Program-made: the position numbers and the translations under genes
The notes under the pieces: model-generated
What the model saw: the letters and a program-made list of their open reading frames with translations, nothing else
The model's database searches: none
Told to the model about the DNA's origin: nothing
Part shown: piece by piece, positions 1 to 64,000 of the stretch
How positions within the stretch are numbered: position 1 is the first letter of the stretch
Layout of the letters: each line of letters opens with the position of its first letter
NCBI GenBank assembly: GCA_900120395.1
Contig: LT635553.1
Location: forward strand, 974,254 to 1,038,253
Direction of reading: 5' to 3'
Length of the DNA stretch: 64,000 nt
Origin: Porphyromonadaceae bacterium FC4
GTDB lineage: Bacteria > Bacteroidota > Bacteroidia > Bacteroidales > Porphyromonadaceae

Positions 1-266
1 CGTACCGAATCAAAGAGGGTGCGAAAGAGCGTATCCAGGTCTTTCGTGGAGATGTGTTGCGCATTTCCGGCGAAGGGGTGAATAAACGTTTCACTGTTCG
101 CAAGATGTCCAACGGTATCGGAGTAGAGCGAATCTTCCCGATGAACTCCCCTTTTATTGAGGAGATCACTGTACACAAAAAAGGACGTGTACGTAGAGCT
201 AAGCTCAACTACCTCCGTAGCAGACGTGGCAAGAGCGCACGAATTCGCGAGCGTCGTTCGTTCTGA
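1..266 (+). CDS. rplS: 50S ribosomal protein L19, 5'-truncated
   Basis: C-terminal 87 residues of ribosomal protein L19, which sits at the 30S-50S interface of the large subunit. The reading frame is open from base 3 ([19 protein letters not shown]...), so the gene enters from beyond the left edge; the GTG at 54 is an internal valine, not the start. The L19 hallmarks are visible: [25 protein letters not shown], then a basic tail ([24 protein letters not shown] split over the end). About 30 N-terminal residues are missing compared with the usual 115-120. A strong terminator follows 40 bases after the stop. Confidence 0.95.
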
Positions 267-306
267 TCGTTCTGATCGATCATTGCTCCTAGCACTTGAT
301 GCTATA

Positions 307-344
307 AAATGCCTTGAGAGGATGACCTCTCAAGGCATTTTTTT
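307..344 (+). terminator. Intrinsic terminator of rplS
   Basis: Perfect 15-bp stem (307-321 with 326-340), 4-nt loop ATGA, followed by a T run to 344. It lies 40 bases after the rplS stop and ahead of the epimerase gene. Confidence 0.9.
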
Positions 345-417
345 GATTATTTGTGTATCTTGTGTAGTGAGAGGGAGAGTAACAAATGCCGAATCCAAAC
401 AATACAGATGATGAATC

Positions 418-1455
418 ATGACTAAAAGAAGCGAAAAGATAAGAGTACTATTGACAGGTGCGGGAGGTCATATCGGGCGAAATGCCGTGGATCTTTTGCT
501 GGCAAAAGAAAATGTCTTTGATGTCAGAGTCTTTGACCTTGACACCCCCAAAAATAGGGAGTATTTTGACCGTTATAAGGGGAAGATTGAGGTTTATTTC
601 GGAGATATCACTTCTCCGGATGACCTGATTCTACCTGTCACCGGAGTAGATGCTGTGATCCATATGGCTTCTGTCATACCCCCGGTGGCATCAGACCATC
701 CGGAGCTGGTGGATTCTGTGAACGTAGGTGGTACAAAAAACCTGGTGACGGCGATGGAGTCGTATGCACCCGATGCTTTTCTTATGTTTGCGTCAAGCGT
801 AGCGGTGTATGGGGATCGCTTTCTCAATCCTTTCATCAATGTGACTGATCCGGTGAACCCAGTGTCTGATGATCATTATGGTGCAGGAAAAGTACTCATG
901 GAGGAGACTGTGATGAATAGCAAGCTGCAGTGGACGATATTCCGTCTTTCCGCCATCATGGGAGCCGGTAATCATGTCATGTCGGGCTTGATGTTTCGCA
1001 TGCCGCTTGAGCAGCTTTTTGAGATTTGCACCCCTCGCGATACGGCACGTGCCTTTGTTGAGGGCGTGACAAAGGTGGAGCAGCTTACCGGAAAGATATT
1101 CAACCTAGGTGGTGGTCCCAGGTGTACAACTACCTACCGTACTTTTTTGGAGAATAACTTTAGGATCTATGGATTAGGCGCCTTCGACTTTCCGCTTCAT
1201 GCATTCGCTACCCAAAATTACCATTGTGGGTACTTTGAGGATGGCGATGATCTGGAGGACATTGTGCATTTTCGGAGAGATACGCTGGCTGACTACTACA
1301 GACAGCTCCGTAAGTCTATCCCGAGTGTTCAACGCATAGCGACACAACTCACAGCGAAACTGGTGAAAAGCTACTTGCTTCACTTGAGCAAACCCTATCA
1401 GGCAGTGAAAGAGAATGATGAAGAGGCGTTGAAGTTTTACTTCAGAGAGCACTAG
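418..1455 (+). CDS. NAD-dependent epimerase/dehydratase (extended SDR)
   Basis: A 345-residue extended short-chain dehydrogenase/reductase, probably acting on a nucleotide sugar or similar substrate with NAD(P). The Rossmann motif GAGGHIG is at residues 14-20, an acidic residue that may select NAD follows the second strand (RVFDLD, about 37-42), and the catalytic pair YxxxK is Y154/K158 with SS upstream (FASSVAVYG). The last 90 residues are not typical of well-characterised sugar epimerases, so the substrate cannot be named. It is monocistronic, 73 bases after the rplS terminator, and ends 3 bases before the convergent PPTase gene with no terminator visible between them. Confidence 0.8.
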   Translation: MTKRSEKIRVLLTGAGGHIGRNAVDLLLAKENVFDVRVFDLDTPKNREYFDRYKGKIEVYFGDITSPDDLILPVTGVDAVIHMASVIPPVASDHPELVDSVNVGGTKNLVTAMESYAPDAFLMFASSVAVYGDRFLNPFINVTDPVNPVSDDHYGAGKVLMEETVMNSKLQWTIFRLSAIMGAGNHVMSGLMFRMPLEQLFEICTPRDTARAFVEGVTKVEQLTGKIFNLGGGPRCTTTYRTFLENNFRIYGLGAFDFPLHAFATQNYHCGYFEDGDDLEDIVHFRRDTLADYYRQLRKSIPSVQRIATQLTAKLVKSYLLHLSKPYQAVKENDEEALKFYFREH

Positions 1456-1458
1456 TCG

Positions 1459-1980
1459 TTACTGCTTCGGCATAGAGACTATAGCAACAGCACACCGCCA
1501 CTCGTGAAGGCGTCGCTGTGCCAAGATTGGTGTACTCCCGTTGGCTATCATACGGAGTGCACCATCTTTTTTGACCTCAACTAACTGGATGTCTTTGGAG
1601 AAATGGGTGATTCGGTCCGAATAAGCCTTGTACACAGCTTCCTTGGCTGTCCAAAGCCAAAGGGGATGGAGCCAACCAATTTTGTTTAGTAGCACCTGCT
1701 CCTTGGGGGTTGCAAACCGAGAAAATGTTCGTGCAGCTTGGTCCCACTTATCCTCTACATCTATGCCAAGAGCTAGACTATGCTCACCCATGTAGATGCC
1801 TATGGTGGAGTGACAGTGCGAAATACTGATGGAGGCGGAATGACCGACAAGGTAGGGCTTACCGCTCTTCTCGTGTGCTAGAGTGACGGACTTTCCGAGT
1901 TCACGAGATACCGCTTGCTCGATGACAGGATGGGGATCAAGGTTCGGTCTGTTCGGAAGCAGTATTAGCTTTGGCTCCAT
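1459..1980 (-). CDS. 4'-phosphopantetheinyl transferase family protein
   Basis: Sfp/AcpS-superfamily enzyme of about 173 residues that would move phosphopantetheine from CoA to a serine of a carrier protein in the cytoplasm. The family's metal and CoA motifs are present: GIDVED and WTAKEAVYKA. A single such gene beside gldE could serve the fatty-acid ACP, but its target is not shown by sequence. The open frame reaches 2025, but the start at 1980 (MEPKLILLP) is preferred: it gives a normal N-terminus and a 44-base overlap with the end of gldE, which suggests translational coupling in an ssb-gldE-PPTase group. Confidence 0.85.
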   Translation of the reverse strand: MEPKLILLPNRPNLDPHPVIEQAVSRELGKSVTLAHEKSGKPYLVGHSASISISHCHSTIGIYMGEHSLALGIDVEDKWDQAARTFSRFATPKEQVLLNKIGWLHPLWLWTAKEAVYKAYSDRITHFSKDIQLVEVKKDGALRMIANGSTPILAQRRLHEWRCAVAIVSMPKQ

Positions 1981-3241
1981 TGGGGATGAATAGTACTTTG
2001 CTGATACGTCGGCGTCCCATCTCAATAATCTTGAAGGCGTGCCCCTCTACGTTGATCACTTCGCCGACAGATGGGAAGTCTTGTTTTATCTCCAGTAGCA
2101 ATCCTCCGAGGGTCTCCGCTTCATCGGTTTCTTTGATGATGTCCTCGTAGTTGGCGACCTTGACGACTCTGAGAAAATCAAGTATAGATATCTTTCCGTC
2201 GAAAGTGAATGTGCCGTCAGGATGCTTGGTGTAGAGTTGCTCGTCGTCATCGTATTCATCGTTGATTTCGCCGACAATCTCCTCGAGTAGGTCCTCCATC
2301 GTAACTAACCCTGAGGTACCTCCAAACTCGTCTACCACGATGGCCATATGTACTTTTTGGCGACGAAAATCCTCCAAAAGGTGGCTTACCATCATGCTTT
2401 CGGGTACAAACATGGGTTCACGAAGCAGCCTTTGCCAGTTGTAGTCATCCCCCTCTTTGAGATAAGGCAAAAGGTCTTTTGCGTATAGCAACCCCTTTAT
2501 GTTATCGATTCGCTCCTCGTAGACCGGGATTCGGGAGTAGCCATTTTCGATGATAAATGTGCGGACGTACCCAAAGCTTTGGTCTAGGTCCAGTGCCTTG
2601 ATCTCCATGCGTGGTTGCATCACCTCTGCGACACTCTTACGGTGAAAAAGAATGATCTCGTTGAGTACCCCTTGCTCTTCAATATTGGCAGTTGTTAGTT
2701 CGATAGCTCGGCTGAGCTCCTCATGATTGAGTTCGTTTTTTGTGGATTGAAAGGGAGCGCTAATCCAATTCCCTAGCTTTACGAGGCTTTTGGTAATGGG
2801 GTAGAGGACTTTTCGCGTGTAGTAGAGGCCGTTGGCATTTCTACGCGTGTAGCTGAGCGGATCAAGTTGGCAGAGAACTTTTGGGAAAATCTCCCCTATG
2901 AGGAGGATGACAAAGGTGGTGCCGATGACTTGGACAATGAAGCCGGCTGTGGGGGCGTTCTGAAAATCAAACAATCGGGCAATCACATAGTCTGACAGTG
3001 TGATCACGGCAATGTTGAAAAAGTTATTGGCGATCAGCAGGGTGCCGAGCAGCGTCTCTGAGTCGTCGATCAGATCAAGTACTTTCTTGTCTTGAGGGTC
3101 GTTGCTTGTCCGGAGCTCCTCTATCTGGGATGGAATGAGTGAAAAAAACGAGACTTCGGAGCCGGAGAAGAAGCCGCTGAAATAAAGACATATCGCGATC
3201 AGAACTAGGGCGATGATCTCAGCGCTAGAGATCGGATTCAT
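1937..3241 (-). CDS. gldE: GldE-like CNNM/CorC transporter-family membrane protein
   Basis: A 434-residue inner-membrane protein with an N-terminal DUF21/CNNM membrane domain (helices at roughly residues 8-28, 70-95, 105-130), two cytoplasmic CBS domains (about 200-315, with PRMEI and IVVDEFGGTSGLVTMEDLLEE) and a C-terminal CorC/HlyC domain. In Flavobacterium GldE supports gliding and type IX secretion, where it relates to GldD; in non-gliding Porphyromonas-like bacteria it probably serves secretion or ion homeostasis. The start at 3241 is chosen because AGGAG lies 8 bases upstream; the longer frame to 3286 would need TTG. It sits 117 bases after ssb. The mutY gene I recall as the usual upstream neighbour in Bacteroides is absent here. 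Confidence 0.85.
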   Translation of the reverse strand: MNPISSAEIIALVLIAICLYFSGFFSGSEVSFFSLIPSQIEELRTSNDPQDKKVLDLIDDSETLLGTLLIANNFFNIAVITLSDYVIARLFDFQNAPTAGFIVQVIGTTFVILLIGEIFPKVLCQLDPLSYTRRNANGLYYTRKVLYPITKSLVKLGNWISAPFQSTKNELNHEELSRAIELTTANIEEQGVLNEIILFHRKSVAEVMQPRMEIKALDLDQSFGYVRTFIIENGYSRIPVYEERIDNIKGLLYAKDLLPYLKEGDDYNWQRLLREPMFVPESMMVSHLLEDFRRQKVHMAIVVDEFGGTSGLVTMEDLLEEIVGEINDEYDDDEQLYTKHPDGTFTFDGKISILDFLRVVKVANYEDIIKETDEAETLGGLLLEIKQDFPSVGEVINVEGHAFKIIEMGRRRISKVLFIPNGAKANTASEQTEP

Positions 3242-3358
3242 GTAGATTTCTCCTAGAATGGTACTGAATATGGCCGGGTCTTCCAAGGTGTGTTGGTTTT
3301 GATTGAGAAATGTATTTGTACCGATGCCATCAAGGTGGATCTGTATAAAAAGCGTTGT

Positions 3359-3799
3359 CTAAAAAGGGAGTTCGTTTTCGGTGTCCTGATTGAGGGCCGC
3401 TACGTAGATGCCATACGGATCGTTTGGCGACTCTTGTTCTTTTTTTCGCTCCTCGGGGCGTATCTCCTGTGTCAGCACAGTGAGCTTGTCTGCCAGTATG
3501 AAGGCATACTTTAGTTGGGCTCCCTTTTTTGTATATATTCTCCGGTAAGAGAGTCTCCCCTCCACCTCTACCATGAGCCCTTTGCGGACAAGCTCCTCGG
3601 CACGTTGTGCCAAGCTATATGTGCACAGTACGTTGTGCCACTCGGTAACTTGATCCACAACTACTCGTCCTTCATCGTTGACAAAGCCATCTGAGTGTGT
3701 AGCTATCTGAAAGGTAGCAATACACGTGGATGGATCAATGTATTTTATGTCGGGGTCACCACCCACATAGCCTCGGAGGGTGATCCTATTGTATGTCAT
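3359..3799 (-). CDS. ssb: Single-stranded DNA-binding protein
   Basis: A 146-residue SSB with an OB fold in the first 110 residues (MTYNRITLRGYVGGDP, ATFQIAT, TEWHNVLCTYSLAQRAEELVRKG, VEVEGRLSYRRI) and a short acidic C-terminus. It coats single-stranded DNA in replication, repair and recombination, and the extreme C-terminus docks partner proteins. The tip here is ENELPF, a mild variant of the DDDxPF form. It is the first gene of the leftward ssb-gldE-PPTase group. Only one copy is in this window. Confidence 0.92.
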   Translation of the reverse strand: MTYNRITLRGYVGGDPDIKYIDPSTCIATFQIATHSDGFVNDEGRVVVDQVTEWHNVLCTYSLAQRAEELVRKGLMVEVEGRLSYRRIYTKKGAQLKYAFILADKLTVLTQEIRPEERKKEQESPNDPYGIYVAALNQDTENELPF

Positions 3800-3955
3800 T
3801 TGTCGCTTAGAGTTTTCCTATTGTCATGTGGGGTCAAATATACCACTTTTCAAAATAATACGTATTGGAGCATTTTGGTACGCGAGTGTGTCGAGGGCTT
3901 AGATGATAAGGTCGATTTTACCAGATTTTTTGCCCTTCGGGTTTAGGGCAAAAAA

Positions 3956-4040
3956 TTTGACGGATAGTAGCGAAATGTTTCCAGTAGGAAAGAGAACGGT
4001 TTGACGGATAGAAGCGAAGGGTTTGCAGTAGGAAACTTTT
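3956..4040 (+). repeat. Interspersed double-hairpin repeat, copy 1
   Basis: Two direct units beginning TTTGACGGATAG at 3956 and 4000 (44-bp period), each ending in a hairpin related to GTTTCCAGTAGGAAAC (second unit has one stem mismatch). A perfect 10-bp inverted repeat TTTTTTGCCC/GGGCAAAAAA (3926-3935/3946-3955) abuts the left side. Similarity to copy 5 continues to about 4140, through a GTTTTTCGGGCTCGG stretch. It lies in the 596-bp divergent gap 3800-4395 between ssb and lysS; nothing else recognisable is there except the possible lysS promoter. Confidence 0.9.
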
Positions 4041-4284
4041 AGCGATCAAGCAGCCGGTTTAGTAGGACGTTGTATTCGCCTGTTAGCCAATGGTATATGA
4101 GGTATTTGGGTTTGTGCCCGTTTTTCGGGCTCGGTGCACTCTCATCACCGTGTGGTGTCGGTCGCTACTTTTATAGGACTGAGCTTGTGTGTAGCAGTGT
4201 GGAGGGCTTATGGAAAGCACCTACCTCTAAGACGTCTTCTCAGATGTAGATATAACGTCAGCCCTGTCTTCAGAGAGAAAAGTG

Positions 4285-4315
4285 TGGGCTGAAGTCTGTA
4301 AAATCGGTATATTTG
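4285..4315 (+). promoter_or_regulatory. Candidate lysS promoter
   Basis: TATATTTG at 4308-4315 fits the Bacteroidetes -7 consensus TAnnTTTG. The -33 triplet at 4285-4287 is TGG instead of TTG, with 20 bases between. It would give a leader of about 75 bases to the lysS ATG. Confidence 0.35.
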
Positions 4316-4395
4316 CGTAACTCAAGCTGGGTCATCTGTGTCTCTAAAAAACGGATGCCTGGAGATATGCGTATATTCAATAAAAACAGAAGTCG

Positions 4396-5940
4396 ATGAT
4401 TACACGAGAATACAGTGAGCAGGAGATTGAGAGAAGGGATAGCTTAGAGAAGCTGAAGGAGCTGGGAATTGATCCTTATCCCGCTGCAGAGTACGAGGTG
4501 AATGCCTATGCAGATGAGGTGAAGAAAAACTTTGCTCCCGATGCCGAAGTAAGACAAGTCTCTATGGCGGGGAGGATTATGTCTCGACGAATCATGGGCA
4601 AAGCTGCGTTTTGTGAGTTAATGGATTCAACAGGTCGCATACAGCTGTATGTGAAAAGAGACGACATCGCACCTGATGAAGACAAGACTATGTACAACAC
4701 AGTATTCAAGAAGCTGTTGGATATTGGTGATTTCATCGGAGTGAAGGGTTTTGTCTTTACTACGAAGACCGGTGAAATATCTGTGCATGTGCAAGAGCTT
4801 ACTCTGCTGGCTAAGTCACTGCGTCCACTGCCGGTCGTGAAGCAAAAAGACGGGCAGACCTACGATGCCTTTACTGATCCGGAACTGAGGTACCGTATGC
4901 GCTATGTGGACCTGATTGTTAACCCTGAAGTAAGAGAGCGATTCATAAAAAGGACGAAGACCTTCAATGCGTTTCGCAAGTTCTTGAACGAAAAAGGTTA
5001 TCTGGAGGTAGATACTCCCGTATTGCAGAGCATACCCGGTGGGGCAGCGGCAAGGCCTTTCATCACCCATCATAACGCATTGGACATCCCACTGTACCTG
5101 CGCATCGCTAATGAGCTGTATCTGAAAAGGTTGATTGTAGGAGGCTATGACGGGGTGTACGAGTTTTCGAGAAACTTCCGAAATGAAGGAATGGACCGGA
5201 CCCATAACCCGGAGTTTACCGTCATGGAAGTGTACGTAGCCTATAAGGACTACAACTGGATGATGGAGATGACGGAGCAGCTCCTGGAGTTCACGGCTAT
5301 GGAAGTCAATGGCACGACGAAAGTGCACTACAGGGGGAACGATATTGACTTCAAGGCTCCTTATCCCCGCATGACCATGACGGATGCGATAAAGAAGTAT
5401 GCGGACTACGATATCACAGGAAAGTCTGAGGAGGAGCTCCGTGCAGCATGCCGAGAACGTGGGCTGAACGTCGACGAGACGATGGGGAAGGGCAAGTTGA
5501 TCGATGAGCTCTTTGGTGAGCTGTGTGAGGGACACTTTATCCAGCCCACATTCATCATAGACTATCCGGTGTCCATGTCCCCGCTCACCAAAATGCACCG
5601 TAGTGAAAAGGATATGACAGAGCGCTTTGAATTGATGGTCGGAGGCAAGGAACTGCTAAATGCTTATTCGGAGCTCAATGATCCGATTGACCAGCTGGAG
5701 CGTTTTCAGGAGCAAATGCGACTCTCTGAAAAGGGTGATGACGAGGCGATGTTTATCGACCAGGACTTTGTGCGGGCACTGGAATACGGAATGCCCCCCA
5801 CAAGTGGAATGGGTATAGGTATGGATCGCTTGGTGATGTTCTTAACGGAGCAGGAGACGATACAAGAGGTGCTGTTTTTCCCGCAGATGAAGCCGGAGCA
5901 GAAAGCCTCTGATAGTGCGGGAGAACAGAGTAATCAGTAA
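4396..5940 (+). CDS. lysS: Lysyl-tRNA synthetase, class II
   Basis: A 514-residue class II LysRS charging tRNA-Lys. The N-terminal OB-fold anticodon-binding domain occupies about residues 50-160 ([21 protein letters not shown]), followed by the catalytic core with motif 2 near 255-270 ([19 protein letters not shown]) and motif 3 near 463-480 ([15 protein letters not shown]). Length resembles the E. coli enzyme; from memory several Bacteroidales LysRS carry about 60 extra C-terminal residues, which are not here. It begins a rightward group continuing with gpsA 25 bases later. Repeat copy 1 is in its upstream region. Confidence 0.96.
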
Positions 5941-5965
5941 TAAGCCACATCGATAAGTAGAACCT

Positions 5966-6997
5966 GTGGAGGATAATATCACCAAATCGGAGTCAAGTAC
6001 TTGGTCTCCTAAGAAGTTTGCAATCATCGGGAGTGGTAGCTGGGCTACTGCCTTAGCTAAAATACTCATAGACTCCGGTAACGAGGTGCACTGGTACTTC
6101 CGATTCAAGGAGACTGTCCGAAAGTTCCAGGCAGGGGCGCACAATCCCTCATACCTCACTTCGGTGACCTTTGACCTGAGTAAAATACACTTTTATACCG
6201 ATGTACGCCGGATCATCAAGGAGTGTGATACTATCTTGTTGGTTACCCCATCACCGTACATCAAGAGCACCTTTGATAAGCTTCATGCCGGTGATTTTTC
6301 CGGGAAGTTTGTGCTCAACGCAGTAAAGGGAATTATTCCGGAAGAGTATTTGCTGATTTCCGACTACCTTATCCAAGAGTTTGAGGTGCCGGAAGATATG
6401 ATCGGAGTGATCAGCGGACCCACTCATGCAGAGGAAGTGGCGATGAACCGCATGTCGTATCTGACAGTAGCATGCTCTGATCTCTCGAATGCAGAAAAGA
6501 TTGAGAAGCGTCTGCAGTGTGACTATGTTCGCACGGTGGTAAGCTCAGACGTCAATGGAATCGAATACTGCAGCGTACTCAAAAATGTCTATGCAATAGC
6601 TACGGGTATATGCCAAGGCTTGCGCATGGGTGATAACTTTCAGGCTGTGCTTATCGCTAATGCAGCAGCTGAGATGGATCGTTTTACCAAAGCACTCTCC
6701 ACAACCCGAAAGCCCATTACGGACTCAGTGTACCTGGGTGATCTACTGGTGACCGGCTATTCACGCTTCAGTCGCAACCGAACTTTTGGTACCTTGCTCG
6801 GAAAGGGACGCGTAGTGAAGCAGGCACAACTGGAGATGGATATGATTGCGGAGGGATACTATGGAGCCAAATGTATCCACGAAGTGAATAAAAGGTATAA
6901 AGTCTTCATGCCAATTGCCGAGACAGTCTATCAGATTCTATACCATATGCTTGACTGTCGACGAGCTGTTGATAGACTTACGGGACTAATCCACTAA
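5966..6997 (+). CDS. gpsA: Glycerol-3-phosphate dehydrogenase [NAD(P)+]
   Basis: A 343-residue cytosolic enzyme reducing dihydroxyacetone phosphate to sn-glycerol-3-phosphate for phospholipid synthesis. The Rossmann motif is IGSGSWATALA (about residues 22-32), with VISGPTHAEEVA and the substrate/catalytic stretch YCSVLKNVYAIATGICQG, where the lysine is the expected catalytic residue. The only in-frame start before the Rossmann fold is GTG at 5966. It lies 25 bases after lysS and 12 before pgi, so all three are probably cotranscribed. Confidence 0.93.
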   Translation: MEDNITKSESSTWSPKKFAIIGSGSWATALAKILIDSGNEVHWYFRFKETVRKFQAGAHNPSYLTSVTFDLSKIHFYTDVRRIIKECDTILLVTPSPYIKSTFDKLHAGDFSGKFVLNAVKGIIPEEYLLISDYLIQEFEVPEDMIGVISGPTHAEEVAMNRMSYLTVACSDLSNAEKIEKRLQCDYVRTVVSSDVNGIEYCSVLKNVYAIATGICQGLRMGDNFQAVLIANAAAEMDRFTKALSTTRKPITDSVYLGDLLVTGYSRFSRNRTFGTLLGKGRVVKQAQLEMDMIAEGYYGAKCIHEVNKRYKVFMPIAETVYQILYHMLDCRRAVDRLTGLIH

Positions 6998-7009
6998 TAC
7001 ATTACAATC

Positions 7010-8368
7010 ATGATGAAAGATATCAAACTGAATATAAACAATGCACTCGGCACGAAAGAGCTGCACGAACAATATATGGAGACCCTGCCTGCTGCGAAGT
7101 CAGCACTGTCCACTCTATACAGAGGAGACGGTAAGGGCGCAGACTTTTTGGGATGGATCCGTCTTCCCCACTCTATAGAGCCTGGCTTCTTGAGCGATCT
7201 GAAGATGACAGCAGATAGGCTGCGAGAAGACTGTGAGTATGTGGTGTCCATAGGTATAGGTGGATCCTACCTGGGCATCAAAGCCACGGTTGAAGCCTTG
7301 CAAGACTCCTTTGCTGCTTACAAGCCTAAGTCAGGGGCAGCCCTCCTATACGCAGGAAACCACATAAGTGAAGACTATCTGTATGAGCTTATGACCTTGC
7401 TCAAGGGGAAGAAGTTTGGCATCATCAATATCTCTAAGAGTGGTACTACCACCGAACCGGCAATAGCATTCCGCTTGCTCAGTCAGATGCTGGAAAAAGA
7501 GCAAGGAGAGCAGTTTGCAAAAGATCATATTGTCGCCATTACTGATGCTCATAAAGGAGCACTCCGCACGCTTGCAGACAAGAAAGGGTACAAGTCATAC
7601 ATCATACCCGATGACATTGGCGGACGCTTCACGGTGCTCACTCCCGTTGGACTTCTACCTATTGCTGTAGCCGGCTTTGACATTGAGGCACTTGTGAAGG
7701 GCGCACAAAAGATGCAAGACCTTACGAACGAGGATGTCCCCATCGCAGACAACCCCGCCGCTCAGTATGCTGTCACCAGAAACCTACTGTATAAAAACGG
7801 GAAGAAGATCGAGGTATTTGCCAACTTTTCTCCCAAGTTACAGTATGTGGGTGAGTGGCTCAAGCAGTTGTATGCAGAGAGTGAAGGTAAAGACGCAAAG
7901 GGGATATTCCCTGCTTCTGCAAACTTCACGACTGACTTACACTCTATTGGTCAAATGATACAGCAAGGCGAGCGCAACCTTTTTGAGACGTTTATCAGCA
8001 TTGATGAGCCTAGGTATCGTGTAGAAATCCCGAGCGATAGCGATAATTTGGATGGACTGAACTTCATATCAGGAAAGCGCGTTGACTTTGTCAATAAGAT
8101 GGCAGAGCAAGGTACACTTCTTGCCCATTTGGATGGTGATGTCCCAAATATCCATATCTCTATACCACGTCTGGATGAGTATAGCCTGGGTCAGCTCTAC
8201 TATTTCTTCGAAATAGCGGTGGGAATAAGTGGTTATCTCTTAGGGGTCAATCCATTCAATCAGCCCGGTGTTGAGGACTATAAGAAGAATATGTTTGCGC
8301 TCCTAGGGAAGCCCGGGTATGAGGATGACACAGATAAGATCCAAAAAAGACTTGATAGCCTAAAATGA
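7010..8368 (+). CDS. pgi: Glucose-6-phosphate isomerase
   Basis: A 452-residue phosphoglucose isomerase of the shorter, Bacillus-like form (about 450 residues against 550 in E. coli), interconverting glucose-6-phosphate and fructose-6-phosphate. SIS-fold sugar-phosphate motifs are clear: [14 protein letters not shown] near residue 80 and [12 protein letters not shown] near 140, with the catalytic-region [11 protein letters not shown] and a C-terminal [14 protein letters not shown] occurs at both 7010 and 7013, so the start is uncertain by one codon. Its TGA overlaps the ATG of the DUF4290 gene by 4 bases. Confidence 0.95.
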
Positions 8369-8982
8369 ACAAATCATACCACGGCACTACGGAGGACTTA
8401 GTGCTACCCGAATACGGGAGGAATGTCCAAAATATGGTTGAGCATTGTCTTGCGATAAAAGATCGTGAGGAGCGTCAACAATGTGCAGAGACCATCATCA
8501 AGATCATGAGCTCGATTACTACAGCGGATCGTGCACGAGAGGATTTTGAGCAGGTCCTATGGGATCATCTATACATCATGTCCGGCTTTGAGCTCGACGT
8601 GGACTTCCCATGTGAAGTGACGACCAAAGAAGAGTACACTGCAGATATTGAGCGGAAGCTGGATAATGACCACCAGCGTCGCCCCAAGTACCGTCACTAC
8701 GGGAGGAACATCGAACGCATGATCGCTATAGCAGTTCAGGAAGAAGATGAGGAGAAGCGACAAGAGTCAGCCAAGGAGATCGCAGTACAGATGAAGCGTG
8801 ACTACATCAACTGGAATAAGGATACCGTGGCTAATGCTAGGATCTTTGCAGATCTGTACGAGCTATCCGAGGGACAGCTTTACTTGGACGAAATGATTGT
8901 CCAACTCCCTGAAGCCAATGATCTAAGAGAGGGAAATGGATCTGCCTCGCAGAGGAAGTCGCACAACAAGAGAAAGAGATAA
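8365..8982 (+). CDS. DUF4290 family protein
   Basis: A 205-residue soluble protein of the Bacteroidetes-restricted DUF4290 family, function unknown. Two similar segments are visible, each with YGRN followed by a helix carrying E(E/D)xxxRQ(E/Q)(C/S)A (residues about 16-45 and 110-140: [15 protein letters not shown] and [15 protein letters not shown]), suggesting an internal duplication. The tail is basic ([11 protein letters not shown]). It starts inside the pgi stop (ATGA) and ends 19 bases before the murA ATG; the fixed position between pgi and murA suggests a role tied to cell-wall or sugar metabolism, but nothing in the sequence states it. Confidence 0.85.
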
Positions 8983-9001
8983 CAAAAAAGTATGTAGAGC
9001 T

Positions 9002-10312
9002 ATGGCATCATTTGTGATTGATGGAGGGTATTCCCTATCAGGTGAGATTGTTCCTCAGGGTGCAAAAAACGAAGCACTTCAGGTCATATCTGCAGTATTG
9101 CTTACTGATGAGGTAGTCATTATCCGAAATGTTCCCGACATCCTAGATGTCAAGAATCTCATCTCGCTTCTTATGGAGCTGGGTGTGAAGGTGACTAAGA
9201 TTGATAAGGATACCTATAGCTTCCAAGCCGATGATGTCAACCTCGACTTCGCGTATTCTCATGCCTTTCTTGAGAAAAGTCGTAAGCTTCGTGGTTCTGT
9301 ACTTCTCATAGGACCGTTACTGGGACGTTTCTCAAAAGCTACCATTTCTAAGCCCGGAGGAGATAAGATAGGTCGTCGTCGGCTTGATACCCACTTTATA
9401 GGCTTTACAAAACTAGGTGCCACATTTCACCACAATAGAGCTCGAGACCTATTCACCATTGAGGCGGAAAATGGTCTGAAGGGGTGTTATATGCTTCTGG
9501 ATGAAGCTTCGGTGACCGGGACTGCCAATATCATCATGGCTGCTGTCCTAGCTGAGGGCACTACGACAATCTACAACGCTGCTTGCGAGCCATATGTCCA
9601 ACAGCTTTGTAGGATGCTCAACCGTATGGGTGCCGACATCCAAGGGGTGGGGAGCAATCTTCTCACCATTACAGGAGTGGAGAAGCTTGGGGGAACCACT
9701 CACACCATGCTGCCTGACATGATAGAAGTAGGTAGCTTCATTGGGTTAGCTGCGGTTACCCGATCAGATATCCGGATCAAAAATACGCATCTTCGAGAAC
9801 TGGGAATTATTCCGGATGCTTTCCGAAAACTCGGAGTGATCGTCAACGAAGAGGGGGATGATCTTCATGTTCCGGCACAAGAGCACTATGAAGTAGAGTC
9901 GTTCATGGATGGTTCGATACTCACTTTGGCAGACGCTCCATGGCCCGGGCTCACGCCCGACCTTATTAGCGTCTTACTTGTGACTGCTACACAAGCAAAG
10001 GGAAGTGTACTAATCCATCAAAAAATGTTTGAAAGCCGACTCTTCTTCGTGGACAAGCTTATTGATATTGGCGCTCAGATTATCCTCTGTGATCCGCACA
10101 GGGCTACAGTCATCGGTCTCAACCATGAACATAGTTTTAGAGGTGCTGTCATGGAGTCGCCGGACATCAGAGCGGGGATTGCGCTGCTTATAGCTGCGCT
10201 TTCAGCTGATGGTGAGAGCCGTATCAATAACATTGATCAGATAGACAGGGGCTATCAAAACATCGATCAACGCCTCAATAATATTGGAGCTAGGATTACC
10301 CGAGTCGACTAA
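9002..10312 (+). CDS. murA: UDP-N-acetylglucosamine 1-carboxyvinyltransferase
   Basis: A 436-residue EPSP-synthase-fold enzyme that adds enolpyruvate from PEP to UDP-GlcNAc, the first committed step of peptidoglycan synthesis. Seen: PQGAKNEALQ (residues 18-27, UDP-GlcNAc/PEP contacts), SGKLRGS-like KLRGSVLLIGPLLGRF, and a C-terminal DIRAGIALLIAAL. The flexible loop reads ISKPGGDKIGRRR, so D121 occupies the place of the catalytic cysteine (Cys115 in E. coli). Asp at this site is known to keep activity and to give fosfomycin resistance in other MurA enzymes. The start at 9002 matches the family N-terminus; the open frame to 8936 runs into the DUF4290 gene. Confidence 0.96.
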   Translation: MASFVIDGGYSLSGEIVPQGAKNEALQVISAVLLTDEVVIIRNVPDILDVKNLISLLMELGVKVTKIDKDTYSFQADDVNLDFAYSHAFLEKSRKLRGSVLLIGPLLGRFSKATISKPGGDKIGRRRLDTHFIGFTKLGATFHHNRARDLFTIEAENGLKGCYMLLDEASVTGTANIIMAAVLAEGTTTIYNAACEPYVQQLCRMLNRMGADIQGVGSNLLTITGVEKLGGTTHTMLPDMIEVGSFIGLAAVTRSDIRIKNTHLRELGIIPDAFRKLGVIVNEEGDDLHVPAQEHYEVESFMDGSILTLADAPWPGLTPDLISVLLVTATQAKGSVLIHQKMFESRLFFVDKLIDIGAQIILCDPHRATVIGLNHEHSFRGAVMESPDIRAGIALLIAALSADGESRINNIDQIDRGYQNIDQRLNNIGARITRVD

Positions 10313-10330
10313 CCATTTGAGAGGTGTGTC

Positions 10331-10882
10331 ATGAGTAAAGTCTCATACTGCATACCAAGCCTGTCTCCCTATGGTGTTGTACGAAAGTACCGTAAACACT
10401 CAGGAGAGCTGATCTTGTCATTATTTCGTGAGGAGTACCTAGACCTAGATCCTGACTACCTATTCTTATCGTTGGATGGTATTCCCGTACCTTTTCGACT
10501 ATTAGACCTTCGTGGAGCTTGGGATAATCTGATTGTTCAGCTTGATCAGTCCGGAGACAGCGAAGAGGATCTAGAGAGTTTTAGAGGGGTGCAGGTACTT
10601 GTAGAGCAATCCGTGGTAGATGACCTTCGAATGGATTTTCCAGACGACTCTCCGCTACCTTTGATAGGTTATCGCTTCATACATCCCGAACTTGGCGTCA
10701 TTGGTACACTTGACGATGTAGATGCTACCACGGCAAACGTCCTTCTTCTGCTCACAGATGGGAGAGGAGGGCAGTTGTATCTTCCTTTTGTTGAGGAGTG
10801 GATTCAAAGTGTTGATGCCGACAAACGTACTATATGTTACGCATGCCCCAAGGATCTACTGACGCTACATCTTCAAGACTAA
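10331..10882 (+). CDS. rimM: Ribosome maturation factor RimM
   Basis: A 183-residue protein fitting RimM, which binds ribosomal protein S19 and helps assemble the head of the 30S subunit. The N-terminal domain shows the family's opening glycine pattern in divergent form (SPYGVVRKYRKHSGELIL), and the C-terminal PRC-barrel-like domain shows LIGYRFIHPELGVIGTLDDVD and LYLPFVEEWIQSVDADKRTI. Similarity is moderate, and the call leans partly on position after murA, as in other Bacteroidales. It begins 18 bases after murA and ends the rightward group; no classical terminator follows, only repeat copy 2. Confidence 0.8.
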   Translation: MSKVSYCIPSLSPYGVVRKYRKHSGELILSLFREEYLDLDPDYLFLSLDGIPVPFRLLDLRGAWDNLIVQLDQSGDSEEDLESFRGVQVLVEQSVVDDLRMDFPDDSPLPLIGYRFIHPELGVIGTLDDVDATTANVLLLLTDGRGGQLYLPFVEEWIQSVDADKRTICYACPKDLLTLHLQD

Positions 10883-10920
10883 GATTTTTGGTACTTTTTC
10901 AGTAATCGAATCACACCAGA

Positions 10921-11009
10921 AAGTTTCACGGATAGTAGCAAAAAGTTTCCAGTAGGAAAGAAAACGATTTGACGGATAGAATCGAACGGTTTCCAGTAGG
11001 AAACTTTTT
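10921..11009 (+). repeat. Interspersed double-hairpin repeat, copy 2
   Basis: Two units 44 bp apart; the first begins with the variant AGTTTCACGGATAG, as in copy 6, the second with TTTGACGGATAG. The second hairpin is the perfect GTTTCCAGTAGGAAAC. The next 70 bases (GGGCAACT...TATTTGTTTATCA) resemble those after copy 6. The gap 10883-11270 between rimM and tRNA-Gly otherwise holds only the tRNA promoter. Confidence 0.9.
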
Positions 11010-11229
11010 ACTATCGGGCAACTACTTTTACAGTTTTCGCATCTATTTGTTTATCAGTGATATAGACCGGTAGTCGGTTTGCATCTACTTCGGATTCTGA
11101 TCCTATCTTAGTGCGTTAGGAGATAACTGCCTTTTCTTCAGAAGATCAATGATAGTTTTGGAGCAGGTTAGAAGAATCACTTTTCGTGGAGGGGCTGATG
11201 CTCTTATTCTAGCCGGATGGACATGTATG

Positions 11230-11260
11230 TTGTGTAATTGAAAAGTTTTTTCTAACTTTG
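11230..11260 (+). promoter_or_regulatory. Promoter of tRNA-Gly
   Basis: TTG (11230-11232), 20-base spacer, TAACTTTG (11253-11260): a full match to the Bacteroidetes -33/-7 pattern, placed 10 bases before the tRNA 5' end. Confidence 0.65.
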
Positions 11261-11270
11261 CAGAGCAAAT

Positions 11271-11343
11271 GCGGAAGTAGCTCAGTTGGTAGAGCACAAC
11301 CTTGCCAAGGTTGGGGTCGCGGGTTCGAGTCCCGTCTTCCGCT
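11271..11343 (+). tRNA. tRNA-Gly (anticodon GCC)
   Basis: Cloverleaf with 7-bp acceptor GCGGAAG/CTTCCGC, D-arm GCTC..GAGC, anticodon stem CAACC/GGTTG with loop TTGCCAA (anticodon GCC), and T-arm CGGGTTCGAGTCCCG. The discriminator is T and CCA is not encoded. Confidence 0.97.
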
Positions 11344-11350
11344 CTTTTAG

Positions 11351-11390
11351 GAAAACAGCCCCGGAGCGAAGTCGCTCCGGGGCTGTTTTC
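11351..11390. terminator. Bidirectional terminator after tRNA-Gly
   Basis: Perfect 18-bp inverted repeat (11351-11368 with 11373-11390) around loop AAGT, with A-rich and T-rich outer ends, so it can end both the rightward tRNA and the leftward barrel gene that stops at 11420. Confidence 0.85.
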
Positions 11391-11419
11391 ATTTGAGTTT
11401 TTGCTCAGTTTTACTAGGT

Positions 11420-13192
11420 CTATAGATCAATCGTCAACGCTCCCATGATACCGATACCCTGTCTTGTGTAGTCGATCCATTGGCTTTTTCTTTGGTTGAG
11501 AAGATTAGTCCCCATGATGGACAGACCGATGTTTTGGTGTACTTTGTAGCTGATCCGTGCGGACAAATCGGTGATGAAAGGAAGCTCAATGTACTTGGGC
11601 GTTTCAGTCATAGTCGAGTACTTGATACCACCTAATCCATGAAGGTTGAGATGAGCAGTAAGACTTGATGTTATTTGGTAATCAGCGGATACATTCATGA
11701 TGAAAGAGGGACGACCTTGGAGATTGGTATCCTTATCAGGCATCGTGTAAGTGTTTACCTGGAAGCTACCTGCAAGCTCTAATCCCTCCGGGTAGATGTA
11801 CCGTGCGCTGGCCGTAATGAAACCGTGGCTTACATCCCTTTGCCTTTGAGAAGCAAAAGTCGTAAATGTTAGCCCGCTATCCTGGTTTTCTGGATCTTTA
11901 GTCAATGGGTCATATGCCCAGTCGTAGAAGTAACTATAGCTGGCATATCCACCCCTGAGATCTAGGGAGAAGCCATTAAAGCTTCCTACTTGTAGACCAA
12001 CTGTGGCATTGTACCTGGCCAAGCTCATCGCATTGGATATAGAGGAGGGGATGCTGTACCGATTGAGTTTGTACAATTCTCTGAAACCGGTTACTTCGCC
12101 CCCACCATCTACTGTGGCAAAAACTGAGAAGTGGTCCGAAGTTTTCCAGCGTGCTGTGATATTTGGAGAGACGTGAAACTTAGGTGTCACTCCATTCAAA
12201 AACTGAAGGTTTGCTCCGCCTTTCAGCGTGAGTTGTTCATTCCTGTAGGATAGGTAAGGCGTGACAGAGAGTACAGCAGGCATAGTGGACTCCTCCGGGC
12301 TTACCCGAACGGTAGAAACGTTGGCCGTCTTAAAGAAGAGATCTGCACCGAAGTTAAAGTTGTACGTAGTTATTCCGTAGGCAAGGTTGCCTCCTACCAT
12401 CAGATCCAGACCTTTAGCACTAGACTTTTTTTCTTCCGTGGCAATGATGGGGAGTCCTTGTTGGCCATAGCCTACACTTCCAAAGAGGCTGTACTGCCAG
12501 GGTGACCGAAGTACTAGGGGTGCCGGGCTGATGGCAAAGCTTATCTCACCTCCCGTCATCTGGTAGAGTGGATAGTTGGCAGGAGTATTTTCCGGCATGG
12601 GCGAATCTGCAGAGTTCAGGACAGAATGTCCAAAGTAAGTCTGCATGTTATTGTAGGCGCTAACGGATACGTTTAGCAAGCGATCAGAGAGCTTGTGTCC
12701 GTATCGGAGTGTTAAGCCGGTGTCGTGAATCTTGTTTTCCGGCTTGAAGGGTAGTATGTCGTTTGCGACTTGGTCTTTTAGAGACTGGTGGTCAATTGCA
12801 AGATCGACTGTGCCATTTTCTCCAGTCTTGAAGAGTAAGCCCATGTTAATACCTAATCGGGTAGGGTATCCTCCAAATATGCGTGCGTGCCAAGTGTGCT
12901 GCTTGGGTAGTGCAGCATTGCTTTGGTACACTGGCTCAAAGAGACGCGGTCGGATATTCATGCTAACCCCATAAGTAGTATTGGCAAAACTGAGAGGCTT
13001 GAGCTGTGTGCTGCGCTGTGTATCTAGAGGATTGAAAAACTTCTTCGTCGCTTGATCTGTGGTGGGTATGTAGTCACGCTCCAGTACCATCTCACGCTGG
13101 AGGGTGTCTTGCTGCTCGATCGAACGGTTGTCTTGAGCAAAAGCTACTCCTCCGATCAGTAGCAAAGAACACAGTAGATTTATTTTTCTCAT
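11420..13192 (-). CDS. Outer-membrane beta-barrel protein, TonB-receptor-like C-terminus
   Basis: A 590-residue secreted protein with a signal peptide (MRKINLLCSLLLIGGVAFAQ). The mature part begins with a charged linker (QREMVLERDYIPTTDQATKKFFNPL) and continues as alternating amphipathic strands with aromatic ends (SYSYFYDWAYD, SASARYIYP), closing with a TonB-receptor-like region (NIGLSIMGTNLLNQRKSQWIDY... GALTIDL). No TonB box or plug domain was recognised, so it is an outer-membrane barrel of unknown cargo. It is coupled to the TPR gene: the ATG at 13225 is 2 bases from the TPR stop, but the start at 13192 gives a standard signal peptide; both remain possible. Confidence 0.75.
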   Translation of the reverse strand: MRKINLLCSLLLIGGVAFAQDNRSIEQQDTLQREMVLERDYIPTTDQATKKFFNPLDTQRSTQLKPLSFANTTYGVSMNIRPRLFEPVYQSNAALPKQHTWHARIFGGYPTRLGINMGLLFKTGENGTVDLAIDHQSLKDQVANDILPFKPENKIHDTGLTLRYGHKLSDRLLNVSVSAYNNMQTYFGHSVLNSADSPMPENTPANYPLYQMTGGEISFAISPAPLVLRSPWQYSLFGSVGYGQQGLPIIATEEKKSSAKGLDLMVGGNLAYGITTYNFNFGADLFFKTANVSTVRVSPEESTMPAVLSVTPYLSYRNEQLTLKGGANLQFLNGVTPKFHVSPNITARWKTSDHFSVFATVDGGGEVTGFRELYKLNRYSIPSSISNAMSLARYNATVGLQVGSFNGFSLDLRGGYASYSYFYDWAYDPLTKDPENQDSGLTFTTFASQRQRDVSHGFITASARYIYPEGLELAGSFQVNTYTMPDKDTNLQGRPSFIMNVSADYQITSSLTAHLNLHGLGGIKYSTMTETPKYIELPFITDLSARISYKVHQNIGLSIMGTNLLNQRKSQWIDYTRQGIGIMGALTIDL

Positions 13193-13227
13193 TACGTTTC
13201 TATTGGAAAAAGAGAGAGCAATCATTA

Positions 13228-16227
13228 TTATAAGGTATCAAGTCTTTGGTTAATCATTTCGATGATACCATCCGTAGTGTTGGGGTAGCTTCCCTTTACA
13301 CTTTCGTAGTAAGTACGTGCAGAATCTTTGTCGCCAAGCTTCACATAGGTGTCCGCAAGTAGAATAAATCCTCTTGCCAACCAATATGCATCAGACGAGC
13401 CACGAGTGGTTAGAGCATTCATACTCTTCTGCACCTCAGTATATTTTCCTTTGTCAAAAAGATCCAAAGCTAAAATAACATCCGCCATATCATGGGTCCC
13501 TACGTTTGGAAGCTCTTTCAGTCTTTTTGCGTAGGAGATGGCTTGTGCCTTGTTGTTGGTGCGAGCATAGTTTTCGGCAGCGTAGCCAATGATGGTTGCC
13601 TTGGTTTGATCATCAACCCTGATGTTGCCTTTTGTTACATCATCAGCAAGTGAGTAGATGAACTCTATGCTTTGGCTTTTCACTGCACGCTCACCCGCAA
13701 GACGCACTGCGTTACTTCTATCGTTGATGTTTGTAGTGTAGCGTGATTTTGCAAGGTAAGCTTCTGCAGCCCGTCCCGGTTGATTGAGCTTGTCATAGGA
13801 GGCTCCGAGGAGGTTGTACACCTCTATAGCCAAGTTGGAGTCGATAGTGCGACTACCTAGACGCTCCAGAGCAAGAGCAGCATTCGTATAGTTTTGAGTA
13901 TTGTACTCGATAAGTGCTTTGCTGTAGGTAGCTCGATCGATGTAAGCACCATTTGGGTAGTCGGTAATGTATTTATCCAAGGCGGCTTTGGCCTCTTGAG
14001 GACTTCCTGATGCAATTAGTCTTTCTGCAGCCAGATAGCTCATTTGGTCTAGTTCACCTTGAGATAGTCCGGAGTCTAGCCCGGATGTGCGGGCAAGGTT
14101 GTTATATCGATCAATCTGATTAAGCTGGATACTGATTGACTTGAGATCCTGGAGGGCTATTTTTGCTTCGTTACTTTTGGGATAGTTTAGGATTACTCGC
14201 TCGTATGCTTGCGCTGCATCCTGTAGTCGGTTTTGATTGAAATAGGATAGAGCAAGCTGGAGACCGACTTTCGGAGCCAGTTCACTTGTTTTATGCAGCT
14301 GGAAGAAACGCTCGAATGCGGCACGAGCATTGTCTTCGTCTCCCATGAGGGATAGACTTTGTCCCTGTTCGTAGAGGGCCTTTGGGGCAAGATTAGAAGC
14401 TGGATAGCGGGTGGGAAGCTGTGCAAGGACTGCCGCTTTTCCACGATAGTCTTTTTGAAGACCAAGTACAATTCCTCTGCTGTATAGAGAGTAGTCAGAC
14501 TCGTTTCCGCCGGCTTGTTCGGCTTGCACAAAAAGCTGCTGAGCTCCGGCATAGTCTCGCTTTTGCACTTGAATATCACCTAAGCGATTGAGCACATTGG
14601 TGCGCTCATTACTTCCGATATTGCCGGAGTTGGAGAGATAAGACCGAAATGCTTTCTCCGCTTCTGCATACTGTTTGAGATTGAAGTGAGCATACCCAAG
14701 AGTATAATATGCGTTATTGTTGAGCTCTAATTCTGCAGGTTTGTTCTGGAGGTATTTGTTTGTATTTTGGATCGCCTCCTGATATTTTCCTTGTTGGTAA
14801 GCAGCTTCACCCATCCATAAGTAAGCTTCAGCAACGCTTGTGGCATCTCCGGCAGTTCGGATAATATCCTGATACTGACCGGCAGCTTCAGAGGTGTTGC
14901 CACTGGCAAGCGCCTTATTGGCTTTGCCAAGTTTTACGCGATCACGTGTGCGTTTGAGTCGCTCTGGTAGAGGAGAGATGGAGTTGAGTTCTTGCAGGGC
15001 AGCAGATGTATTAGGCTCATTGAGATATGCATCTTCGAGATATCCGATCGCCAGTGAGTAGTATTCGCTCTTCGGATACTGTTGTATGAAGCTTACTAAG
15101 CGCTTGGACCCTTGGCTGATACGACCGGGAGCTTTGCTGTAGGAGGCTAGGGCGGAGTTATACGCCGCAGTCTCGGTGAGAGGTGCATAGGCGTTGATAC
15201 TTACCGCTTGGTCAAAAGCAGAACCGGCAGTGGTGGTGTTTTTTGTCGCCAAGTGGCCTAGTCCAAGATAATAGTATGCCAATTGGCTCATAAAGTCCTT
15301 TTTCCCACTTGGTACTTGTTCTAGATGATGTATGGCATTGGAAGCTTGTCCTAGTTCGATCAGAGTTTTACCTAGTGTTAGAAGCTCGACTCGACCGGGA
15401 TTGGTCGTTTGATTGACATAGTCTGTAAGATAGCTCACCGCTTGCTCTCTTTGTGATAGATTTGCAGCAGCAAGCCCGGCTGTCTTAAGCAATGAGAGCC
15501 TAACTGAAGGCTCTAGCCTAGAGGACAAGAGCCCTTGCTGAGCAATTTGGAGTGCTCGGGTATAGTGCATTAAAGAAAGCTCTCCTTCTGCTGTATATGC
15601 GTTGGCATAACTTCCGTATGTAGGATGGTTGAGTACTTTTTGAAGATGAGCAATCCCTTTCTCGTTATTCCCTGTCTTCATGTAGAGATAACCGGTGTAG
15701 AACTCGGCATCATCTCTGAATGTATCTGCATAGGTGAGCGGTTCAAATCTTCGTAGAGCCTCTTCATTCCGACCTTCTCGCATAAGAGAATAGGCATAGT
15801 AGTAGTCTGTAGCTACTGCCATTTTATCCGGTAGCAGTGACGTATCCACTCTACGGTACCAGGGAATCGCTGCTCCGTACTGTTCGCGAACATAGTACCA
15901 GTCGCCAAGTCGAGAATAGGCGAAAGGAAGATACGCAGAGTGAGGATACTGCTCTATGAAGTGCAAGAGTTTCACCTCTGCCTCTCCTGCGTCAAGTGTG
16001 CCGCGAGCAACAGCATCTAGCAACAATGCTTCCTCCTCAAGGGTGGGGAGAGCCCAGGTGTCATGGTAGACGGGCACAAGTGCCTCGATCACACCTAGTT
16101 GGCTTTGTAGCTGTGAGGCTTCTCGTGATCGTAGAAGGTGATCAAGCTGAGGGCTGTACGTCTGTGCTGTTGCACCTAGTGATGAAAGACTTAGTGCAAT
16201 GGCAAAAAACAGTGATTTATAACGCAT
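13228..16227 (-). CDS. Large periplasmic tetratricopeptide-repeat protein
   Basis: A 999-residue protein with a signal peptide (MRYKSLFFAIALSLSSLGATAQ) followed almost entirely by TPR-type helical repeats: many copies of the A..Y..G/A..Y/F pattern, e.g. AEAYLWMGEAAYQQGKYQEAI, AYYTLGYAHFNLKQYAEAEKAF and AYWLARGFILLADTYVKLGDKDSA. Such solenoids bind partner proteins; here the likely site is the periplasm, with the barrel encoded immediately downstream as the likely partner (3-base gap). The start at 16227 is chosen over the frame opening at 16272 because it begins the signal peptide. Catalytic motifs are absent. Resembles YbgF/Tol-linked TPR proteins only in general architecture. Confidence 0.8.
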   Translation of the reverse strand: MRYKSLFFAIALSLSSLGATAQTYSPQLDHLLRSREASQLQSQLGVIEALVPVYHDTWALPTLEEEALLLDAVARGTLDAGEAEVKLLHFIEQYPHSAYLPFAYSRLGDWYYVREQYGAAIPWYRRVDTSLLPDKMAVATDYYYAYSLMREGRNEEALRRFEPLTYADTFRDDAEFYTGYLYMKTGNNEKGIAHLQKVLNHPTYGSYANAYTAEGELSLMHYTRALQIAQQGLLSSRLEPSVRLSLLKTAGLAAANLSQREQAVSYLTDYVNQTTNPGRVELLTLGKTLIELGQASNAIHHLEQVPSGKKDFMSQLAYYYLGLGHLATKNTTTAGSAFDQAVSINAYAPLTETAAYNSALASYSKAPGRISQGSKRLVSFIQQYPKSEYYSLAIGYLEDAYLNEPNTSAALQELNSISPLPERLKRTRDRVKLGKANKALASGNTSEAAGQYQDIIRTAGDATSVAEAYLWMGEAAYQQGKYQEAIQNTNKYLQNKPAELELNNNAYYTLGYAHFNLKQYAEAEKAFRSYLSNSGNIGSNERTNVLNRLGDIQVQKRDYAGAQQLFVQAEQAGGNESDYSLYSRGIVLGLQKDYRGKAAVLAQLPTRYPASNLAPKALYEQGQSLSLMGDEDNARAAFERFFQLHKTSELAPKVGLQLALSYFNQNRLQDAAQAYERVILNYPKSNEAKIALQDLKSISIQLNQIDRYNNLARTSGLDSGLSQGELDQMSYLAAERLIASGSPQEAKAALDKYITDYPNGAYIDRATYSKALIEYNTQNYTNAALALERLGSRTIDSNLAIEVYNLLGASYDKLNQPGRAAEAYLAKSRYTTNINDRSNAVRLAGERAVKSQSIEFIYSLADDVTKGNIRVDDQTKATIIGYAAENYARTNNKAQAISYAKRLKELPNVGTHDMADVILALDLFDKGKYTEVQKSMNALTTRGSSDAYWLARGFILLADTYVKLGDKDSARTYYESVKGSYPNTTDGIIEMINQRLDTL

Positions 16228-16337
16228 ATGCATTGACTCAAAATTAACGGTGTCACTTTTACTCTGTCCCAAAGTTACCTAATTCTCTTCACTTGTTTGG
16301 GATCTCGTACCCATTACTCCAGGGCTCACGCATTTGA

Positions 16338-16520
16338 AGTTTAGAGATAGTCGGTGGTGATGATGTCGGTGGGGGGGCTGAGCATTATGACATTACGGAG
16401 GAGGAGCCGGACTTTATCATCAATTACGACATCAAGTACCGCGTGGGGGACGAACTAAGGAAGGTGACAAGGTATCAAGTCCCCCTATTTTTGCCGCTCA
16501 GGGAGGGGTGGAGAATTTGA
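16338..16520 (+). pseudogene. Possible relic reading frame inside the element
   Basis: Open for 60 codons without a credible start codon (AGT TTA GAG ... ATT TGA). The middle reads like protein (AEHYDITEEEPDFIINYDIK, then YRVGDELRK and VPLFLPL), and the same frame is readable in the 49.4-kb element (DFMEEEPDFIINYDIKYRMG) up to a frame change near its start. It may be the 3' end of a gene captured by, or parental to, the element. No family recognised; it could also be non-coding. Confidence 0.3.
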
Positions 16521-16602
16521 CGGATAGAAGGGAAATGTTTCCAGTAGGAAAGAAAACGATTTGACGGATAGTAGAGATCAGTTTCCTACTGGAAACTTTT
16601 TT
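16516..16602 (+). repeat. Interspersed double-hairpin repeat, copy 3
   Basis: Units at 16516 and 16560. Unlike the canonical copies, the GATAGAAG unit comes first and GATAGTAG second, and the second hairpin carries the inverted loop (GTTTCCTACTGGAAAC). Shares both traits with copy 7, the other copy lying inside a MITE-like element. Confidence 0.88.
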
Positions 16603-16665
16603 CAGTACACGTCAGGGTCTTTTCCCTACATAAACCTTATCTATTAGAGATAGTCAATAGTTTTG

Positions 16666-16704
16666 ATAAAAATCATCCCCAGAGTTATACACTCCGGGGA
16701 TGAT
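16666..16704 (-). terminator. Terminator of the decarboxylase operon
   Basis: Inverted repeat ATCATCCCC(A)GAG / CTC(C)GGGGATGAT (16672-16704) followed on the minus strand by TTTTTATC; it lies 33 bases past the mmdB stop. Confidence 0.8.
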
Positions 16705-16736
16705 AGCTGTTTGTAGCCTATTGAACTATATCCTAC

Positions 16737-17900
16737 TTAACCCAAGAAGCCTAGTAGAATACCTGCAGCAACTGCTGATCCAATCACTCCGGCAACATTA
16801 GGTCCCATAGCGTGCATCAGTAAGTAGTTGGATGGGTCGTACTTGAGACCTTCCACCTGAGAGATTCGAGCTGAGTCAGGTACAGCAGATACCCCTGCAT
16901 TGCCAATCAAAGGGTTGATCTTATTACCTTCTTTGAGGAAGAGGTTAAGGAACTTCACGAATAGAATTCCCGAAGTGGTAGCTATCATGAAGGATAGGGC
17001 ACCGATCCCAAAGACTTTGAGCGAGTCAACTGTCAGGAACTCGGTTGCTTGAGTTGATGCACCCACAGTGACACCAAGTAGGATGGTTACAATATCAATC
17101 ATGGGACCTTTGGCGGTATCAGCCAAGCGTCTCGTAACACCACTTTCCTTGATTAGGTTGCCAAAGAAAAGCATACCCAATAGTGGCAGTCCTGAAGGCA
17201 CAATAAAGGTGGTTAGGAGCAGTCCTACGATAGGGAAAATTATTTTCTCTTTCTTGGATACCACGCGGGGCTTTTTCATGCGGATGGTGCGTTCCTTCTT
17301 TGTCGTCAGCAATCGCATGAATGGGGGCTGTATCACGGGAACAAGTGCCATATAGGAGTATGCCGATACCGCAATAGCTCCCATCAAGCTAGGTGCAAGC
17401 TTACTTGATAGAAAAATAGCAGTAGGTCCGTCAGCACCACCGATTATCCCGATTGCTCCAGCTTGGTTTGGAGCAAAACCGGACAAAACGGCAATAATAT
17501 ATGCCCCGAAAATACCAAATTGTGCTGCCGCACCTATAAGGATGAGCTTGGGGTTGGAGATCAACGCAGAAAAGTCTGTCATGGCACCAATTCCCAAGAA
17601 TATCAGAGGCGGGTACCACCCTTGTCGAACCCCCTGATAGAGGATGTTGAATACGGAGTTTTCTTCATAAATACCTACTTGAAATCCTGCATCAACATCA
17701 AAGGGGATATTCCCGATCAGTATGCCAAAGCCGATGGGGATAAGAAGCATGGGCTCAAACTCATACTTCACCGCTAAATAAATAAAAAAGAGGCCCACAA
17801 GGATCATGATGATATGTCCCATCTCAGCATTGGCAAAGCCGGTATAGGATATGAATTCCATTAGGGCATTCTTAATGAACTGGCCAATAGAGTATTCCAT
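16737..17900 (-). CDS. mmdB: Sodium-translocating decarboxylase, beta subunit
   Basis: A 387-residue polytopic membrane protein of the OadB/GcdB/MmdB family: the subunit that decarboxylates carboxybiotin and exports Na+. About nine or more hydrophobic segments are visible, with family motifs near residues 145-160 (IGIIGGADGPTAIFLSSKLAP) and the C-terminal NPLIGNAGVSAVPDSARI followed by HAMGPNVAGVIGSAVAAG. The aspartate of GGADGPT corresponds to the sodium-site Asp known in OadB. It ends the mce-mmdA-oadG-mmdC-mmdB operon, 93 bases after mmdC, and is followed by a terminator. Methylmalonyl-CoA as substrate is inferred from the neighbours mce and mmdA. Confidence 0.93.
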   Translation of the reverse strand: MEYSIGQFIKNALMEFISYTGFANAEMGHIIMILVGLFFIYLAVKYEFEPMLLIPIGFGILIGNIPFDVDAGFQVGIYEENSVFNILYQGVRQGWYPPLIFLGIGAMTDFSALISNPKLILIGAAAQFGIFGAYIIAVLSGFAPNQAGAIGIIGGADGPTAIFLSSKLAPSLMGAIAVSAYSYMALVPVIQPPFMRLLTTKKERTIRMKKPRVVSKKEKIIFPIVGLLLTTFIVPSGLPLLGMLFFGNLIKESGVTRRLADTAKGPMIDIVTILLGVTVGASTQATEFLTVDSLKVFGIGALSFMIATTSGILFVKFLNLFLKEGNKINPLIGNAGVSAVPDSARISQVEGLKYDPSNYLLMHAMGPNVAGVIGSAVAAGILLGFLG

Positions 17901-17993
17901 ATAGTGGTTGGAGGGTTAGTCTGTTTTCTTTCTAAAAGATATAGTGATTCTTTTTTTGAATACTTCTTCTGGTTTTGGTGAGGTGTAGCTGTT

Positions 17994-18458
17994 TTAGCCT
18001 ATGGTGATTAGTGTGTCACCTTCTTGTACGGAGTCTCCCTTGGATACATTGACAGATGCTACAGTGCCATCACGATCTGCCTTGATGTCATTTTCCATCT
18101 TCATAGCCTCAAGTACAAGGATTTTTTGACCCTTCTTAACTGCATCACCTTCGTTCACAAGAACGGAAATAATGACCCCTGGAAGCGGAGAAATTACTGA
18201 TTTTGCAGATCCGGTAGCAGGTTTGGGAGCTGGTGCTGCTTGAGCTTTAGGTGCTGGCGCTGGTTCCGTTGCTTTGGCTGTTGGTTGGGCTGCAGAGACG
18301 GTAGCCTCAGGCTTTTGAGGTGCTGGCGCTGGTTCCGGTCTATCCAAAACGACATCATAGTTCTGGCCATTGACTTCGACTGAGGCGTTGTTGCCGTCTA
18401 CACTTTTGATCTCGACATTGTACTTAGTACCGTTGATGGTATAGGAAAATTTCTTCAT
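17994..18458 (-). CDS. mmdC: Biotin carboxyl carrier subunit of the decarboxylase
   Basis: A 154-residue biotin carrier. Residues 1-40 form a small N-terminal domain (FSYTINGTKYNVEIKSVDG), 41-84 a flexible Pro/Ala linker, and 85-154 a biotinyl domain with EAMKMEND, in which K120 is the biotin site. It shuttles carboxybiotin between the MmdA carboxyltransferase and the membrane-bound MmdB. The Pro/Ala hinge is the family's usual swinging arm. It lies between oadG and mmdB in the leftward operon. Confidence 0.93.
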   Translation of the reverse strand: MKKFSYTINGTKYNVEIKSVDGNNASVEVNGQNYDVVLDRPEPAPAPQKPEATVSAAQPTAKATEPAPAPKAQAAPAPKPATGSAKSVISPLPGVIISVLVNEGDAVKKGQKILVLEAMKMENDIKADRDGTVASVNVSKGDSVQEGDTLITIG

Positions 18459-18520
18459 GGTCGTGTTTTTATATGCTTGGAGGTTTAGTTTCTAAAATAA
18501 ATATTTGAGGGTCAGGTTTT

Positions 18521-19486
18521 CTATTTTTGGAGTTGCTTTGGAGTTCGACGCATCATAAAAGACTTATTCGACCAGTTGGTTGCAGTCTTTTCAGGAGATA
18601 GGTATATCATGCCCGAACGTTCTCCCCCCAAAATGCCGGATTGGTACAGAGCCATTGCGATTGCTACGTGCTCTGGTGATCCGTTGGCATCATGTAGAGC
18701 CATCGCAATTGCTGCATACACTTCATCAGACTTCGATTGCTTCTTTGTTGGCTTGCTACTCTTTGTAGGCGTTGTTGATTTCGATACTTCCTTTTCTCTT
18801 TCTTTGCGAGTGAAAAAGTTACCTGTTCCCTTGAATACAAAGTAGAGAATAATTAGTGCAATGAATACGGTTGATACAGCGATTAGGGTCATTACAAGCC
18901 CGTATGGATCATAGGTTCGAAAGTTTTTTATGTTTTCGTTTCCATGAAAATAATCGTTCAACTCATCGGGGGTGACGTGGGTGGTTAATTGAAAATCTCC
19001 CTTGCCATCCGGAACACGTGCATAGCTGATGTCAGCATCCATCGGCGGAATGGTGATCTGATCAACTAAGGTTACACCATCCTCTAGGTACAGATATATA
19101 GTATTTGTCTGGCTTGGATCCAGTACCATATCTACGTGGTGTACACCTTTGCCGGCTTCGCCATCGAGAAAGACAACGAAAGTCTGATACGGTGGTACTA
19201 TAGACTTTTTTGAGCCGGTACGTATAGGAAACTTGGCTGGCTCATTGGGATCATCGCTAAGGAACATCCCTCCCATGTTGATAGTTGCAGCGGAGGGGTT
19301 GTAGAACTCAATCCATGGCGACCTGTTGCCACTCTCATCAATGTATCCGGATTGGTTATTCAGATGTACCTCATTGATTCGGATAGCATTTTGGGCAAAC
19401 GTCGCTGAAGCACTCATGGCAGAGAACACCATGAGTACCAGCAGTACTCCCCATTTGCTATGGTCTAGACGTATGTTTTTATGCAT
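18521..19486 (-). CDS. OadG-like subunit fused to a lamin-tail domain
   Basis: A 321-residue protein in the OadG (gamma/delta) position of the decarboxylase operon. It has a signal peptide (cleavage after about residue 32, TFAQ), an extracytoplasmic lamin-tail-like domain at about 33-160 (RINEVHLNN, SPWIEFYNPS, MFLSDDPNEPAKF), one transmembrane helix at about 195-218, a Lys/Ser/Thr-rich linker and a cytoplasmic tail with EVYAAIAMALHD typical of OadG-associated tails. Ordinary OadG subunits are about 80-100 residues, so the extracytoplasmic domain is an addition; it may anchor or stabilise the complex. Ends 13 bases... the mmdA stop lies 13 bases upstream of its start. Confidence 0.75.
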   Translation of the reverse strand: MHKNIRLDHSKWGVLLVLMVFSAMSASATFAQNAIRINEVHLNNQSGYIDESGNRSPWIEFYNPSAATINMGGMFLSDDPNEPAKFPIRTGSKKSIVPPYQTFVVFLDGEAGKGVHHVDMVLDPSQTNTIYLYLEDGVTLVDQITIPPMDADISYARVPDGKGDFQLTTHVTPDELNDYFHGNENIKNFRTYDPYGLVMTLIAVSTVFIALIILYFVFKGTGNFFTRKEREKEVSKSTTPTKSSKPTKKQSKSDEVYAAIAMALHDANGSPEHVAIAMALYQSGILGGERSGMIYLSPEKTATNWSNKSFMMRRTPKQLQK

Positions 19487-19498
19487 GAGGAAATTAAC

Positions 19499-21055
19499 TT
19501 AGAGGGGTAGGTTGTCATGCTTTTTGGCGGGCATATTATCCCGCTTTGTAGCAAGCTCACGGAGTGAACGTATGATGCGATAGCGAGTGTTTTGAGGCTC
19601 GATAACATCGTCTATATAGCCGTATGATGCAGCGACGTATGGATTAGCAAAGAGTTCTCTATACTCTTCCTCTTTTTCGATAGCTGCCTTTTGTGGGTCT
19701 TCAGCTGCAGCAACCTCTTTTGCGAAGATAACGCTGACAGCACCACTAGCCCCCATCACTGCGACTTCCGCAGTAGGCCATGCATAGTTGACATCGCTAT
19801 TGAGATGCTTAGACCCCATAACTATATAGGCACCACCGTATGCTTTTCGTAGGATAATGGTGATCTTGGGGACTGTTGCTTCCCCATAGGCGTAAAGAAG
19901 CTTGGCTCCATGTGTAATCACTCCATTGTACTCTTGTCCTGTGCCTGGCAGGAATCCGGGGACATCGACTAGTGTAACAACAGGAATATTAAATGCATCA
20001 CAGAAGCGTACGAAGCGCGCACCTTTTCGAGAAGCATTTACGTCCAAAACACCAGCTTTAGATCGAGGTTGGTTAGCGACAATTCCGACTGTTTCCCCAT
20101 CGAATCTTGCAAATCCAATGATGATGTTCGTTGCAAAGTCACGGTGTACTTCTAAAAACTCTCCATTGTCAACGATAGCAGATATGATTTCGTACATATC
20201 GTATGCCTTGTTGGGGTTATCAGGAATGATCTCGTTGAGCGTTTGCTCTACACGATCAATAGGATCATTGCATTCTACTCGCGGAGCTGTCTCCATGTTG
20301 TTGGAGGGAAGGTAGCTGAGTAGCTTTCGGATAAGTGCGATAGCATCCGTATCGTTGTCAGCTGAGAAGTGTGCCACTCCGCTCTTGGACATATGTACAG
20401 ATGCTCCACCTAGATCCTCTGTCGTGACGTCTTCATTCGTTACAGACTTCACTACTTTTGGTCCGGTCAGGAACATATAGCTTGTACCCGACACCATGAT
20501 GTTGAAGTCTGTGAGTGCCGGAGAGTATACTGCACCGCCTGCACATGGCCCAAATATGCCTGATATTTGGGGAATAACGCCAGATGCCATGATGTTTTGT
20601 TGAAAAATACTCCCGTATCCACTGAGAGCATTGACACCCTCTTGGATCCGAGCACCGCCTGAGTCGTTGATGCCAATTACCGGAGCACCGACCTTCATGG
20701 CACGCTCCATGACACGACAGATCTTCATGGCATGCATTTCACCTAGAGATCCTGCATTGCTGGTGAAGTCCTGTGCATATACATACACGAGTCGTCCATC
20801 AATAGTTCCACTGCCGGTTACTACACCATCACCTAGGATACCTTTCTTGTCTATTCCGAAGTTTGTATTCCGAATTTTTACAAACATCTCCATCTCTTCG
20901 AAGGTTCCTTCATCTAGAAGGAGAGCAATGCGCTCTCGAGCGGTAAGCTTGCCTTTAGAGTGTTGCTTTTCTATTCTTTTTTCGCCACCACCCATTTTTG
21001 CCTGCTCCCTAAGGGCATGTAGCTCATTTATTTTTCTCTGTTGTGCGCTACTCAT
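19499..21055 (-). CDS. mmdA: Methylmalonyl-CoA decarboxylase, alpha (carboxyltransferase) subunit
   Basis: A 518-residue carboxyltransferase of the acyl-CoA carboxylase beta family, with the two crotonase-like halves. It moves the carboxyl group of methylmalonyl-CoA to biotin on MmdC. Seen: [19 protein letters not shown] near the N-terminus, the first oxyanion region [14 protein letters not shown] and [12 protein letters not shown], and the second-half [16 protein letters not shown] with [14 protein letters not shown]. Length is normal for the family. Propionyl-CoA carboxylase beta is the main alternative, but the adjacent MmdB/MmdC/OadG genes favour the decarboxylase pump. It follows mce by 122 bases. 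Confidence 0.93.
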
Positions 21056-21177
21056 ACTGTATTAAAATGCTGGATTGATAATCGATGTCTTAGAATTGGC
21101 AAAGCCACCTCTCCTACACAATGTTTTATGCAGAGGAAGTAGGTGGCTCTATGCGGATATTATATACTCAGTGTCCC

Positions 21178-21594
21178 TTACTTGTCGCATTTGCAGCAAA
21201 GCTCGGTCAGTACTCTCTGTGTGGATTTTGGGTGTAGGAAGGCAATGTCAAGCCCCTCAGCACCACGACGGGGGTGTTCGTCAATAAGCTGGACACCCTT
21301 GGACTCCACGTGACGGAGTGCTTCTTCTGTGTCAGGTACTGCAAATGCAATGTGATGAATGCCTTCACCACGCTTTTCGATGAACTTAGCAATTGTGCTG
21401 TCCGGGCTAGTCGGTTCCAGAAGCTCGATCTTAGTGTCCGTATTTCCTACCCTGAAGAAAGCAGTCTTTACCTTTTGGTCTTCAACTTCTTCGATAGCGT
21501 AACATTTCATGCCTAATACGTCCTCGTAGTAGGGCCTAGCTTCCTCTATGCTCTTGACGGCGATGCCAAGGTGTTCGATGTGTGTTATATTCAT
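21178..21594 (-). CDS. mce: Methylmalonyl-CoA epimerase
   Basis: A 138-residue VOC-fold enzyme interconverting (R)- and (S)-methylmalonyl-CoA. The metal ligands of the family are in place: H8 (IEHLGIAV), a residue in IELLEP (E57/E60 region), H80/H81 (GIHHIAF) and E131 near the C-terminus (RVLTELC). Placed first in the leftward operon, it links methylmalonyl-CoA mutase (not in this window) to the sodium-pumping decarboxylase, giving propionyl-CoA from succinyl-CoA. Confidence 0.95.
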
Positions 21595-21656
21595 AACCGT
21601 TGGTATTTAATTATTTGGTTGATAGTATACTTTCAAGTGATATTCCCTTAACATCA

Positions 21657-21691
21657 CAAATATAGGTTTTTCTAAACGAAAAAAGACAAAA
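21657..21691 (-). promoter_or_regulatory. Candidate promoter of the mce-mmd operon
   Basis: On the minus strand TTTTG (21691-21687), 22-base spacer, TATATTTG (21664-21657). The spacer is slightly long; the -7 box fits well. About 60 bases upstream of the mce start. Confidence 0.4.
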
Positions 21692-21791
21692 CTATAAAGG
21701 AAATTCTCTCCAGTCAGTATTATTATGTGGCTTGTTTGGTTTGGTAAGACTTCTTTTGAGGAGGATGTGGCTTGTTTTAGTCAAAAACAAG

Positions 21792-22754
21792 TTATTCTGG
21801 CAGCTTGACATAGGCAACAGGCCTGTCATGCTTCAAGAAGCCTAGAATGTTATTCGAGAGCTCTTTTGCCATTGATTGTCGAGCATCCCTAGTTTGAGTC
21901 CCAACATGAGGAGTCATCACCACATTAGGAAGGTCGTAGAGTTCATCTAGGGGTTGATCCTCAAATTCGAAAACATCCATTGCAGCTCCAGCTATTTCAT
22001 CACTTTTGAGAGCTTCGACCAGTGCCGCCTCGTCCACTACAGCACCTCGAGCTGCATTTACAAGGATGGCGGTTTGCTTCATCTGACTGAGGGTGTCTTT
22101 GTTGACCAGGTGATGTGTTTCTTGCGTGTATGGAGTATGAAGGCAGATGATGTCGCTTCTGCGGAACACCTCCTCTTTACTGGCGAATGTCCACTCGTTC
22201 TTCTCTTCCAGTGGTGTACGCTTGTTGTATATTATCTTAACCCCAAATCCTTGTAGCATTTCAGCAACGGCTTGACCGATATTGCCAAATCCTATGATGC
22301 CCACGGTTTTTCCATATAGATCAGAGCCCAAACCATCTCCAAGTCCCTTTTTTGTATTCGCTCTAGCACTCCGCATACTGCGGTCCCACTCAGCTATGCG
22401 ACGCGTTGCACTCAGGATCAGCCCTACAGTTAGTTCTGCAGTTGGACGTACTACAGATTTTGGAGTGTTGCAGACCTTGATGTGACGTTCTTTAGCATGA
22501 TGGAGGTCAATGTTATTGAAGCCTACTGCATAGTTGGCTATCAATTTGAGATTCGGGAAATGATCCATTATCCTCTTGTTCACCGGTAGAGAAAACTCTG
22601 TGGCAAGTATTGTAGCGTCGCTAGGGAGTGTGAGAACATTGTCCTCTGTTAGCTCAAAATCATCAGCCAAAAAACGAACGTCACACTCATCCATGAGTTC
22701 CTCTAGTCCGTGAGTACTAGTAGGTTTGAATAAAAACTGTACTGTCTCTTTCAT
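21792..22754 (-). CDS. D-isomer-specific 2-hydroxyacid dehydrogenase
   Basis: A 320-residue NAD(P)-dependent enzyme of the glyoxylate/hydroxypyruvate reductase-like branch. Substrate domain residues 1-100 and 290-320 flank a Rossmann domain with GIIGFGNIGQAVAEML (about 150-165). The catalytic triad is recognisable: Arg in NAARGAVVDE, Glu in FEFEDQP, His in MTPHVGTQT. The exact 2-oxo acid reduced cannot be read from sequence. It starts 21 bases after the LptD stop, so the two may be cotranscribed, though no functional link is obvious. Confidence 0.88.
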   Translation of the reverse strand: MKETVQFLFKPTSTHGLEELMDECDVRFLADDFELTEDNVLTLPSDATILATEFSLPVNKRIMDHFPNLKLIANYAVGFNNIDLHHAKERHIKVCNTPKSVVRPTAELTVGLILSATRRIAEWDRSMRSARANTKKGLGDGLGSDLYGKTVGIIGFGNIGQAVAEMLQGFGVKIIYNKRTPLEEKNEWTFASKEEVFRRSDIICLHTPYTQETHHLVNKDTLSQMKQTAILVNAARGAVVDEAALVEALKSDEIAGAAMDVFEFEDQPLDELYDLPNVVMTPHVGTQTRDARQSMAKELSNNILGFLKHDRPVAYVKLPE

Positions 22755-22775
22755 TCTTGTTAGATTGTAAATGGT

Positions 22776-25556
22776 CTAGTACCATAGGTTTCGCTGTCTC
22801 GGATGGCTATTCTCTTGATACTTGAGGTCATGTAATAGTTGAGACTTGACCGCAATTGTGAAGTTGTATGACTTGTATGGTCCTACAGGGATGAAGCTAG
22901 CAGTCATTGTCCAGCAATGCAGATCACGAGAGATATTGCAGGACATGTTTGTGATTTTATTTAGATCAAAGTTGTAGTTGGCTGAGAAATTGAATCTCCA
23001 GTTTTTCGTGAAGTTCAAGTTGCCATTGAAGCTAAGGTCGTGTCTAAGCTTGTATCTGTATTCTTTCTTGTTGGTATCAAAGTCTTCCGGTCCTCCCCAG
23101 CCCAAGGATAAGTTGTAGTTAAATCCCAGGCTCCAGTCAATGTTGTTTTTACTGTAGCCGTAGTTGTCGTATTCAAGGTCACCTTGCCTGTTGCCGGCGA
23201 AAAGGGATCCTCCCTCGTTACGTTCCGCTCTAGGATCCGGCGGGATATCCCCATCAAGCGGACGGTCTGAGTCTGAGGTCTCTTTGTCCTCATTACTCTT
23301 ATCTCCAAGACCGACCTTAGCGAGCAGACTCTTTAGTGTTTTGGGGTTAAATGTATAAGAAAAAGATGTGCTTGTGCCTCTGAGTCTTCCCAGCCCCTTG
23401 CCATTAAGAGCCCTAAGCTTATCAACCCTATAGGGGACGATACGATTGTCGTGCTCATGGTAGTCATAGGTATAGGGGTCAAATTGGCCGGATAACCTCA
23501 GGGTAAAGTCTTTCGTTAGTCGTAGGGATATTGAGGCAGAGAGATCAGCCCACTGAAAGGAGTCGGCCGCTAGATTATAGCTGGTTGAAAGCGAGAGTGA
23601 CTCAATCAAACTAATCTTTCTGTACTCAATGGAGTCGCCTTTTGCCTTTACTTTGGCTTCAAGATTGTTATTGACAGACAACCCTATGCTACCACTTTTT
23701 CCTCTTCCCGGGACACCAAATAGTTGCCCGCTATAGGGCGAGTATTGTGTTTCTACATGCCTGCCGTCGGTGGCGATGTAGTTTAGCTCCTCCCAGTAGC
23801 CAAATTTTGGATTCCCAAAATCAGGCCTATAGTTTATGGATACCGAAGGCTCCATCCGGTGTCTAATCATATTTACATAATCGCCAAAAATAGGCAGTGG
23901 TTTGAAAAAACCGTAGAGCGTAGTTGACAGGGAGAGTGAAGCATTGAAGTCGTAAACCCGATAAAAGCCGGAAGTGGTATCTACCGGTACTACACGATTG
24001 ACATCGGGGTCATATGCTTGTTGTATACGCTGAGTATACCAGCGCTCGCTATAGTTGAATGAGGGCGTGATCTTGAAGTAGTCAAAGAGGTCAAAAGATG
24101 CCGAGACAGGGATCTGGTGATTCATGCCATTCCTCCAGTCTCTAAGAAAGTTGGACTTGAGGAGTTTGCTTTCTTTTGTCTGAATTGAGTTACGCAGTTG
24201 TCCCGAATAGGATATAGATATCTTCTCATACCAGCGATCTTCTCCTACTTGCTTTTTACGCTTGAAGGGATAGACCCTACTCATGCTAATGGATAGGTTG
24301 GGTAGGGTTACGTTTACCGTGCTATCTTGAGACCGTTGCGCAATATCAAATGACCCGGAAATACTCCATGGACTATTCGGAAAACGTTGGCTAAAGCTAA
24401 TCGAAGAGCTTTTCGTGTTCTGTCCCATTACCGCTTGGTTGTACAGAGCATTTAGGTCGTTGTGGTTATATGAGCTGGTCGAAAAGTTGACATTTGCCGA
24501 AAAAGTACGATATGGATTGGCTTTGGCGTCCTGCTGATGGCTCCAAGAAATCCTAAAGTCCTTGGATACAGATAGGTCTCCTGCTACTTTATCACCTCGT
24601 TTGGTTACCAGGTAGCTGGCATCTAGGGCACCACTGTACTTATAGCGTTTCCGGTACGATGATCGTGCATTCACTCCCCATGATCCCTTTGTGTACAGGT
24701 CACCCGTTAGCTGTAGATCTACGTAGTCATTGATGGCTAGATAATACCCACCATTTCGAAGGTAAAATCCTCGCTCCATCTCGTCGCCGTAGGTGGGCAT
24801 GATGAATCCACTTGACCGAGTGGTCGTAAAAGGGAAAAACGCAAACGGCAAACCTACCGGAAGCGGTACATCTGCTATCACCAGGTACAAGGGTCCCGAG
24901 ACCAGATCCTTCTGGGGGCGGACCTTCGCCTTCGTTAGTGAAATGTAGAAGTGGGGGTGCTCATGGTCTTCACAGGTGGAGTATTTGCCATCCTCCATGT
25001 ATAGATCAGAGTTTTCCATCCGCTTGGTACGTGCTGCTGTCACGTAGCCTTCTCCTTGCTGAGTGATGACATCCGTGATGTAGCCGCGAGAAGTGTTTAT
25101 ATTGTAGCTGATGGACTTAGCCTCGTATGTCTCATTTTCTCCACTTTGGATCTTAGCGTATACCAGATCTCTGTTCAGAGAATCAGGGTACTCGATGTAG
25201 GTAGAGAAGATGGTTCCTGAGTCCGTTTGCATGGACATATAGTCACCCTCAAGTTGTTGGTTTTGGTACTTGACTTGTGCATGACCATACATCTTCACGT
25301 ACTTTTTCTTGGGCAGTATGACTATAGAGTCGTTGCTCTCGAACTCCATCGGTTCCCTCAGCTCACTCAGCAGTGAGTCGGCAGGTACAGTGTCTGTGGA
25401 GAGGGAGTCTGTGGATAGACTGTCGAGCGCCACTGCATCCTGTAGCACCGATATCCAGGTCTTACTCGCATGACCGGTCCCATAACCGATCTGAGCGGAC
25501 ACCAGTACATACCCAAGCAGAAGCATAGGGCCAAAGTAGCGACGAAGTCGTTTCAC
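22776..25556 (-). CDS. lptD: LPS-assembly protein LptD (Bacteroidetes type)
   Basis: A 926-residue outer-membrane protein with an N-terminal signal region (MKRLRRYFGPMLLLGYVLVSAQIGYG), a short degenerate tandem repeat of DSLSTD near residues 46-60, an OstA/LptA-like jellyroll (about 75-190: YVKMYGHAQVKYQNQQLEGDY, DVITQQGEGYVTA) and a large barrel from about 215 on (VPLPVGLPFAFFPF, SSGFIMPTYG), ending in TIAVKSQLLHDLKYQ. This is the domain order of LptD, which inserts LPS into the outer leaflet together with LptE. The disulfide cysteine pattern of the E. coli protein is not apparent. Confidence 0.85.
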   Translation of the reverse strand: MKRLRRYFGPMLLLGYVLVSAQIGYGTGHASKTWISVLQDAVALDSLSTDSLSTDTVPADSLLSELREPMEFESNDSIVILPKKKYVKMYGHAQVKYQNQQLEGDYMSMQTDSGTIFSTYIEYPDSLNRDLVYAKIQSGENETYEAKSISYNINTSRGYITDVITQQGEGYVTAARTKRMENSDLYMEDGKYSTCEDHEHPHFYISLTKAKVRPQKDLVSGPLYLVIADVPLPVGLPFAFFPFTTTRSSGFIMPTYGDEMERGFYLRNGGYYLAINDYVDLQLTGDLYTKGSWGVNARSSYRKRYKYSGALDASYLVTKRGDKVAGDLSVSKDFRISWSHQQDAKANPYRTFSANVNFSTSSYNHNDLNALYNQAVMGQNTKSSSISFSQRFPNSPWSISGSFDIAQRSQDSTVNVTLPNLSISMSRVYPFKRKKQVGEDRWYEKISISYSGQLRNSIQTKESKLLKSNFLRDWRNGMNHQIPVSASFDLFDYFKITPSFNYSERWYTQRIQQAYDPDVNRVVPVDTTSGFYRVYDFNASLSLSTTLYGFFKPLPIFGDYVNMIRHRMEPSVSINYRPDFGNPKFGYWEELNYIATDGRHVETQYSPYSGQLFGVPGRGKSGSIGLSVNNNLEAKVKAKGDSIEYRKISLIESLSLSTSYNLAADSFQWADLSASISLRLTKDFTLRLSGQFDPYTYDYHEHDNRIVPYRVDKLRALNGKGLGRLRGTSTSFSYTFNPKTLKSLLAKVGLGDKSNEDKETSDSDRPLDGDIPPDPRAERNEGGSLFAGNRQGDLEYDNYGYSKNNIDWSLGFNYNLSLGWGGPEDFDTNKKEYRYKLRHDLSFNGNLNFTKNWRFNFSANYNFDLNKITNMSCNISRDLHCWTMTASFIPVGPYKSYNFTIAVKSQLLHDLKYQENSHPRQRNLWY

Positions 25557-25606
25557 GAGAGGATACTTTCTTGCCAGTGATTCATGTTTCTAAGCGATGG
25601 ACTGAG

Positions 25607-25635
25607 CAAAGGTATAAATAATACCCCTAAATCAA
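25607..25635 (-). promoter_or_regulatory. Candidate lptD promoter
   Basis: Minus strand TTG (25635-25633), 18-base spacer, TACCTTTG (25614-25607), 51 bases upstream of lptD. The -33 box overlaps the stop of the upstream M24 peptidase gene. Confidence 0.45.
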
Positions 25636-26822
25636 CACCTTCCGAGTGGAATAATTGACATGTCGAGAGGGGTCACGTTTTCTGCTCCTTCCTCGTTGAT
25701 GATGTATGTATTTTCTACACCTGCCGGACCGGCATCGGGTATGACGAACTTGGGCTCAAAAGCGATTACCATGTTTGTTTCAAAGCATCCCGACCAATTA
25801 CCGGTAAGGACGGGCAGCTCATTGATCTCAAGACCTAAGCCATGGCCTACAAACTTACTCTTCCACTCTGCTCCCATAAAGTAGTCGCTGAGTCCTTCGT
25901 CTTGTACACGTCCCAGACAGTAGTTGTACACTTCTGCTATCGCCATGCCGGGCTTGACGTTTTCTGAAAACCACTCGTGCAGTTCTATGGATAAATCGTG
26001 TGCTCTCCGGACCATCGGGTCAACTTCCCCAAGTGTGTAAGTGCGTGTCATATCCGTAGTGTACTCGCTGTAGTTCCCTGCCATATCCAGCATTATGGAC
26101 ATCCCGTCTTTGAGAATAGTACCGTTTGCTCCAAATGGCATCGCACTGTCTCCGGCTCCGCCCATGGCAAAGTCATAAGGAGCCGGAGCCTCAGCATTCT
26201 TCCCCGCTACCAGATTGCCCATAAAGATCTCCATGCGCCAACCAAAGCACCTAAACACACCTATGGAGCCCCTTCGTCGCATCTGGTATTCGATCCGATG
26301 CTGCCACTGGCGGTCAGTCATTCCCGGCTCGTACAATGAGGGAGCAAGACGATAGATTTCCATGTGTATCTGAGCATTTTTCCTTATTTCAGCCAGCTCG
26401 GCATCGGTTTTGATGGAGCGAACCTTTCTCATCAGCGCTGTCGCATCCACATCGGATACTGTCTCATCTTTTGACAGCTTCCTGAGACGCCAAAAGTCGG
26501 TCACAGGCAGCTGGCTGAGTTCCATGGCCGTCCCATTATTTATGGACAAGCCATATTCCTCCAGAATGTCCGGTATTAGCTCCGGCTTCCGAACAAAGTG
26601 AACCCTTGCCCCATTAGGAGACGACAAGCGAGCCGTCGGTCGTTCCAGAAAGAAAATAGGCTTCTCTGTATGGGTTAGATAGATGTAGCCCTGCATCACG
26701 GTTCCGGTAAGATAGAGAAATGAGGGAATACTACGTAGGAGAAGGCTTTCAACGCCGGCACTCTCCATTGCTCGGTAGATTTTACTCAGTCTTAGCTCTT
26801 GTTCTTGGTGTGTTATATTCAT
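25632..26822 (-). CDS. M24-family metallopeptidase (Xaa-Pro aminopeptidase-like)
   Basis: A 396-residue pita-bread-fold protein. Residues 1-150 form a creatinase-like N-terminal domain; the catalytic domain carries the five metal ligands of M24 peptidases: Asp in MLDMAGNYSEY, Asp in TTDMTRTY, His in VGHGLGLEI, Glu in AFEPKF and Glu in GVENTY. It would remove N-terminal residues from proline-containing peptides, useful in a peptide-fermenting anaerobe. A cytoplasmic location is likely, as no signal peptide is seen. Single gene, with 75 bases to lptD downstream. Confidence 0.88.
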   Translation of the reverse strand: MNITHQEQELRLSKIYRAMESAGVESLLLRSIPSFLYLTGTVMQGYIYLTHTEKPIFFLERPTARLSSPNGARVHFVRKPELIPDILEEYGLSINNGTAMELSQLPVTDFWRLRKLSKDETVSDVDATALMRKVRSIKTDAELAEIRKNAQIHMEIYRLAPSLYEPGMTDRQWQHRIEYQMRRRGSIGVFRCFGWRMEIFMGNLVAGKNAEAPAPYDFAMGGAGDSAMPFGANGTILKDGMSIMLDMAGNYSEYTTDMTRTYTLGEVDPMVRRAHDLSIELHEWFSENVKPGMAIAEVYNYCLGRVQDEGLSDYFMGAEWKSKFVGHGLGLEINELPVLTGNWSGCFETNMVIAFEPKFVIPDAGPAGVENTYIINEEGAENVTPLDMSIIPLGRC

Positions 26823-27090
26823 GGAACGTTTGTTTTCTCTGTTACAGCTCCTGTTGGCATTACCCCCTCATTTCGCTCTTGTACAAATGTACCAACAATT
26901 TCAGAGGTCGTCTCTGCTTCGAGGCTTCTTGCCTTCTCAAAAGTAAGCTTGGATTGATGGATGCAGAATCAATGACATCGTTGGACGAAAAGACGAGATC
27001 AAAACGCCGAATGGAAGTGAAGTGCTAAGTAATACATCTCACTGTCGGACAATTAGATAGGTTTGTCGTAAAGACAGCTACCTGATCCCC

Positions 27091-27176
27091 AAAAAGTTTC
27101 CTACTGGAAACCGTTCGCTTCTATCCGTCAAACCGTTCTCTTTCCTACTGGAAACATTTGGCTGCTATCCGTCAAA
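27091..27176 (-). repeat. Interspersed double-hairpin repeat, copy 4
   Basis: Minus-strand canonical copy: units GATAGCAGC then GATAGAAGC, hairpins ending GGAAAG and GGAAAC. It is followed (minus strand) by GGATCAGGTAGC as after copy 5, and preceded by GGGCGAAAAAATTTGACGG. It lies in the gap 26823-27367 between the M24 peptidase and nifJ genes; the gap otherwise shows only the nifJ terminator and a possible -7 box TACATTTG (26884-26891, minus). Confidence 0.9.
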
Positions 27177-27303
27177 TTTTTTCGCCCTCACCCGGAGTGG
27201 AGACAATAGGTTGGATTGTGGGGTAATTGTGTTGGTTATCAAGAAAGTATGTCGATGGTTCTAAGCGTGCTGGATCTTTTGCTCAAAGTAGTTAGTCAGT
27301 GGT

Positions 27304-27343
27304 AAACAAAAAGGGCTGTGTCGTAGACTACGACACAGCCCTT
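27304..27343 (-). terminator. Terminator of nifJ
   Basis: Perfect 15-bp stem (27311-27325 with 27329-27343), 3-base loop, then TTTTTGTTT on the minus strand; 24 bases past the nifJ stop. Confidence 0.88.
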
Positions 27344-27367
27344 GGGGGCTAGAGTATAGATTACTCT

Positions 27368-30300
27368 TTACTTGTCTGTTGCATCAGAAGCGTCAGCGTC
27401 CTGCTCGGGGCTTTGGTACTCCATAGCCTCATAGCGCTTGTACTTGTTGTATCGGTACTGCGCATCAGCCTTGGCTGCGGCAAACAGTTCTTCTGCTTCT
27501 TCCGGGAATTGCTTCTGTAGAGACAGGTAGCGCACTTCTCCCACCATGAAGTCGTGGAACTTCTCCCAGTCCGGTTCCTTCGAGTCGAGCTGGAAAGGAT
27601 TCTTACCCTTTTCCTCAAGAGTAGGATCCCAGCGCCATAGGTGCCAGTATCCGCACTCGACTGCTCGCTTCTCTTCGTTCTGAGACTTACCCATTCCTCG
27701 CTTCAGACCATGCTCGATACATGGGGAGTAGCAGATAACGATGGATGGTCCGTCGTAGGCTTCGGCTTCACGGATGGCCTTGAGGCATTGGGCTTGATTG
27801 GCACCCATTGCCACCTGTGCTACGTATACATATCCGTAGGATGCAAGCATCATTCCGAGGTCTTTTTTGCGTATGCGACGACCACCGGCAGCGAATTTGG
27901 CTACAGCACCTCTTGGTGTGGACTTCGAGCTTTGTCCGCCCGTGTTGGAGTAAACCTCGGTATCCAGTACCAGGACATTCACGTTTTCGCCCGATGCGAG
28001 TACGTGGTCAAGTCCACCGTAACCGATGTCGTATGCCCATCCGTCACCACCGATGATCCACTGAGAGCGTTTAGCGAGATAGTGTGAAAGTTCGCTTACT
28101 GCCTTGCAAGCCTCACAGTCACTGCCTTCTACAGCCTCTGTGATTTGGTCAGCAAGTTTGCGAGAGAGGTCAGCATCCTCCTTGTTTTCCAGCCACTCTT
28201 TCAAGAGACCCTTGGCAGTGTCGTTTTTGCAAGCCATCTCACCGGAGACGATCTCCTCGGCTATACGCTCGAGACGAGCACGGAGTTTTTGATACGCAAG
28301 GTGCATACCATAGCCAAACTCAGCGTTGTCCTCGAAGAGGGAGTTTGCCCAAGCGGGACCGTGTCCACATGCATTCACCGTATAGGGAGTAGATGGTGCT
28401 GATGCAGAATAAATGGACGAGCAGCCTGTGGTGTTGGCAACAATCTGGTGGTCACCAAAGAGCTGGGTCAAGAGCTTGACGTAGGGTGTCTCACCGCAGC
28501 CGGCACATGCACCACTAAATTCGAAGAGAGGTTGTGCAAACTGTGAGTTCTTCACATTTTGACGGACGTCTACGAGGTGAGCCTTGTTCGTTACTTCACG
28601 TACTGAGAAGTCCCACAGTGGGTCTTGCTCAAGCTGAGACTCGAGGGGCATCATCTTTAGAGCCTTTCCATTTTTGTTGCCGGGGCATACGTCTGCGCAG
28701 TTACCGCAACCAAGGCAGTCCATCACGTCTACCTGTATGCGGAACTGTGTCCCCTTTAGTGCACGACCAATGCTGTTGAGTGTCTCGTATCCTTCCGGAG
28801 CTTTTGCTACCTCCTCTTCATCCAGTAGGAATGGACGGATTGTAGCGTGTGGGCATACATAGGCGCATTGGTTACACTGGATACAGTTTTCGCTGTTCCA
28901 CTCGGGAACATTTGCAGCGACACCGCGCTTCTCACTTGCGGCGGTACCGTTTTCCCATGTTCCATCTTCGTACCCCTTGAAGAAGCTAACGGGGATGGAG
29001 TCACCTGCTTGTGCGTTTACTTTACGAACGATGTTGGTGATGAATGGGGTGTCGGTCTCGTACTTTGGATCCTCATCGTCGGGAAGATTTGCCCACTCGG
29101 GCTTGACCTCTACCTCTACAACCTGCTCACCTCTCTCAACAGCCAGGTAGTTTTTGTTCACGACGTCTTCACCCTTCTTGCCGTAGCTCTTGACGATGAA
29201 TTTCTTCATCTGTTCTACCGCTAAGTCGTAAGGAATGATGTTGGAGATCTTGAAGAACGCAGACTGTAAAATTGTGTTGGTACGGTTGCCCATTCCGATT
29301 TCTTGGGCTATCTGTGTCGCGTTGATGATGAAGAAGCGACAGTTGTTTTGTGCCAGATAGCGTTTTACTCGATTCGGGATATGCTCTTCGATCTCGTCCT
29401 TATCCCAGATCGCGTTGAGGAGGAAAGTTCCGCCTTTTCTCAGCCCCTTGGTGATGTCGTACATGCGCAGGTATGCCGGCACGTGGCAAGCCAGGAAGTG
29501 AGGATTATTCACATAGTAGGTGGAGCGAATAGGCGTATCACCAAAGCGTAGGTGAGAGCAGGTGAATCCTCCGGACTTCTTTGAGTCGTATTGGAAATAA
29601 GCCTGACAGTACTTGTCCGTGTTTTCACCAATGATCTTGACAGAGTTTTTATTAGCACCTACGGTGCCGTCAGATCCCAGACCATAGAACTTTGCCTCAA
29701 ACAGTCCGGTGTTGATTTCAAAGTCCTCATTGAGAGGTAGAGAGGTAAAGGTGACGTCATCGTTGATACCTACGGTGAAGCCGTTCTTTGGCATATTCAT
29801 GACCAGGTTGTCATAAACAGCAAGTATCTGCTCAGGAGTAACATCCTTGGAAGACAGACCATAGCGGCCACCAACGATAAGTGGGGCATTTTCTTCTCCG
29901 TAGAAGACGCTCTTGACATCCTTGTACAGAGGTTCGCCATCAGCACCATGCTCTTTTGTGCGGTCCAGTACTGCAACTCGCTTAACTGACTTGGGAAGTG
30001 CAGCTAGGAAGTGCTCTGCAGAGAATGGACGGTATAGGTGTACACACAGGACGCCAACCTTTCGGCCTTCGTGTTCGCGAAGATGGTCGACGACCTCCCT
30101 AATAGTCTCACACACTGAACCCATAGCGATGATCACGTCTTCGGCATCCTCGGCTCCGTAGTATTCAAAGAGGTGGTACTGTCTCCCGGTGATCTTAGCG
30201 ATCTCATCCATGTAGTGCTGTACTACCTCAGGTATGTTTTCGTAGAAGACATTACCCGCCTCCGTTGCCTGGAAGTAGATGTCGCCGTTTTGTGCGGTAC

Positions 30301-30958
30301 CTCTAGTCACAGGTTTGTCCGGATTGAGCGCACGTTTTCTAAATGCACGAACGGCATCCATGTCCACCAGTGGACGGAGGTCTTCCATGTCAATAGCCTC
30401 AATCTTTTGGATCTCGTGAGAGGTGCGGAATCCATCAAAGAAGTGCATGAATGGAACTCTTGTCTTGATCGTAGCCAAGTGCGCTACCGGAGCAAGATCC
30501 ATTACCTCCTGCACAGATCCGGTGGAAAGCATCGCAAAACCGGTGGAGCGAGCTGCCATTACATCTTGGTGGTCACCAAAGATAGAAAGGGCGTGACGCG
30601 CAATGGATCTGGCTGCGACGTGAAACACTGTAGGCAAGAACTCTCCGGCGATCTTATACATGTTGGGGATCATCAGGAGCAGACCCTGTGATGCCGTGAA
30701 GGTGGAGGTCAGTGCACCTGCCTGTAGTGAGCCATGAATGGTACCGGCGGCACCGGCTTCACTCTGAAGCTCCTGCACTCTTACAGTTTCGCCAAATAGG
30801 TTTTGACGTCCGTTTGCAGACCAGTCATCCACGAGCTCAGCCATCGTAGATGATGGAGTGATAGGGTAAATAGCTGCTACTTCGCTAAACATGTATGCAA
30901 CCGTAGCGGCAGCGGTGTTACCATCGCAAGTAATGAATTTCTTCTCTTTACTACTCAT
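27368..30958 (-). CDS. nifJ: Pyruvate:ferredoxin (flavodoxin) oxidoreductase
   Basis: A 1196-residue single-chain PFOR oxidising pyruvate to acetyl-CoA and CO2 while reducing ferredoxin or flavodoxin. Domains in order: N-terminal pyrimidine-binding domain (YPITPSSTMAEL near residue 35), transketolase-C-like domain, gamma domain, a two-cluster ferredoxin insert with CIQCNQCAYVCP (near 691) and CLGCGNCADVCPG (near 746), and the C-terminal thiamine diphosphate domain (ACAGCGETPY, GGDGWAYDIGYGG near 970). Length and all cluster cysteines are normal. It is central to anaerobic fermentation. Its start lies 41 bases after the ATPase gene, and it ends at a strong terminator. Confidence 0.97.
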   Translation of the reverse strand: MSSKEKKFITCDGNTAAATVAYMFSEVAAIYPITPSSTMAELVDDWSANGRQNLFGETVRVQELQSEAGAAGTIHGSLQAGALTSTFTASQGLLLMIPNMYKIAGEFLPTVFHVAARSIARHALSIFGDHQDVMAARSTGFAMLSTGSVQEVMDLAPVAHLATIKTRVPFMHFFDGFRTSHEIQKIEAIDMEDLRPLVDMDAVRAFRKRALNPDKPVTRGTAQNGDIYFQATEAGNVFYENIPEVVQHYMDEIAKITGRQYHLFEYYGAEDAEDVIIAMGSVCETIREVVDHLREHEGRKVGVLCVHLYRPFSAEHFLAALPKSVKRVAVLDRTKEHGADGEPLYKDVKSVFYGEENAPLIVGGRYGLSSKDVTPEQILAVYDNLVMNMPKNGFTVGINDDVTFTSLPLNEDFEINTGLFEAKFYGLGSDGTVGANKNSVKIIGENTDKYCQAYFQYDSKKSGGFTCSHLRFGDTPIRSTYYVNNPHFLACHVPAYLRMYDITKGLRKGGTFLLNAIWDKDEIEEHIPNRVKRYLAQNNCRFFIINATQIAQEIGMGNRTNTILQSAFFKISNIIPYDLAVEQMKKFIVKSYGKKGEDVVNKNYLAVERGEQVVEVEVKPEWANLPDDEDPKYETDTPFITNIVRKVNAQAGDSIPVSFFKGYEDGTWENGTAASEKRGVAANVPEWNSENCIQCNQCAYVCPHATIRPFLLDEEEVAKAPEGYETLNSIGRALKGTQFRIQVDVMDCLGCGNCADVCPGNKNGKALKMMPLESQLEQDPLWDFSVREVTNKAHLVDVRQNVKNSQFAQPLFEFSGACAGCGETPYVKLLTQLFGDHQIVANTTGCSSIYSASAPSTPYTVNACGHGPAWANSLFEDNAEFGYGMHLAYQKLRARLERIAEEIVSGEMACKNDTAKGLLKEWLENKEDADLSRKLADQITEAVEGSDCEACKAVSELSHYLAKRSQWIIGGDGWAYDIGYGGLDHVLASGENVNVLVLDTEVYSNTGGQSSKSTPRGAVAKFAAGGRRIRKKDLGMMLASYGYVYVAQVAMGANQAQCLKAIREAEAYDGPSIVICYSPCIEHGLKRGMGKSQNEEKRAVECGYWHLWRWDPTLEEKGKNPFQLDSKEPDWEKFHDFMVGEVRYLSLQKQFPEEAEELFAAAKADAQYRYNKYKRYEAMEYQSPEQDADASDATDK

Positions 30959-30999
30959 TTTGTTTCTAGTGAATATATATGGACTTAGTATTTATGTTA

Positions 31000-32181
31000 T
31001 CAATATAAGAAGCCAAAAAGCCAAAGTGGTATTTGTCTCTCTTTTCCCATTACCAGATCGTCTATTGCATAGTATAAGTCTCCTTTTGATCGGCTACTGA
31101 CTTGCGTTGAGGTCTTGATAAGGTATTTGTCGTTGACGATGAAATCAGCTGAAGAAGTTGCCGGAACTTCTACTTTCAATCCCGCATTCTGCATCTGCGA
31201 GAGGGCGAAAACCTTGCTCATTTCTTCTGCAGAAGGCTCATGAGGGAAGATGACATTCAAGATGTTTGTGTCGTTGATGTAGACTGCGTCAGGCTTTCGG
31301 GGAAAAGCACAGCCACTCTTGTAGAGCATTCGGATCATGCCTGCATCACTTAGGTACCGAAGGTAATTCATGACGGTAGCACGACTTGCGCCAATGGTTT
31401 CGCTGAGCTTAGTGATGTTGGGCTTGGACTGTTCGTCGGTGCCTAAGACATAGAGGAGCTGTCTAAGCTTATGAAGATACGAAGGATCTATCTGACGAAT
31501 GTAGACGATGTCAACTTCCATCAACATATTAAGATTCTTAACCAGTAGTTCGCCAAATAGGGTACTGTCTGTCTCCGGAGGGTAGTACCCTTGTGTCAGG
31601 TAGGTCAAGAAATAATCCTGTGGCTGAAGCTCGTTCAGTATCAGTGAAGCATAGTACTCATGATGCTTGAGGATTCCCTCCAGACTGATTGGCTTGAAGT
31701 TTAATCCTGAGTGGTAGTTTAGAAACACTCTAAAAGAAAAACCGTGAATATCGTACACTTTGACGAGATGCTTGATCTCCCCAAAATCTTCTTCGGGTGT
31801 CATCACCAATGATGTACTGAATATGACGGTCAGGTCTGTTAGCTCATGGTAGATTTTCTCAAGATCGTGGACCCATGCCGGGTATTTGAAAATCTGATCT
31901 AAAAGCAAAACGCGTCCGCCTGCCTCTACGAACTTCTTCGCAAAGTCGAAGAGGGAATAGACGGAGAAATAGAAGTGGTTCATATTCACGTACAGTGAAT
32001 CTTCCACAGTCCAGTGTTCTCGCGCAAAATCAAGCAAAAAGCGAGTTTTGCCAATGCCCCGTGTCCCTCGGATACAAATAAGTCGGTTGTCTAGATCAAC
32101 TTTGTCCATTAGGTCACGACGAACGACACGCTGAGGAGCCACTCTTTTCATGCGTTCATATGCCTTGTAGAAAGTTTCCAT
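31000..32181 (-). CDS. AAA_14/DUF4143-type ATPase
   Basis: A 393-residue P-loop ATPase of the AAA_14 plus DUF4143 architecture, function of the family unknown. Walker A GTRGIGKT is at residues 39-46; Walker B is LLLDQ (92-96), with Gln where the family normally has Glu (LDE). A winged-helix segment follows (ITKLSETIGASRATVMNYLRYL) and the C-terminus ends in the family's IPLWLFGFLY. The C-terminal nuclease-like core, which in relatives reads like DFxxxxKYxxEVGGK, here reads DFIVNDKYLIKTSTQ, so it looks degenerate. It is flanked by housekeeping genes and has no partner gene; possibly a pseudo-enzyme or a diverged selfish gene. Confidence 0.8.
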   Translation of the reverse strand: METFYKAYERMKRVAPQRVVRRDLMDKVDLDNRLICIRGTRGIGKTRFLLDFAREHWTVEDSLYVNMNHFYFSVYSLFDFAKKFVEAGGRVLLLDQIFKYPAWVHDLEKIYHELTDLTVIFSTSLVMTPEEDFGEIKHLVKVYDIHGFSFRVFLNYHSGLNFKPISLEGILKHHEYYASLILNELQPQDYFLTYLTQGYYPPETDSTLFGELLVKNLNMLMEVDIVYIRQIDPSYLHKLRQLLYVLGTDEQSKPNITKLSETIGASRATVMNYLRYLSDAGMIRMLYKSGCAFPRKPDAVYINDTNILNVIFPHEPSAEEMSKVFALSQMQNAGLKVEVPATSSADFIVNDKYLIKTSTQVSSRSKGDLYYAIDDLVMGKERQIPLWLFGFLY

Positions 32182-32380
32182 TAGGTTGGGTTTATATCAC
32201 CAGTATTCAGCGGGGGATTAGCCATTGTTGCTTGCTATCGCTACTTTTAGGTATAACATCCCTTTAGTGCTCGTCAAATTTAGGTATAAGTTTTGGTTTT
32301 TGCAAACCACGGTTAGCAAAAGAAGGGCTGTTGATAAGTTGCTGCCGGCAGGTGATGATGCCATCCAGCCTATAACTAAA

Positions 32381-32412
32381 CATCTCTGCATACCCAGGGG
32401 TATACAGAGATG
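32381..32412 (-). terminator. Probable ahpC terminator
   Basis: 14-bp inverted repeat with one mismatch (32381-32394 with 32399-32412) located 41 bases past the ahpC stop. The T run on the minus strand is short (TTTAGTTA), so efficiency is uncertain. The rest of the gap 32182-32452 shows nothing. Confidence 0.5.
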
Positions 32413-32452
32413 TGGAAAAGTTATTTTAGCTTAAAGTACGCTATTTGTTGGC

Positions 32453-33082
32453 TCAGTGTTTTCCAAGGTAGTCAGAGACAGACTCGTGGGTCTCTCGGAT
32501 TGCTTCTTTCCCTTCTGACCAGTTTGCGGGGCATACTTCGCCATACTCTTCGTAGTGCTTGAGTGCATCTACCATACGAAGTACTTCGTCGACGCTACGT
32601 CCAAGAGGCAAGTCATTGACAACAGTGTGGCGAACGATACCCTCCTTATCGATCAGGAATAGACCGCGGTATGCAACAGGCTGACCCTCGAAGATCAAGT
32701 TGCCCTCTTCGTCAAAGTCTTCTTCCCCGGCAAGGACACCATAGTTCTGAGAAATGGTCTTGCTGAAGTCCGAAACAATAGGATAGGTGACACCCTTGAT
32801 TCCTCCCTCGTTGAGTCCTTGGCTCAGCCAAGCAAAGTGCGAGAAGTGGGAGTCTACAGAGCAAGCGACTAGTTGTACGTCGCGCTTCTCAAACTCTGCG
32901 AGCTTGTCCTGAAAAGCAACCAGCTCAGTAGGGCATACGAATGTGAAGTCCATTGGGTAGAAGAAAAATACGACGTACTTCTTACCTTTGAACTGGCTAA
33001 GAGTAAAGTCCTCAATAATGTTTGTGCCTTGAACGGCAATCGCTGAAAAATCAGGAGCTTTCTTTCCAACTAATGTATACAT
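32453..33082 (-). CDS. ahpC: Typical 2-Cys peroxiredoxin (AhpC/Prx1 type)
   Basis: A 209-residue thioredoxin-fold peroxidase reducing H2O2 and organic peroxides. The peroxidatic cysteine is C50 (FTFVCPTELVAF) and the resolving cysteine C184 (GEVCPANW) near the C-terminus. The GRSVDEVLRMVDAL segment of the family is present. No ahpF is adjacent, so the electron donor (thioredoxin or another reductase) is encoded elsewhere. It is transcribed away from the fabK-like gene across a 203-bp region; no clear OxyR site was identified there. Confidence 0.93.
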   Translation of the reverse strand: MYTLVGKKAPDFSAIAVQGTNIIEDFTLSQFKGKKYVVFFFYPMDFTFVCPTELVAFQDKLAEFEKRDVQLVACSVDSHFSHFAWLSQGLNEGGIKGVTYPIVSDFSKTISQNYGVLAGEEDFDEEGNLIFEGQPVAYRGLFLIDKEGIVRHTVVNDLPLGRSVDEVLRMVDALKHYEEYGEVCPANWSEGKEAIRETHESVSDYLGKH

Positions 33083-33285
33083 GTTTGTTCTTCCTTGAAT
33101 AATGTTATAGGTTTATCTTTCTTACGATATCAAGTCCGCTGACTATTGTATCGGTTTCCAATGCTAAAACAGAGCAGTGGTCTGTTTTGTTCATGAGACT
33201 TGTGCTTTAGACACTATTAGTTCATTGGAAAGTATTACCTTTGATCAAAACATAAGGCGTATTCCCAATCAAATACACGAAAAAG

Positions 33286-34251
33286 ATGACACATCTATCA
33301 CCACTTCTGGATAAAAATCAACCTATATCTCAACTATTTGGAATTGAGTATCCCATCATTTCCGGCGGCATGGCATGGTGTAGCGGCCACAGCCTCGCCT
33401 CAGCTGTTTCGGAAGCAGGAGGTCTGGGATTGATCGGGGCCGGATCGATGAATCCGGAAATCCTGAGAGAACACATCCATAAAACGAGGGCGGCAACTGA
33501 TAAGCCTTTTGGGGTAAATATTCCCCTTGCATCCCCTCACGCTGAAGAAACGATCCAAATCATTCTCGAAGAGAAGGTCCCCATTGTTTTTACATCTGCC
33601 GGTAATCCTAAAACCTATACCTCTGCATTGAAAGAAGCCGGAGTCATTGTTGCGCATGTGGTGAGCAGCTCAAGGTTTGCCATCAAAGCAGAAGAGGCGG
33701 GTGTAGATGCTGTTGTTGCAGAGGGATTTGAGGCAGGTGGGCACAACGGTAGGGAGGAGACCACGACACTTTGTCTGATTCCCTCTGTTGTTAAATCCGT
33801 GTCAATACCAGTTATAGCAGCCGGTGGAATTGTTTCAGGATCTGCTATTGCTGCAATGTTTTGCCTAGGGGCATCTGGGGTGCAGCTAGGTACCGCCTTT
33901 GCCCTCACCAAGGAGAGCTCAGCCCACCAGAAGTTTAAGGAGTATTGCGTCTCTTTGGGAGAAGGAGATACCCAGCTTCTGTACAAAGCTGTTTCGCCCA
34001 CACGATTGGTAAAAGGTGGTTACTTTGACCTTATTAAGGAGGCTGAGGAAAGAGGAGCAAGCATCGAGGAGCTCAAGGCTATTCGTGGAGTTGGTAGAGC
34101 CAGGATGGGAATGTTCGAAGGAGATCTGGAGAGAGGAGAGCTTGAGATCGGTCAGGCTGCTGCCGAGATCGATAGTATCCGGTCTGTGCAAGAGGTCATG
34201 GCAGATCTTGTAAACGGCTATAGAGATACCATAGATCAAATGCAGCTATAG
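33286..34251 (+). CDS. fabK: FabK-like flavin enoyl-ACP reductase / nitronate monooxygenase family
   Basis: A 321-residue TIM-barrel flavoprotein. Seen: YPIISGGMAWCSG at the N-terminus, GLGLIGAGSMNPE, the central AEGFEAGGHNGREE with its conserved His, and the phosphate-binding IPVIAAGGIVSGSAIAAM and GASGVQLGTAFALT. These suit both FabK enoyl-ACP reductases and nitronate monooxygenases; the full-length match to FabK features and the known reliance of Porphyromonas on FabK favour the last step of fatty-acid elongation. A -7 box TACCTTTG (33236-33243) lies 42 bases upstream, without a clear -33 box. It converges on pyrD with a 5-base gap and no terminator. Confidence 0.8.
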   Translation: MTHLSPLLDKNQPISQLFGIEYPIISGGMAWCSGHSLASAVSEAGGLGLIGAGSMNPEILREHIHKTRAATDKPFGVNIPLASPHAEETIQIILEEKVPIVFTSAGNPKTYTSALKEAGVIVAHVVSSSRFAIKAEEAGVDAVVAEGFEAGGHNGREETTTLCLIPSVVKSVSIPVIAAGGIVSGSAIAAMFCLGASGVQLGTAFALTKESSAHQKFKEYCVSLGEGDTQLLYKAVSPTRLVKGGYFDLIKEAEERGASIEELKAIRGVGRARMGMFEGDLERGELEIGQAAAEIDSIRSVQEVMADLVNGYRDTIDQMQL

Positions 34252-34256
34252 GACGA

Positions 34257-35165
34257 CTATAGCTCGAGAGCTCCTACGAGATCATTGACATCGTCTATCC
34301 CGTGGCGTGCCATGTAAGCTTTGAGTCCATCAATGATTTTTAGAGGTGCATAGGGGTCAACAAAGTTGTAGGTCCCTATTTGGACAAGCCGGGCTCCGCA
34401 TAGCAAAAACTCCACTGCGTCCTCTGCTGTGCAGATTCCTCCCATTCCGACTATGGGTATGCGTACGGCGTTATAAACCTGCCAGACCATCCTCAGTGCG
34501 ATGGGCTTGATGCAAGGTCCGGAGAGTCCCCCCGTTACTGTCGAAAGTTTGGGGCGTCTTCGCTCTGCATCGACAGCCATTCCTAGGAAGGTGTTTACAA
34601 GTGAGACAGCATCGGCACCGGCATCCTCGGCTACACGGGCCATTAGGGTGATGTCCGTAACATTAGGAGTCAGCTTTACGATCAGAGGTTTGTGATAGAC
34701 CTCTCTTACGGCGCTTATGACATCCTTGGCTGCATCGGGCGATACGCCGAAGAGCATCCCTCCGTGCTTGACGTTTGGGCAAGATATATTTAGCTCAATT
34801 GCGGGAATATGATCCAGTTCATTGGCTATTTCAGCCACCTTGATGTAGTCCTCTCTGTCGGAGCCGTTCACATTCATGATGATATGTGTCCCCAGGCGTA
34901 TAGCTTCAGGGTATATGTTCTCTACAAAGTACTTGACACCTTTGTTCTGTAGTCCGACCGCATTCAGCATTCCCGATGCAGTCTCTGCCATGCGTACCGG
35001 TGGGTTGCCCTCGCGAGGTTCGTAGGTGGTGCCTTTTGCAAAGATAGCACCCAGCTGCCCTACATCGTACACTTGATCCATGAGCATACCGTCACCAAAA
35101 GTGCCTGATGCTGTGCAGATTGGGTTTTTGAAGGTTATTCCCTTTAGGTCAACAGATAGATTCAT
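34257..35165 (-). CDS. pyrD: Dihydroorotate dehydrogenase B, catalytic subunit
   Basis: A 302-residue class 1B enzyme oxidising dihydroorotate to orotate in pyrimidine synthesis, using FMN. Seen: NPICTASGTFGDG at the N-terminus, LNISCPNVKHGG with the catalytic cysteine typical of class 1 enzymes (class 2 has Ser), IVKLTPNVTDI and the FMN-phosphate loops IPIVGMGGICTAEDAVEFLLCGA. It needs the PyrK subunit encoded 7 bases upstream. Confidence 0.96.
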   Translation of the reverse strand: MNLSVDLKGITFKNPICTASGTFGDGMLMDQVYDVGQLGAIFAKGTTYEPREGNPPVRMAETASGMLNAVGLQNKGVKYFVENIYPEAIRLGTHIIMNVNGSDREDYIKVAEIANELDHIPAIELNISCPNVKHGGMLFGVSPDAAKDVISAVREVYHKPLIVKLTPNVTDITLMARVAEDAGADAVSLVNTFLGMAVDAERRRPKLSTVTGGLSGPCIKPIALRMVWQVYNAVRIPIVGMGGICTAEDAVEFLLCGARLVQIGTYNFVDPYAPLKIIDGLKAYMARHGIDDVNDLVGALEL

Positions 35166-35172
35166 AGCTTGC

Positions 35173-35943
35173 TTACCAAAGTAGTTCGTTTACATCAAAA
35201 ATAGGACCATCCGTACATACCGACTTGTGTCCGGCGACCGTAGGCTCCACACAGCAGAGGCATACCCCCATACCACATGCCATCAAGTTCTCCAGCGATG
35301 CTTGACAGGGCAGCCCCTCTGCCTTACTCCACTTAGCTACAGCCTTCATCATCGGGGTGGGGCCGCAGGTGTATACGTCTGTAAAGGCTTCGCTATGTAG
35401 GATGGAGTGATCGGTGACATACCCGAGCTCACCTCGGCTGTCGTCCTCGGTTGTGATAAAAAGCCTGCCAAGTGACTCAAATTCGTCAAGCTCGGGAAAT
35501 AGTGTGCTGCTCCGTGCTCCTAGGAGGAAAGTAGGAGGGATGCCCTTAGCTTTGAGGTGATTACCCAGCTCAAGCAGGGGGGCAATCCCTACACCGCCTC
35601 CTACGAGTAGTGGCTTTTGACCAGATGGTTCTCTGAAGTGATTCCCAAGAGGAAGCAGCACCTGCCAGTGATCCCCGGGCTTTGCTTCGGCCAGGCCGGC
35701 GGTGCCTTTGCCAACTACTTGGATGAGTAAGGAGAGCTCATATTCTCCATGCTTGTATATGGATATCGGCCGCCTCAGGAAGACATCCGATCGCCCCGGT
35801 ACTTGTACCTGAACAAACTGTCCTGTATGAATCTTAGGGAGAGGGGTAGGGGAAGTAAGCTTGACTTCAAACAGGGTGTCCGTGAAAAAACGAACGGATG
35901 ATACAGCTAGGCTGAGATCTACTATGGGGTAATCTTTATCCAT
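35173..35943 (-). CDS. pyrK: Dihydroorotate dehydrogenase B, electron-transfer subunit
   Basis: A 256-residue FAD/2Fe-2S protein passing electrons from PyrD to NAD+. A ferredoxin-reductase-like FAD domain (RRPISIYKH) and NAD domain (LLVGGGVGIAPLLELG) precede a C-terminal cysteine cluster in ENLMACGMGVCLCCVEP with a further Cys in HKSVCTDGP, the normal 2Fe-2S ligand set. It forms the pyrK-pyrD operon. A possible -7 box TATCTTTG (minus, 36057-36050) lies about 107 bases upstream. Confidence 0.94.
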   Translation of the reverse strand: MDKDYPIVDLSLAVSSVRFFTDTLFEVKLTSPTPLPKIHTGQFVQVQVPGRSDVFLRRPISIYKHGEYELSLLIQVVGKGTAGLAEAKPGDHWQVLLPLGNHFREPSGQKPLLVGGGVGIAPLLELGNHLKAKGIPPTFLLGARSSTLFPELDEFESLGRLFITTEDDSRGELGYVTDHSILHSEAFTDVYTCGPTPMMKAVAKWSKAEGLPCQASLENLMACGMGVCLCCVEPTVAGHKSVCTDGPIFDVNELLW

Positions 35944-36143
35944 TGGTCACGATGAGTGGTTGGGTTGTTTTATCCTCCAAAAGATGCTAGGGACACAGAG
36001 TCCTCAAAAATCATTGTGCACTGTCTTCATTTAGAAGACCGCACATCTACAAAGATACAGCATTTGTTCAAAAATTACGCTGAAATGACTTTTCTTGTCG
36101 GGAACGCAATAGGATTTTTGCGCTTCGAATCGGGGCAAAAAAA

Positions 36144-36228
36144 ATAACGTATAGTAGCCAAATGTTTCCAGTAGGAAAGAGAACGATTTGACGGATAGAA
36201 GCAATCTGTTTTCAGTAGGAAACTTTTT
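36144..36228 (+). repeat. Interspersed double-hairpin repeat, copy 5
   Basis: Canonical order (GATAGAAGC second); the first unit start is eroded (AACGTATAG instead of GACGGATAG) and the second hairpin has a G-T pair (GTTTTCAGTAGGAAAC). Similarity with copy 1 continues to about 36324, through GTTTCGGGCTCGG. It lies in the divergent gap 35944-36465 between pyrK and htpG, whose remainder shows only weak promoter-like matches (TTTTG 36421, TAACTTAT 36444). Confidence 0.88.
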
Positions 36229-36465
36229 GGGATCAGGTCGCCAGTTCCTGGTTGTTGGGTATCTGTCTGTATGTCAGTTGTATATGCAGTTTTTGGATTT
36301 GGTCTTGTTTCGGGCTCGGCACCTTCGTTCTGCCCGATGGGAAAAACCACTTCTTGTCGGGAAGTGGTTGGTCACGACGATATGTCAGTTTGATGGCTTT
36401 GGGGATAGGTATGGCATTACTTTTGCATTATTCAGTAAGAACATAACTTATATCATCATACAACC

Positions 36466-38547
36466 ATGAGCAATAACAAAAAAATAGAAGGTAAGATTGG
36501 GGTTCAGAGTGACAATATGTTCCCCATTATCAAGAAGTTTCTGTACAGTGATAATGAAATTTTCTTGAGAGAAATCGTGAGCAACGCTGTCGACGCGACA
36601 CAAAAACTGCGTACGCTATCCTCCAAGGGTGAGTATACCGGAGAGCTAGGTGACCTGAGGGTCGAGGTGAAGATTGATGGAGATAAGCTCATCATTAGCG
36701 ATTCCGGCGTCGGTATGACTGCTGAGGAGATCGACAAGTACATCAACCAGATAGCCATATCCGGAGCTGAAGAGTTTGTAGAGAAGCACAAGGATGATGC
36801 GGCATCAATTATCGGTCACTTTGGACTCGGATTTTACTCAGCCTTCATGGTTTCTAAGGAGGTAGAGATCTACACCCAAAGCTATGACGAGTCTGAGCCT
36901 AGTATGCGCTGGCGGTGCAAGGGGGATCCGGAGTTTGTCCTAGAGGAGGCAGAAAAGCGCCCCAGGGGTACCGATGTCATTCTGCATATAGATGAAGATA
37001 GTAAGGAGTTCTTAGATAAACTCCGGATCCGGACATTGCTTGAGAAGTACTGTCGTTTCTTGCCGGTCCCCATTGTATTTGGCAAGCAGACTGAGTGGAA
37101 GGACGGCGCGGAGGTGGAGACCGATAAGGATCTGGTCATCAATGAGACTCATCCACTATGGACTAGGACGCCAAGTGATCTGAAGGATGAGGACTATCAG
37201 CATTTTTATCAAATGCTGTACCCGATGAGCGACGAGCCGCTTTTCTGGATTCACCTTAACATTGACTACCCCTTTAACCTAACCGGAATTCTCTACTTCC
37301 CGCAGGTGAAGTCTAACCTGGACTTGCAGAAGAATAAGATCCAGCTCTTTTCCAATCAGGTCTTTGTGACCGACAACGTAGAGGGTATTGTCCCCGAGTT
37401 TTTGGGGCTCCTGCATGGTGTCCTAGACTCTCCGGATATTCCTCTGAACGTTTCAAGAAGTTATCTACAGTCTGATAATAACGTCAAGAAGATATCATCG
37501 TACATCACACGTAAAGTAGCAGACAAGCTGAGTGAGATCTTTAAGGAGGACCGTAAAACCTATGAAGAGAAGTGGCCTGCACTAGATCTGTTCGTGAAGT
37601 ATGGCATGTTGAGTGAAGAGAAGTTTTATGATCGTGCCGAGCAGTTTGTACTTCTACAGGATTCCGAAGACAAGCTTTATACCCTGGATGAGTACCGCAC
37701 GCTGATCTCTGGCGAACAGACGGATAAAGAGGGAAACGTTGTTTACCTCTATGCCGTAGATAGTGAGCAGCAGTATGCCTATATCAAGGATGCGAAAAAT
37801 AAGGGGTATAATGTCCTTTTGCTAAGAGGACCTCTGGATATTCACTTCATCAGCATGCTGGAGCAGAAGGTAGCTCAGTCTCGCTTTGTCCGTGTAGACA
37901 GCGACACACTGGATAACCTGATCCCAAAGGAGCGTGACAAGCAGGACGAAGTGGAGGTGACACCGGAAGAAGAGGCACTGCTGATATCCCTTTTTGACCA
38001 ACAACTCCCCTCTCAATCAGATAGCCAAATGCTAAGTGTGCAAGCATCTCACCAAGGAAAAGACGCCAAGCCTTTGATCGTGGTCCAGAGTGAGTACATG
38101 CGTCGGATGAAAGATATGGCGCAGATGCAGCCCGGTATGCAGATGTATGGTGCAATGCCGGATAGCTATGTGCTGAAGCTCAACCTCGATAATCCAACCA
38201 TCAGAGGTATCGCAGTTGTCTTTAATAACAATGCATCGGCAGAAGAAGAGAAAAAGCTCCGGGGCGATAAAAAGGGCTATCAAGCACGAATGGAGGCCAT
38301 ACAACAGCAGCTCAATGATGAAGGGCTTGATGATGCAACAAAGGCTACTCTGAAAAAAGACAAGGAAGAGACACAAGCAAAGATTGCTGAGCTTAATGCG
38401 AGCATCAATGAACTATACAAGAACTTTGGAGACGACCATGCTGTGATTGCTCAGCTCATAGATCTCGGACTTCTGTCAAGTGGATTGCTAAAGGGCGAGG
38501 CACTGGATACTTTTGTCACCAGATCAATGAAGATGTTGAAAAATTGA
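36466..38547 (+). CDS. htpG: Molecular chaperone HtpG (Hsp90)
   Basis: A 693-residue Hsp90. The N-terminal ATPase domain shows the nucleotide-site motifs FLREIVSNAVDATQKL (about residues 34-49), ISDSGVGMTAEEI and IGHFGLGFYSAFMV; the middle domain has YFPQVKSNLDLQKNKI and LPLNVSRSYLQ-like PLNVSRSYLQSD. The C-terminal dimerisation region contains a long charged coiled stretch (about 600-650). Substrate proteins cannot be read from sequence. Monocistronic, preceded by repeat copy 5. Confidence 0.96.
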   Translation: MSNNKKIEGKIGVQSDNMFPIIKKFLYSDNEIFLREIVSNAVDATQKLRTLSSKGEYTGELGDLRVEVKIDGDKLIISDSGVGMTAEEIDKYINQIAISGAEEFVEKHKDDAASIIGHFGLGFYSAFMVSKEVEIYTQSYDESEPSMRWRCKGDPEFVLEEAEKRPRGTDVILHIDEDSKEFLDKLRIRTLLEKYCRFLPVPIVFGKQTEWKDGAEVETDKDLVINETHPLWTRTPSDLKDEDYQHFYQMLYPMSDEPLFWIHLNIDYPFNLTGILYFPQVKSNLDLQKNKIQLFSNQVFVTDNVEGIVPEFLGLLHGVLDSPDIPLNVSRSYLQSDNNVKKISSYITRKVADKLSEIFKEDRKTYEEKWPALDLFVKYGMLSEEKFYDRAEQFVLLQDSEDKLYTLDEYRTLISGEQTDKEGNVVYLYAVDSEQQYAYIKDAKNKGYNVLLLRGPLDIHFISMLEQKVAQSRFVRVDSDTLDNLIPKERDKQDEVEVTPEEEALLISLFDQQLPSQSDSQMLSVQASHQGKDAKPLIVVQSEYMRRMKDMAQMQPGMQMYGAMPDSYVLKLNLDNPTIRGIAVVFNNNASAEEEKKLRGDKKGYQARMEAIQQQLNDEGLDDATKATLKKDKEETQAKIAELNASINELYKNFGDDHAVIAQLIDLGLLSSGLLKGEALDTFVTRSMKMLKN

Positions 38548-38627
38548 TGCTCTTGTCGGAGGCTATTATGTTTTGTTTCTGTGTGAAGAGGACACCGTAA
38601 AGAGGCCGTGATGGTCTGCTCTGATCT

Positions 38628-38657
38628 CTGAGGTAAGCTAAACTTTAGTTACCTTTG
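38628..38657 (+). promoter_or_regulatory. Candidate promoter of the Crp/Fnr-like gene
   Basis: CTG (38628-38630; TTG expected), 19-base spacer, TACCTTTG (38650-38657), 30 bases before the ATG. Confidence 0.45.
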
Positions 38658-38687
38658 TGGTGATTGATGAGGTGAATCTCTTAGCTA

Positions 38688-39422
38688 ATGAACTCAGAAG
38701 CAAATAATTATTCCCCGACAAGTAATGTACACATGGGACAGGCTGCTGCTCCTCATGTGTCTAAAATAATGCCAGAGCTTTGGGCTCTCCTCACCGATAT
38801 GGAGCGTGAGAGCCTGATGCTCTGGTGTCGTATTGTACATGTAAAAAAGGATGATGTGATCTTTGAGGATAATAAGATGCCGGATCACATTTATGTCCTG
38901 CATGAGGGACAGGTAAAACTTACTCAAACAAGAGAGCGTACTCAGATTGTCCAACTGGTTAGCTCCTCGGACTATTTTGGGCATGTGCCTTTCCTTACAG
39001 GAGTGGAGGGAGGACTTCGAGCTGTAGCCATTGAGGATTCAGTTATATGTTCCTACCCTGTCCTATACCTGGAGTCTATCTTAAGCGCTAATCCAAGTGC
39101 CGGTTATTTTTTCCTCAAAGAGCTTTCAGCGCGATTGTGGCGAAACTATAGACTACTTATGTCACTTACCCAAAAGCACTTGAGAGGTAGATTGGCGGAC
39201 GCTATTCTACTCTTGAGAGATACCTTTGGAGTGGAAGCGGATGGTGTCACGCTGAAAGCTAAATTTTCTAGGGCTGACCTATCCGAGCTATGCAATATGA
39301 ATAGGGGAAATGTCACACGTACGCTACGTGAGATAGAGCTGGAGGGTGCGTTGTCCCGCAGTGGCCGAAAGATCAAAATAAATGACCTCGAACTGTTGCA
39401 CGAGATAAGTAAGCTTGGATAG
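38688..39422 (+). CDS. Crp/Fnr-family transcriptional regulator
   Basis: A 244-residue regulator. A cyclic-nucleotide-binding fold at about 35-145 (DHIYVLHEGQVKLTQ, VPFLTGVEGG) joins through a dimer helix to a C-terminal winged helix with FSRADLSELCNMNRGNVTRTLREIELEGALS, the recognition helix. The cAMP-contacting Arg/Ser pair of E. coli Crp is not evident and there is no Fnr-type N-terminal cysteine cluster, so the signal is unknown. A MATE exporter gene starts 11 bases later, so the pair is probably one operon and the regulator may control it. Confidence 0.88.
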   Translation: MNSEANNYSPTSNVHMGQAAAPHVSKIMPELWALLTDMERESLMLWCRIVHVKKDDVIFEDNKMPDHIYVLHEGQVKLTQTRERTQIVQLVSSSDYFGHVPFLTGVEGGLRAVAIEDSVICSYPVLYLESILSANPSAGYFFLKELSARLWRNYRLLMSLTQKHLRGRLADAILLLRDTFGVEADGVTLKAKFSRADLSELCNMNRGNVTRTLREIELEGALSRSGRKIKINDLELLHEISKLG

Positions 39423-39433
39423 GAGAAAAGCAA

Positions 39434-40816
39434 TTGGCAGCTACAAATGAGAATCCACAGGGAGCCCATCTACTAGGGACCGAACCTATCGGGAAACTCC
39501 TCAGACACTATGCTTTGCCTGCAATCGTAGGAAGTGTAGTGAATGTGTTGTACAACGTAGTGGATCGCATATTCATCGCCCAAGGGGTGAGTAGCTTAGC
39601 TCTATCCGGACTCGCTGTTACGTTGCCTGTAATGACATTTGTCCAAGCCTTTAGTATATTAATTGGAGCGGGTGCTGCTTCTAGGATCTCAATCTTGCTA
39701 GGACAAAAGAAACGTGATGAAGCTGAGAATCTACTTGGAAATGCTTTTTTGCTCAGTATTATATCTAGTGCAACAGTGATTACCGGCTGTATGATCTTCA
39801 TCAGGCCGATGCTCCTTCAGTTTGGCGCATCTGAAGCATCCTTGCCTTATGCTTTGGACTATTTGGCAATCGTACTACCCGGTAACATCTTTGCCAATAT
39901 CACCTACTCATACAATGCGGTCATGCGATCGACCGGGTACCCCAAGAAGGCGATGTATACGATGCTGATAGGAGCTGTGCTTAACTTTATCTTGGATCCG
40001 ATCTTTATTTTTGGTTTTGGGTGGGGAATCCAAGGAGCTGCGATCGCTACAGTGATTAGCATGGTTATTGGTATGATTTGGGTTCTCCGTCACTTCCTGA
40101 GTAAGGACTCCCTATTACAGATCAGGCCTAAGTACTTTAAGCTCCATAAGCGCTACGTGCTGAGTATCCTTTCAATTGGCGTGTCACCATTTATGGTCCA
40201 GTTGCTCGCTAGCTTGGTGAATGTGATAAAGAACGCATCACTGTATAAGTATGGTCAGCTTTCACCAATAACAGAGTACAGTGGTGACATGGCTGTTGCT
40301 TCTATGGGAATAGTCAGCAGTATAGCTATGCTGATATTGATGGTGACGTTTGGTATATCCCAGGGAATACAGCCAATCATCGGATACAACTATGGAGCAG
40401 CAAACTATGCACGTGTGAAAAAGACCTTTAAGTTAGCAGCCGCATTCAATGTTTCACTGGGACTAATAGGGACGCTTATGGCAGTATTTATTCCCAATCT
40501 TTTGGCACGGATATTCACGCAAGACCCTCACTTGATCAGTGTCAGTGCCACGGCTATTTCCGTGGAGATTATGGCTATGTGGGCAGTAGGGTTTCAGATT
40601 ACTAGTGTTCAGTTCTTTCAGAGTATAGGTAAGGCTTGGCGCGCCATGATCCTTAGCTTTTCGAGACAAGCGATCTTTTTGATTCCACTCCTTTTGATAC
40701 TGCCACGGTTTTATGGGATCATGGGCGTATGGGCTGCATCACCTGTTGCGGATGTCTTGTCAGCTTCACTATCAGTCATTTTTGTGACTGTTTACTTCAA
40801 GAAAAGACTCAAGTAA
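39434..40816 (+). CDS. MATE-family efflux transporter
   Basis: A 460-residue 12-helix transporter of the MATE superfamily, exporting cationic drugs or metabolites in exchange for Na+ or H+. Seen: LLRHYALPAIVGSVVNVLYNVVDRIFIAQG at the start of the first bundle and ATVISMVIGMIW and GISQGIQPIIGYNYGAA in the second. The likely start is TTG at 39434, with AGGAG 8 bases before it; no ATG precedes the first membrane helix. It follows the Crp-like gene by 11 bases and the metallophosphoesterase starts 1 base after its stop. Confidence 0.9.
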   Translation: MAATNENPQGAHLLGTEPIGKLLRHYALPAIVGSVVNVLYNVVDRIFIAQGVSSLALSGLAVTLPVMTFVQAFSILIGAGAASRISILLGQKKRDEAENLLGNAFLLSIISSATVITGCMIFIRPMLLQFGASEASLPYALDYLAIVLPGNIFANITYSYNAVMRSTGYPKKAMYTMLIGAVLNFILDPIFIFGFGWGIQGAAIATVISMVIGMIWVLRHFLSKDSLLQIRPKYFKLHKRYVLSILSIGVSPFMVQLLASLVNVIKNASLYKYGQLSPITEYSGDMAVASMGIVSSIAMLILMVTFGISQGIQPIIGYNYGAANYARVKKTFKLAAAFNVSLGLIGTLMAVFIPNLLARIFTQDPHLISVSATAISVEIMAMWAVGFQITSVQFFQSIGKAWRAMILSFSRQAIFLIPLLLILPRFYGIMGVWAASPVADVLSASLSVIFVTVYFKKRLK

Positions 40817-40817
40817 T

Positions 40818-41894
40818 ATGCTGTTCTCGATAGTTGGTTTCCTATTGTTCGGAACGTTATATGTGCTAGTTCTGCGTAGGGTGTTTCCTCCTAAGTCCTT
40901 TGTGCGTGGGGCGTTATTAGGAGGGTTCCTTTTGATCGTCTTGGTTTGGCTCATATGGTTGGTGCTACGGTTGAGTGGGGTGACTGACATCCGAGCTTTA
41001 CCATTTACCAACTTTCTGGTGGGGCTTTCGGTCTTCCTTTTTTTCTATCTCCTGATAGATCTGATTGCATCGCTATTTGTCAAAAACCGAGCAGAGCTCA
41101 TCCGAAGATATGCTTTTTGGTTACTCATTCCTATCACGGTTACAGCAGCATTCATTGGACACAAAAATACGGTCGAGCCAAGAGTAACACGGTACGAAGT
41201 GCACATGCCGAAAGTAGCAGGTCTGGATACCCTACGTGTGTTGTTGGTATCCGACATACATATAGGTGATATTATTCGAGCAGAAAATGCCAGAAGGCTG
41301 GATAGTCTGGCAAAAAGGGAAACCCCAGATATATTATTACTGGGAGGGGATATGATTGATCGTGATCCGAAGTATGCTCGTGACCCGGAAATGATGCGAC
41401 TTGTCAGAGAACTAACCGAAAGACAAGATACGTACTTAGTCCTAGGCAACCATGAGTATTACTCTGACTTGGGTGAGAAGATCAAGTGGGCAGGAGAAAT
41501 GGGAACACTCTTGCGAGACAGTGTTGTTGAGATTTATCCCGGACTATACCTGATAGGAAGAGACAGCCATACCAATGATGAGCGCATACCACTAAATGAC
41601 CTGATGAGTCGGGTCCCCACAGATGCTGCTACCATTCTCCTACAGCATGAGCCTCTAGCCCTTGATGAAATTAGGGCAAGTGGTATTGATCTTAGCCTTC
41701 ATGGTCACACGCACAACGGTCAAGTATTCCTCTTTTGGCCGCTTGTTGCTTTAGCTCACGAGCGTACGTATGGCAAGTGGAGCAGAGGCACGACTACGCA
41801 TATTGTTAGCTCCGGATTTGGCGTCAGTACGTCCACGTTACGTATTGGGAGTCACTCAGAGATCGTGATGTTGACGCTCGTATTCGACAAATGA
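40818..41894 (+). CDS. Membrane-anchored metallophosphoesterase
   Basis: A 358-residue protein with about four N-terminal transmembrane segments (residues 2-20, 28-50, 62-90, 98-115) and a calcineurin-like phosphoesterase domain holding all the family motifs: VSDIHIGD, LGGDMIDRD, LGNHEYY, LQHEP and LHGHTHNGQ. The layout is that of YaeI-like phosphodiesterases; relatives act on lipid or envelope phosphates (e.g. UDP-diacylglucosamine), but the substrate here is unknown. It is third in the Crp-MATE-phosphoesterase group. Its last 39 bases overlap the 3' end of the convergent rfbC. Confidence 0.88.
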   Translation: MLFSIVGFLLFGTLYVLVLRRVFPPKSFVRGALLGGFLLIVLVWLIWLVLRLSGVTDIRALPFTNFLVGLSVFLFFYLLIDLIASLFVKNRAELIRRYAFWLLIPITVTAAFIGHKNTVEPRVTRYEVHMPKVAGLDTLRVLLVSDIHIGDIIRAENARRLDSLAKRETPDILLLGGDMIDRDPKYARDPEMMRLVRELTERQDTYLVLGNHEYYSDLGEKIKWAGEMGTLLRDSVVEIYPGLYLIGRDSHTNDERIPLNDLMSRVPTDAATILLQHEPLALDEIRASGIDLSLHGHTHNGQVFLFWPLVALAHERTYGKWSRGTTTHIVSSGFGVSTSTLRIGSHSEIVMLTLVFDK

Positions 41895-42410
41895 AGGATG
41901 CTTCAGATCTTTCTCTGAAAGAATAATATCCCTCTCCGGAATAGGCCATTTGATATTGAGCGTCTCATCGTTCCAGATTATTCCACCTTCTGCTTCGGGG
42001 TGGTAGTATTCGTCGCATTTGTAGTGTAGCGTGACTTTATCACTCAAAGCAACAAAGCCGTGTGCCAGTCCTTTGGGGATAAACAGCTGTCGATGAGTGT
42101 GGTCATTGAGCTCTACAGCTATGTGTTTGCCGTAGGTCTCGGAGTCAGGCCTTAGATCAACTGCGACATCGAGTATTTGCCCATGCAGTACCTCTATAAG
42201 TTTGGCTTGGGCATAGGGCGGATTTTGAAAGTGTAGCCCTCGTAGGACTCCATATGAGGACTGGGATATATTATCTTGTACAAAGGTAGTGTTGGTGACT
42301 TCCTTGTACCGCTCTTCGGAGTATGACTCGAAAAAAAAGCCACGGGTATCTCCAAATACCTGTGGCTCTATGATTATTACTCCCGATATTTCAGTAGGGA
42401 TTACATTCAT
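41856..42410 (-). CDS. rfbC: dTDP-4-dehydrorhamnose 3,5-epimerase
   Basis: A 184-residue cupin epimerase in dTDP-L-rhamnose synthesis, providing sugar for LPS or capsule. Seen: GDTRGFFFESYSEERY, QDNISQSSYGVLRGLHFQ with the catalytic His, VAVDLRPDSETYGKH and FIPKGLAHGFVAL. The start at 42410 (MNVIPTEISGV) matches the family; the open frame to 42542 crosses into the DUF4270 gene. rfbA, rfbB and rfbD are not in the window. It ends within the convergent phosphoesterase gene (39-base overlap). Confidence 0.94.
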   Translation of the reverse strand: MNVIPTEISGVIIIEPQVFGDTRGFFFESYSEERYKEVTNTTFVQDNISQSSYGVLRGLHFQNPPYAQAKLIEVLHGQILDVAVDLRPDSETYGKHIAVELNDHTHRQLFIPKGLAHGFVALSDKVTLHYKCDEYYHPEAEGGIIWNDETLNIKWPIPERDIILSEKDLKHPSFVEYERQHHDL

Positions 42411-42420
42411 AAGACGTGGT

Positions 42421-43875
42421 CTAAAAAGGGCTGCCACTCCGGCGTTTAGTGATGTATACCTTGAAGTGTTTGTTGGTCTTCGAGTTGGTTTTGAACTTAA
42501 CGGCAGACGGGAGCACCTCGTTTGATACAGATGAGGAGACACCGGTGTTTTGTCTTCTGTTGTCCGTAGCCACAGTCCTTTCTATGGGGACTATTACGAC
42601 CTTTAGGTCTGTATCAGGGTGTGCTTTGATATGCTCTGTGATTACCGTTGAGATGTTGCCAAACGTATAGGAGGTCGCTCCAGAGATATTGGATGACCCT
42701 ATATAGGTGGTGTACGGTGCATTGAGCTCCGTATGCTCTTTTTCAAAGAAAGACTGCAGACTGTCCTTCGGCAATAAAAGCAGGTAGTCAGGAGTTGTTA
42801 GCGAGTATGTCCCTTGAGCATTCGCCTCACCCACTATGGTCAGGGGTGTGGCATTGAGTTGCTTCACAAATCCGGGTTCCTCTTTCAGAAGCTTTGCGAT
42901 TTGAGTAGTCGGGACTGTGATCTCAGTGAATACACCGGCAGGAGATTTGACATACGTATACTCGCCACTTGCCGCCTTGGCCAGCAGCTCGTCCAGGCTA
43001 TCATTACCATAGCGTGATATTTGAGGCACTTCAGAGGTGTGGCTAAGCTCCTGTATATGCGTAGATACTTTGACTGTATCGATTGTAGTACCGTCTTTCT
43101 TGTAGACGGTATCCTTGTATTGGTAATAAAAAGAAAGTGCAGTCTTAGATATCTTGAGGACATTTCCCTTACCGGCACTGCTTGTTAGGTATATGCCCGG
43201 AAAATACTTTGTGAAGTTTTCTTGACTTGCAAATATAGGATCATTGCTTCTTGATTTGTCGTACAGATCTTGCCCAATATTTGGGTGTAGTTCGTCAAGC
43301 GGTATTTGTACCACCCGCATGCTGCCGATCGTGTCGGTTCCACGCTCGGCGATATAGGACTGCTCACCAAGTTTTATATCCGACAAGTATTCACTCACAT
43401 CCCCCATGGAGTACTTGGAGTGTGGTAGCGACTTTGCCAGTTTGTACGCCTCTACCTGCATTGGCTGCTGCTTGTCTCCGGTAAATTGTTCGTAGTAGAG
43501 GGTAATGAAGGTGGAGTCAATCTTGTGGTTTAGGGGCGTTTCTCTAAACTTGAATCCCGCAGGCACATAGAGCTGAGTCAAGTATTCTGTACGAATACCT
43601 CCATATTCGGGATTGGGAATGTGTCCCAGATAACTGTAAGAGGACCGAACATAGATATTATTCCATGTTATATCGCCCTCGCTCACTGCCGCTCCATCTA
43701 CGTTGGCAGAAATTGTAGCATACTCCAGCGGTAGTTCGTGCTCTTCGACTTCAAACTTCGTGTAGTCCGGTACCACAGAAACACCGACACTGTCATTACG
43801 GCTATCGCATGCTCCCAGTAGGGCTGCTATCCCAAGTATAAGGGCTGTCCCGACTCTTCTTCGATTATAGATCAT
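42421..43875 (-). CDS. DUF4270 family lipoprotein
   Basis: A 484-residue predicted lipoprotein. The signal peptide ends in a lipobox (ALLGAC, lipidated C23), followed by a large beta-rich extracytoplasmic domain of the Bacteroidetes DUF4270 family, with QLYVPAGFKF, GIYLTSSAGKGNVLKI and IVPIERTVATD. The function is unknown; a T9SS- or envelope-related role is often suggested for the neighbourhood only. It lies between the starch synthase-like gene and rfbC, 10 bases ahead of rfbC. A -7 box TACCTTTG (minus, 43951-43944) is upstream without a clear -33 box. Confidence 0.8.
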   Translation of the reverse strand: MIYNRRRVGTALILGIAALLGACDSRNDSVGVSVVPDYTKFEVEEHELPLEYATISANVDGAAVSEGDITWNNIYVRSSYSYLGHIPNPEYGGIRTEYLTQLYVPAGFKFRETPLNHKIDSTFITLYYEQFTGDKQQPMQVEAYKLAKSLPHSKYSMGDVSEYLSDIKLGEQSYIAERGTDTIGSMRVVQIPLDELHPNIGQDLYDKSRSNDPIFASQENFTKYFPGIYLTSSAGKGNVLKISKTALSFYYQYKDTVYKKDGTTIDTVKVSTHIQELSHTSEVPQISRYGNDSLDELLAKAASGEYTYVKSPAGVFTEITVPTTQIAKLLKEEPGFVKQLNATPLTIVGEANAQGTYSLTTPDYLLLLPKDSLQSFFEKEHTELNAPYTTYIGSSNISGATSYTFGNISTVITEHIKAHPDTDLKVVIVPIERTVATDNRRQNTGVSSSVSNEVLPSAVKFKTNSKTNKHFKVYITKRRSGSPF

Positions 43876-43974
43876 CTGCTGTATCTCCTGTTGCTATCTT
43901 CTAAACTCTTTATGTGCTCTTAGGTTTCTGAGCGACTGACCAGCAAAGGTAGCCATTTCCTATGAAAGTATTGG

Positions 43975-44799
43975 CTACTCTTCCTGTTTGGAGTTGCCTT
44001 TCAGCAGTTCGTCGTATAAGTTGGATATCGCTTCCAGCGACTCCTCTACGGGCAAGTACTCCAGGACATTGACATCCTCAAACTCCTTTGCCCACTCTAC
44101 AACATCATTACTTATTTCCTGAGTGCCAAAGACGATACCGTCAATAAAGTGAAAGATCAGCTTAGTTAGTTCCTCGCGTGTCAGAGGCGCTCCATCCAGT
44201 AGCTCATGGGTGATCCCATCGTACTTGAGTACCTCGGTGAGGTTTTCACCAAAGGGAACCTCCGGAGTCATGTCGTAGACCGAAAACACCAGTTTTGCAC
44301 CCGATAGTGCGGGGTCGTCTTTGAAAAGAGTCTTGAGGTACAGTGGCGCTAAGCCCGAAAACCACCCTTGGCAGTGGATGACATCAGGTACCCAGCGGAG
44401 TTTCTTGATGGTTTCAAAAACCCCTCTGATAAAGAAAACAGCTCTCTGTACGTTGTCTTCATAGAGTTCACCTGCTTGATCCCTAACGGTCCCTTTTCTC
44501 GCAAAAAGGTCATCGTTGTCGATGAAGTAGACCTGCATCCTCTGAGGAAGTAAGCTCGCTACTTTCACAATGAGCTGATGTACGCGATCGTTGACCGTGA
44601 GGTTGACGCCGGATAACCGAATCACCTCATGCAGTTGGTGCCTACGCTCATTGATCGTACCGTAGTTGGGCATAAATACACGGATGTCGTCTCCGTGTTC
44701 CAACATATCTAGGGGAAGGAGTTGAGATTGGTCGCTTACGCTTTCCTCTACATATGGAGAAATCTCTTGAGCAATGTACAGTATTTTTCTTTTTGTCAT
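43975..44799 (-). CDS. Short glycogen/starch synthase-like protein (GT5 N-terminal domain only)
   Basis: A 274-residue protein matching only the N-terminal GT5 starch-synthase catalytic domain (FMPNYGTINERRHQLHEVIRL, RMQVYFIDNDDLF, PDVIHCQGWFSGLAPLYL). Full glycogen synthases are about 480 residues, and the usual ADP-glucose-binding KxGGL segment is replaced by SVSDQSQLLP near residue 22. The short form is known in Bacteroidales near panC and DUF4270, so it is not a local truncation; its activity is unclear and it may work with another glycosyltransferase. A -7 box TACCTTTG (minus, 44870-44863) lies 64 bases upstream. Confidence 0.78.
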   Translation of the reverse strand: MTKRKILYIAQEISPYVEESVSDQSQLLPLDMLEHGDDIRVFMPNYGTINERRHQLHEVIRLSGVNLTVNDRVHQLIVKVASLLPQRMQVYFIDNDDLFARKGTVRDQAGELYEDNVQRAVFFIRGVFETIKKLRWVPDVIHCQGWFSGLAPLYLKTLFKDDPALSGAKLVFSVYDMTPEVPFGENLTEVLKYDGITHELLDGAPLTREELTKLIFHFIDGIVFGTQEISNDVVEWAKEFEDVNVLEYLPVEESLEAISNLYDELLKGNSKQEE

Positions 44800-45106
44800 G
44801 GATGTCAGTTCAGTTAGTCACACGTCGCTTTAGATGACGGGATACTTCATTATCGTCTCTCTCAAAGGTACCAAAAAAAAAGGACTTCTCCTTTGGCACC
44901 TACGCTTCAAAGGATACTCTTCACGCTGATCGCTTGTACTTGTCTCAATGCCAAATACAGTGATTTAGTTTGCTCCTTTTTCGCTGTTTGTAGTTACAAC
45001 TCACCAATGGTCCAGTACCAATCAAACCTAAACAGAACTCCTGTCAACCAAATATCAAAACACACTCCCGGAGTGCCCACTTTTTAGTACACGTTACCAG
45101 GCAAAA

Positions 45107-45194
45107 GTTTCACGGATAGTAGCAAAATCTTTCCAGTAGGAAAGAGAACGGTTTGACGGATAGAAGCAAAAGGTTTCCAGTAGGAAACTTTTTT
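45107..45194 (+). repeat. Interspersed double-hairpin repeat, copy 6
   Basis: First unit begins AGTTTCACGGATAG (as in copy 2), second TTTGACGGATAG, with a perfect second hairpin GTTTCCAGTAGGAAAC. Just upstream ACTTTTTAGTACACGTTACC (45079-45098) resembles the outer end of copy 3 (ACTTTTTTCAGTACACGTCA), which suggests remains of a second element. It lies in the divergent gap 44800-45381 between the starch synthase and gltX genes. Otherwise the gap holds only a -7-like TAACTTTG (45335-45342) before gltX. Confidence 0.9.
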
Positions 45195-45381
45195 GCTTTC
45201 AGGCAACCGTCTTCAAGCTGTTTGCAAATATCTATTTATCAACCGCATACAAAATTAAGTGCTGTGACATTATCCAAGAGTCTATGTTCGCAGTGGTTTT
45301 ACCGTAGAGTTAGCACAATATGAGTTCGTTTTGTTAACTTTGCCCTTGTTATGTCAACATCAAAATAATATAAGACGAGAT

Positions 45382-46899
45382 ATGGTTCGTGTACGTTTTG
45401 CCCCTAGTCCTACGGGCCCACTTCATATAGGTGGAGTCCGTACCGCTCTTTATAATTACCTTTTTGCTCGTCATCATGGAGGCACCATGGTGCTACGCAT
45501 AGAGGACACAGATAGCAAACGATTTGTGCCCGGTTCGGAGGATTACATAATTGAATCGCTTCGTTGGCTGGGAATAGAGATAGACGAAGGGACCGGCACA
45601 GATAACCAGCCCTATGGTCCATATCGACAGAGTGAACGTCGTGATATTTATCGTGAGTATGTTCAAAAGCTGATTGATGCCGGAAAGGCGTACTATGCTT
45701 TTGACACTGTTGAGGAGCTGGATAGTGCTCGTGCCAGGATCCCAAACTTTAGCTATGACTTCTCCACAAGGGGTGAGATGAATAATAGCTTGACGCTTTC
45801 GGCGGATGAGCTTCGGCAAAAGTTGGAAAGTGGTGTGCCTTATGTGGTACGCTTTCTTGTTCAGCCGGGTCAAGAGGTGGAGGTCAATGACCTCATTCGT
45901 GGAAAAGTGACCATCAATTCATCCCAGCTTGATGATAAAGTTTTGTACAAAAGCAGTGATGACCTTCCCACATACCACTTGGCGAATATTGTGGACGACC
46001 ACTTGATGAAGATTACTCACGTGATCCGGGGTGAGGAGTGGCTGCCGAGCGCTCCTCTCCATGTCCTGCTCTACGAGGCTTTTGGATGGGCGGAGTCCAT
46101 GCCACACTTTGCTCATCTCTCGCTGATCCTCAAACCCCAAGGTAGCGGCAAGCTCAGCAAGCGAGACGGTGATCGTCTGGGATTTCCTGTATACCCTCTC
46201 GAGTGGACAGATCCTGAGACAGGTACTGTCTCCTCCGGCTATCGCGAGCAAGGCTTTCTCCCTGAGGCAGTGGTCAACTTTCTAGCATTGCTTGGATGGA
46301 ATCCGGGAACGGAGCAGGAGCTTTTTGATAATCACCAAGATCTAATTGACGCATTTTCTCTTGAGCGGTGCAGTAAGTCCGGTGCGCGTTTCAATTACGA
46401 AAAAGCGATGTGGTTCAACCACCAATACATAGCTCTTGAGCCGGTAGAGAGACTGGTGGAAGTGGTCAAACCACTGCTGAAGCAAGAGGGAATCAATGCA
46501 GATCCAGAAAAACTGGCAAAAGTGATTGATGCTGTCCGCGATAAGACTCAACTAATTCCTGACTTTGTACAAGAAACAGGATACTTCTTTGAAGCCCCCA
46601 AAGAGTTTGATGCTAAGAGTGTCAAAAAGCACTGGAAGGCTGAAACACCTCAGTACCTAACTCAGATGATCGCTCTTCTCCGTACCCTGATGACATCTAG
46701 TCCCTCTGCCGAACAAATCGAACAAGCTCTATACGAGGAGATCAACAAAAATGCCCTTCCTATGGGAAAGATCATGAATGGGATGCGTCTTGCGCTTGTA
46801 GGAGCAGCTAGAGGCCCTCGCTTGCATGAGATCATTGCTCTTTTAGGCATCGAGGAGTCGATCAGAAGAATGGAGTATGCAGTAGAGCATCTCGGATAA
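45382..46899 (+). CDS. gltX: Glutamyl-tRNA synthetase
   Basis: A 505-residue class I GluRS. The Rossmann fold begins with RFAPSPTGPLHIGG (HIGH-type signature, residues 15-18) and the KMSKS-type loop is KLSKRDGDR near residue 257; the C-terminal helical anticodon-binding part follows. No GatCAB genes are in the window, so whether it also mischarges tRNA-Gln cannot be judged. The ATG at 45382 is chosen: the longer frame from 45331 begins with TTG inside the likely promoter (TAACTTTG, 45335-45342). A terminator hairpin follows 31 bases after the stop. Confidence 0.96.
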   Translation: MVRVRFAPSPTGPLHIGGVRTALYNYLFARHHGGTMVLRIEDTDSKRFVPGSEDYIIESLRWLGIEIDEGTGTDNQPYGPYRQSERRDIYREYVQKLIDAGKAYYAFDTVEELDSARARIPNFSYDFSTRGEMNNSLTLSADELRQKLESGVPYVVRFLVQPGQEVEVNDLIRGKVTINSSQLDDKVLYKSSDDLPTYHLANIVDDHLMKITHVIRGEEWLPSAPLHVLLYEAFGWAESMPHFAHLSLILKPQGSGKLSKRDGDRLGFPVYPLEWTDPETGTVSSGYREQGFLPEAVVNFLALLGWNPGTEQELFDNHQDLIDAFSLERCSKSGARFNYEKAMWFNHQYIALEPVERLVEVVKPLLKQEGINADPEKLAKVIDAVRDKTQLIPDFVQETGYFFEAPKEFDAKSVKKHWKAETPQYLTQMIALLRTLMTSSPSAEQIEQALYEEINKNALPMGKIMNGMRLALVGAARGPRLHEIIALLGIEESIRRMEYAVEHLG

Positions 46900-46930
46900 C
46901 AACATATCCATAGGTGTGCTCCATCATAGA

Positions 46931-46969
46931 AGAAACGGCAGCTGCGATACCGTAGCTGCCGTTTCTTTG
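46931..46969. terminator. Terminator between gltX and the OM protein gene
   Basis: 16-bp stem (46931-46946 with 46951-46966, one G-T pair), loop ATAC, then TTTG on the plus strand. Convergent genes on both sides make a bidirectional role possible, though the minus-strand T run is weak. Confidence 0.7.
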
Positions 46970-47009
46970 TGTCTGAGTCCTGTGTCGACTCGCTAATTCT
47001 TTGGTGTAC

Positions 47010-47531
47010 TTAGAACTTAAATGAAACACCAATATTCAATAGGGAGATACCATAGCCTACTTCGGCAAACATGCCAATAGTGGGCTGGAACATGTAGCGT
47101 ACACCCAAATGTCCACCCCAGTCAAAACCGCCGGCAGAAGAATGCTTTTGTGTCTTGTACTCATCTCTCCACGTCGTGTGCGAGTATGCTAGGATCAAGC
47201 TTACGTATGTGTCTAGCTGAGGGATAAAATGGTAGTGCAGCCCAAGACGAGGTCCGAAGGTAACACTATTGGAGTACTTCCATGATGATGCGCTCAGATA
47301 TCCGCCGAGGGTGAGGGCGCTGTTGTCATCCCACAGATAGCCTGCCAGACCATAGTCGTATGCACCACTCAGAGTGAATACTCCAGAACTATGACCATCA
47401 TAGGTCCTATAATCCATGCCGACTCCCACACTACCAATGCTTGTCCCTTGCTCTACTACATTTTGAGCACTTGCATTCAGGGCAAAAAGACTCAGAGTCA
47501 GAGCTACTAATGCTGTCGTAATTTTTTGCAT
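47010..47531 (-). CDS. Small outer-membrane beta-barrel protein
   Basis: A 173-residue secreted protein with a signal peptide (cleavage after NASAQ, residue 23) and about eight amphipathic strands rich in Gly/Tyr (SIGSVGVGMDYRTY, SALTLGGYLSASSW, VTFGPRLGLHYHF), ending in Phe (LNIGVSFKF), as expected of an eight-stranded OmpA/OmpW-like barrel. No ligand or partner can be named. Downstream of pspC on the same strand but with its own promoter and a 104-base gap. Confidence 0.75.
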   Translation of the reverse strand: MQKITTALVALTLSLFALNASAQNVVEQGTSIGSVGVGMDYRTYDGHSSGVFTLSGAYDYGLAGYLWDDNSALTLGGYLSASSWKYSNSVTFGPRLGLHYHFIPQLDTYVSLILAYSHTTWRDEYKTQKHSSAGGFDWGGHLGVRYMFQPTIGMFAEVGYGISLLNIGVSFKF

Positions 47532-47617
47532 AACGAGATGTTTTTATAGTTGAAATAAATAAATCCTTTGTGTGTGAAACCTCTATATTCTTGAGGCTGA
47601 TTGGGATTGACTACTGG

Positions 47618-47649
47618 CAAAGGTAGCAAAAAAATCAAATCAGCAGCAA
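47618..47649 (-). promoter_or_regulatory. Candidate promoter of the small OM protein gene
   Basis: Minus strand TTG (47649-47647), 21-base spacer, TACCTTTG (47625-47618), about 87 bases upstream of the ATG and overlapping the last codons of the pspC-like gene. Confidence 0.5.
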
Positions 47650-48699
47650 GCTTATGACTACTAACCATACTACTATGGCGACTCCCTTGACTATAGGGTT
47701 GGCTGAGCTTTTTATGATAAGTCCAACCGGAAGTACCACAACCAGGAAGATTAGTCCAAAGCCCAAGATTAGAAGGAAAAAAGAAAGAGTGATCGTCAGA
47801 GGAATGGCAAGGAATCCAGGTGTAGAAACTCTCAAGCTATCCCAATATGGTGCACCCCAATAGAAATGGTTGAAAAACAGTCCATTGCTTAGCCCGTGTA
47901 TAGCCCATATAAGACTAAGTACCACGGCGACCACTGCTAAGATGCCAACGATCCAATAGATCATTGTTCTCCGTTTAGAGTTCTTTTTGCCATCAATTGG
48001 TTTGTCAGAAGTGTGAGCCGTAAAAGTAGGTCTTGTCTTTTGTTTGGATTTGTCGAGCAACGAATGAAAAGACTTCTCTCCTTTTTTTATAGTGTTGTCA
48101 GCTTCCTCAGTTATTTTTTTCCATAGCTCTTGACTGCTTATTGGCCGACCTTCCATCTCTAGGCGTTGTTGGACGGTAATAGCTACGGGCAAAAAGATCC
48201 AAAAGGCGATGTAGAGGATCACCAGTGTCCAGTTCAGAGGTGTAAAGAGAAGTAGGATAAAAAGAAGTCGTAGAAAAATAGGGTCAATATTGAAGTAGAC
48301 GCTAAGCCCACTCAGGACTCCAGCTATCCATTTGTCAGTGGGGTGGCGGTATAGTTTGCGCTCGGGGAGTACAGTTTGACTGCCGGTCTGTGCTGCTTCT
48401 GCATTGTTTGTACTGAAGCCTCCACTCATGGACTCTTCTGCAATTACCGCTTCGAGAGGCCCCAGTTGGGTGATTGCTTCTTTCGTCATCTCTACGGTCA
48501 CAAGTGCATCAAGCCCTTGACTCTTTTCCCATAAGATGTCGCTCAGACGGTATTCGAAGTCTTCAACAATTTCTCCATCCGGATCTTGCGCAGCATAGTG
48601 TTGTCGGATATTCGTGATATAGGTGTCTAGCATCGTATATGCCGATTCATCTATCTGGAAAACACGGCTGCCGAGGTTGACAAAAAATGACTTTTCCAT
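47635..48699 (-). CDS. PspC-domain membrane protein
   Basis: A 354-residue protein. Residues 1-90 are a soluble segment resembling the N-terminal part of Bacteroidetes PspC proteins (FFVNLGSRVFQIDESAYTMLDTYITNIR); 115-175 is the PspC domain (KLYRHPTDKWIAGVLSGLSVYF, then a membrane hairpin); a Lys-rich linker (about 215-245) and three or more C-terminal transmembrane helices follow. Likely an envelope-stress sensor or effector at the inner membrane. Its start is 15 bases after the padR stop, so padR-pspC is probably an autoregulated operon, a common pairing in this phylum. Confidence 0.85.
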   Translation of the reverse strand: MEKSFFVNLGSRVFQIDESAYTMLDTYITNIRQHYAAQDPDGEIVEDFEYRLSDILWEKSQGLDALVTVEMTKEAITQLGPLEAVIAEESMSGGFSTNNAEAAQTGSQTVLPERKLYRHPTDKWIAGVLSGLSVYFNIDPIFLRLLFILLLFTPLNWTLVILYIAFWIFLPVAITVQQRLEMEGRPISSQELWKKITEEADNTIKKGEKSFHSLLDKSKQKTRPTFTAHTSDKPIDGKKNSKRRTMIYWIVGILAVVAVVLSLIWAIHGLSNGLFFNHFYWGAPYWDSLRVSTPGFLAIPLTITLSFFLLILGFGLIFLVVVLPVGLIIKSSANPIVKGVAIVVWLVVISLLLI

Positions 48700-48714
48700 T
48701 GGGCTATCTATATT

Positions 48715-49119
48715 TTAGTTATCCTTTTCTACGAATAGTTGATCACAGTCTCTGTTTTCAAAAGGAGAAATCTCGGGGTAGTTATTTGTCCCTTTCTCAA
48801 GAGCAGTGATTGATTGACGCATCTCACTCCATGCACTGGATAGTTGCTGCAGCCACTCATGCCCTTCTTTCGTTAGTACATAGTACTTTCTGGGTGGCCC
48901 CTGTGGACTTTCCTCCCAGGTATAATCCAAGAATCCATCCTTTCGTAAGCGAGTTAGTAAAGGATAGAGTGTTCCTTCTACCACGATAAGATTGTGATCC
49001 TTTAGTACTTCCAAAATATCCGCACTGTATGAACGTCTCTGGTTGAGTATGAGTAGTATACAGTACTCTAGGATTCCCTTCCTCATCTGGGATATTGATT
49101 TTGCCTGTATATCATTCAT
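48715..49119 (-). CDS. PadR-family transcriptional regulator
   Basis: A 134-residue regulator with the PadR winged helix: GILEYCILLILNQRRSYSADILEVLKDHNLIVVEGTLYPLLTRLRKDGFLDY, then WEESPQGPPRKYYVLTKEGHEWL, and a short C-terminal dimer helix. PadR proteins usually repress themselves and an adjacent membrane gene, here the pspC-like gene downstream. The inducer is unknown. Its promoter is a strong TTG-N20-TACCTTTG and has a MITE inserted directly upstream. Confidence 0.9.
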   Translation of the reverse strand: MNDIQAKSISQMRKGILEYCILLILNQRRSYSADILEVLKDHNLIVVEGTLYPLLTRLRKDGFLDYTWEESPQGPPRKYYVLTKEGHEWLQQLSSAWSEMRQSITALEKGTNNYPEISPFENRDCDQLFVEKDN

Positions 49120-49152
49120 GAGTTTGGTATCTGGGTTGTATCATTACAGTAA

Positions 49153-49183
49153 CAAAGGTACACTAACCTTAGGTATTTTGCAA
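49153..49183 (-). promoter_or_regulatory. Promoter of padR-pspC
   Basis: Minus strand TTG (49183-49181), 20-base spacer, TACCTTTG (49160-49153): a full match, 34 bases upstream of the padR ATG. The MITE at 49190-49542 starts only 7 bases beyond the -33 box. Confidence 0.6.
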
Positions 49184-49189
49184 TGCATA

Positions 49190-49542
49190 GTACCAGGGCT
49201 CACGTATTTGAAGTTTAGAGATAGTCGGTGGTGATGATGTCGGGGGGTGACGTGTACTTAAAAAGTTTCCAGTAGGAAACAGATCTCTACTATCCGTCAA
49301 ATCGTTTTCTTTCCTACTGAAAACATTTCCCTTCTATCCGTTAAATTTTCTACCCCTCCTCGAGCGGCAAAAATAGGGGGACTTGGTGCCTTGTCGTCTT
49401 CTTTAGTTCGTCTCCCATACGGTACTTGATGTCATAATTGATGATAAAGTCCGGCTCCTCCTCCATAAAGTCATAATGCTCAGTCCCCACCGACATCATC
49501 AACACCGACTATCTCTAAACTTCAAATGAGTGAGCCCTGTAC
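49190..49542 (-). mobile_element. 353-bp MITE with 53/54-bp terminal inverted repeats
   Basis: Left arm 49190-49243 and right arm 49490-49542 are inverted copies of each other with about three mismatches and one missing base. Between them lie repeat copy 7 and a 140-bp segment shared with the 16.3-kb element. If the arms begin CAGGGCTCA, the element is flanked by TAC on both sides, a possible 3-bp target duplication. It fills the gap 49120-49548 apart from the padR promoter. No transposase is encoded. Confidence 0.8.
49261..49347 (-). repeat. Interspersed double-hairpin repeat, copy 7
   Basis: Minus-strand copy inside the MITE. Unit order GATAGAAG then GATAGTAG, with the inverted hairpin loop (GTTTCCTACTGGAAAC), as in copy 3. 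Confidence 0.9.
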
Positions 49543-49548
49543 AACCTG

Positions 49549-50430
49549 TTAGGCGTTTGTCAGATTGTAGATGCTGAGTTGTTCTAGCGGAATGTGTCCT
49601 ATCTCGGCTGCCACCTCAGAAAAGGGACTCCCCGGGGTGGTGAGGATCTTTCTTGTATTAGCTAGAGCTAGGAGTTCGCCGAAACTTTCAATAACTCCCT
49701 CTTCAGACTCCTGAGAACTAATAGAGAAGGGGGCAAAAACATTATCACCAAAAAGCGTTTGGAGCCGCTCTCGCTCATCCATGGAGGCGGTTGCGACAAA
49801 GAAACGGGTGGTGGGGTCTGCCTCAAGCATAGTCTGCATTTTTTTGATGAAGAGGTCTGTCGGGCTTTCTTGTTGGCTAGCTTCACTTGGAGTCCGATTG
49901 ATATGGACCCCAACCACATTCTCTGACCAACCTGACATTCGGGAGTTGCGTATATTTGTAACCTCTACTGTTGGCTCGATAGTCTTGTACATCCCTCTTT
50001 CTTTTATGAAGGGTTGGTTCGTAGCGACAAGGCTTAGTTCACGAGGAGCTTGTAGGTGTTGTATGAGTTCGCGACGATTCTCGGTAAGCAGTGTGCGTAC
50101 CTTTTTGGGAGAAATAAAGCGATCGTAACGGAGAAGGATAAAAGGTGCGGGTAAGAAAAGGTTTGCCTTTCGCGGAGTATCGTTGAATAACCAATCTCTC
50201 CAAGTCGCCTCCCTGATTGTAATCGAAGAGGGGACATGTTTGGGGGACAAGGTGAAGAGCCGACTGTAGGAGCAGTCAAAATTATCCGTCCGAAACCATA
50301 TGATTTCAGCCTCTTTGTCTGTATTCTTTAGCACTTCAATAAAAGAGGCTATAGTCCGGATACGTTTAGCTATACCACTAAAAGGGATGAGAGAAGTCTT
50401 GCCTATTTTATGTTGTTTGTCGCTTTTCAT
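49549..50430 (-). CDS. Putative glycosyltransferase (fucosyltransferase-like)
   Basis: A 293-residue protein without signal peptide or membrane helix. The central VVGVHINRTPSE (near residue 178) resembles the VGVHIRRxD motif of GT11/GT23/O-fucosyltransferase-like enzymes, where the Arg contacts the nucleotide sugar; later RFFVATASMDERERLQTLFGDN and TTPGSPFSEVAAEIG fit the second Rossmann domain and its donor loop. Its ATG overlaps the stop of the flippase by 4 bases, so it is cotranslated with a polysaccharide exporter, supporting a role in surface glycan assembly. The acceptor and sugar are unknown. The call rests on motif and context only. Confidence 0.55.
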   Translation of the reverse strand: MKSDKQHKIGKTSLIPFSGIAKRIRTIASFIEVLKNTDKEAEIIWFRTDNFDCSYSRLFTLSPKHVPSSITIREATWRDWLFNDTPRKANLFLPAPFILLRYDRFISPKKVRTLLTENRRELIQHLQAPRELSLVATNQPFIKERGMYKTIEPTVEVTNIRNSRMSGWSENVVGVHINRTPSEASQQESPTDLFIKKMQTMLEADPTTRFFVATASMDERERLQTLFGDNVFAPFSISSQESEEGVIESFGELLALANTRKILTTPGSPFSEVAAEIGHIPLEQLSIYNLTNA

Positions 50431-51917
50431 AACTTTTGAATGAAAGATTTTGTCTCGGTCAGTAGAAGTTTGAATGATTCTGTCCGTCTGATCAGTACAT
50501 ACATTGATGCAAGAACCAGTGCATTTTTTAGAACAATAGAAATAGGAGTGTCAGCCACTCCTATCAGTGTGCATATGAGTACGACTACACCCAGAGTCAA
50601 GAATAGTCTACCATGTTCTGCAGTGATGGGAGAAAGTCTGAGTTTTGACCAAAGGATGACTTGCTGAAACGTGTAGCTGATTACAAATGTGAGGAGTGTG
50701 GCTATGGCAGCGCCCTCCATTCCGATGCGTTCGATGAGTACAAGATTGAAACCTACTGTAAGAAATGCAACAAATAGAGTGTACACCAGGCTCCAGACAT
50801 AGTACCGCGAATAGCGAAGAACGGCATTGCCAAACGAAAAGGATAGGTCTATCAGTCTGCCAATACCCAAAATAAACACCACCCATTTACCCTGGATGTA
50901 AATGTCGCTATTAGGCATGATGCCGAATATAAAGTCAATATTGGTCCAGATGAGTGTGAAAATGATAAGCCCTACTAATAGTTGCTGTTGCGAGACGGTC
51001 TGATAAAGCTGTCGAACCCTCTCGGTATCACTATTGTGAAGAGCGGATGACACCATTGGTGAGCTAATAGCAGTGAGAGACCGAGAGGGCATCTCGATCA
51101 CAGCTACGATAAAGAATGCAATAGAGTAAATTCCTGCGTAGTCAAGACCCATTTGTGCCGAAACCATGAAAAGATCCAGGCGGGTTACAATATTACTGCC
51201 AAGCGCACTCAAGAGCGTGAGTCCGGTGTAGTTGATGAAGTCCCGGCGTACAGAGTGGTCCGGTAAAGAAATAGAGGAGGTAAAAGCCCGGGGCGATAAA
51301 AACACCATGTATCCCAAATCAAGGAGCATACATACCCCATAGCAGCCAACAAATGCGGTCAGGAAGAAATTGAATGATGGGAACAATCCAATGCCATAAA
51401 GCATATAGACTACACAGAGTAAGATCCTGAGAATGAGCTCACGTACCATGCGGGGTACTACCACCCTTTGCTTGAGCGTACAGTATACCTCGCTCACAGT
51501 CATGTACATGGTAAAGACCATCAGCGGCAGTACAAGCAGGTAGTATTCCCGAAAGAGTTCACCCCCCGCTTTCTTGTCCGATGTAAAGTAGCTGACAAGT
51601 GGAGTACGCAGTAAGTAATACAGCAGAGAAAATACTACGAATCCAATGAGCGGGATCAGCAATACAAGCCAGACAAAACCTCTATCTTTGCCATCTTCTG
51701 TACGAAAAAACGGAAAATACCGAACCGAAGAAGACTGAGTGGCAAATAGCGCAAACCCACCCAGTAACATGGCTACCTCTACAAGCAGACGCGTAAGACC
51801 GACTTCCTCCGGGGTGAGGTACTGGGTGAGGACAAAAAAAGTCGTGAGAAAGCCAACGACGGCCCCTACCATCGTGACTATGGTCGCTTTTGCGCTCTGT
51901 CGGTAGATGAGGCTCAT
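50427..51917 (-). CDS. Polysaccharide flippase (Wzx/MVF type)
   Basis: A 496-residue polytopic membrane protein with 12-14 hydrophobic segments, of the MOP superfamily (oligosaccharide flippase group): SLIYRQSAKATIVTMVGAVVGFLTTF at the N-terminus, RRDFINYTGLTLLSALGSNIVTRLDLFMVSAQMG near the middle, and a C-terminal helix bundle. It would move lipid-linked sugars across the inner membrane. It overlaps gldH and the glycosyltransferase by 4 bases on either side, so the three form a tight operon with the ricT-like gene. Confidence 0.88.
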   Translation of the reverse strand: MSLIYRQSAKATIVTMVGAVVGFLTTFFVLTQYLTPEEVGLTRLLVEVAMLLGGFALFATQSSSVRYFPFFRTEDGKDRGFVWLVLLIPLIGFVVFSLLYYLLRTPLVSYFTSDKKAGGELFREYYLLVLPLMVFTMYMTVSEVYCTLKQRVVVPRMVRELILRILLCVVYMLYGIGLFPSFNFFLTAFVGCYGVCMLLDLGYMVFLSPRAFTSSISLPDHSVRRDFINYTGLTLLSALGSNIVTRLDLFMVSAQMGLDYAGIYSIAFFIVAVIEMPSRSLTAISSPMVSSALHNSDTERVRQLYQTVSQQQLLVGLIIFTLIWTNIDFIFGIMPNSDIYIQGKWVVFILGIGRLIDLSFSFGNAVLRYSRYYVWSLVYTLFVAFLTVGFNLVLIERIGMEGAAIATLLTFVISYTFQQVILWSKLRLSPITAEHGRLFLTLGVVVLICTLIGVADTPISIVLKNALVLASMYVLIRRTESFKLLLTETKSFIQKL

Positions 51918-52396
51918 GGCTTAGCTGGCGCGATCCAGATCCCCACCTCACGCACTCCTTTAGCAACACTATCCGTCAAGAGGTGTCGGTAGCTGTAGGT
52001 GTAGGTTCCGGGAGATGGGAAATACATTATGTCCTCTATCACGAAGGGTACCTCTACATAGTTGTACCCACCTTTTTGACTGATGACGTCTGTAAGACTG
52101 ATAGAGACGGTCTTGGATTCTATACTATGACTTGGGCTTTCGTAGACAATCCCAATGGGTATACTCTCGAGTGTATACCCCGCCTCCAGTCGTACAATGC
52201 CGGTGACCGTATACGCAGATGTGGTGTCCGTCTCCGGAGTAATAGCTATGGGGAAAAAATACTCCTGAGTGCTCAGCCATCCATCATTGGGCACTTGGTA
52301 GAAAAAACTGTACAGCGGAGCCGTATATCCAGAGCAGCTGAGTAGTAAAGCCAACACAGGTGTGACCAGTGCATGTCGTAGGCCGGCAGCAGACAT
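51914..52396 (-). CDS. gldH: GldH-like lipoprotein
   Basis: A 160-residue lipoprotein with a lipobox (LALLLSC, lipidated C21) and an all-beta domain (GWLSTQEYFFPIAITPETDTTSAYTVTGIVRLEAGY broken over two strands; HLLTDSVAKGVREVGIWI at the end). In Flavobacterium GldH is needed for gliding and secretion; in this organism it may serve T9SS-related or envelope functions. The call leans on lipobox, length, composition and its place next to the PSP1-domain gene, as in other Bacteroidetes. It overlaps the flippase by 4 bases and lies 12 bases after the ricT-like gene. Confidence 0.65.
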   Translation of the reverse strand: MSAAGLRHALVTPVLALLLSCSGYTAPLYSFFYQVPNDGWLSTQEYFFPIAITPETDTTSAYTVTGIVRLEAGYTLESIPIGIVYESPSHSIESKTVSISLTDVISQKGGYNYVEVPFVIEDIMYFPSPGTYTYSYRHLLTDSVAKGVREVGIWIAPAKP

Positions 52397-52407
52397 AGAT
52401 ATTCTTC

Positions 52408-53742
52408 TTATTTTGTTGGGTTATCAGTCCTTTGTTTGGGTTGAGCTTCTTGATCTTGGTTGCGCTTTTGGTTTCTACCACCTTTTTTGCGCGTCCTCTG
52501 TTGACTCCTCTCCGCGGTACCCTTTATGACTTTTTCACTACCTTGATTCTGTCCTGCTTCCTTTTCTTGATTTTGTCTGCCCTGAGCCTGTTTCTTTCGG
52601 TTGTTGCGTTTCCTTCGTTTACTTCTTTGTTCTTTTTTGGGCGCATCAAATCGTGTCAAGCTGCTGTCGACGAGGATGTCTTTCGAGTCCTTTCGATAGG
52701 ATAAGGGGTGTCTGTCCTCTGTATTGCTATGGAGGCTATACGGCTCTTCTCCTCGGTTGTTCATGTCGATAATCTCCATAGCTCGATCTGTGGAGATCAC
52801 CACAGCTTCATCCATTGATCTCGGGGAGTCTATGGGTACATACGTGATCTGCTGGGCAAGTATGTCGGCTTTGTAGTGCCGATAAGTCCCATTTTGAGTA
52901 CGTAGCTCGGTATTCTTATTGGGCAGCAAGCCTTGTGCTTCGTAGTAGGTGTTTACTTCGTAGTTGAGGCAGCACTTTAGCTTGGCGCATTGTCCTGCCA
53001 GCTTTTGTGGGTTGGGCGAGATGTCCTGTATGCGTGCTGCATTTGTACTTACAGATCTAAAGTTGGTCATCCATCCTGAGCAGCAGAGCTGCCTTCCACA
53101 TGGTCCTATTCCACCGATGAGACCTGCTTCTTGCCGTGCACCGATCTGGCGCATCTCCACTTTTATCCTAAACTCATTTGCAAGCTCTCTGATGAGCTGT
53201 CTGAAGTCTACACGCCTGTCAGCGATGTAATAAAAGATAGCCTTCAAGCCATCACCCTGGTATTCAACATCACCTATCTTCATATCCAGACCAAGAGATT
53301 TAGCTATCTGTCGGCTACGAATCATCGTCCATTGTTCTTTTGACTTGGCTTCTTTGTAACGCTCTAGGTCGTTGGGCTTGGCTTTCCTAAATACTTTTAG
53401 GGGCGGATTGTCGGTTTTGATGCGTTTGTTACGCATTTGTATTTGTACCAGTTTGCCGGTTAGGGATACCGTCCCGATATCGTGTCCGGGGTTGGCTTCT
53501 ACCGCCACAAGATCTCCCTTCTCTAAGGGAAGGTTCAGACTATTGATGTAAAATCCCTTCCTTGTGTTTTTAAAGCTAACCTCTACATACTTATCACTCT
53601 CTTTGACAGTAGTTGTAGCAGTCTCTGGTATATCGTACAGGTAGTCGTAGGTTTCCAGTTTCCCACTCCTATTACCTGTGCATTGTGAACACCCACACCC
53701 AACACAGGATGTACAGTTGTTCGTTATATCGTTTGTATTCAT
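52408..53742 (-). CDS. PSP1-domain protein, RicT/YaaT-like
   Basis: A 444-residue protein with three parts: an N-terminal cysteine cluster (Cys 10, 13, 16, 18, 21), the PSP1/RicT core with GIGPCGRQLCCSGWM and QCAKLKCCLNYE, and an 85-residue basic, Gln-rich tail (KKEQRSKRRKRNNRKKQ). In Bacillus RicT (YaaT) forms a Fe-S-containing complex guiding RNase Y; the Bacteroidetes family is less studied. The core cysteines suit iron-sulfur binding and the tail nucleic-acid binding. The ATG at 53742 is preferred over GTG at 53754. It opens the operon with gldH, flippase and glycosyltransferase. Confidence 0.82.
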   Translation of the reverse strand: MNTNDITNNCTSCVGCGCSQCTGNRSGKLETYDYLYDIPETATTTVKESDKYVEVSFKNTRKGFYINSLNLPLEKGDLVAVEANPGHDIGTVSLTGKLVQIQMRNKRIKTDNPPLKVFRKAKPNDLERYKEAKSKEQWTMIRSRQIAKSLGLDMKIGDVEYQGDGLKAIFYYIADRRVDFRQLIRELANEFRIKVEMRQIGARQEAGLIGGIGPCGRQLCCSGWMTNFRSVSTNAARIQDISPNPQKLAGQCAKLKCCLNYEVNTYYEAQGLLPNKNTELRTQNGTYRHYKADILAQQITYVPIDSPRSMDEAVVISTDRAMEIIDMNNRGEEPYSLHSNTEDRHPLSYRKDSKDILVDSSLTRFDAPKKEQRSKRRKRNNRKKQAQGRQNQEKEAGQNQGSEKVIKGTAERSQQRTRKKGGRNQKRNQDQEAQPKQRTDNPTK

Positions 53743-54035
53743 ATTTATTATCACGCATAAATTGGAGCATCAATAATACCCCATTTATGCAAAAATACTA
53801 TTTTCTTACCGAAGCTTGAAATGGTGGAGTAGAGCATCGCATTGGCTTATGCAGGAAAGAGTCCCCCTCCTTAATTTCCTCAAATGCATACTCTGACCCT
53901 CCAGATGATGAGTTACTTGTATTCTCAGACGAAAAAGGGTGGTATTGATTCCTGAATAGTGTCCGAATACTCAATTTTGTATTTTGCTGAGAAATAGATA
54001 GATGAGAGCGTTGTGAGTGTTGCCGGCTGGAAGCG

Positions 54036-54120
54036 AAAAATTCTCTACTGGAAACGTTTCTCTTCTATCCGTCAAATCGTTCTCTTTCCTACTGGAAACT
54101 TTTCGCTACTATCCGTCAAA
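54036..54120 (-). repeat. Interspersed double-hairpin repeat, copy 8
   Basis: Minus-strand canonical order (GATAGTAGC then GATAGAAG); the second hairpin is degenerate (GTTTCCAGTAGAGAA). GCCGGCT occurs close to both sides (54023 and 54133), perhaps by chance. It lies in the gap 53743-54200 between the ricT-like gene and tRNA-Cys, which otherwise holds only the tRNA terminator; 53760-54020 shows nothing. Confidence 0.88.
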
Positions 54121-54141
54121 TTTTTTGCCCCGCCGGCTAAG

Positions 54142-54183
54142 TAAAAAAGAAAAGGCATAGGACTTATTGAAATCCTATGCCTT
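54142..54183 (-). terminator. Terminator of tRNA-Cys
   Basis: 11-bp stem (54152-54162 with 54173-54183), then TTTTCTTTTTT on the minus strand; 18 bases past the tRNA 3' end. Confidence 0.88.
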
Positions 54184-54200
54184 CGCTCCTGAAAAACTAG

Positions 54201-54271
54201 AGGTTCCTGGCGGATTCGAACCGCCGTAAACGGATTTGCAGTCCGGTGCATAACCACTTTGCTAAGGAACC
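54201..54271 (-). tRNA. tRNA-Cys (anticodon GCA)
   Basis: Minus-strand cloverleaf: acceptor GGTTCCT/AGGAACC, anticodon stem CGGAC..GTCCG-type arm reading GGACTGCAAATCC (anticodon GCA), T-arm GGCGGTTCGAATCCGCC. CCA is not encoded. A promoter and a terminator flank it. Confidence 0.96.
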
Positions 54272-54312
54272 GTGCTGGGCTAAGCTTTCGATACTGTTCG
54301 CTTAACCGGCTA

Positions 54313-54343
54313 CAAATTTAGCATAAAAAAGTCACTCCTCCAA
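54313..54343 (-). promoter_or_regulatory. Promoter of tRNA-Cys
   Basis: Minus strand TTG (54343-54341), 20-base spacer, TAAATTTG (54320-54313): a full match, about 42 bases before the tRNA. Confidence 0.62.
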
Positions 54344-54464
54344 AGTTTTTGTTTTTACTTCACTGATTTACGGAGTCCCATACATAGATCACGTGATCGT
54401 AGTGTGCTAGTGTACAATTATTTGTGACTTTTATCGAAACCCTTGGTCTCTGAGTATTCTTTGG

Positions 54465-55646
54465 TCACTTTCCCAACTTGTTGATGCTGTCAACAAGTTC
54501 TTGATAAATCGGGTCCTCAGGACTTGCCTGAAGTATGTAGGGTAGGGTAGCCCCTTGCTTGAGTAAGGTGCGAATGCGCGTGGAGGAGATGTCAAAAAAT
54601 GGTGTGTTCTTGAGATAAATGACCTCCTTCTGATTGAGCTTCTTTTCTTCAGGGGTCGGATAGCCCGGTCTTGCACAAACATAGATTGTTGTCATCCCCA
54701 ATAGCTCATCTGCGCGATGCCACTGTGGAAAGCTGAGCCAGCTATCCATACCCATCATGAGTGAAAAACGGTAGGTAGGGTACTCAGCAATGAGATGCTC
54801 CAGGGTGTTTATTGTGAAATTTGGCTTTGGTAGTTTTTGTTCAACTAGGGAAAGCTTTATCCGACTGTGGCGACCCAGTACGTGCTGAGCCCATCTGATA
54901 CGTAATTCATCCGGTAGTAGCGAGTGGTGATCTTTGAAAGGACTGGCAGGAGTTAGGCTCATCCACAGCTCGTCTACCTCCGAGCGAGTCTCTATGATAT
55001 AGTTGGCCAAGCATAGATGCCCCACGTGCATAGGGCTAAATGATCCGGGAAATAAAAGGATGTGACGCTCTTTCTCATTCAGAAAATCTTGAATGATACT
55101 GCAGACGATTTGACAAGCTTCGTCAAGATCATCATTGATAATACGTCGGTCAAAGTGGGGCGCATAACTTAGTTCGTGCTCTGCTTTTTGAAGGCGCTCC
55201 TCAATTTTCTGAAGAGAATCAGTCCCTCTGTTTAAGAGTCGTTCTCTAAGTGCCCCGATGCTTGGTGGCTGTATGAAAAGTGTACAAGCTCGATCACCAT
55301 AGATCTTCTTGACGTTGAGGGCCCCTACCACATCAATGTCAAGAAGTACATTTCGCCCACGCTCTAGGGCTTTGTCTACTTCGCTGCGTAGCGTGCCGTA
55401 GTAAACACTTGGGTAAACTTCTTCATACTCAAGGAATTCATTGCGCTGGATCCGCTGCTGAAACTCATCGACGGATAGGAAGTAATAGTGAATTCCATCC
55501 TTTTCTTCCCCCCTTGGAGGACGGGATGTGGCAGATATTGAAAACACCCCGTCTATACCGTACTCATTTGTTAGGCGATCGATGATGGTGCTTTTTCCTG
55601 ATCCACTTGGAGCGGAGAATATGATCAGCTTGCCGGGATGATTCAT
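54465..55646 (-). CDS. Guanylate kinase / nicotinate-nucleotide adenylyltransferase fusion
   Basis: A 393-residue bifunctional protein. Residues 5-190 are guanylate kinase (GMP to GDP) with P-loop SAPSGSGKST (11-20), SRPPRGEEKDGIHYYF and LLDIDVVGALNVKK. Residues 195-393 are NadD (nicotinate mononucleotide to deamido-NAD) with LLFPGSFSPMHVGH (nucleotidyl transferase HxGH, 198-210), MGMDSW and SSTRIR near 350. The two joined by only a few residues with no in-frame stop; ordinarily they are separate neighbouring genes (gmk, nadD). Both active sites look intact. It overlaps yicC by 4 bases (ATGA). Confidence 0.9.
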   Translation of the reverse strand: MNHPGKLIIFSAPSGSGKSTIIDRLTNEYGIDGVFSISATSRPPRGEEKDGIHYYFLSVDEFQQRIQRNEFLEYEEVYPSVYYGTLRSEVDKALERGRNVLLDIDVVGALNVKKIYGDRACTLFIQPPSIGALRERLLNRGTDSLQKIEERLQKAEHELSYAPHFDRRIINDDLDEACQIVCSIIQDFLNEKERHILLFPGSFSPMHVGHLCLANYIIETRSEVDELWMSLTPASPFKDHHSLLPDELRIRWAQHVLGRHSRIKLSLVEQKLPKPNFTINTLEHLIAEYPTYRFSLMMGMDSWLSFPQWHRADELLGMTTIYVCARPGYPTPEEKKLNQKEVIYLKNTPFFDISSTRIRTLLKQGATLPYILQASPEDPIYQELVDSINKLGK

Positions 55647-56524
55647 AACACGTTGAGGACTTGTTCCTTGATCTGCTCGAGGTGGTCTTTCATTTTGACC
55701 ACAATCTTTTGGAGCTCAGCATGATTGCTCTTTGAGCCTAGAGTGTTGATCTCTCGCCCCATTTCCTGAGCGATGAATCCTAGTTTTCGACCTTGACCGG
55801 GGTTGGGGAGCTCCATGGTCTCTCTGAAGTAGTGAAGGTGATTGGCTAGTCGAGTTTTCTCTTCGTTTACATCTAGTTTTTCGATGTAGTAGATCATCTC
55901 CTGCTCCAGCCTATTCGTGTCGTAGTCCACCTCTACATACTTCTTCAGCCCATCTTCCAACCGTTGACGGACCTCCACGATTCTCTGTTCTTCGTACGGC
56001 TTGGTCTGCTCCAGTAGATCAGATATAGCTTGGATATTATCTTCAAAGGCTGCCTTTAGAGCCTCGCCTTCTTGGGCTCTAAACTCTTTGAGGTGCTGAA
56101 TAGCTTGATCCAGTGCAGTATGCAGAAGCTCTTCAATGGATCGAGTCTCTTCCTCTGACGGGGTCGGTACACTCGTCGTCCCGGGAAGGGACATGATTAA
56201 CCTGAAAGGATCACTCGGATGTGGTATCTGAGTACTGCGACTAACCTCTTGTATTTCTGACCAGTAGTCCTCAAATACATCGCGATTGAACTGTACGTGC
56301 AGACGGTTAGAGAGTTCTTCGATAGATATCGATACGTCCAGCTTTCCTCGCAAGAGCTCGTTGGTCACTTTCTTTCGAACGTCCATCTCAACGTGTCTCA
56401 GCTCGTTGGGAAGGCGTAGATTGACATCAGCCTGTTTGCTATTCAGAGAACGTATCTCAATGCTTACTTTTCTGGTTTCGGACTTAGCCTCAGCTTTTCC
56501 AAAACCGGTCATGGAGTGTATCAT
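55643..56524 (-). CDS. yicC: YicC-family protein
   Basis: A 293-residue protein of the YicC/YloC family, widely linked to RNA turnover (E. coli YicC affects sRNA degradation). The N-terminus MIHSMTGFGKAEA and the C-terminal GRKLGFIAQEMGREINTLGSKSNHAELQKIVVKMKDHLEQIKEQVLNV region, split over the last 50 residues, are diagnostic. It is coupled to the gmk-nadD fusion by a 4-base overlap, an arrangement common in bacteria for yicC and gmk. Confidence 0.93.
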   Translation of the reverse strand: MIHSMTGFGKAEAKSETRKVSIEIRSLNSKQADVNLRLPNELRHVEMDVRKKVTNELLRGKLDVSISIEELSNRLHVQFNRDVFEDYWSEIQEVSRSTQIPHPSDPFRLIMSLPGTTSVPTPSEEETRSIEELLHTALDQAIQHLKEFRAQEGEALKAAFEDNIQAISDLLEQTKPYEEQRIVEVRQRLEDGLKKYVEVDYDTNRLEQEMIYYIEKLDVNEEKTRLANHLHYFRETMELPNPGQGRKLGFIAQEMGREINTLGSKSNHAELQKIVVKMKDHLEQIKEQVLNVL

Positions 56525-56671
56525 GTCTCCCTAGTTTAATGTTCTGATTTGATTTGTTCGTAGATTAAGTATATAGAGTGACCTGTGTCGCCCAAAGACT
56601 AACCGGGAAGGTCTTTTTGTTTCTCTACATACTAATCTTTTCGTGTGCAGTGTCTCTGTGAAGCCTAAGAG

Positions 56672-59600
56672 TTATAGGTTCCTACCGTGGCAATTCTTGA
56701 ACTTTTTCCCACTGCCACAGGGACATGGATCATTTCGTCCGATTCTTTGCTCTGCAACATAGGGCTGCTGTTTTGTGTCACCTTGTGAGGCATTTCGTCC
56801 GGCTTCGTATCTGGCTTGCTGGGCCTCCTGGTAGTCGTCTTTTTGTTCATGATAACGGCGCCGATCGTTAGCTCTCGGGTCATCGTGTTGCTCACGTACT
56901 TGGAGATCACTTCGTCCCTCTTCTTGCTGAGCCGGTGCGACGTTGATGTGCCCGCGCATGATGATTTCACAAGCCTTTTGGTTCATCTCCACCACCATTT
57001 CCCTGAAGAGCTCGTACGCCTCAACCTTGAATATAACAAGCGGGTCTTTATTTTCATACGAAACATTTCGAACTGCTTGCTGGAGCTCGTCCATATTGAG
57101 AAGGTGCTTCTCCCAGGCCTCATCAATTGTGTAAAGTAGGATCGTCTTTTGGAACGCTTTGCCAAGGCTCTTGGAGTGTGAGTCTACCGCTTCTTTGAGA
57201 TTGACGGAAATATTGTACATCAGCTTGCCATCTGAGATGGGGACGTAGATGTTTTCGACCTGGTTCCCGTGCTGCTTGTAGAACGACTGGAGTACCGGAT
57301 CGGCTAACTCCGCTAAACGATCCATCCTTCTCTCCAAAGTCTTGACGGCTTCCTCCACTATGATGTTGGTCATTTCTGTGGTAGACTTGCTCTTGAACAT
57401 TTCGCTGCCATCATCAGGAAGCTCTATCGCAAAAGTCTTGTAGACGTCTAGCTTGAGATCTTCGTAGGAGCCGCCCTCATGTTTTTCGGTTATTTGCTCA
57501 GCCGTTTGGTAGAGCGTGTTTATCACGTCCATCCCGATACGTTCGCCCATCAGAGCATGGTTTCGACGTGTATAGATCACTTTTCGCTGTGCATTTTTGA
57601 CATCATCATACTCAAGAAGATGTTTACGGACCCCAAAGTTGTTCTCCTCGACCTTCTTTTGAGCATTTTCGACGGTTTTACTGAGCTGCTTGCTCTCAAG
57701 CATATCATCATCCTTGAACCCCATCGTAGATAGCCACTTAGCCATCCTGTCTGATCCAAATAGGCGCATCAGTCGGTCCTCCATGCTGATGAAAAATACG
57801 GAGCTTCCTGGGTCTCCTTGTCGACCGGCACGACCTCTCAACTGACGGTCTACACGTCGTGATTCATGTCGCTCGGTACCGATGATCGCTAAACCACCGG
57901 CATCGCGTACCTCTTTGGACAACTTGATGTCTGTACCACGTCCTGCCATATTGGTCGCGATAGTAACGGTACCTTTTTGTCCGGCCTGCGCCACAATTTC
58001 GGCTTCCTTTTGGTGTAGCTTAGCATTGAGAACGTTGTGGGGGATTTTCCGGAGCTGAAGCATCTTGCTCAAAAGCTCTGATATCTCGACTGACGTCGTG
58101 CCGACAAGTACAGGACGACCTTCTCCGATGAGTTTTTCTATTTCATCAATAACAGCGGCATACTTAGCCCGAGCCGTCTTGTATATACGGTCGTTTTCGT
58201 CTATGCGCTTGATGGGTCTGTTTGTTGGGATGACAACAACATCAAGCTCATAAATGTCCCAAAACTCCTTAGCCTCCGTTTCTGCTGTACCGGTCATGCC
58301 CGAGAGCTTGTGGTACATACGGAAATAGTTTTGGAGCGTGATTGTTGCTTTTGTTTGAGAGGCCTGCTCCACTTTTACGTGTTCCTTGGCTTCAATTGCT
58401 TGGTGGAGCCCGTCAGAATAACGTCGTCCATCCATGATACGTCCGGTCTGTTCATCGACGATGAGGACCTTATTGTCCATTACGACATACTGGTCATCTC
58501 TCTCAAAAAGTGTGTACGCCTTGAGCAATTGTTGGATGGTGTGTACTCGTTCACTCTTGATGGAGTAGTTTGTGAGCATCTCATCTTTTTGGGCAGCCTT
58601 TTCTTCTGGTGACAAGTCTTGGTTTTCAAGATCCGACATTTCAGTTGCGATGTCCGGAAGAATGAAAAACTCTGGGTCATCAGACTTGCCCGTCAGTAGA
58701 TCAATACCCTTATCAGTTAGCTCAATTTGGTTGTTTTTCTCATCGATAACGAAATAGAGTACATCTGTTGCAGTATGCATCTCACGGTTGTTGTCCGCCA
58801 TGAAGTATGCTTCAGTCTCTAGAAGTCTCTTTTTGATCCCTTCTTCGCTCAGGAATTTAATTAGTGCTTTGTTCTTGGGTAGACCCTTGTAGCTCCTAAA
58901 GAGTTGGACAAAACCATCGTCCTGTGTCTCCTTGTCGTCGCTTGCTATCTTTTGGCGAGCTTCGGTGAGTAGCTTGGAAGCGAGAGTTTTTTGGGCATTG
59001 ACCACAAGTTCCACATTTGAGCGGAACTCTTCAAACATTTGATCTCCCTTTGTCTCTACAGGACCAGAGATGATGAGTGGTGTACGTGCGTCATCAATTA
59101 ATACGGAGTCAACCTCGTCAACAATGGCGTAGTTGTGTTTACGCTGTACGAGGTCGGAGGGCCTCCGTGCCATGTTGTCGCGAAGGTAGTCAAAGCCAAA
59201 CTCATTATTCGTACCAAAGGTGATGTCACAATTATAGGCGGCTCTACGCTCAGGGGAGTTGGGCTCGGTTTTGTCAATACATGCCACGCTCAGACCATGG
59301 AACATATAGAGTGGTCCCATCCACTCGGAGTCACGCTTTGCAAGGTAGTCGTTTACGGTGACCATGTGCACCCCATTTCCTGTCAGGGCGTTGAGAAATA
59401 CCGGCAGTGTTGCTACTAGGGTCTTACCTTCACCTGTTGCCATTTCTGCGATTTTCCCTTGGTGTAGCACAACTCCACCTATGAGCTGAACATCGTAGTG
59501 AACCATATCCCATACGATGGGATTACCGCCGGCTTCCCAAGTGTTTGTGTAGATAGCTTTGTCACCTTCAATATGGACAAAGTCCTTGGTTACGGCTAGG

Positions 59601-60010
59601 TCTTTGTCAAAGTCCGAGGCCGTTACTTCTATGGTCTTGTTTTCGCAAAAACGACGAGCAGTGTCCTTTATGATGGCAAAAGCTTCAGGAAGGAATTCAT
59701 CTAGTTTGACCTCCATCTTATCCATGATGGTGTCTTCAAGTTGATCGACTTCTTCCCATATCTTTTCACGTTCGGAGAGGTCCTTTTCGTCTACAGAGGC
59801 TTTGAGCTCGTTGATTTTATTTCGTTCCTCTTGTACGTAGTCCTGGATCTCTTGACGCATCGCAGTGGTACGAGCTCGAAGCTCATCATTGCTTAGCTGT
59901 TGGATGCGCTCATATTCTTTGTTGATCTTGCTGACATAGGGTGTCAGCTCTTTGAGATCTCGCTGTGATTTGTTCCCAAAAAGTTTGGCGAGAAAGTCAT
60001 TTAATCCCAT
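56672..60010 (-). CDS. secA: Preprotein translocase ATPase SecA
   Basis: A 1112-residue motor driving proteins through SecYEG. Seen: Walker A in [14 protein letters not shown] (near residue 187), DEAD-type [20 protein letters not shown] (near 298), the helicase second half with [19 protein letters not shown] and [16 protein letters not shown], and the C-terminal zinc motif [17 protein letters not shown]. Bacteroidetes SecA proteins are longer than the E. coli 901 residues because of insertions in the first nucleotide-binding domain, which is what is seen here. Single gene, 147 bases ahead of yicC. Confidence 0.97.
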
Positions 60011-60104
60011 GGTATATATCTAGTGTTTTGATTTCTTATCTTGTGTCATATTATCTCTACAGGTGTCCTCAATAAGTGGAACCCTCTCCTTACGTTTGGG
60101 GCGT

Positions 60105-61628
60105 TTAGGGTGTAGGCGGACGTATCCGTAGGGTGTGGCAGACTATGTTTGAGACATATCGGAGGTCAATAGGCTCACTGTGTTTTCCTCCAGAAACATT
60201 TGGCCCTGATATGAATAAGGGACTCGCAACAGGTGCCTGGCTTGGACTAACAGACTGCTCCGTGTCATCCTGAGATACGATCCATCCGGGTAGGACCCCA
60301 AAGATTACATCACCGCGGTGCTTGTGCAGGGATATGTTGAGGCTGGTCTGCCAAGCTCTATTACTTTCCTCACTTAGCGATCTGCGTTTTAGTTCTGTAT
60401 TTGTCAGTGCATACTGTACACCACTGAATTCTAGAAGAAAGCTGGCCACTGCTGTTTCTAGCTCTTCGGGGTTAACTCCCTCGACTTGGTTCAAAAACAC
60501 TTGTCCGTCTTGAGTAATCTCTTTGACAAGACCTTTTTGTCCATATTCTGCAGCTAGATACATGTTTGTGAGCGCTAAACAACGATTTATATAAAATATC
60601 CGTTGTTCTTTTAAGCCACCTATACGCTCCAAGGCCATAGCATCCCCACTGATGATTAGGATAGATGTATTGGGGAGTCTTTTTTTTAACTTCTTTACTT
60701 CGTTTAGAAAACGGTAATAACTATCTAAAACCTCCGGAGACAGGTCGCAATCACCCTTAGTAGGCTCTACGGTGTAGTACAGAGAAAGGAAGTCAGTACT
60801 TTTGTCTCTGCCTAGCCCGGAACTTTCTAGAAGAGCAAGTGCCAGCTGAGTAACCTCCTCATTGATGAGAGGGGTCCCTTTGTAGCTAATAATGCCACTG
60901 TTATTGCGGGAAAGTGGGTAAGAAAAGGGCTGCTCAATAGGGTAGGGTATCAGATCCCCATACCGCTCGGCAAAGTCCGCCTGATAGAGTGGAGACCAGA
61001 CTACTCCCTTGTCCAGCTTCGTGGACGGGTTGACCGTTTTATCTACATACCAAGGTTTCCCATTTTGATAATAGGTTGAACTAGCCCAGCGTTCGGAACT
61101 GTTGTCAATCCAATATACCCCGTTAGCGTACTGACCACCACCTATGATTGCTTCTTCAGCATTAGGCGCTATGCTGTACACTAGCCCTAGACCTTGTGTT
61201 GCAGACTTTAGCTTGTCGCTGATAGTGGGAGCTGTCAAAGCCAATGGAGAAAGTCGATCTGCAGTTGCATAGCCGATGTAGTCCGTATCAAAAAATACAG
61301 ACTGATGACTGTTAATACGTCCATGTGCATCTCGCAGTATAGGCTTCCGAGCAGGTATACCGTTTTGGGCTGCCGTGGTTCCTGTGTGGAGTATCGCCAT
61401 TGAGGATGCAGCATCGGCTTTCAGCAGAGGATGGCGAACGTCGGTATAGATTTGAGTCTGATCCTTCCTTAAAATCTCAGATAAAGGTCCCTCTATAGTA
61501 GCCTCAAGGATATCTGTCCTCAAGCCTTCTACGGTTAGCATCACGACGAGTCGTGGTGCTTGGGCATATGTTTTGAAAGCGGGACCTGCCGCCATCAGTA
61601 CCACTAGTGGTACTAGGAGTCTATTCAT
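60105..61628 (-). CDS. Alkaline-phosphatase-superfamily-like protein, probably inactive
   Basis: A 507-residue secreted protein (signal peptide to about AQ23) with the fold pattern of the PafA/type I phosphodiesterase group: VVMLTVEGLRTDILE, HTGTTAAQNGIPARK (81-95), IDNSSERWASSTYY, LIISGDAMAL and a closing PLFISGPNVSGG. The catalytic residues of that family are missing: no TGPGH-type nucleophile before the HTGTT turn (ADAASSM instead), SGDA in place of the metal-binding DHG, and no late His. It may bind a ligand rather than hydrolyse it. It overlaps the Lnb-like gene by 4 bases, so they are cotranslated. Confidence 0.7.
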   Translation of the reverse strand: MNRLLVPLVVLMAAGPAFKTYAQAPRLVVMLTVEGLRTDILEATIEGPLSEILRKDQTQIYTDVRHPLLKADAASSMAILHTGTTAAQNGIPARKPILRDAHGRINSHQSVFFDTDYIGYATADRLSPLALTAPTISDKLKSATQGLGLVYSIAPNAEEAIIGGGQYANGVYWIDNSSERWASSTYYQNGKPWYVDKTVNPSTKLDKGVVWSPLYQADFAERYGDLIPYPIEQPFSYPLSRNNSGIISYKGTPLINEEVTQLALALLESSGLGRDKSTDFLSLYYTVEPTKGDCDLSPEVLDSYYRFLNEVKKLKKRLPNTSILIISGDAMALERIGGLKEQRIFYINRCLALTNMYLAAEYGQKGLVKEITQDGQVFLNQVEGVNPEELETAVASFLLEFSGVQYALTNTELKRRSLSEESNRAWQTSLNISLHKHRGDVIFGVLPGWIVSQDDTEQSVSPSQAPVASPLFISGPNVSGGKHSEPIDLRYVSNIVCHTLRIRPPTP

Positions 61629-62779
61629 AAACGAGCTTTCCCCCTATAGGCTAGAGTTTGCAACAGAGCATCAACACCCACCAGGAGCGCTAGTACAGAT
61701 ACTCCCTGTGGTAACACTTGCTTGTACCCGAGCATTAGGTAAATTACTACGGCTACAAAGTTAATCAAATACAGCCAATAATTCATCTTCCAAACCTTGC
61801 TCGATCGTTTCCATACTGTGACCGCCAACACGTACCACAAAGGATGGAACAAAAACATATTTGCATTTGGAAAAGTATGTGGATGTGCGCTTATGAGTGC
61901 GAGAAACCAGATGACGACACCACCCGTGCCAAGAATGAAATAGATCAATGATCTCAGCGACGTAATACCTATTCTTTTTCCTTTTTCAAAGAAATATAGC
62001 AAACAGTATACTATAGAGACGAGGATAAAAGTGATCATTGGCCAGTGGACTTTGGGCATTCCCTCGTGTATGATATGGGTCTGTGGCAAGTGATAGACTT
62101 TCAACTGTACGATCGGGTTCCCATTATCTATGCGTCGTGCATGGTCAAACTCTTGTAATAAAAGGTCTGGAAGAAAGGCGGCGTCTTTTACCGTCATCGG
62201 TTCGTCGGACATCCAGCCTAAGCATAGGTCCGCCCCTACAGTATACCACTGTGCTGAGTAGCTTTTATTCCGTATTGCTTGTCGAAAGGTAGGCATCTTT
62301 TTTGAGTCAATCTCATAGACTAGTCCATTTACCGCCTCTTCGATAAGGTCGCGTGGCCTAGTGGCGCAATTATCAAAATAAAAGTTGTATGTATAGTCGC
62401 GGTGTTCTGGTAAAGCATTCCAGTCAAGTTTGTTTTTCAAGGCTGTTGCCTCATCTTCCGAGAGGTTGAGTACCTGCTCTGTGACACTACGACCTTGTGA
62501 ACCATAATCGTCAAGGAATTCCTGAAATGTGGTCACACCTAACGAGTACATTGGTTTGCCCAACATGAAGTTCAAGATAAAATTATCTTGTTGCATTGAG
62601 AAGTAGCCGTAGTTATATACCACGTCCTCGCTGTCAGTCTTTACCCTGATAGCTGTGTGTCCGTATAAGAAAAATACGTACTCATCCGTCGGTCCTGCAG
62701 TCAGCAGGCTGACCTGTGTTGCTGCATAGCTACTTAGCCCAATGAATGAAAGCAGTATGAAATAGATGAGTCTCTTCAT
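61625..62779 (-). CDS. lnb: DUF4105 protein, Lnb-type lipoprotein N-acyltransferase candidate
   Basis: A 384-residue inner-membrane protein with a signal sequence, a periplasmic Lnb_N/DUF4105 domain (about 20-200) and about five C-terminal transmembrane helices from residue 245. The family's His and Cys are present: H41 in LYGHTAIRV and C138 in FDNCATRPRD, with NYGYF and LGKPMYSL between them. Bacteroides relatives have been shown to N-acylate lipoproteins. Predicted lipoproteins in this window (DUF4270, GldH) would be substrates. It overlaps the phosphatase-like gene and the rsmF-like gene by 4 bases each. Confidence 0.75.
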   Translation of the reverse strand: MKRLIYFILLSFIGLSSYAATQVSLLTAGPTDEYVFFLYGHTAIRVKTDSEDVVYNYGYFSMQQDNFILNFMLGKPMYSLGVTTFQEFLDDYGSQGRSVTEQVLNLSEDEATALKNKLDWNALPEHRDYTYNFYFDNCATRPRDLIEEAVNGLVYEIDSKKMPTFRQAIRNKSYSAQWYTVGADLCLGWMSDEPMTVKDAAFLPDLLLQEFDHARRIDNGNPIVQLKVYHLPQTHIIHEGMPKVHWPMITFILVSIVYCLLYFFEKGKRIGITSLRSLIYFILGTGGVVIWFLALISAHPHTFPNANMFLFHPLWYVLAVTVWKRSSKVWKMNYWLYLINFVAVVIYLMLGYKQVLPQGVSVLALLVGVDALLQTLAYRGKARL

Positions 62780-64000
62780 GTATTTCTAAATAGTTTGAAT
62801 GTATCCGGGATATCTGAAGCCGTGATGTTTTGATTAAATATTGCCCACTCTTTTGGAAATAGTGTATTCACCCGTGAACCAATATTTTTAACAATACAGA
62901 TAGGAAAGCCTTTGTATTCGAGTAGGTGGTATCCTTTTTTGGACCAAGGGGTCATGGGTGCCCTTTTTAGGGATCCCAATACCTCTTCCTTGTCTACTTG
63001 TCGCCTTGGATACGGTAGCTTATTGGCAAGCCTGCCACTACACACCCAGCCTTGATGGGGTAGAAAGTCGTTTCTCTTTTCTGTACCTAGTGGTACACCT
63101 GCAAGAAGTATGTGTATCCGGCTTAGTTTCCTAAGTAGTTCCTGTCCATGAGCACTCAGTTGATACCAAGTGTCCATGTGCTCATAAATACTAGCACCCT
63201 TACCCAATGTCTCTTTTATGAATGGGGGCACACTGCTGTCAGGAGTTTTCTTAGGAGAAATCTGCATTCTGGAGCTTCCTGCCGATGCTTTCCTAACTCC
63301 AAAGATGGTAAAGCCTTCACTTCTTGTGTGACCAGGAGCAAAACGGTATACGCCTTTTTCTTTTCCTTCTGGCACATTAGTGTCAAGTAGTACCACCTCC
63401 GCATCAAGGTATTGCTCTTTTAGCCAACGGAGCTGCCCCTCGTTTTCTTCTAAGTTTAGGGTACAAGTACTGTAGATAAGTAGCCCACCGTCTTCAAGCA
63501 TGTCCCATGCTGACTCCAAGATACTTCGTTGCCTCGATACGCACATCTGGACGTTATCGAGGGACCACTCCTGTATGGCGTTTGGCTCTTTCCGAAACAT
63601 TCCTTCTCCTGAGCAAGGGGCGTCCACAAGTATTAGATCTGCCTTGAGTCCTGTGTTTTTCAGCTGATCCGGTAGTGAACAAGTGACAATGCACTCATCT
63701 GCTCCCCACCTTAGGACATTTTCTCTTAGGATTCGGGCACGTTTGGCATCAGGTTCGTTACACACCAATAGCGTGTCTGAGTCAAAAGCATCTCTCAGTA
63801 GAGTAGACTTTCCTCCGGGGGCGGCACAGAGGTCAACCACTACCTTAGGGTGTTCGGTTGTTAAGTATTGGCTCAAAAACATCGAGCCTGCCTCTTGTAC
63901 ATAGTACACTCCACTGTGCCATAAAGGATCTGCTGAGAATATGGGTCGCTCATCTATGTAGATACCTTGATGGCACCAAGGCACCGCTCCATCTATGTTT
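62776..64000 (-). CDS. rsmF: 16S rRNA (cytosine-C5) methyltransferase RsmF-like, 5'-truncated
   Basis: C-terminal 407 residues of a NOL1/NOP2/Sun-family rRNA methyltransferase. Seen: SAM motif VVDLCAAPGGKST, LILVDAPCSGEGMFRK (motif IV, catalytic Cys pair partner) and LIYSTCTLNLEENE (motif VI Cys), followed by the RsmF-type C-terminal domain (HQGWVCSGRLANKLPYPRR). The frame is still open at base 64000, so the N-terminus lies beyond the window; the GTG at 63984 is not needed as a start. Overlaps the Lnb-like gene by 4 bases, closing the right-hand operon. Confidence 0.9.
   Translation of the reverse strand, partial: NIDGAVPWCHQGIYIDERPIFSADPLWHSGVYYVQEAGSMFLSQYLTTEHPKVVVDLCAAPGGKSTLLRDAFDSDTLLVCNEPDAKRARILRENVLRWGADECIVTCSLPDQLKNTGLKADLILVDAPCSGEGMFRKEPNAIQEWSLDNVQMCVSRQRSILESAWDMLEDGGLLIYSTCTLNLEENEGQLRWLKEQYLDAEVVLLDTNVPEGKEKGVYRFAPGHTRSEGFTIFGVRKASAGSSRMQISPKKTPDSSVPPFIKETLGKGASIYEHMDTWYQLSAHGQELLRKLSRIHILLAGVPLGTEKRNDFLPHQGWVCSGRLANKLPYPRRQVDKEEVLGSLKRAPMTPWSKKGYHLLEYKGFPICIVKNIGSRVNTLFPKEWAIFNQNITASDIPDTFKLFRNT

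Follow-up and report, generated by a model that had tools for sequence, protein, structure and literature searches.

Between a padR-family regulator gene of Porphyromonadaceae bacterium FC4 and the gene upstream of it lies a short segment bounded by inverted repeats, which raises the question of whether this segment is a mobile element, from which parts it was assembled and what it does to the neighbouring promoter. The segment was analysed within a stretch of 64,000 nucleotides (the window; C4:974254-1038253 in a host assembly of 2.12 Mb and 4 contigs). The original prediction described a miniature inverted-repeat transposable element (MITE) of 353 bp at positions 49190-49542, with terminal inverted repeats (TIRs) of about 54 bp, situated 7 bases from the -33 box of padR and 6 bases from the stop codon of a glycosyltransferase gene. 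A MITE of this form is borne out by arms of 54 nt each, which are 93% complementary and separated by 238 nt, and by a dispersed family with identical ends, even though the true bounds lie slightly inward and reduce the element to 346 bp (Table 1). No transposase ORF is present and the TIR reads CAGGGCTCACGC. Measured from the revised bounds, the gap to the TTGC taken as the padR -33 box is 10 bases, and the gap to the glycosyltransferase stop codon is 9 bases, which agrees with the 6 bases counted from 49542. The 'copy 7' that had been placed between the arms is real and corresponds to a two-unit repeat present elsewhere in the window.

Table 1. Coordinates of the features in and around the element, given as window positions.
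Feature	Position	Strand	Remarks
354-aa gene beside padR	47635..48699	-	name pspC from the original prediction
padR-family regulator gene	48715..49119	-	PF03551, E 1.1e-18
-7 box TACCTTTG of padR	49153..49160	-	intact
Operator-like palindrome GTACTATGCATTGCAAAATAC upstream of padR	49173..49193	-	abuts the MITE end; intact
Complete MITE copy (L001)	49194..49539	.	346 bp, without 10-bp target duplication
Left arm	49194..49247	+	about 55 bp align with the transposase-3' end of the G014 ISAs1 element; other end 19 bp only
TGACGTGTAC (GTACACGTCA on the - strand)	49248..49257	+	transposase-side module missing past here, extent varies by copy
Two-unit host repeat, 'copy 7'	49261..49350	-	44-bp period; TTTGACGGATAG ... 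TTTCC-N4-GGAAA twice
Hairpin plus T5, terminator-like	49265..49280	-	at chance level
Captured 3' portion of a methyltransferase-like gene (type IIG/N6-adenine)	49410..49490	-	27 codons with recognisable homology
Right arm	49486..49539	-	aligns likewise with the transposase-3' end of the G014 ISAs1 element
293-aa gene, earlier called glycosyltransferase	49549..50430	-	ends 9 bp from the MITE; 0 Pfam families above cut-off
Second window copy (L002)	16320..16614	-	one arm, methyltransferase piece, host repeat; stops right after CACGTCA

For the TIR pattern, 43 matches were counted across the host genome (24 forward and 19 reverse, at most 3 mismatches in 25) and the reversed-pattern control gave 0, so the repeat occurs far beyond chance. 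With the 353-bp stretch as query, at least 40 places were scored from 269 first-look candidates, and the family size is about 40. Mapping of 42 loci revealed a recurrent order of modules, which runs TIR, methyltransferase piece, repeat, transposase remnant, TIR, with some copies truncated. Homogenisation between the arms of an element is marginal (within elements 0.878, between elements 0.852, permutation p 0.033). A lack of related terminal repeats in the genus, which the original prediction had named as evidence against a MITE, was found for the MITE DNA, which is absent from all 11 congeners (12 genus genomes searched including the host; one congener 53% complete), but not for ISAs1 elements, which are present. 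Plasmid and phage collections yielded no match to the MITE DNA and viral contigs 0 matches to a TIR 21-mer, both in collections that may omit records close to the host. A single exact 20-mer match to the TIR was detected in a Chthoniobacter record, which by estimate is about the chance expectation. At L063 (C4:1632842), a solitary, diverged TIR (3 of 25 bases mismatched) was observed in 1.7 kb of sequence from which the other MITE modules are absent, and this may be a solo ISAs1 end.

When up to 2 mismatches are allowed and the best of a few small offsets is taken, direct repeats of 10 bp flank 11 of the 15 two-armed copies, and in a cross-locus control 3 of about 1,110 end pairs match equally well. 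Inspection by eye added a 9-bp duplication with one mismatch at L008, a flank repeat of 20 bp with 2 mismatches at L015, and AATCCATAAT on both sides of L070/L060, the second arm of which has decayed. The 10-bp duplication is absent from L001 (the window copy) and from L016, and no recombination partner carrying the missing flank of the window copy was found among 48 ends. The TAC triplets noted in the original prediction at both ends of the element are present; as a target duplication they were rejected, and since the family makes 10-bp duplications and the window copy has none, a chance triplet is the best reading. The padR-side TAC belongs to the operator-like palindrome.

The length of these duplications and the sequence of the ends point to a named family of insertion sequences. 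ISAs1 elements have CAGGG termini and generate duplications of 8-10 bp, a rule that was borne out by the ISAs1 loci of relatives. At 6 of the 34 loci scanned in the family (L199, L201, L202, L203, L205 and L219), paired CAGGG ends in inverted orientation are bordered by exact 10-bp duplications and the transposase frames are stop-free and comprise 382-392 residues, and a duplication matching at 9/10 was found at the ISAs1 locus L217. The termini of the elements in relatives read CAGGGCTGACGCATT/CAGGGCTCACGCATT, and the MITE ends CAGGGCTCACGCATTTGAA compare with CAGGGCTGACGCATTAAA/ATAA of these elements. A TIR search of 38 family genomes (at most 2 mismatches in 20) identified, in a different genus of the same family (G014), an inverted pair of the 20-bp MITE ends with 1 mismatch each and a span of 1,323 bp; the MITE ends thus share 19/20 bases with this ISAs1 element. 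Its two ORFs match the ISAs1 transposase model NF033564 of NCBIfam above the cut-off (3.8e-23 and 3.1e-28). In Pfam they reach 73.1 bits for PF13808 and 23.9 bits for PF01609, and because the latter value barely passes the cut-off of 23, PF13808 is the more telling profile. The search for an autonomous element with the same TIRs, which had been suggested as a check, therefore produced an ISAs1 relative, but one whose transposase is split over two ORFs (taken as they stand, unjoined), and no intact autonomous element with exactly the MITE ends was found in the 38 family genomes.

A fossil of the transposase itself is preserved in the long MITE copies, in which the TIR-terminated stretch encodes the consensus peptide FFLERLKKKKKRALAALQKINATKAPTDIITTDYL, a remnant of the last ~35 codons. 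This peptide agrees at 77% over 35 residues with the C-terminus of the G014 transposase and at 72-74% with the remnants in L185-L187 (G020, G034); it is a consensus from which individual copies deviate, several of them out of frame, and the window copy lacks the remnant. The sequence of the ends, the length of the duplications and the transposase fossil concur in deriving the MITE from ISAs1, and a first-pass MITE is now tied to a named IS family. The host genome was screened for transposases of PF01609, PF13808 and PF01797. PF13808 and PF01609 gave 0 matches there, with controls positive in 3 and 9 of 14 genomes, and across the family PF13808 was found in 23 of 38 genomes, in 19 of them above the cut-off. 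As the host assembly yielded no ISAs1 transposase of either profile, the MITE family looks stranded. Miniature elements of ISAs1 type were also seen by eye in other genomes, namely L189 (G001), with the TIR CAGGGGTGACGCATT and the 10-bp duplication AATCCGCCGG, and L192 (G019), which measures 141 bp and has a 9-bp duplication; L188 (G001) is a possible further example.

The arms deviate from what is expected of an IS that has merely lost its interior. Both window arms and the long arm of L013 were tested against the ends of the G014 ISAs1 element. A simple internal-deletion derivative would have two different IS ends, yet both window arms correspond to the transposase-3' end, along about 55 bp as against 19 bp for the 5' end, and about 118 bp of the L013 long arm also align with the transposase-3' end. 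The same IS end thus occurs twice, in inverted orientation, and the MITE is not a simple internal IS deletion.

Part of the DNA enclosed by the two ends derives from the tail of a gene. Read on the - strand, the family consensus AEHYDFTEEEPDFIINYDIKYRMGDE of this piece is 76% identical over 29 residues to the extreme C-terminus of large DNA methyltransferases. The matching plasmid proteins (two records) have 1,100 and 1,088 residues and are type IIG restriction-methyltransferases according to PADLOC. All 17 host-genome matches to the methyltransferase protein fall within its last 80 residues; the catalytic region had no host-genome match in the protein search, and the MITE piece comprises the final codons only. 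A profile search of 295 genomes of the order scored 2 matches in the host genome. Because small ORFs with the C-terminal region alone occur in G085:C93, G120:C146 and G195:C25 (among the matches listed), the captured piece may stem from a short independent gene instead of a full methyltransferase. The frame is open in several copies. Coding constraint on it was considered and is unsupported, as changes are equal across the codon positions in 32 aligned stretches (46/858, 51/865 and 51/870, or 5.4, 5.9 and 5.9%); relative to the window copy, 13 single-base and 10 three-base deletions were counted. The piece therefore looks like a drifting passenger, although it differs somewhat less (148 of 2,593 positions, 5.7%) than the 44 bases beyond it (114 of 1,323, 8.6%).

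The second enclosed component is a 90-bp core, which adjoins the methyltransferase piece and consists of two units 44 bp apart. Its pattern TTTGACGGATAGNAG has 498 matches in the genome at no more than 1 mismatch and 0 in the control, and the single-unit pattern has 0 exact matches in viral contigs. Contig C3 and the window together contain 56 two-unit loci, 50 of which lie outside crude ORF calls and 6 within a called ORF. This density of about one locus per 7-8 kb extrapolates to 250-300 genomic sites. Within the window, the repeat is found at positions 3955, 10923, 16515, 27176, 36142, 45107, 49345 and 54120. Removal of two off-register rows reduced an initial sample of 58 rows to 56, and 49 'other' copies remained after subtraction of the MITE-borne and the most mismatched ones. 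In these 49 copies without MITE tail, 57 of the 90 columns reach a uniformity of 95% or more, and conservation drops steeply at either side. The loop of the first hairpin reads AGTA in 35/35 MITE-borne copies and in 46/47 of the others listed, while that of the second reads AGTA or TACT, with TACT in 13/35 MITE-borne and 6/49 other copies. Hairpin flipping in the host repeat is possible.

The outer end of the repeat coincides with the place at which many copies have lost sequence. A motif like GTACACGTCA marks this end at 35 of the 42 loci examined and at 35 of the 39 MITE-type loci; of the loci without it, L063, L068 and L071 fall outside this form of MITE, and L011, L023, L064 and L065 are MITE copies with the break elsewhere. 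In 19 copies the ISAs1 module follows directly after the motif (gap 0-3 nt), and it is entered at 11 different offsets (0, 1, 3, 12, 13, 16, 38, 50, 77, 102 and 103), the 7 copies at offset 0 or 1 being undeleted. In 15 further copies the motif is followed by sequence scored as flank, although one of these (L072) actually enters the module at offset 102, below the score cut. At L030 the module resumes 7 nt past the motif, and in the window copy, which has lost the transposase remnant, the arm comes immediately after it. Ten copies were aligned across the deletion point. Since the offsets differ after a shared motif, the left deletion point is common to most copies and the right one is variable. 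Half-elements without right arm and duplication are accounted for as the longest of these deletions. Microhomology at nine deletion offsets was not above background (mean 0.67 at these junctions into the module vs 0.86 over all positions). As a tentative and rather doubtful proposal, the MITE family might be regarded as the vehicle for a constrained 90-bp site whose outer end, CACGTCA, is where DNA ends form. If true, a host repeat would be the seat of site-specific breakage or of adjacent deletion, by which transposons are trimmed on one side.

The original prediction expected that the insertion might alter control of padR-pspC, an effect that is hypothetical. The box TACCTTTG, which we take to be a Bacteroidota-type -7 promoter motif, and the palindrome at 49173-49193, presumably a candidate PadR operator, are both intact, and the last base of the MITE immediately precedes the palindrome. 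Upstream of padR in ten congeners, palindromes were compared by eye; eight are like GTA/GTT..TTTG/TATG..TTGCA.A.TAC, and G001 and G006 have a longer variant. The -7-like box below the palindrome is mostly TAnnTTTG in these congeners, with TATCTTG in three. The comparison of padR upstream regions that had been proposed as a check was made with congeners and showed that the MITE is absent upstream of their padR genes, but an exact empty site was not obtained, as the glycosyltransferase neighbour was not found in the 1.5 kb flanks.

From comparison of the ends, the target duplications, the two gene remnants and the modular order, it is very probable that the window copy belongs to an ISAs1-family MITE in which one IS end stands twice around foreign DNA, and which was mobilised in trans and has lost its source element. 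The transposase-3' end of an ISAs1 element would have been placed in inverted orientation on either side of foreign DNA, made up of a type IIG methyltransferase-like 3' end followed by one two-unit host repeat. A trans-acting transposase would then have acted on the CAGGGCTCACGCATTTGAA ends, each insertion of a copy creating a 10-bp target duplication. We infer both the mobilisation in trans and the loss of the source, the latter from a host assembly that yielded no ISAs1 transposase. The window copy would subsequently have lost its transposase remnant from the point right after CACGTCA, and its duplication was lost or was never recognisable, possibly because one flank was rearranged later. 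The missing duplication would also suit an inverted duplication formed at this locus by recombination or repair, without any transposed element, and yet the ends shared by about 40 dispersed copies, the 10-bp duplications that flank 11 of the 15 two-armed ones and the homology to ISAs1 make such a local event hardly credible. Insertion of the ISAs1-derived MITE would have displaced the former sequence upstream of the padR operator and put folding DNA between the upstream transcript and padR, with a probably modest effect on the neighbour, the padR promoter itself being spared. The fold predicted for the - strand of the MITE (-148.3 kcal/mol) far exceeds that of 100 shuffles (z -12) and, together with the hairpin plus T5 at 49280-49265, speaks for a MITE that insulates or terminates transcription on the way from the upstream gene to padR. 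The hairpin-rich MITE could indeed separate the transcript of the upstream gene from padR. We nevertheless regard insulation as an unlikely main role, because the 54-bp arms account for the strong fold and terminator-like sites are unenriched in the region (2 found, 1.8 expected). A sigma-70 promoter scan gave 3 sites vs 2.6 expected. On a crude gene map, the repeat is co-oriented with tandem genes at 13 loci, opposed to them at 11 and located between divergent genes at 15, which argues against termination as its general role.

A benefit to the host may instead lie in the repeat, the MITE delivering a working chromosomal site (protein-binding or structural) that selection retains while the rest of the element decays. 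The 35 MITE-borne repeats differ at 28/1,995 positions (1.4%) in the 57 conserved columns and at 169/1,155 (14.6%) in the other 33. In 31 copies picked solely for their methyltransferase module, 46/1,767 (2.6%) and 142/1,023 (13.9%) of the positions differ, and the rate of the methyltransferase piece is intermediate between the conserved and variable columns of the repeat. The loci are also spaced more evenly than random intergenic picks in C3 (CV 0.63 vs 0.88, p 0.0035) and in the window (CV 0.32 vs 0.64, p 0.0135), in a test that rests on crude ORFs as gene calls, 6 of the 56 loci being inside a called ORF. These contrasts favour a useful repeat; against it, the screen selecting the 49 repeats used many of the tested conserved columns, even though most copies were well inside its limits, and a binding protein and its function are purely hypothetical. 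Gene conversion among the repeat loci would fit too, including the high rate at the variable columns of the pool. The repeat could thus be kept in shape either by selection or by gene conversion with the genomic pool, and its usefulness to the host is conceivable, with the balance lying somewhat against it. If the conservation and the anchored deletions are true and not the product of gene conversion, the approximately 40 copies of the ISAs1-derived MITE constitute a natural experiment, in which the function of an abundant repeat would be testable because the same 90-bp site sits at dozens of loci beside freely drifting sequence. The most interesting remainder of the analysis is the host repeat within the MITE, along with the point at its outer end from which most copies are deleted.

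Set against known systems, the window element is a real MITE of a known kind and ISAs1-derived; its same-end, gene-capturing build sets it apart as a variant, a bacterial MITE made from one IS end used twice around a captured gene tail. With ISAs1 insertion sequences (NF033564; PF13808 + PF01609) the family shares CAGGGCT.ACGCATT ends, 10-bp duplications and, in long copies, the remnant of the transposase C-terminus, and it differs from them in the lack of a transposase gene, in arms that both come from one IS end and in the captured foreign DNA. In the accessible part of one report, the MITEs of P. gingivalis comprise BrickBuilt, MITE239, MITEPgRS/MITE464 and MITE700, with TIRs likened to IS5-family ISPg elements (GAGACC.., ACGTCA..) (PMC4596501). 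The elements of that report are likewise short and non-autonomous with IS-like TIRs, in what is inferred to be the same bacterial group, but their TIRs are of the IS5-family ISPg type and those found here of the ISAs1 type (PMC4596501, accessible part). BrickBuilt, as described in the same part, resembles the window element in having an internal direct repeat and is distinguished from it by 23-nt tandem repeats of variable number instead of two units at 44 bp, by a TIR like GAGACCTTTGCA instead of CAGGGCTCACGC, which places the window element outside BrickBuilt, and by the absence there of a reported transposase remnant, which is present here (PMC4596501). The Tn3-derived inverted-repeat miniature elements (TIMEs) and mosaic non-autonomous transposons also have transposon ends around other DNA, to go by the title of the report, but theirs are Tn3-family ends and the likeness is one of description, not of sequence (PMC4133298). 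ISAs1 is absent from the text of a 2024 review of prokaryotic MITEs (PMC10969869). No ISAs1-derived MITE appeared in the literature as covered by titles and abstract openings, a weak screen with most subscription papers outside it.

The internal repeat also invites comparison with a different class of genomic repeats, as it is short, palindromic, abundant and mostly intergenic and the genome has one Y1 transposase gene. REP/BIME elements are short palindromic repeats linked to a RAYT transposase and have neither TIRs nor duplications, whereas the MITE has both, and we know of no REP with a two-unit 44-bp plan. The sole Y1 transposase gene (L139, C4:787659-788000) encodes 142 aa and is located amid closely packed REP-like palindromes, which are G+C-rich and of various kinds. 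A REP/RAYT origin of the MITE is unsupported, the palindromes flanking the Y1 gene being of this other, G+C-rich type. One two-unit repeat lies about 0.75 kb beyond the Y1 stop codon, outside the other palindromes, and palindromes resembling those at L139 also adjoin other loci, for example L034.
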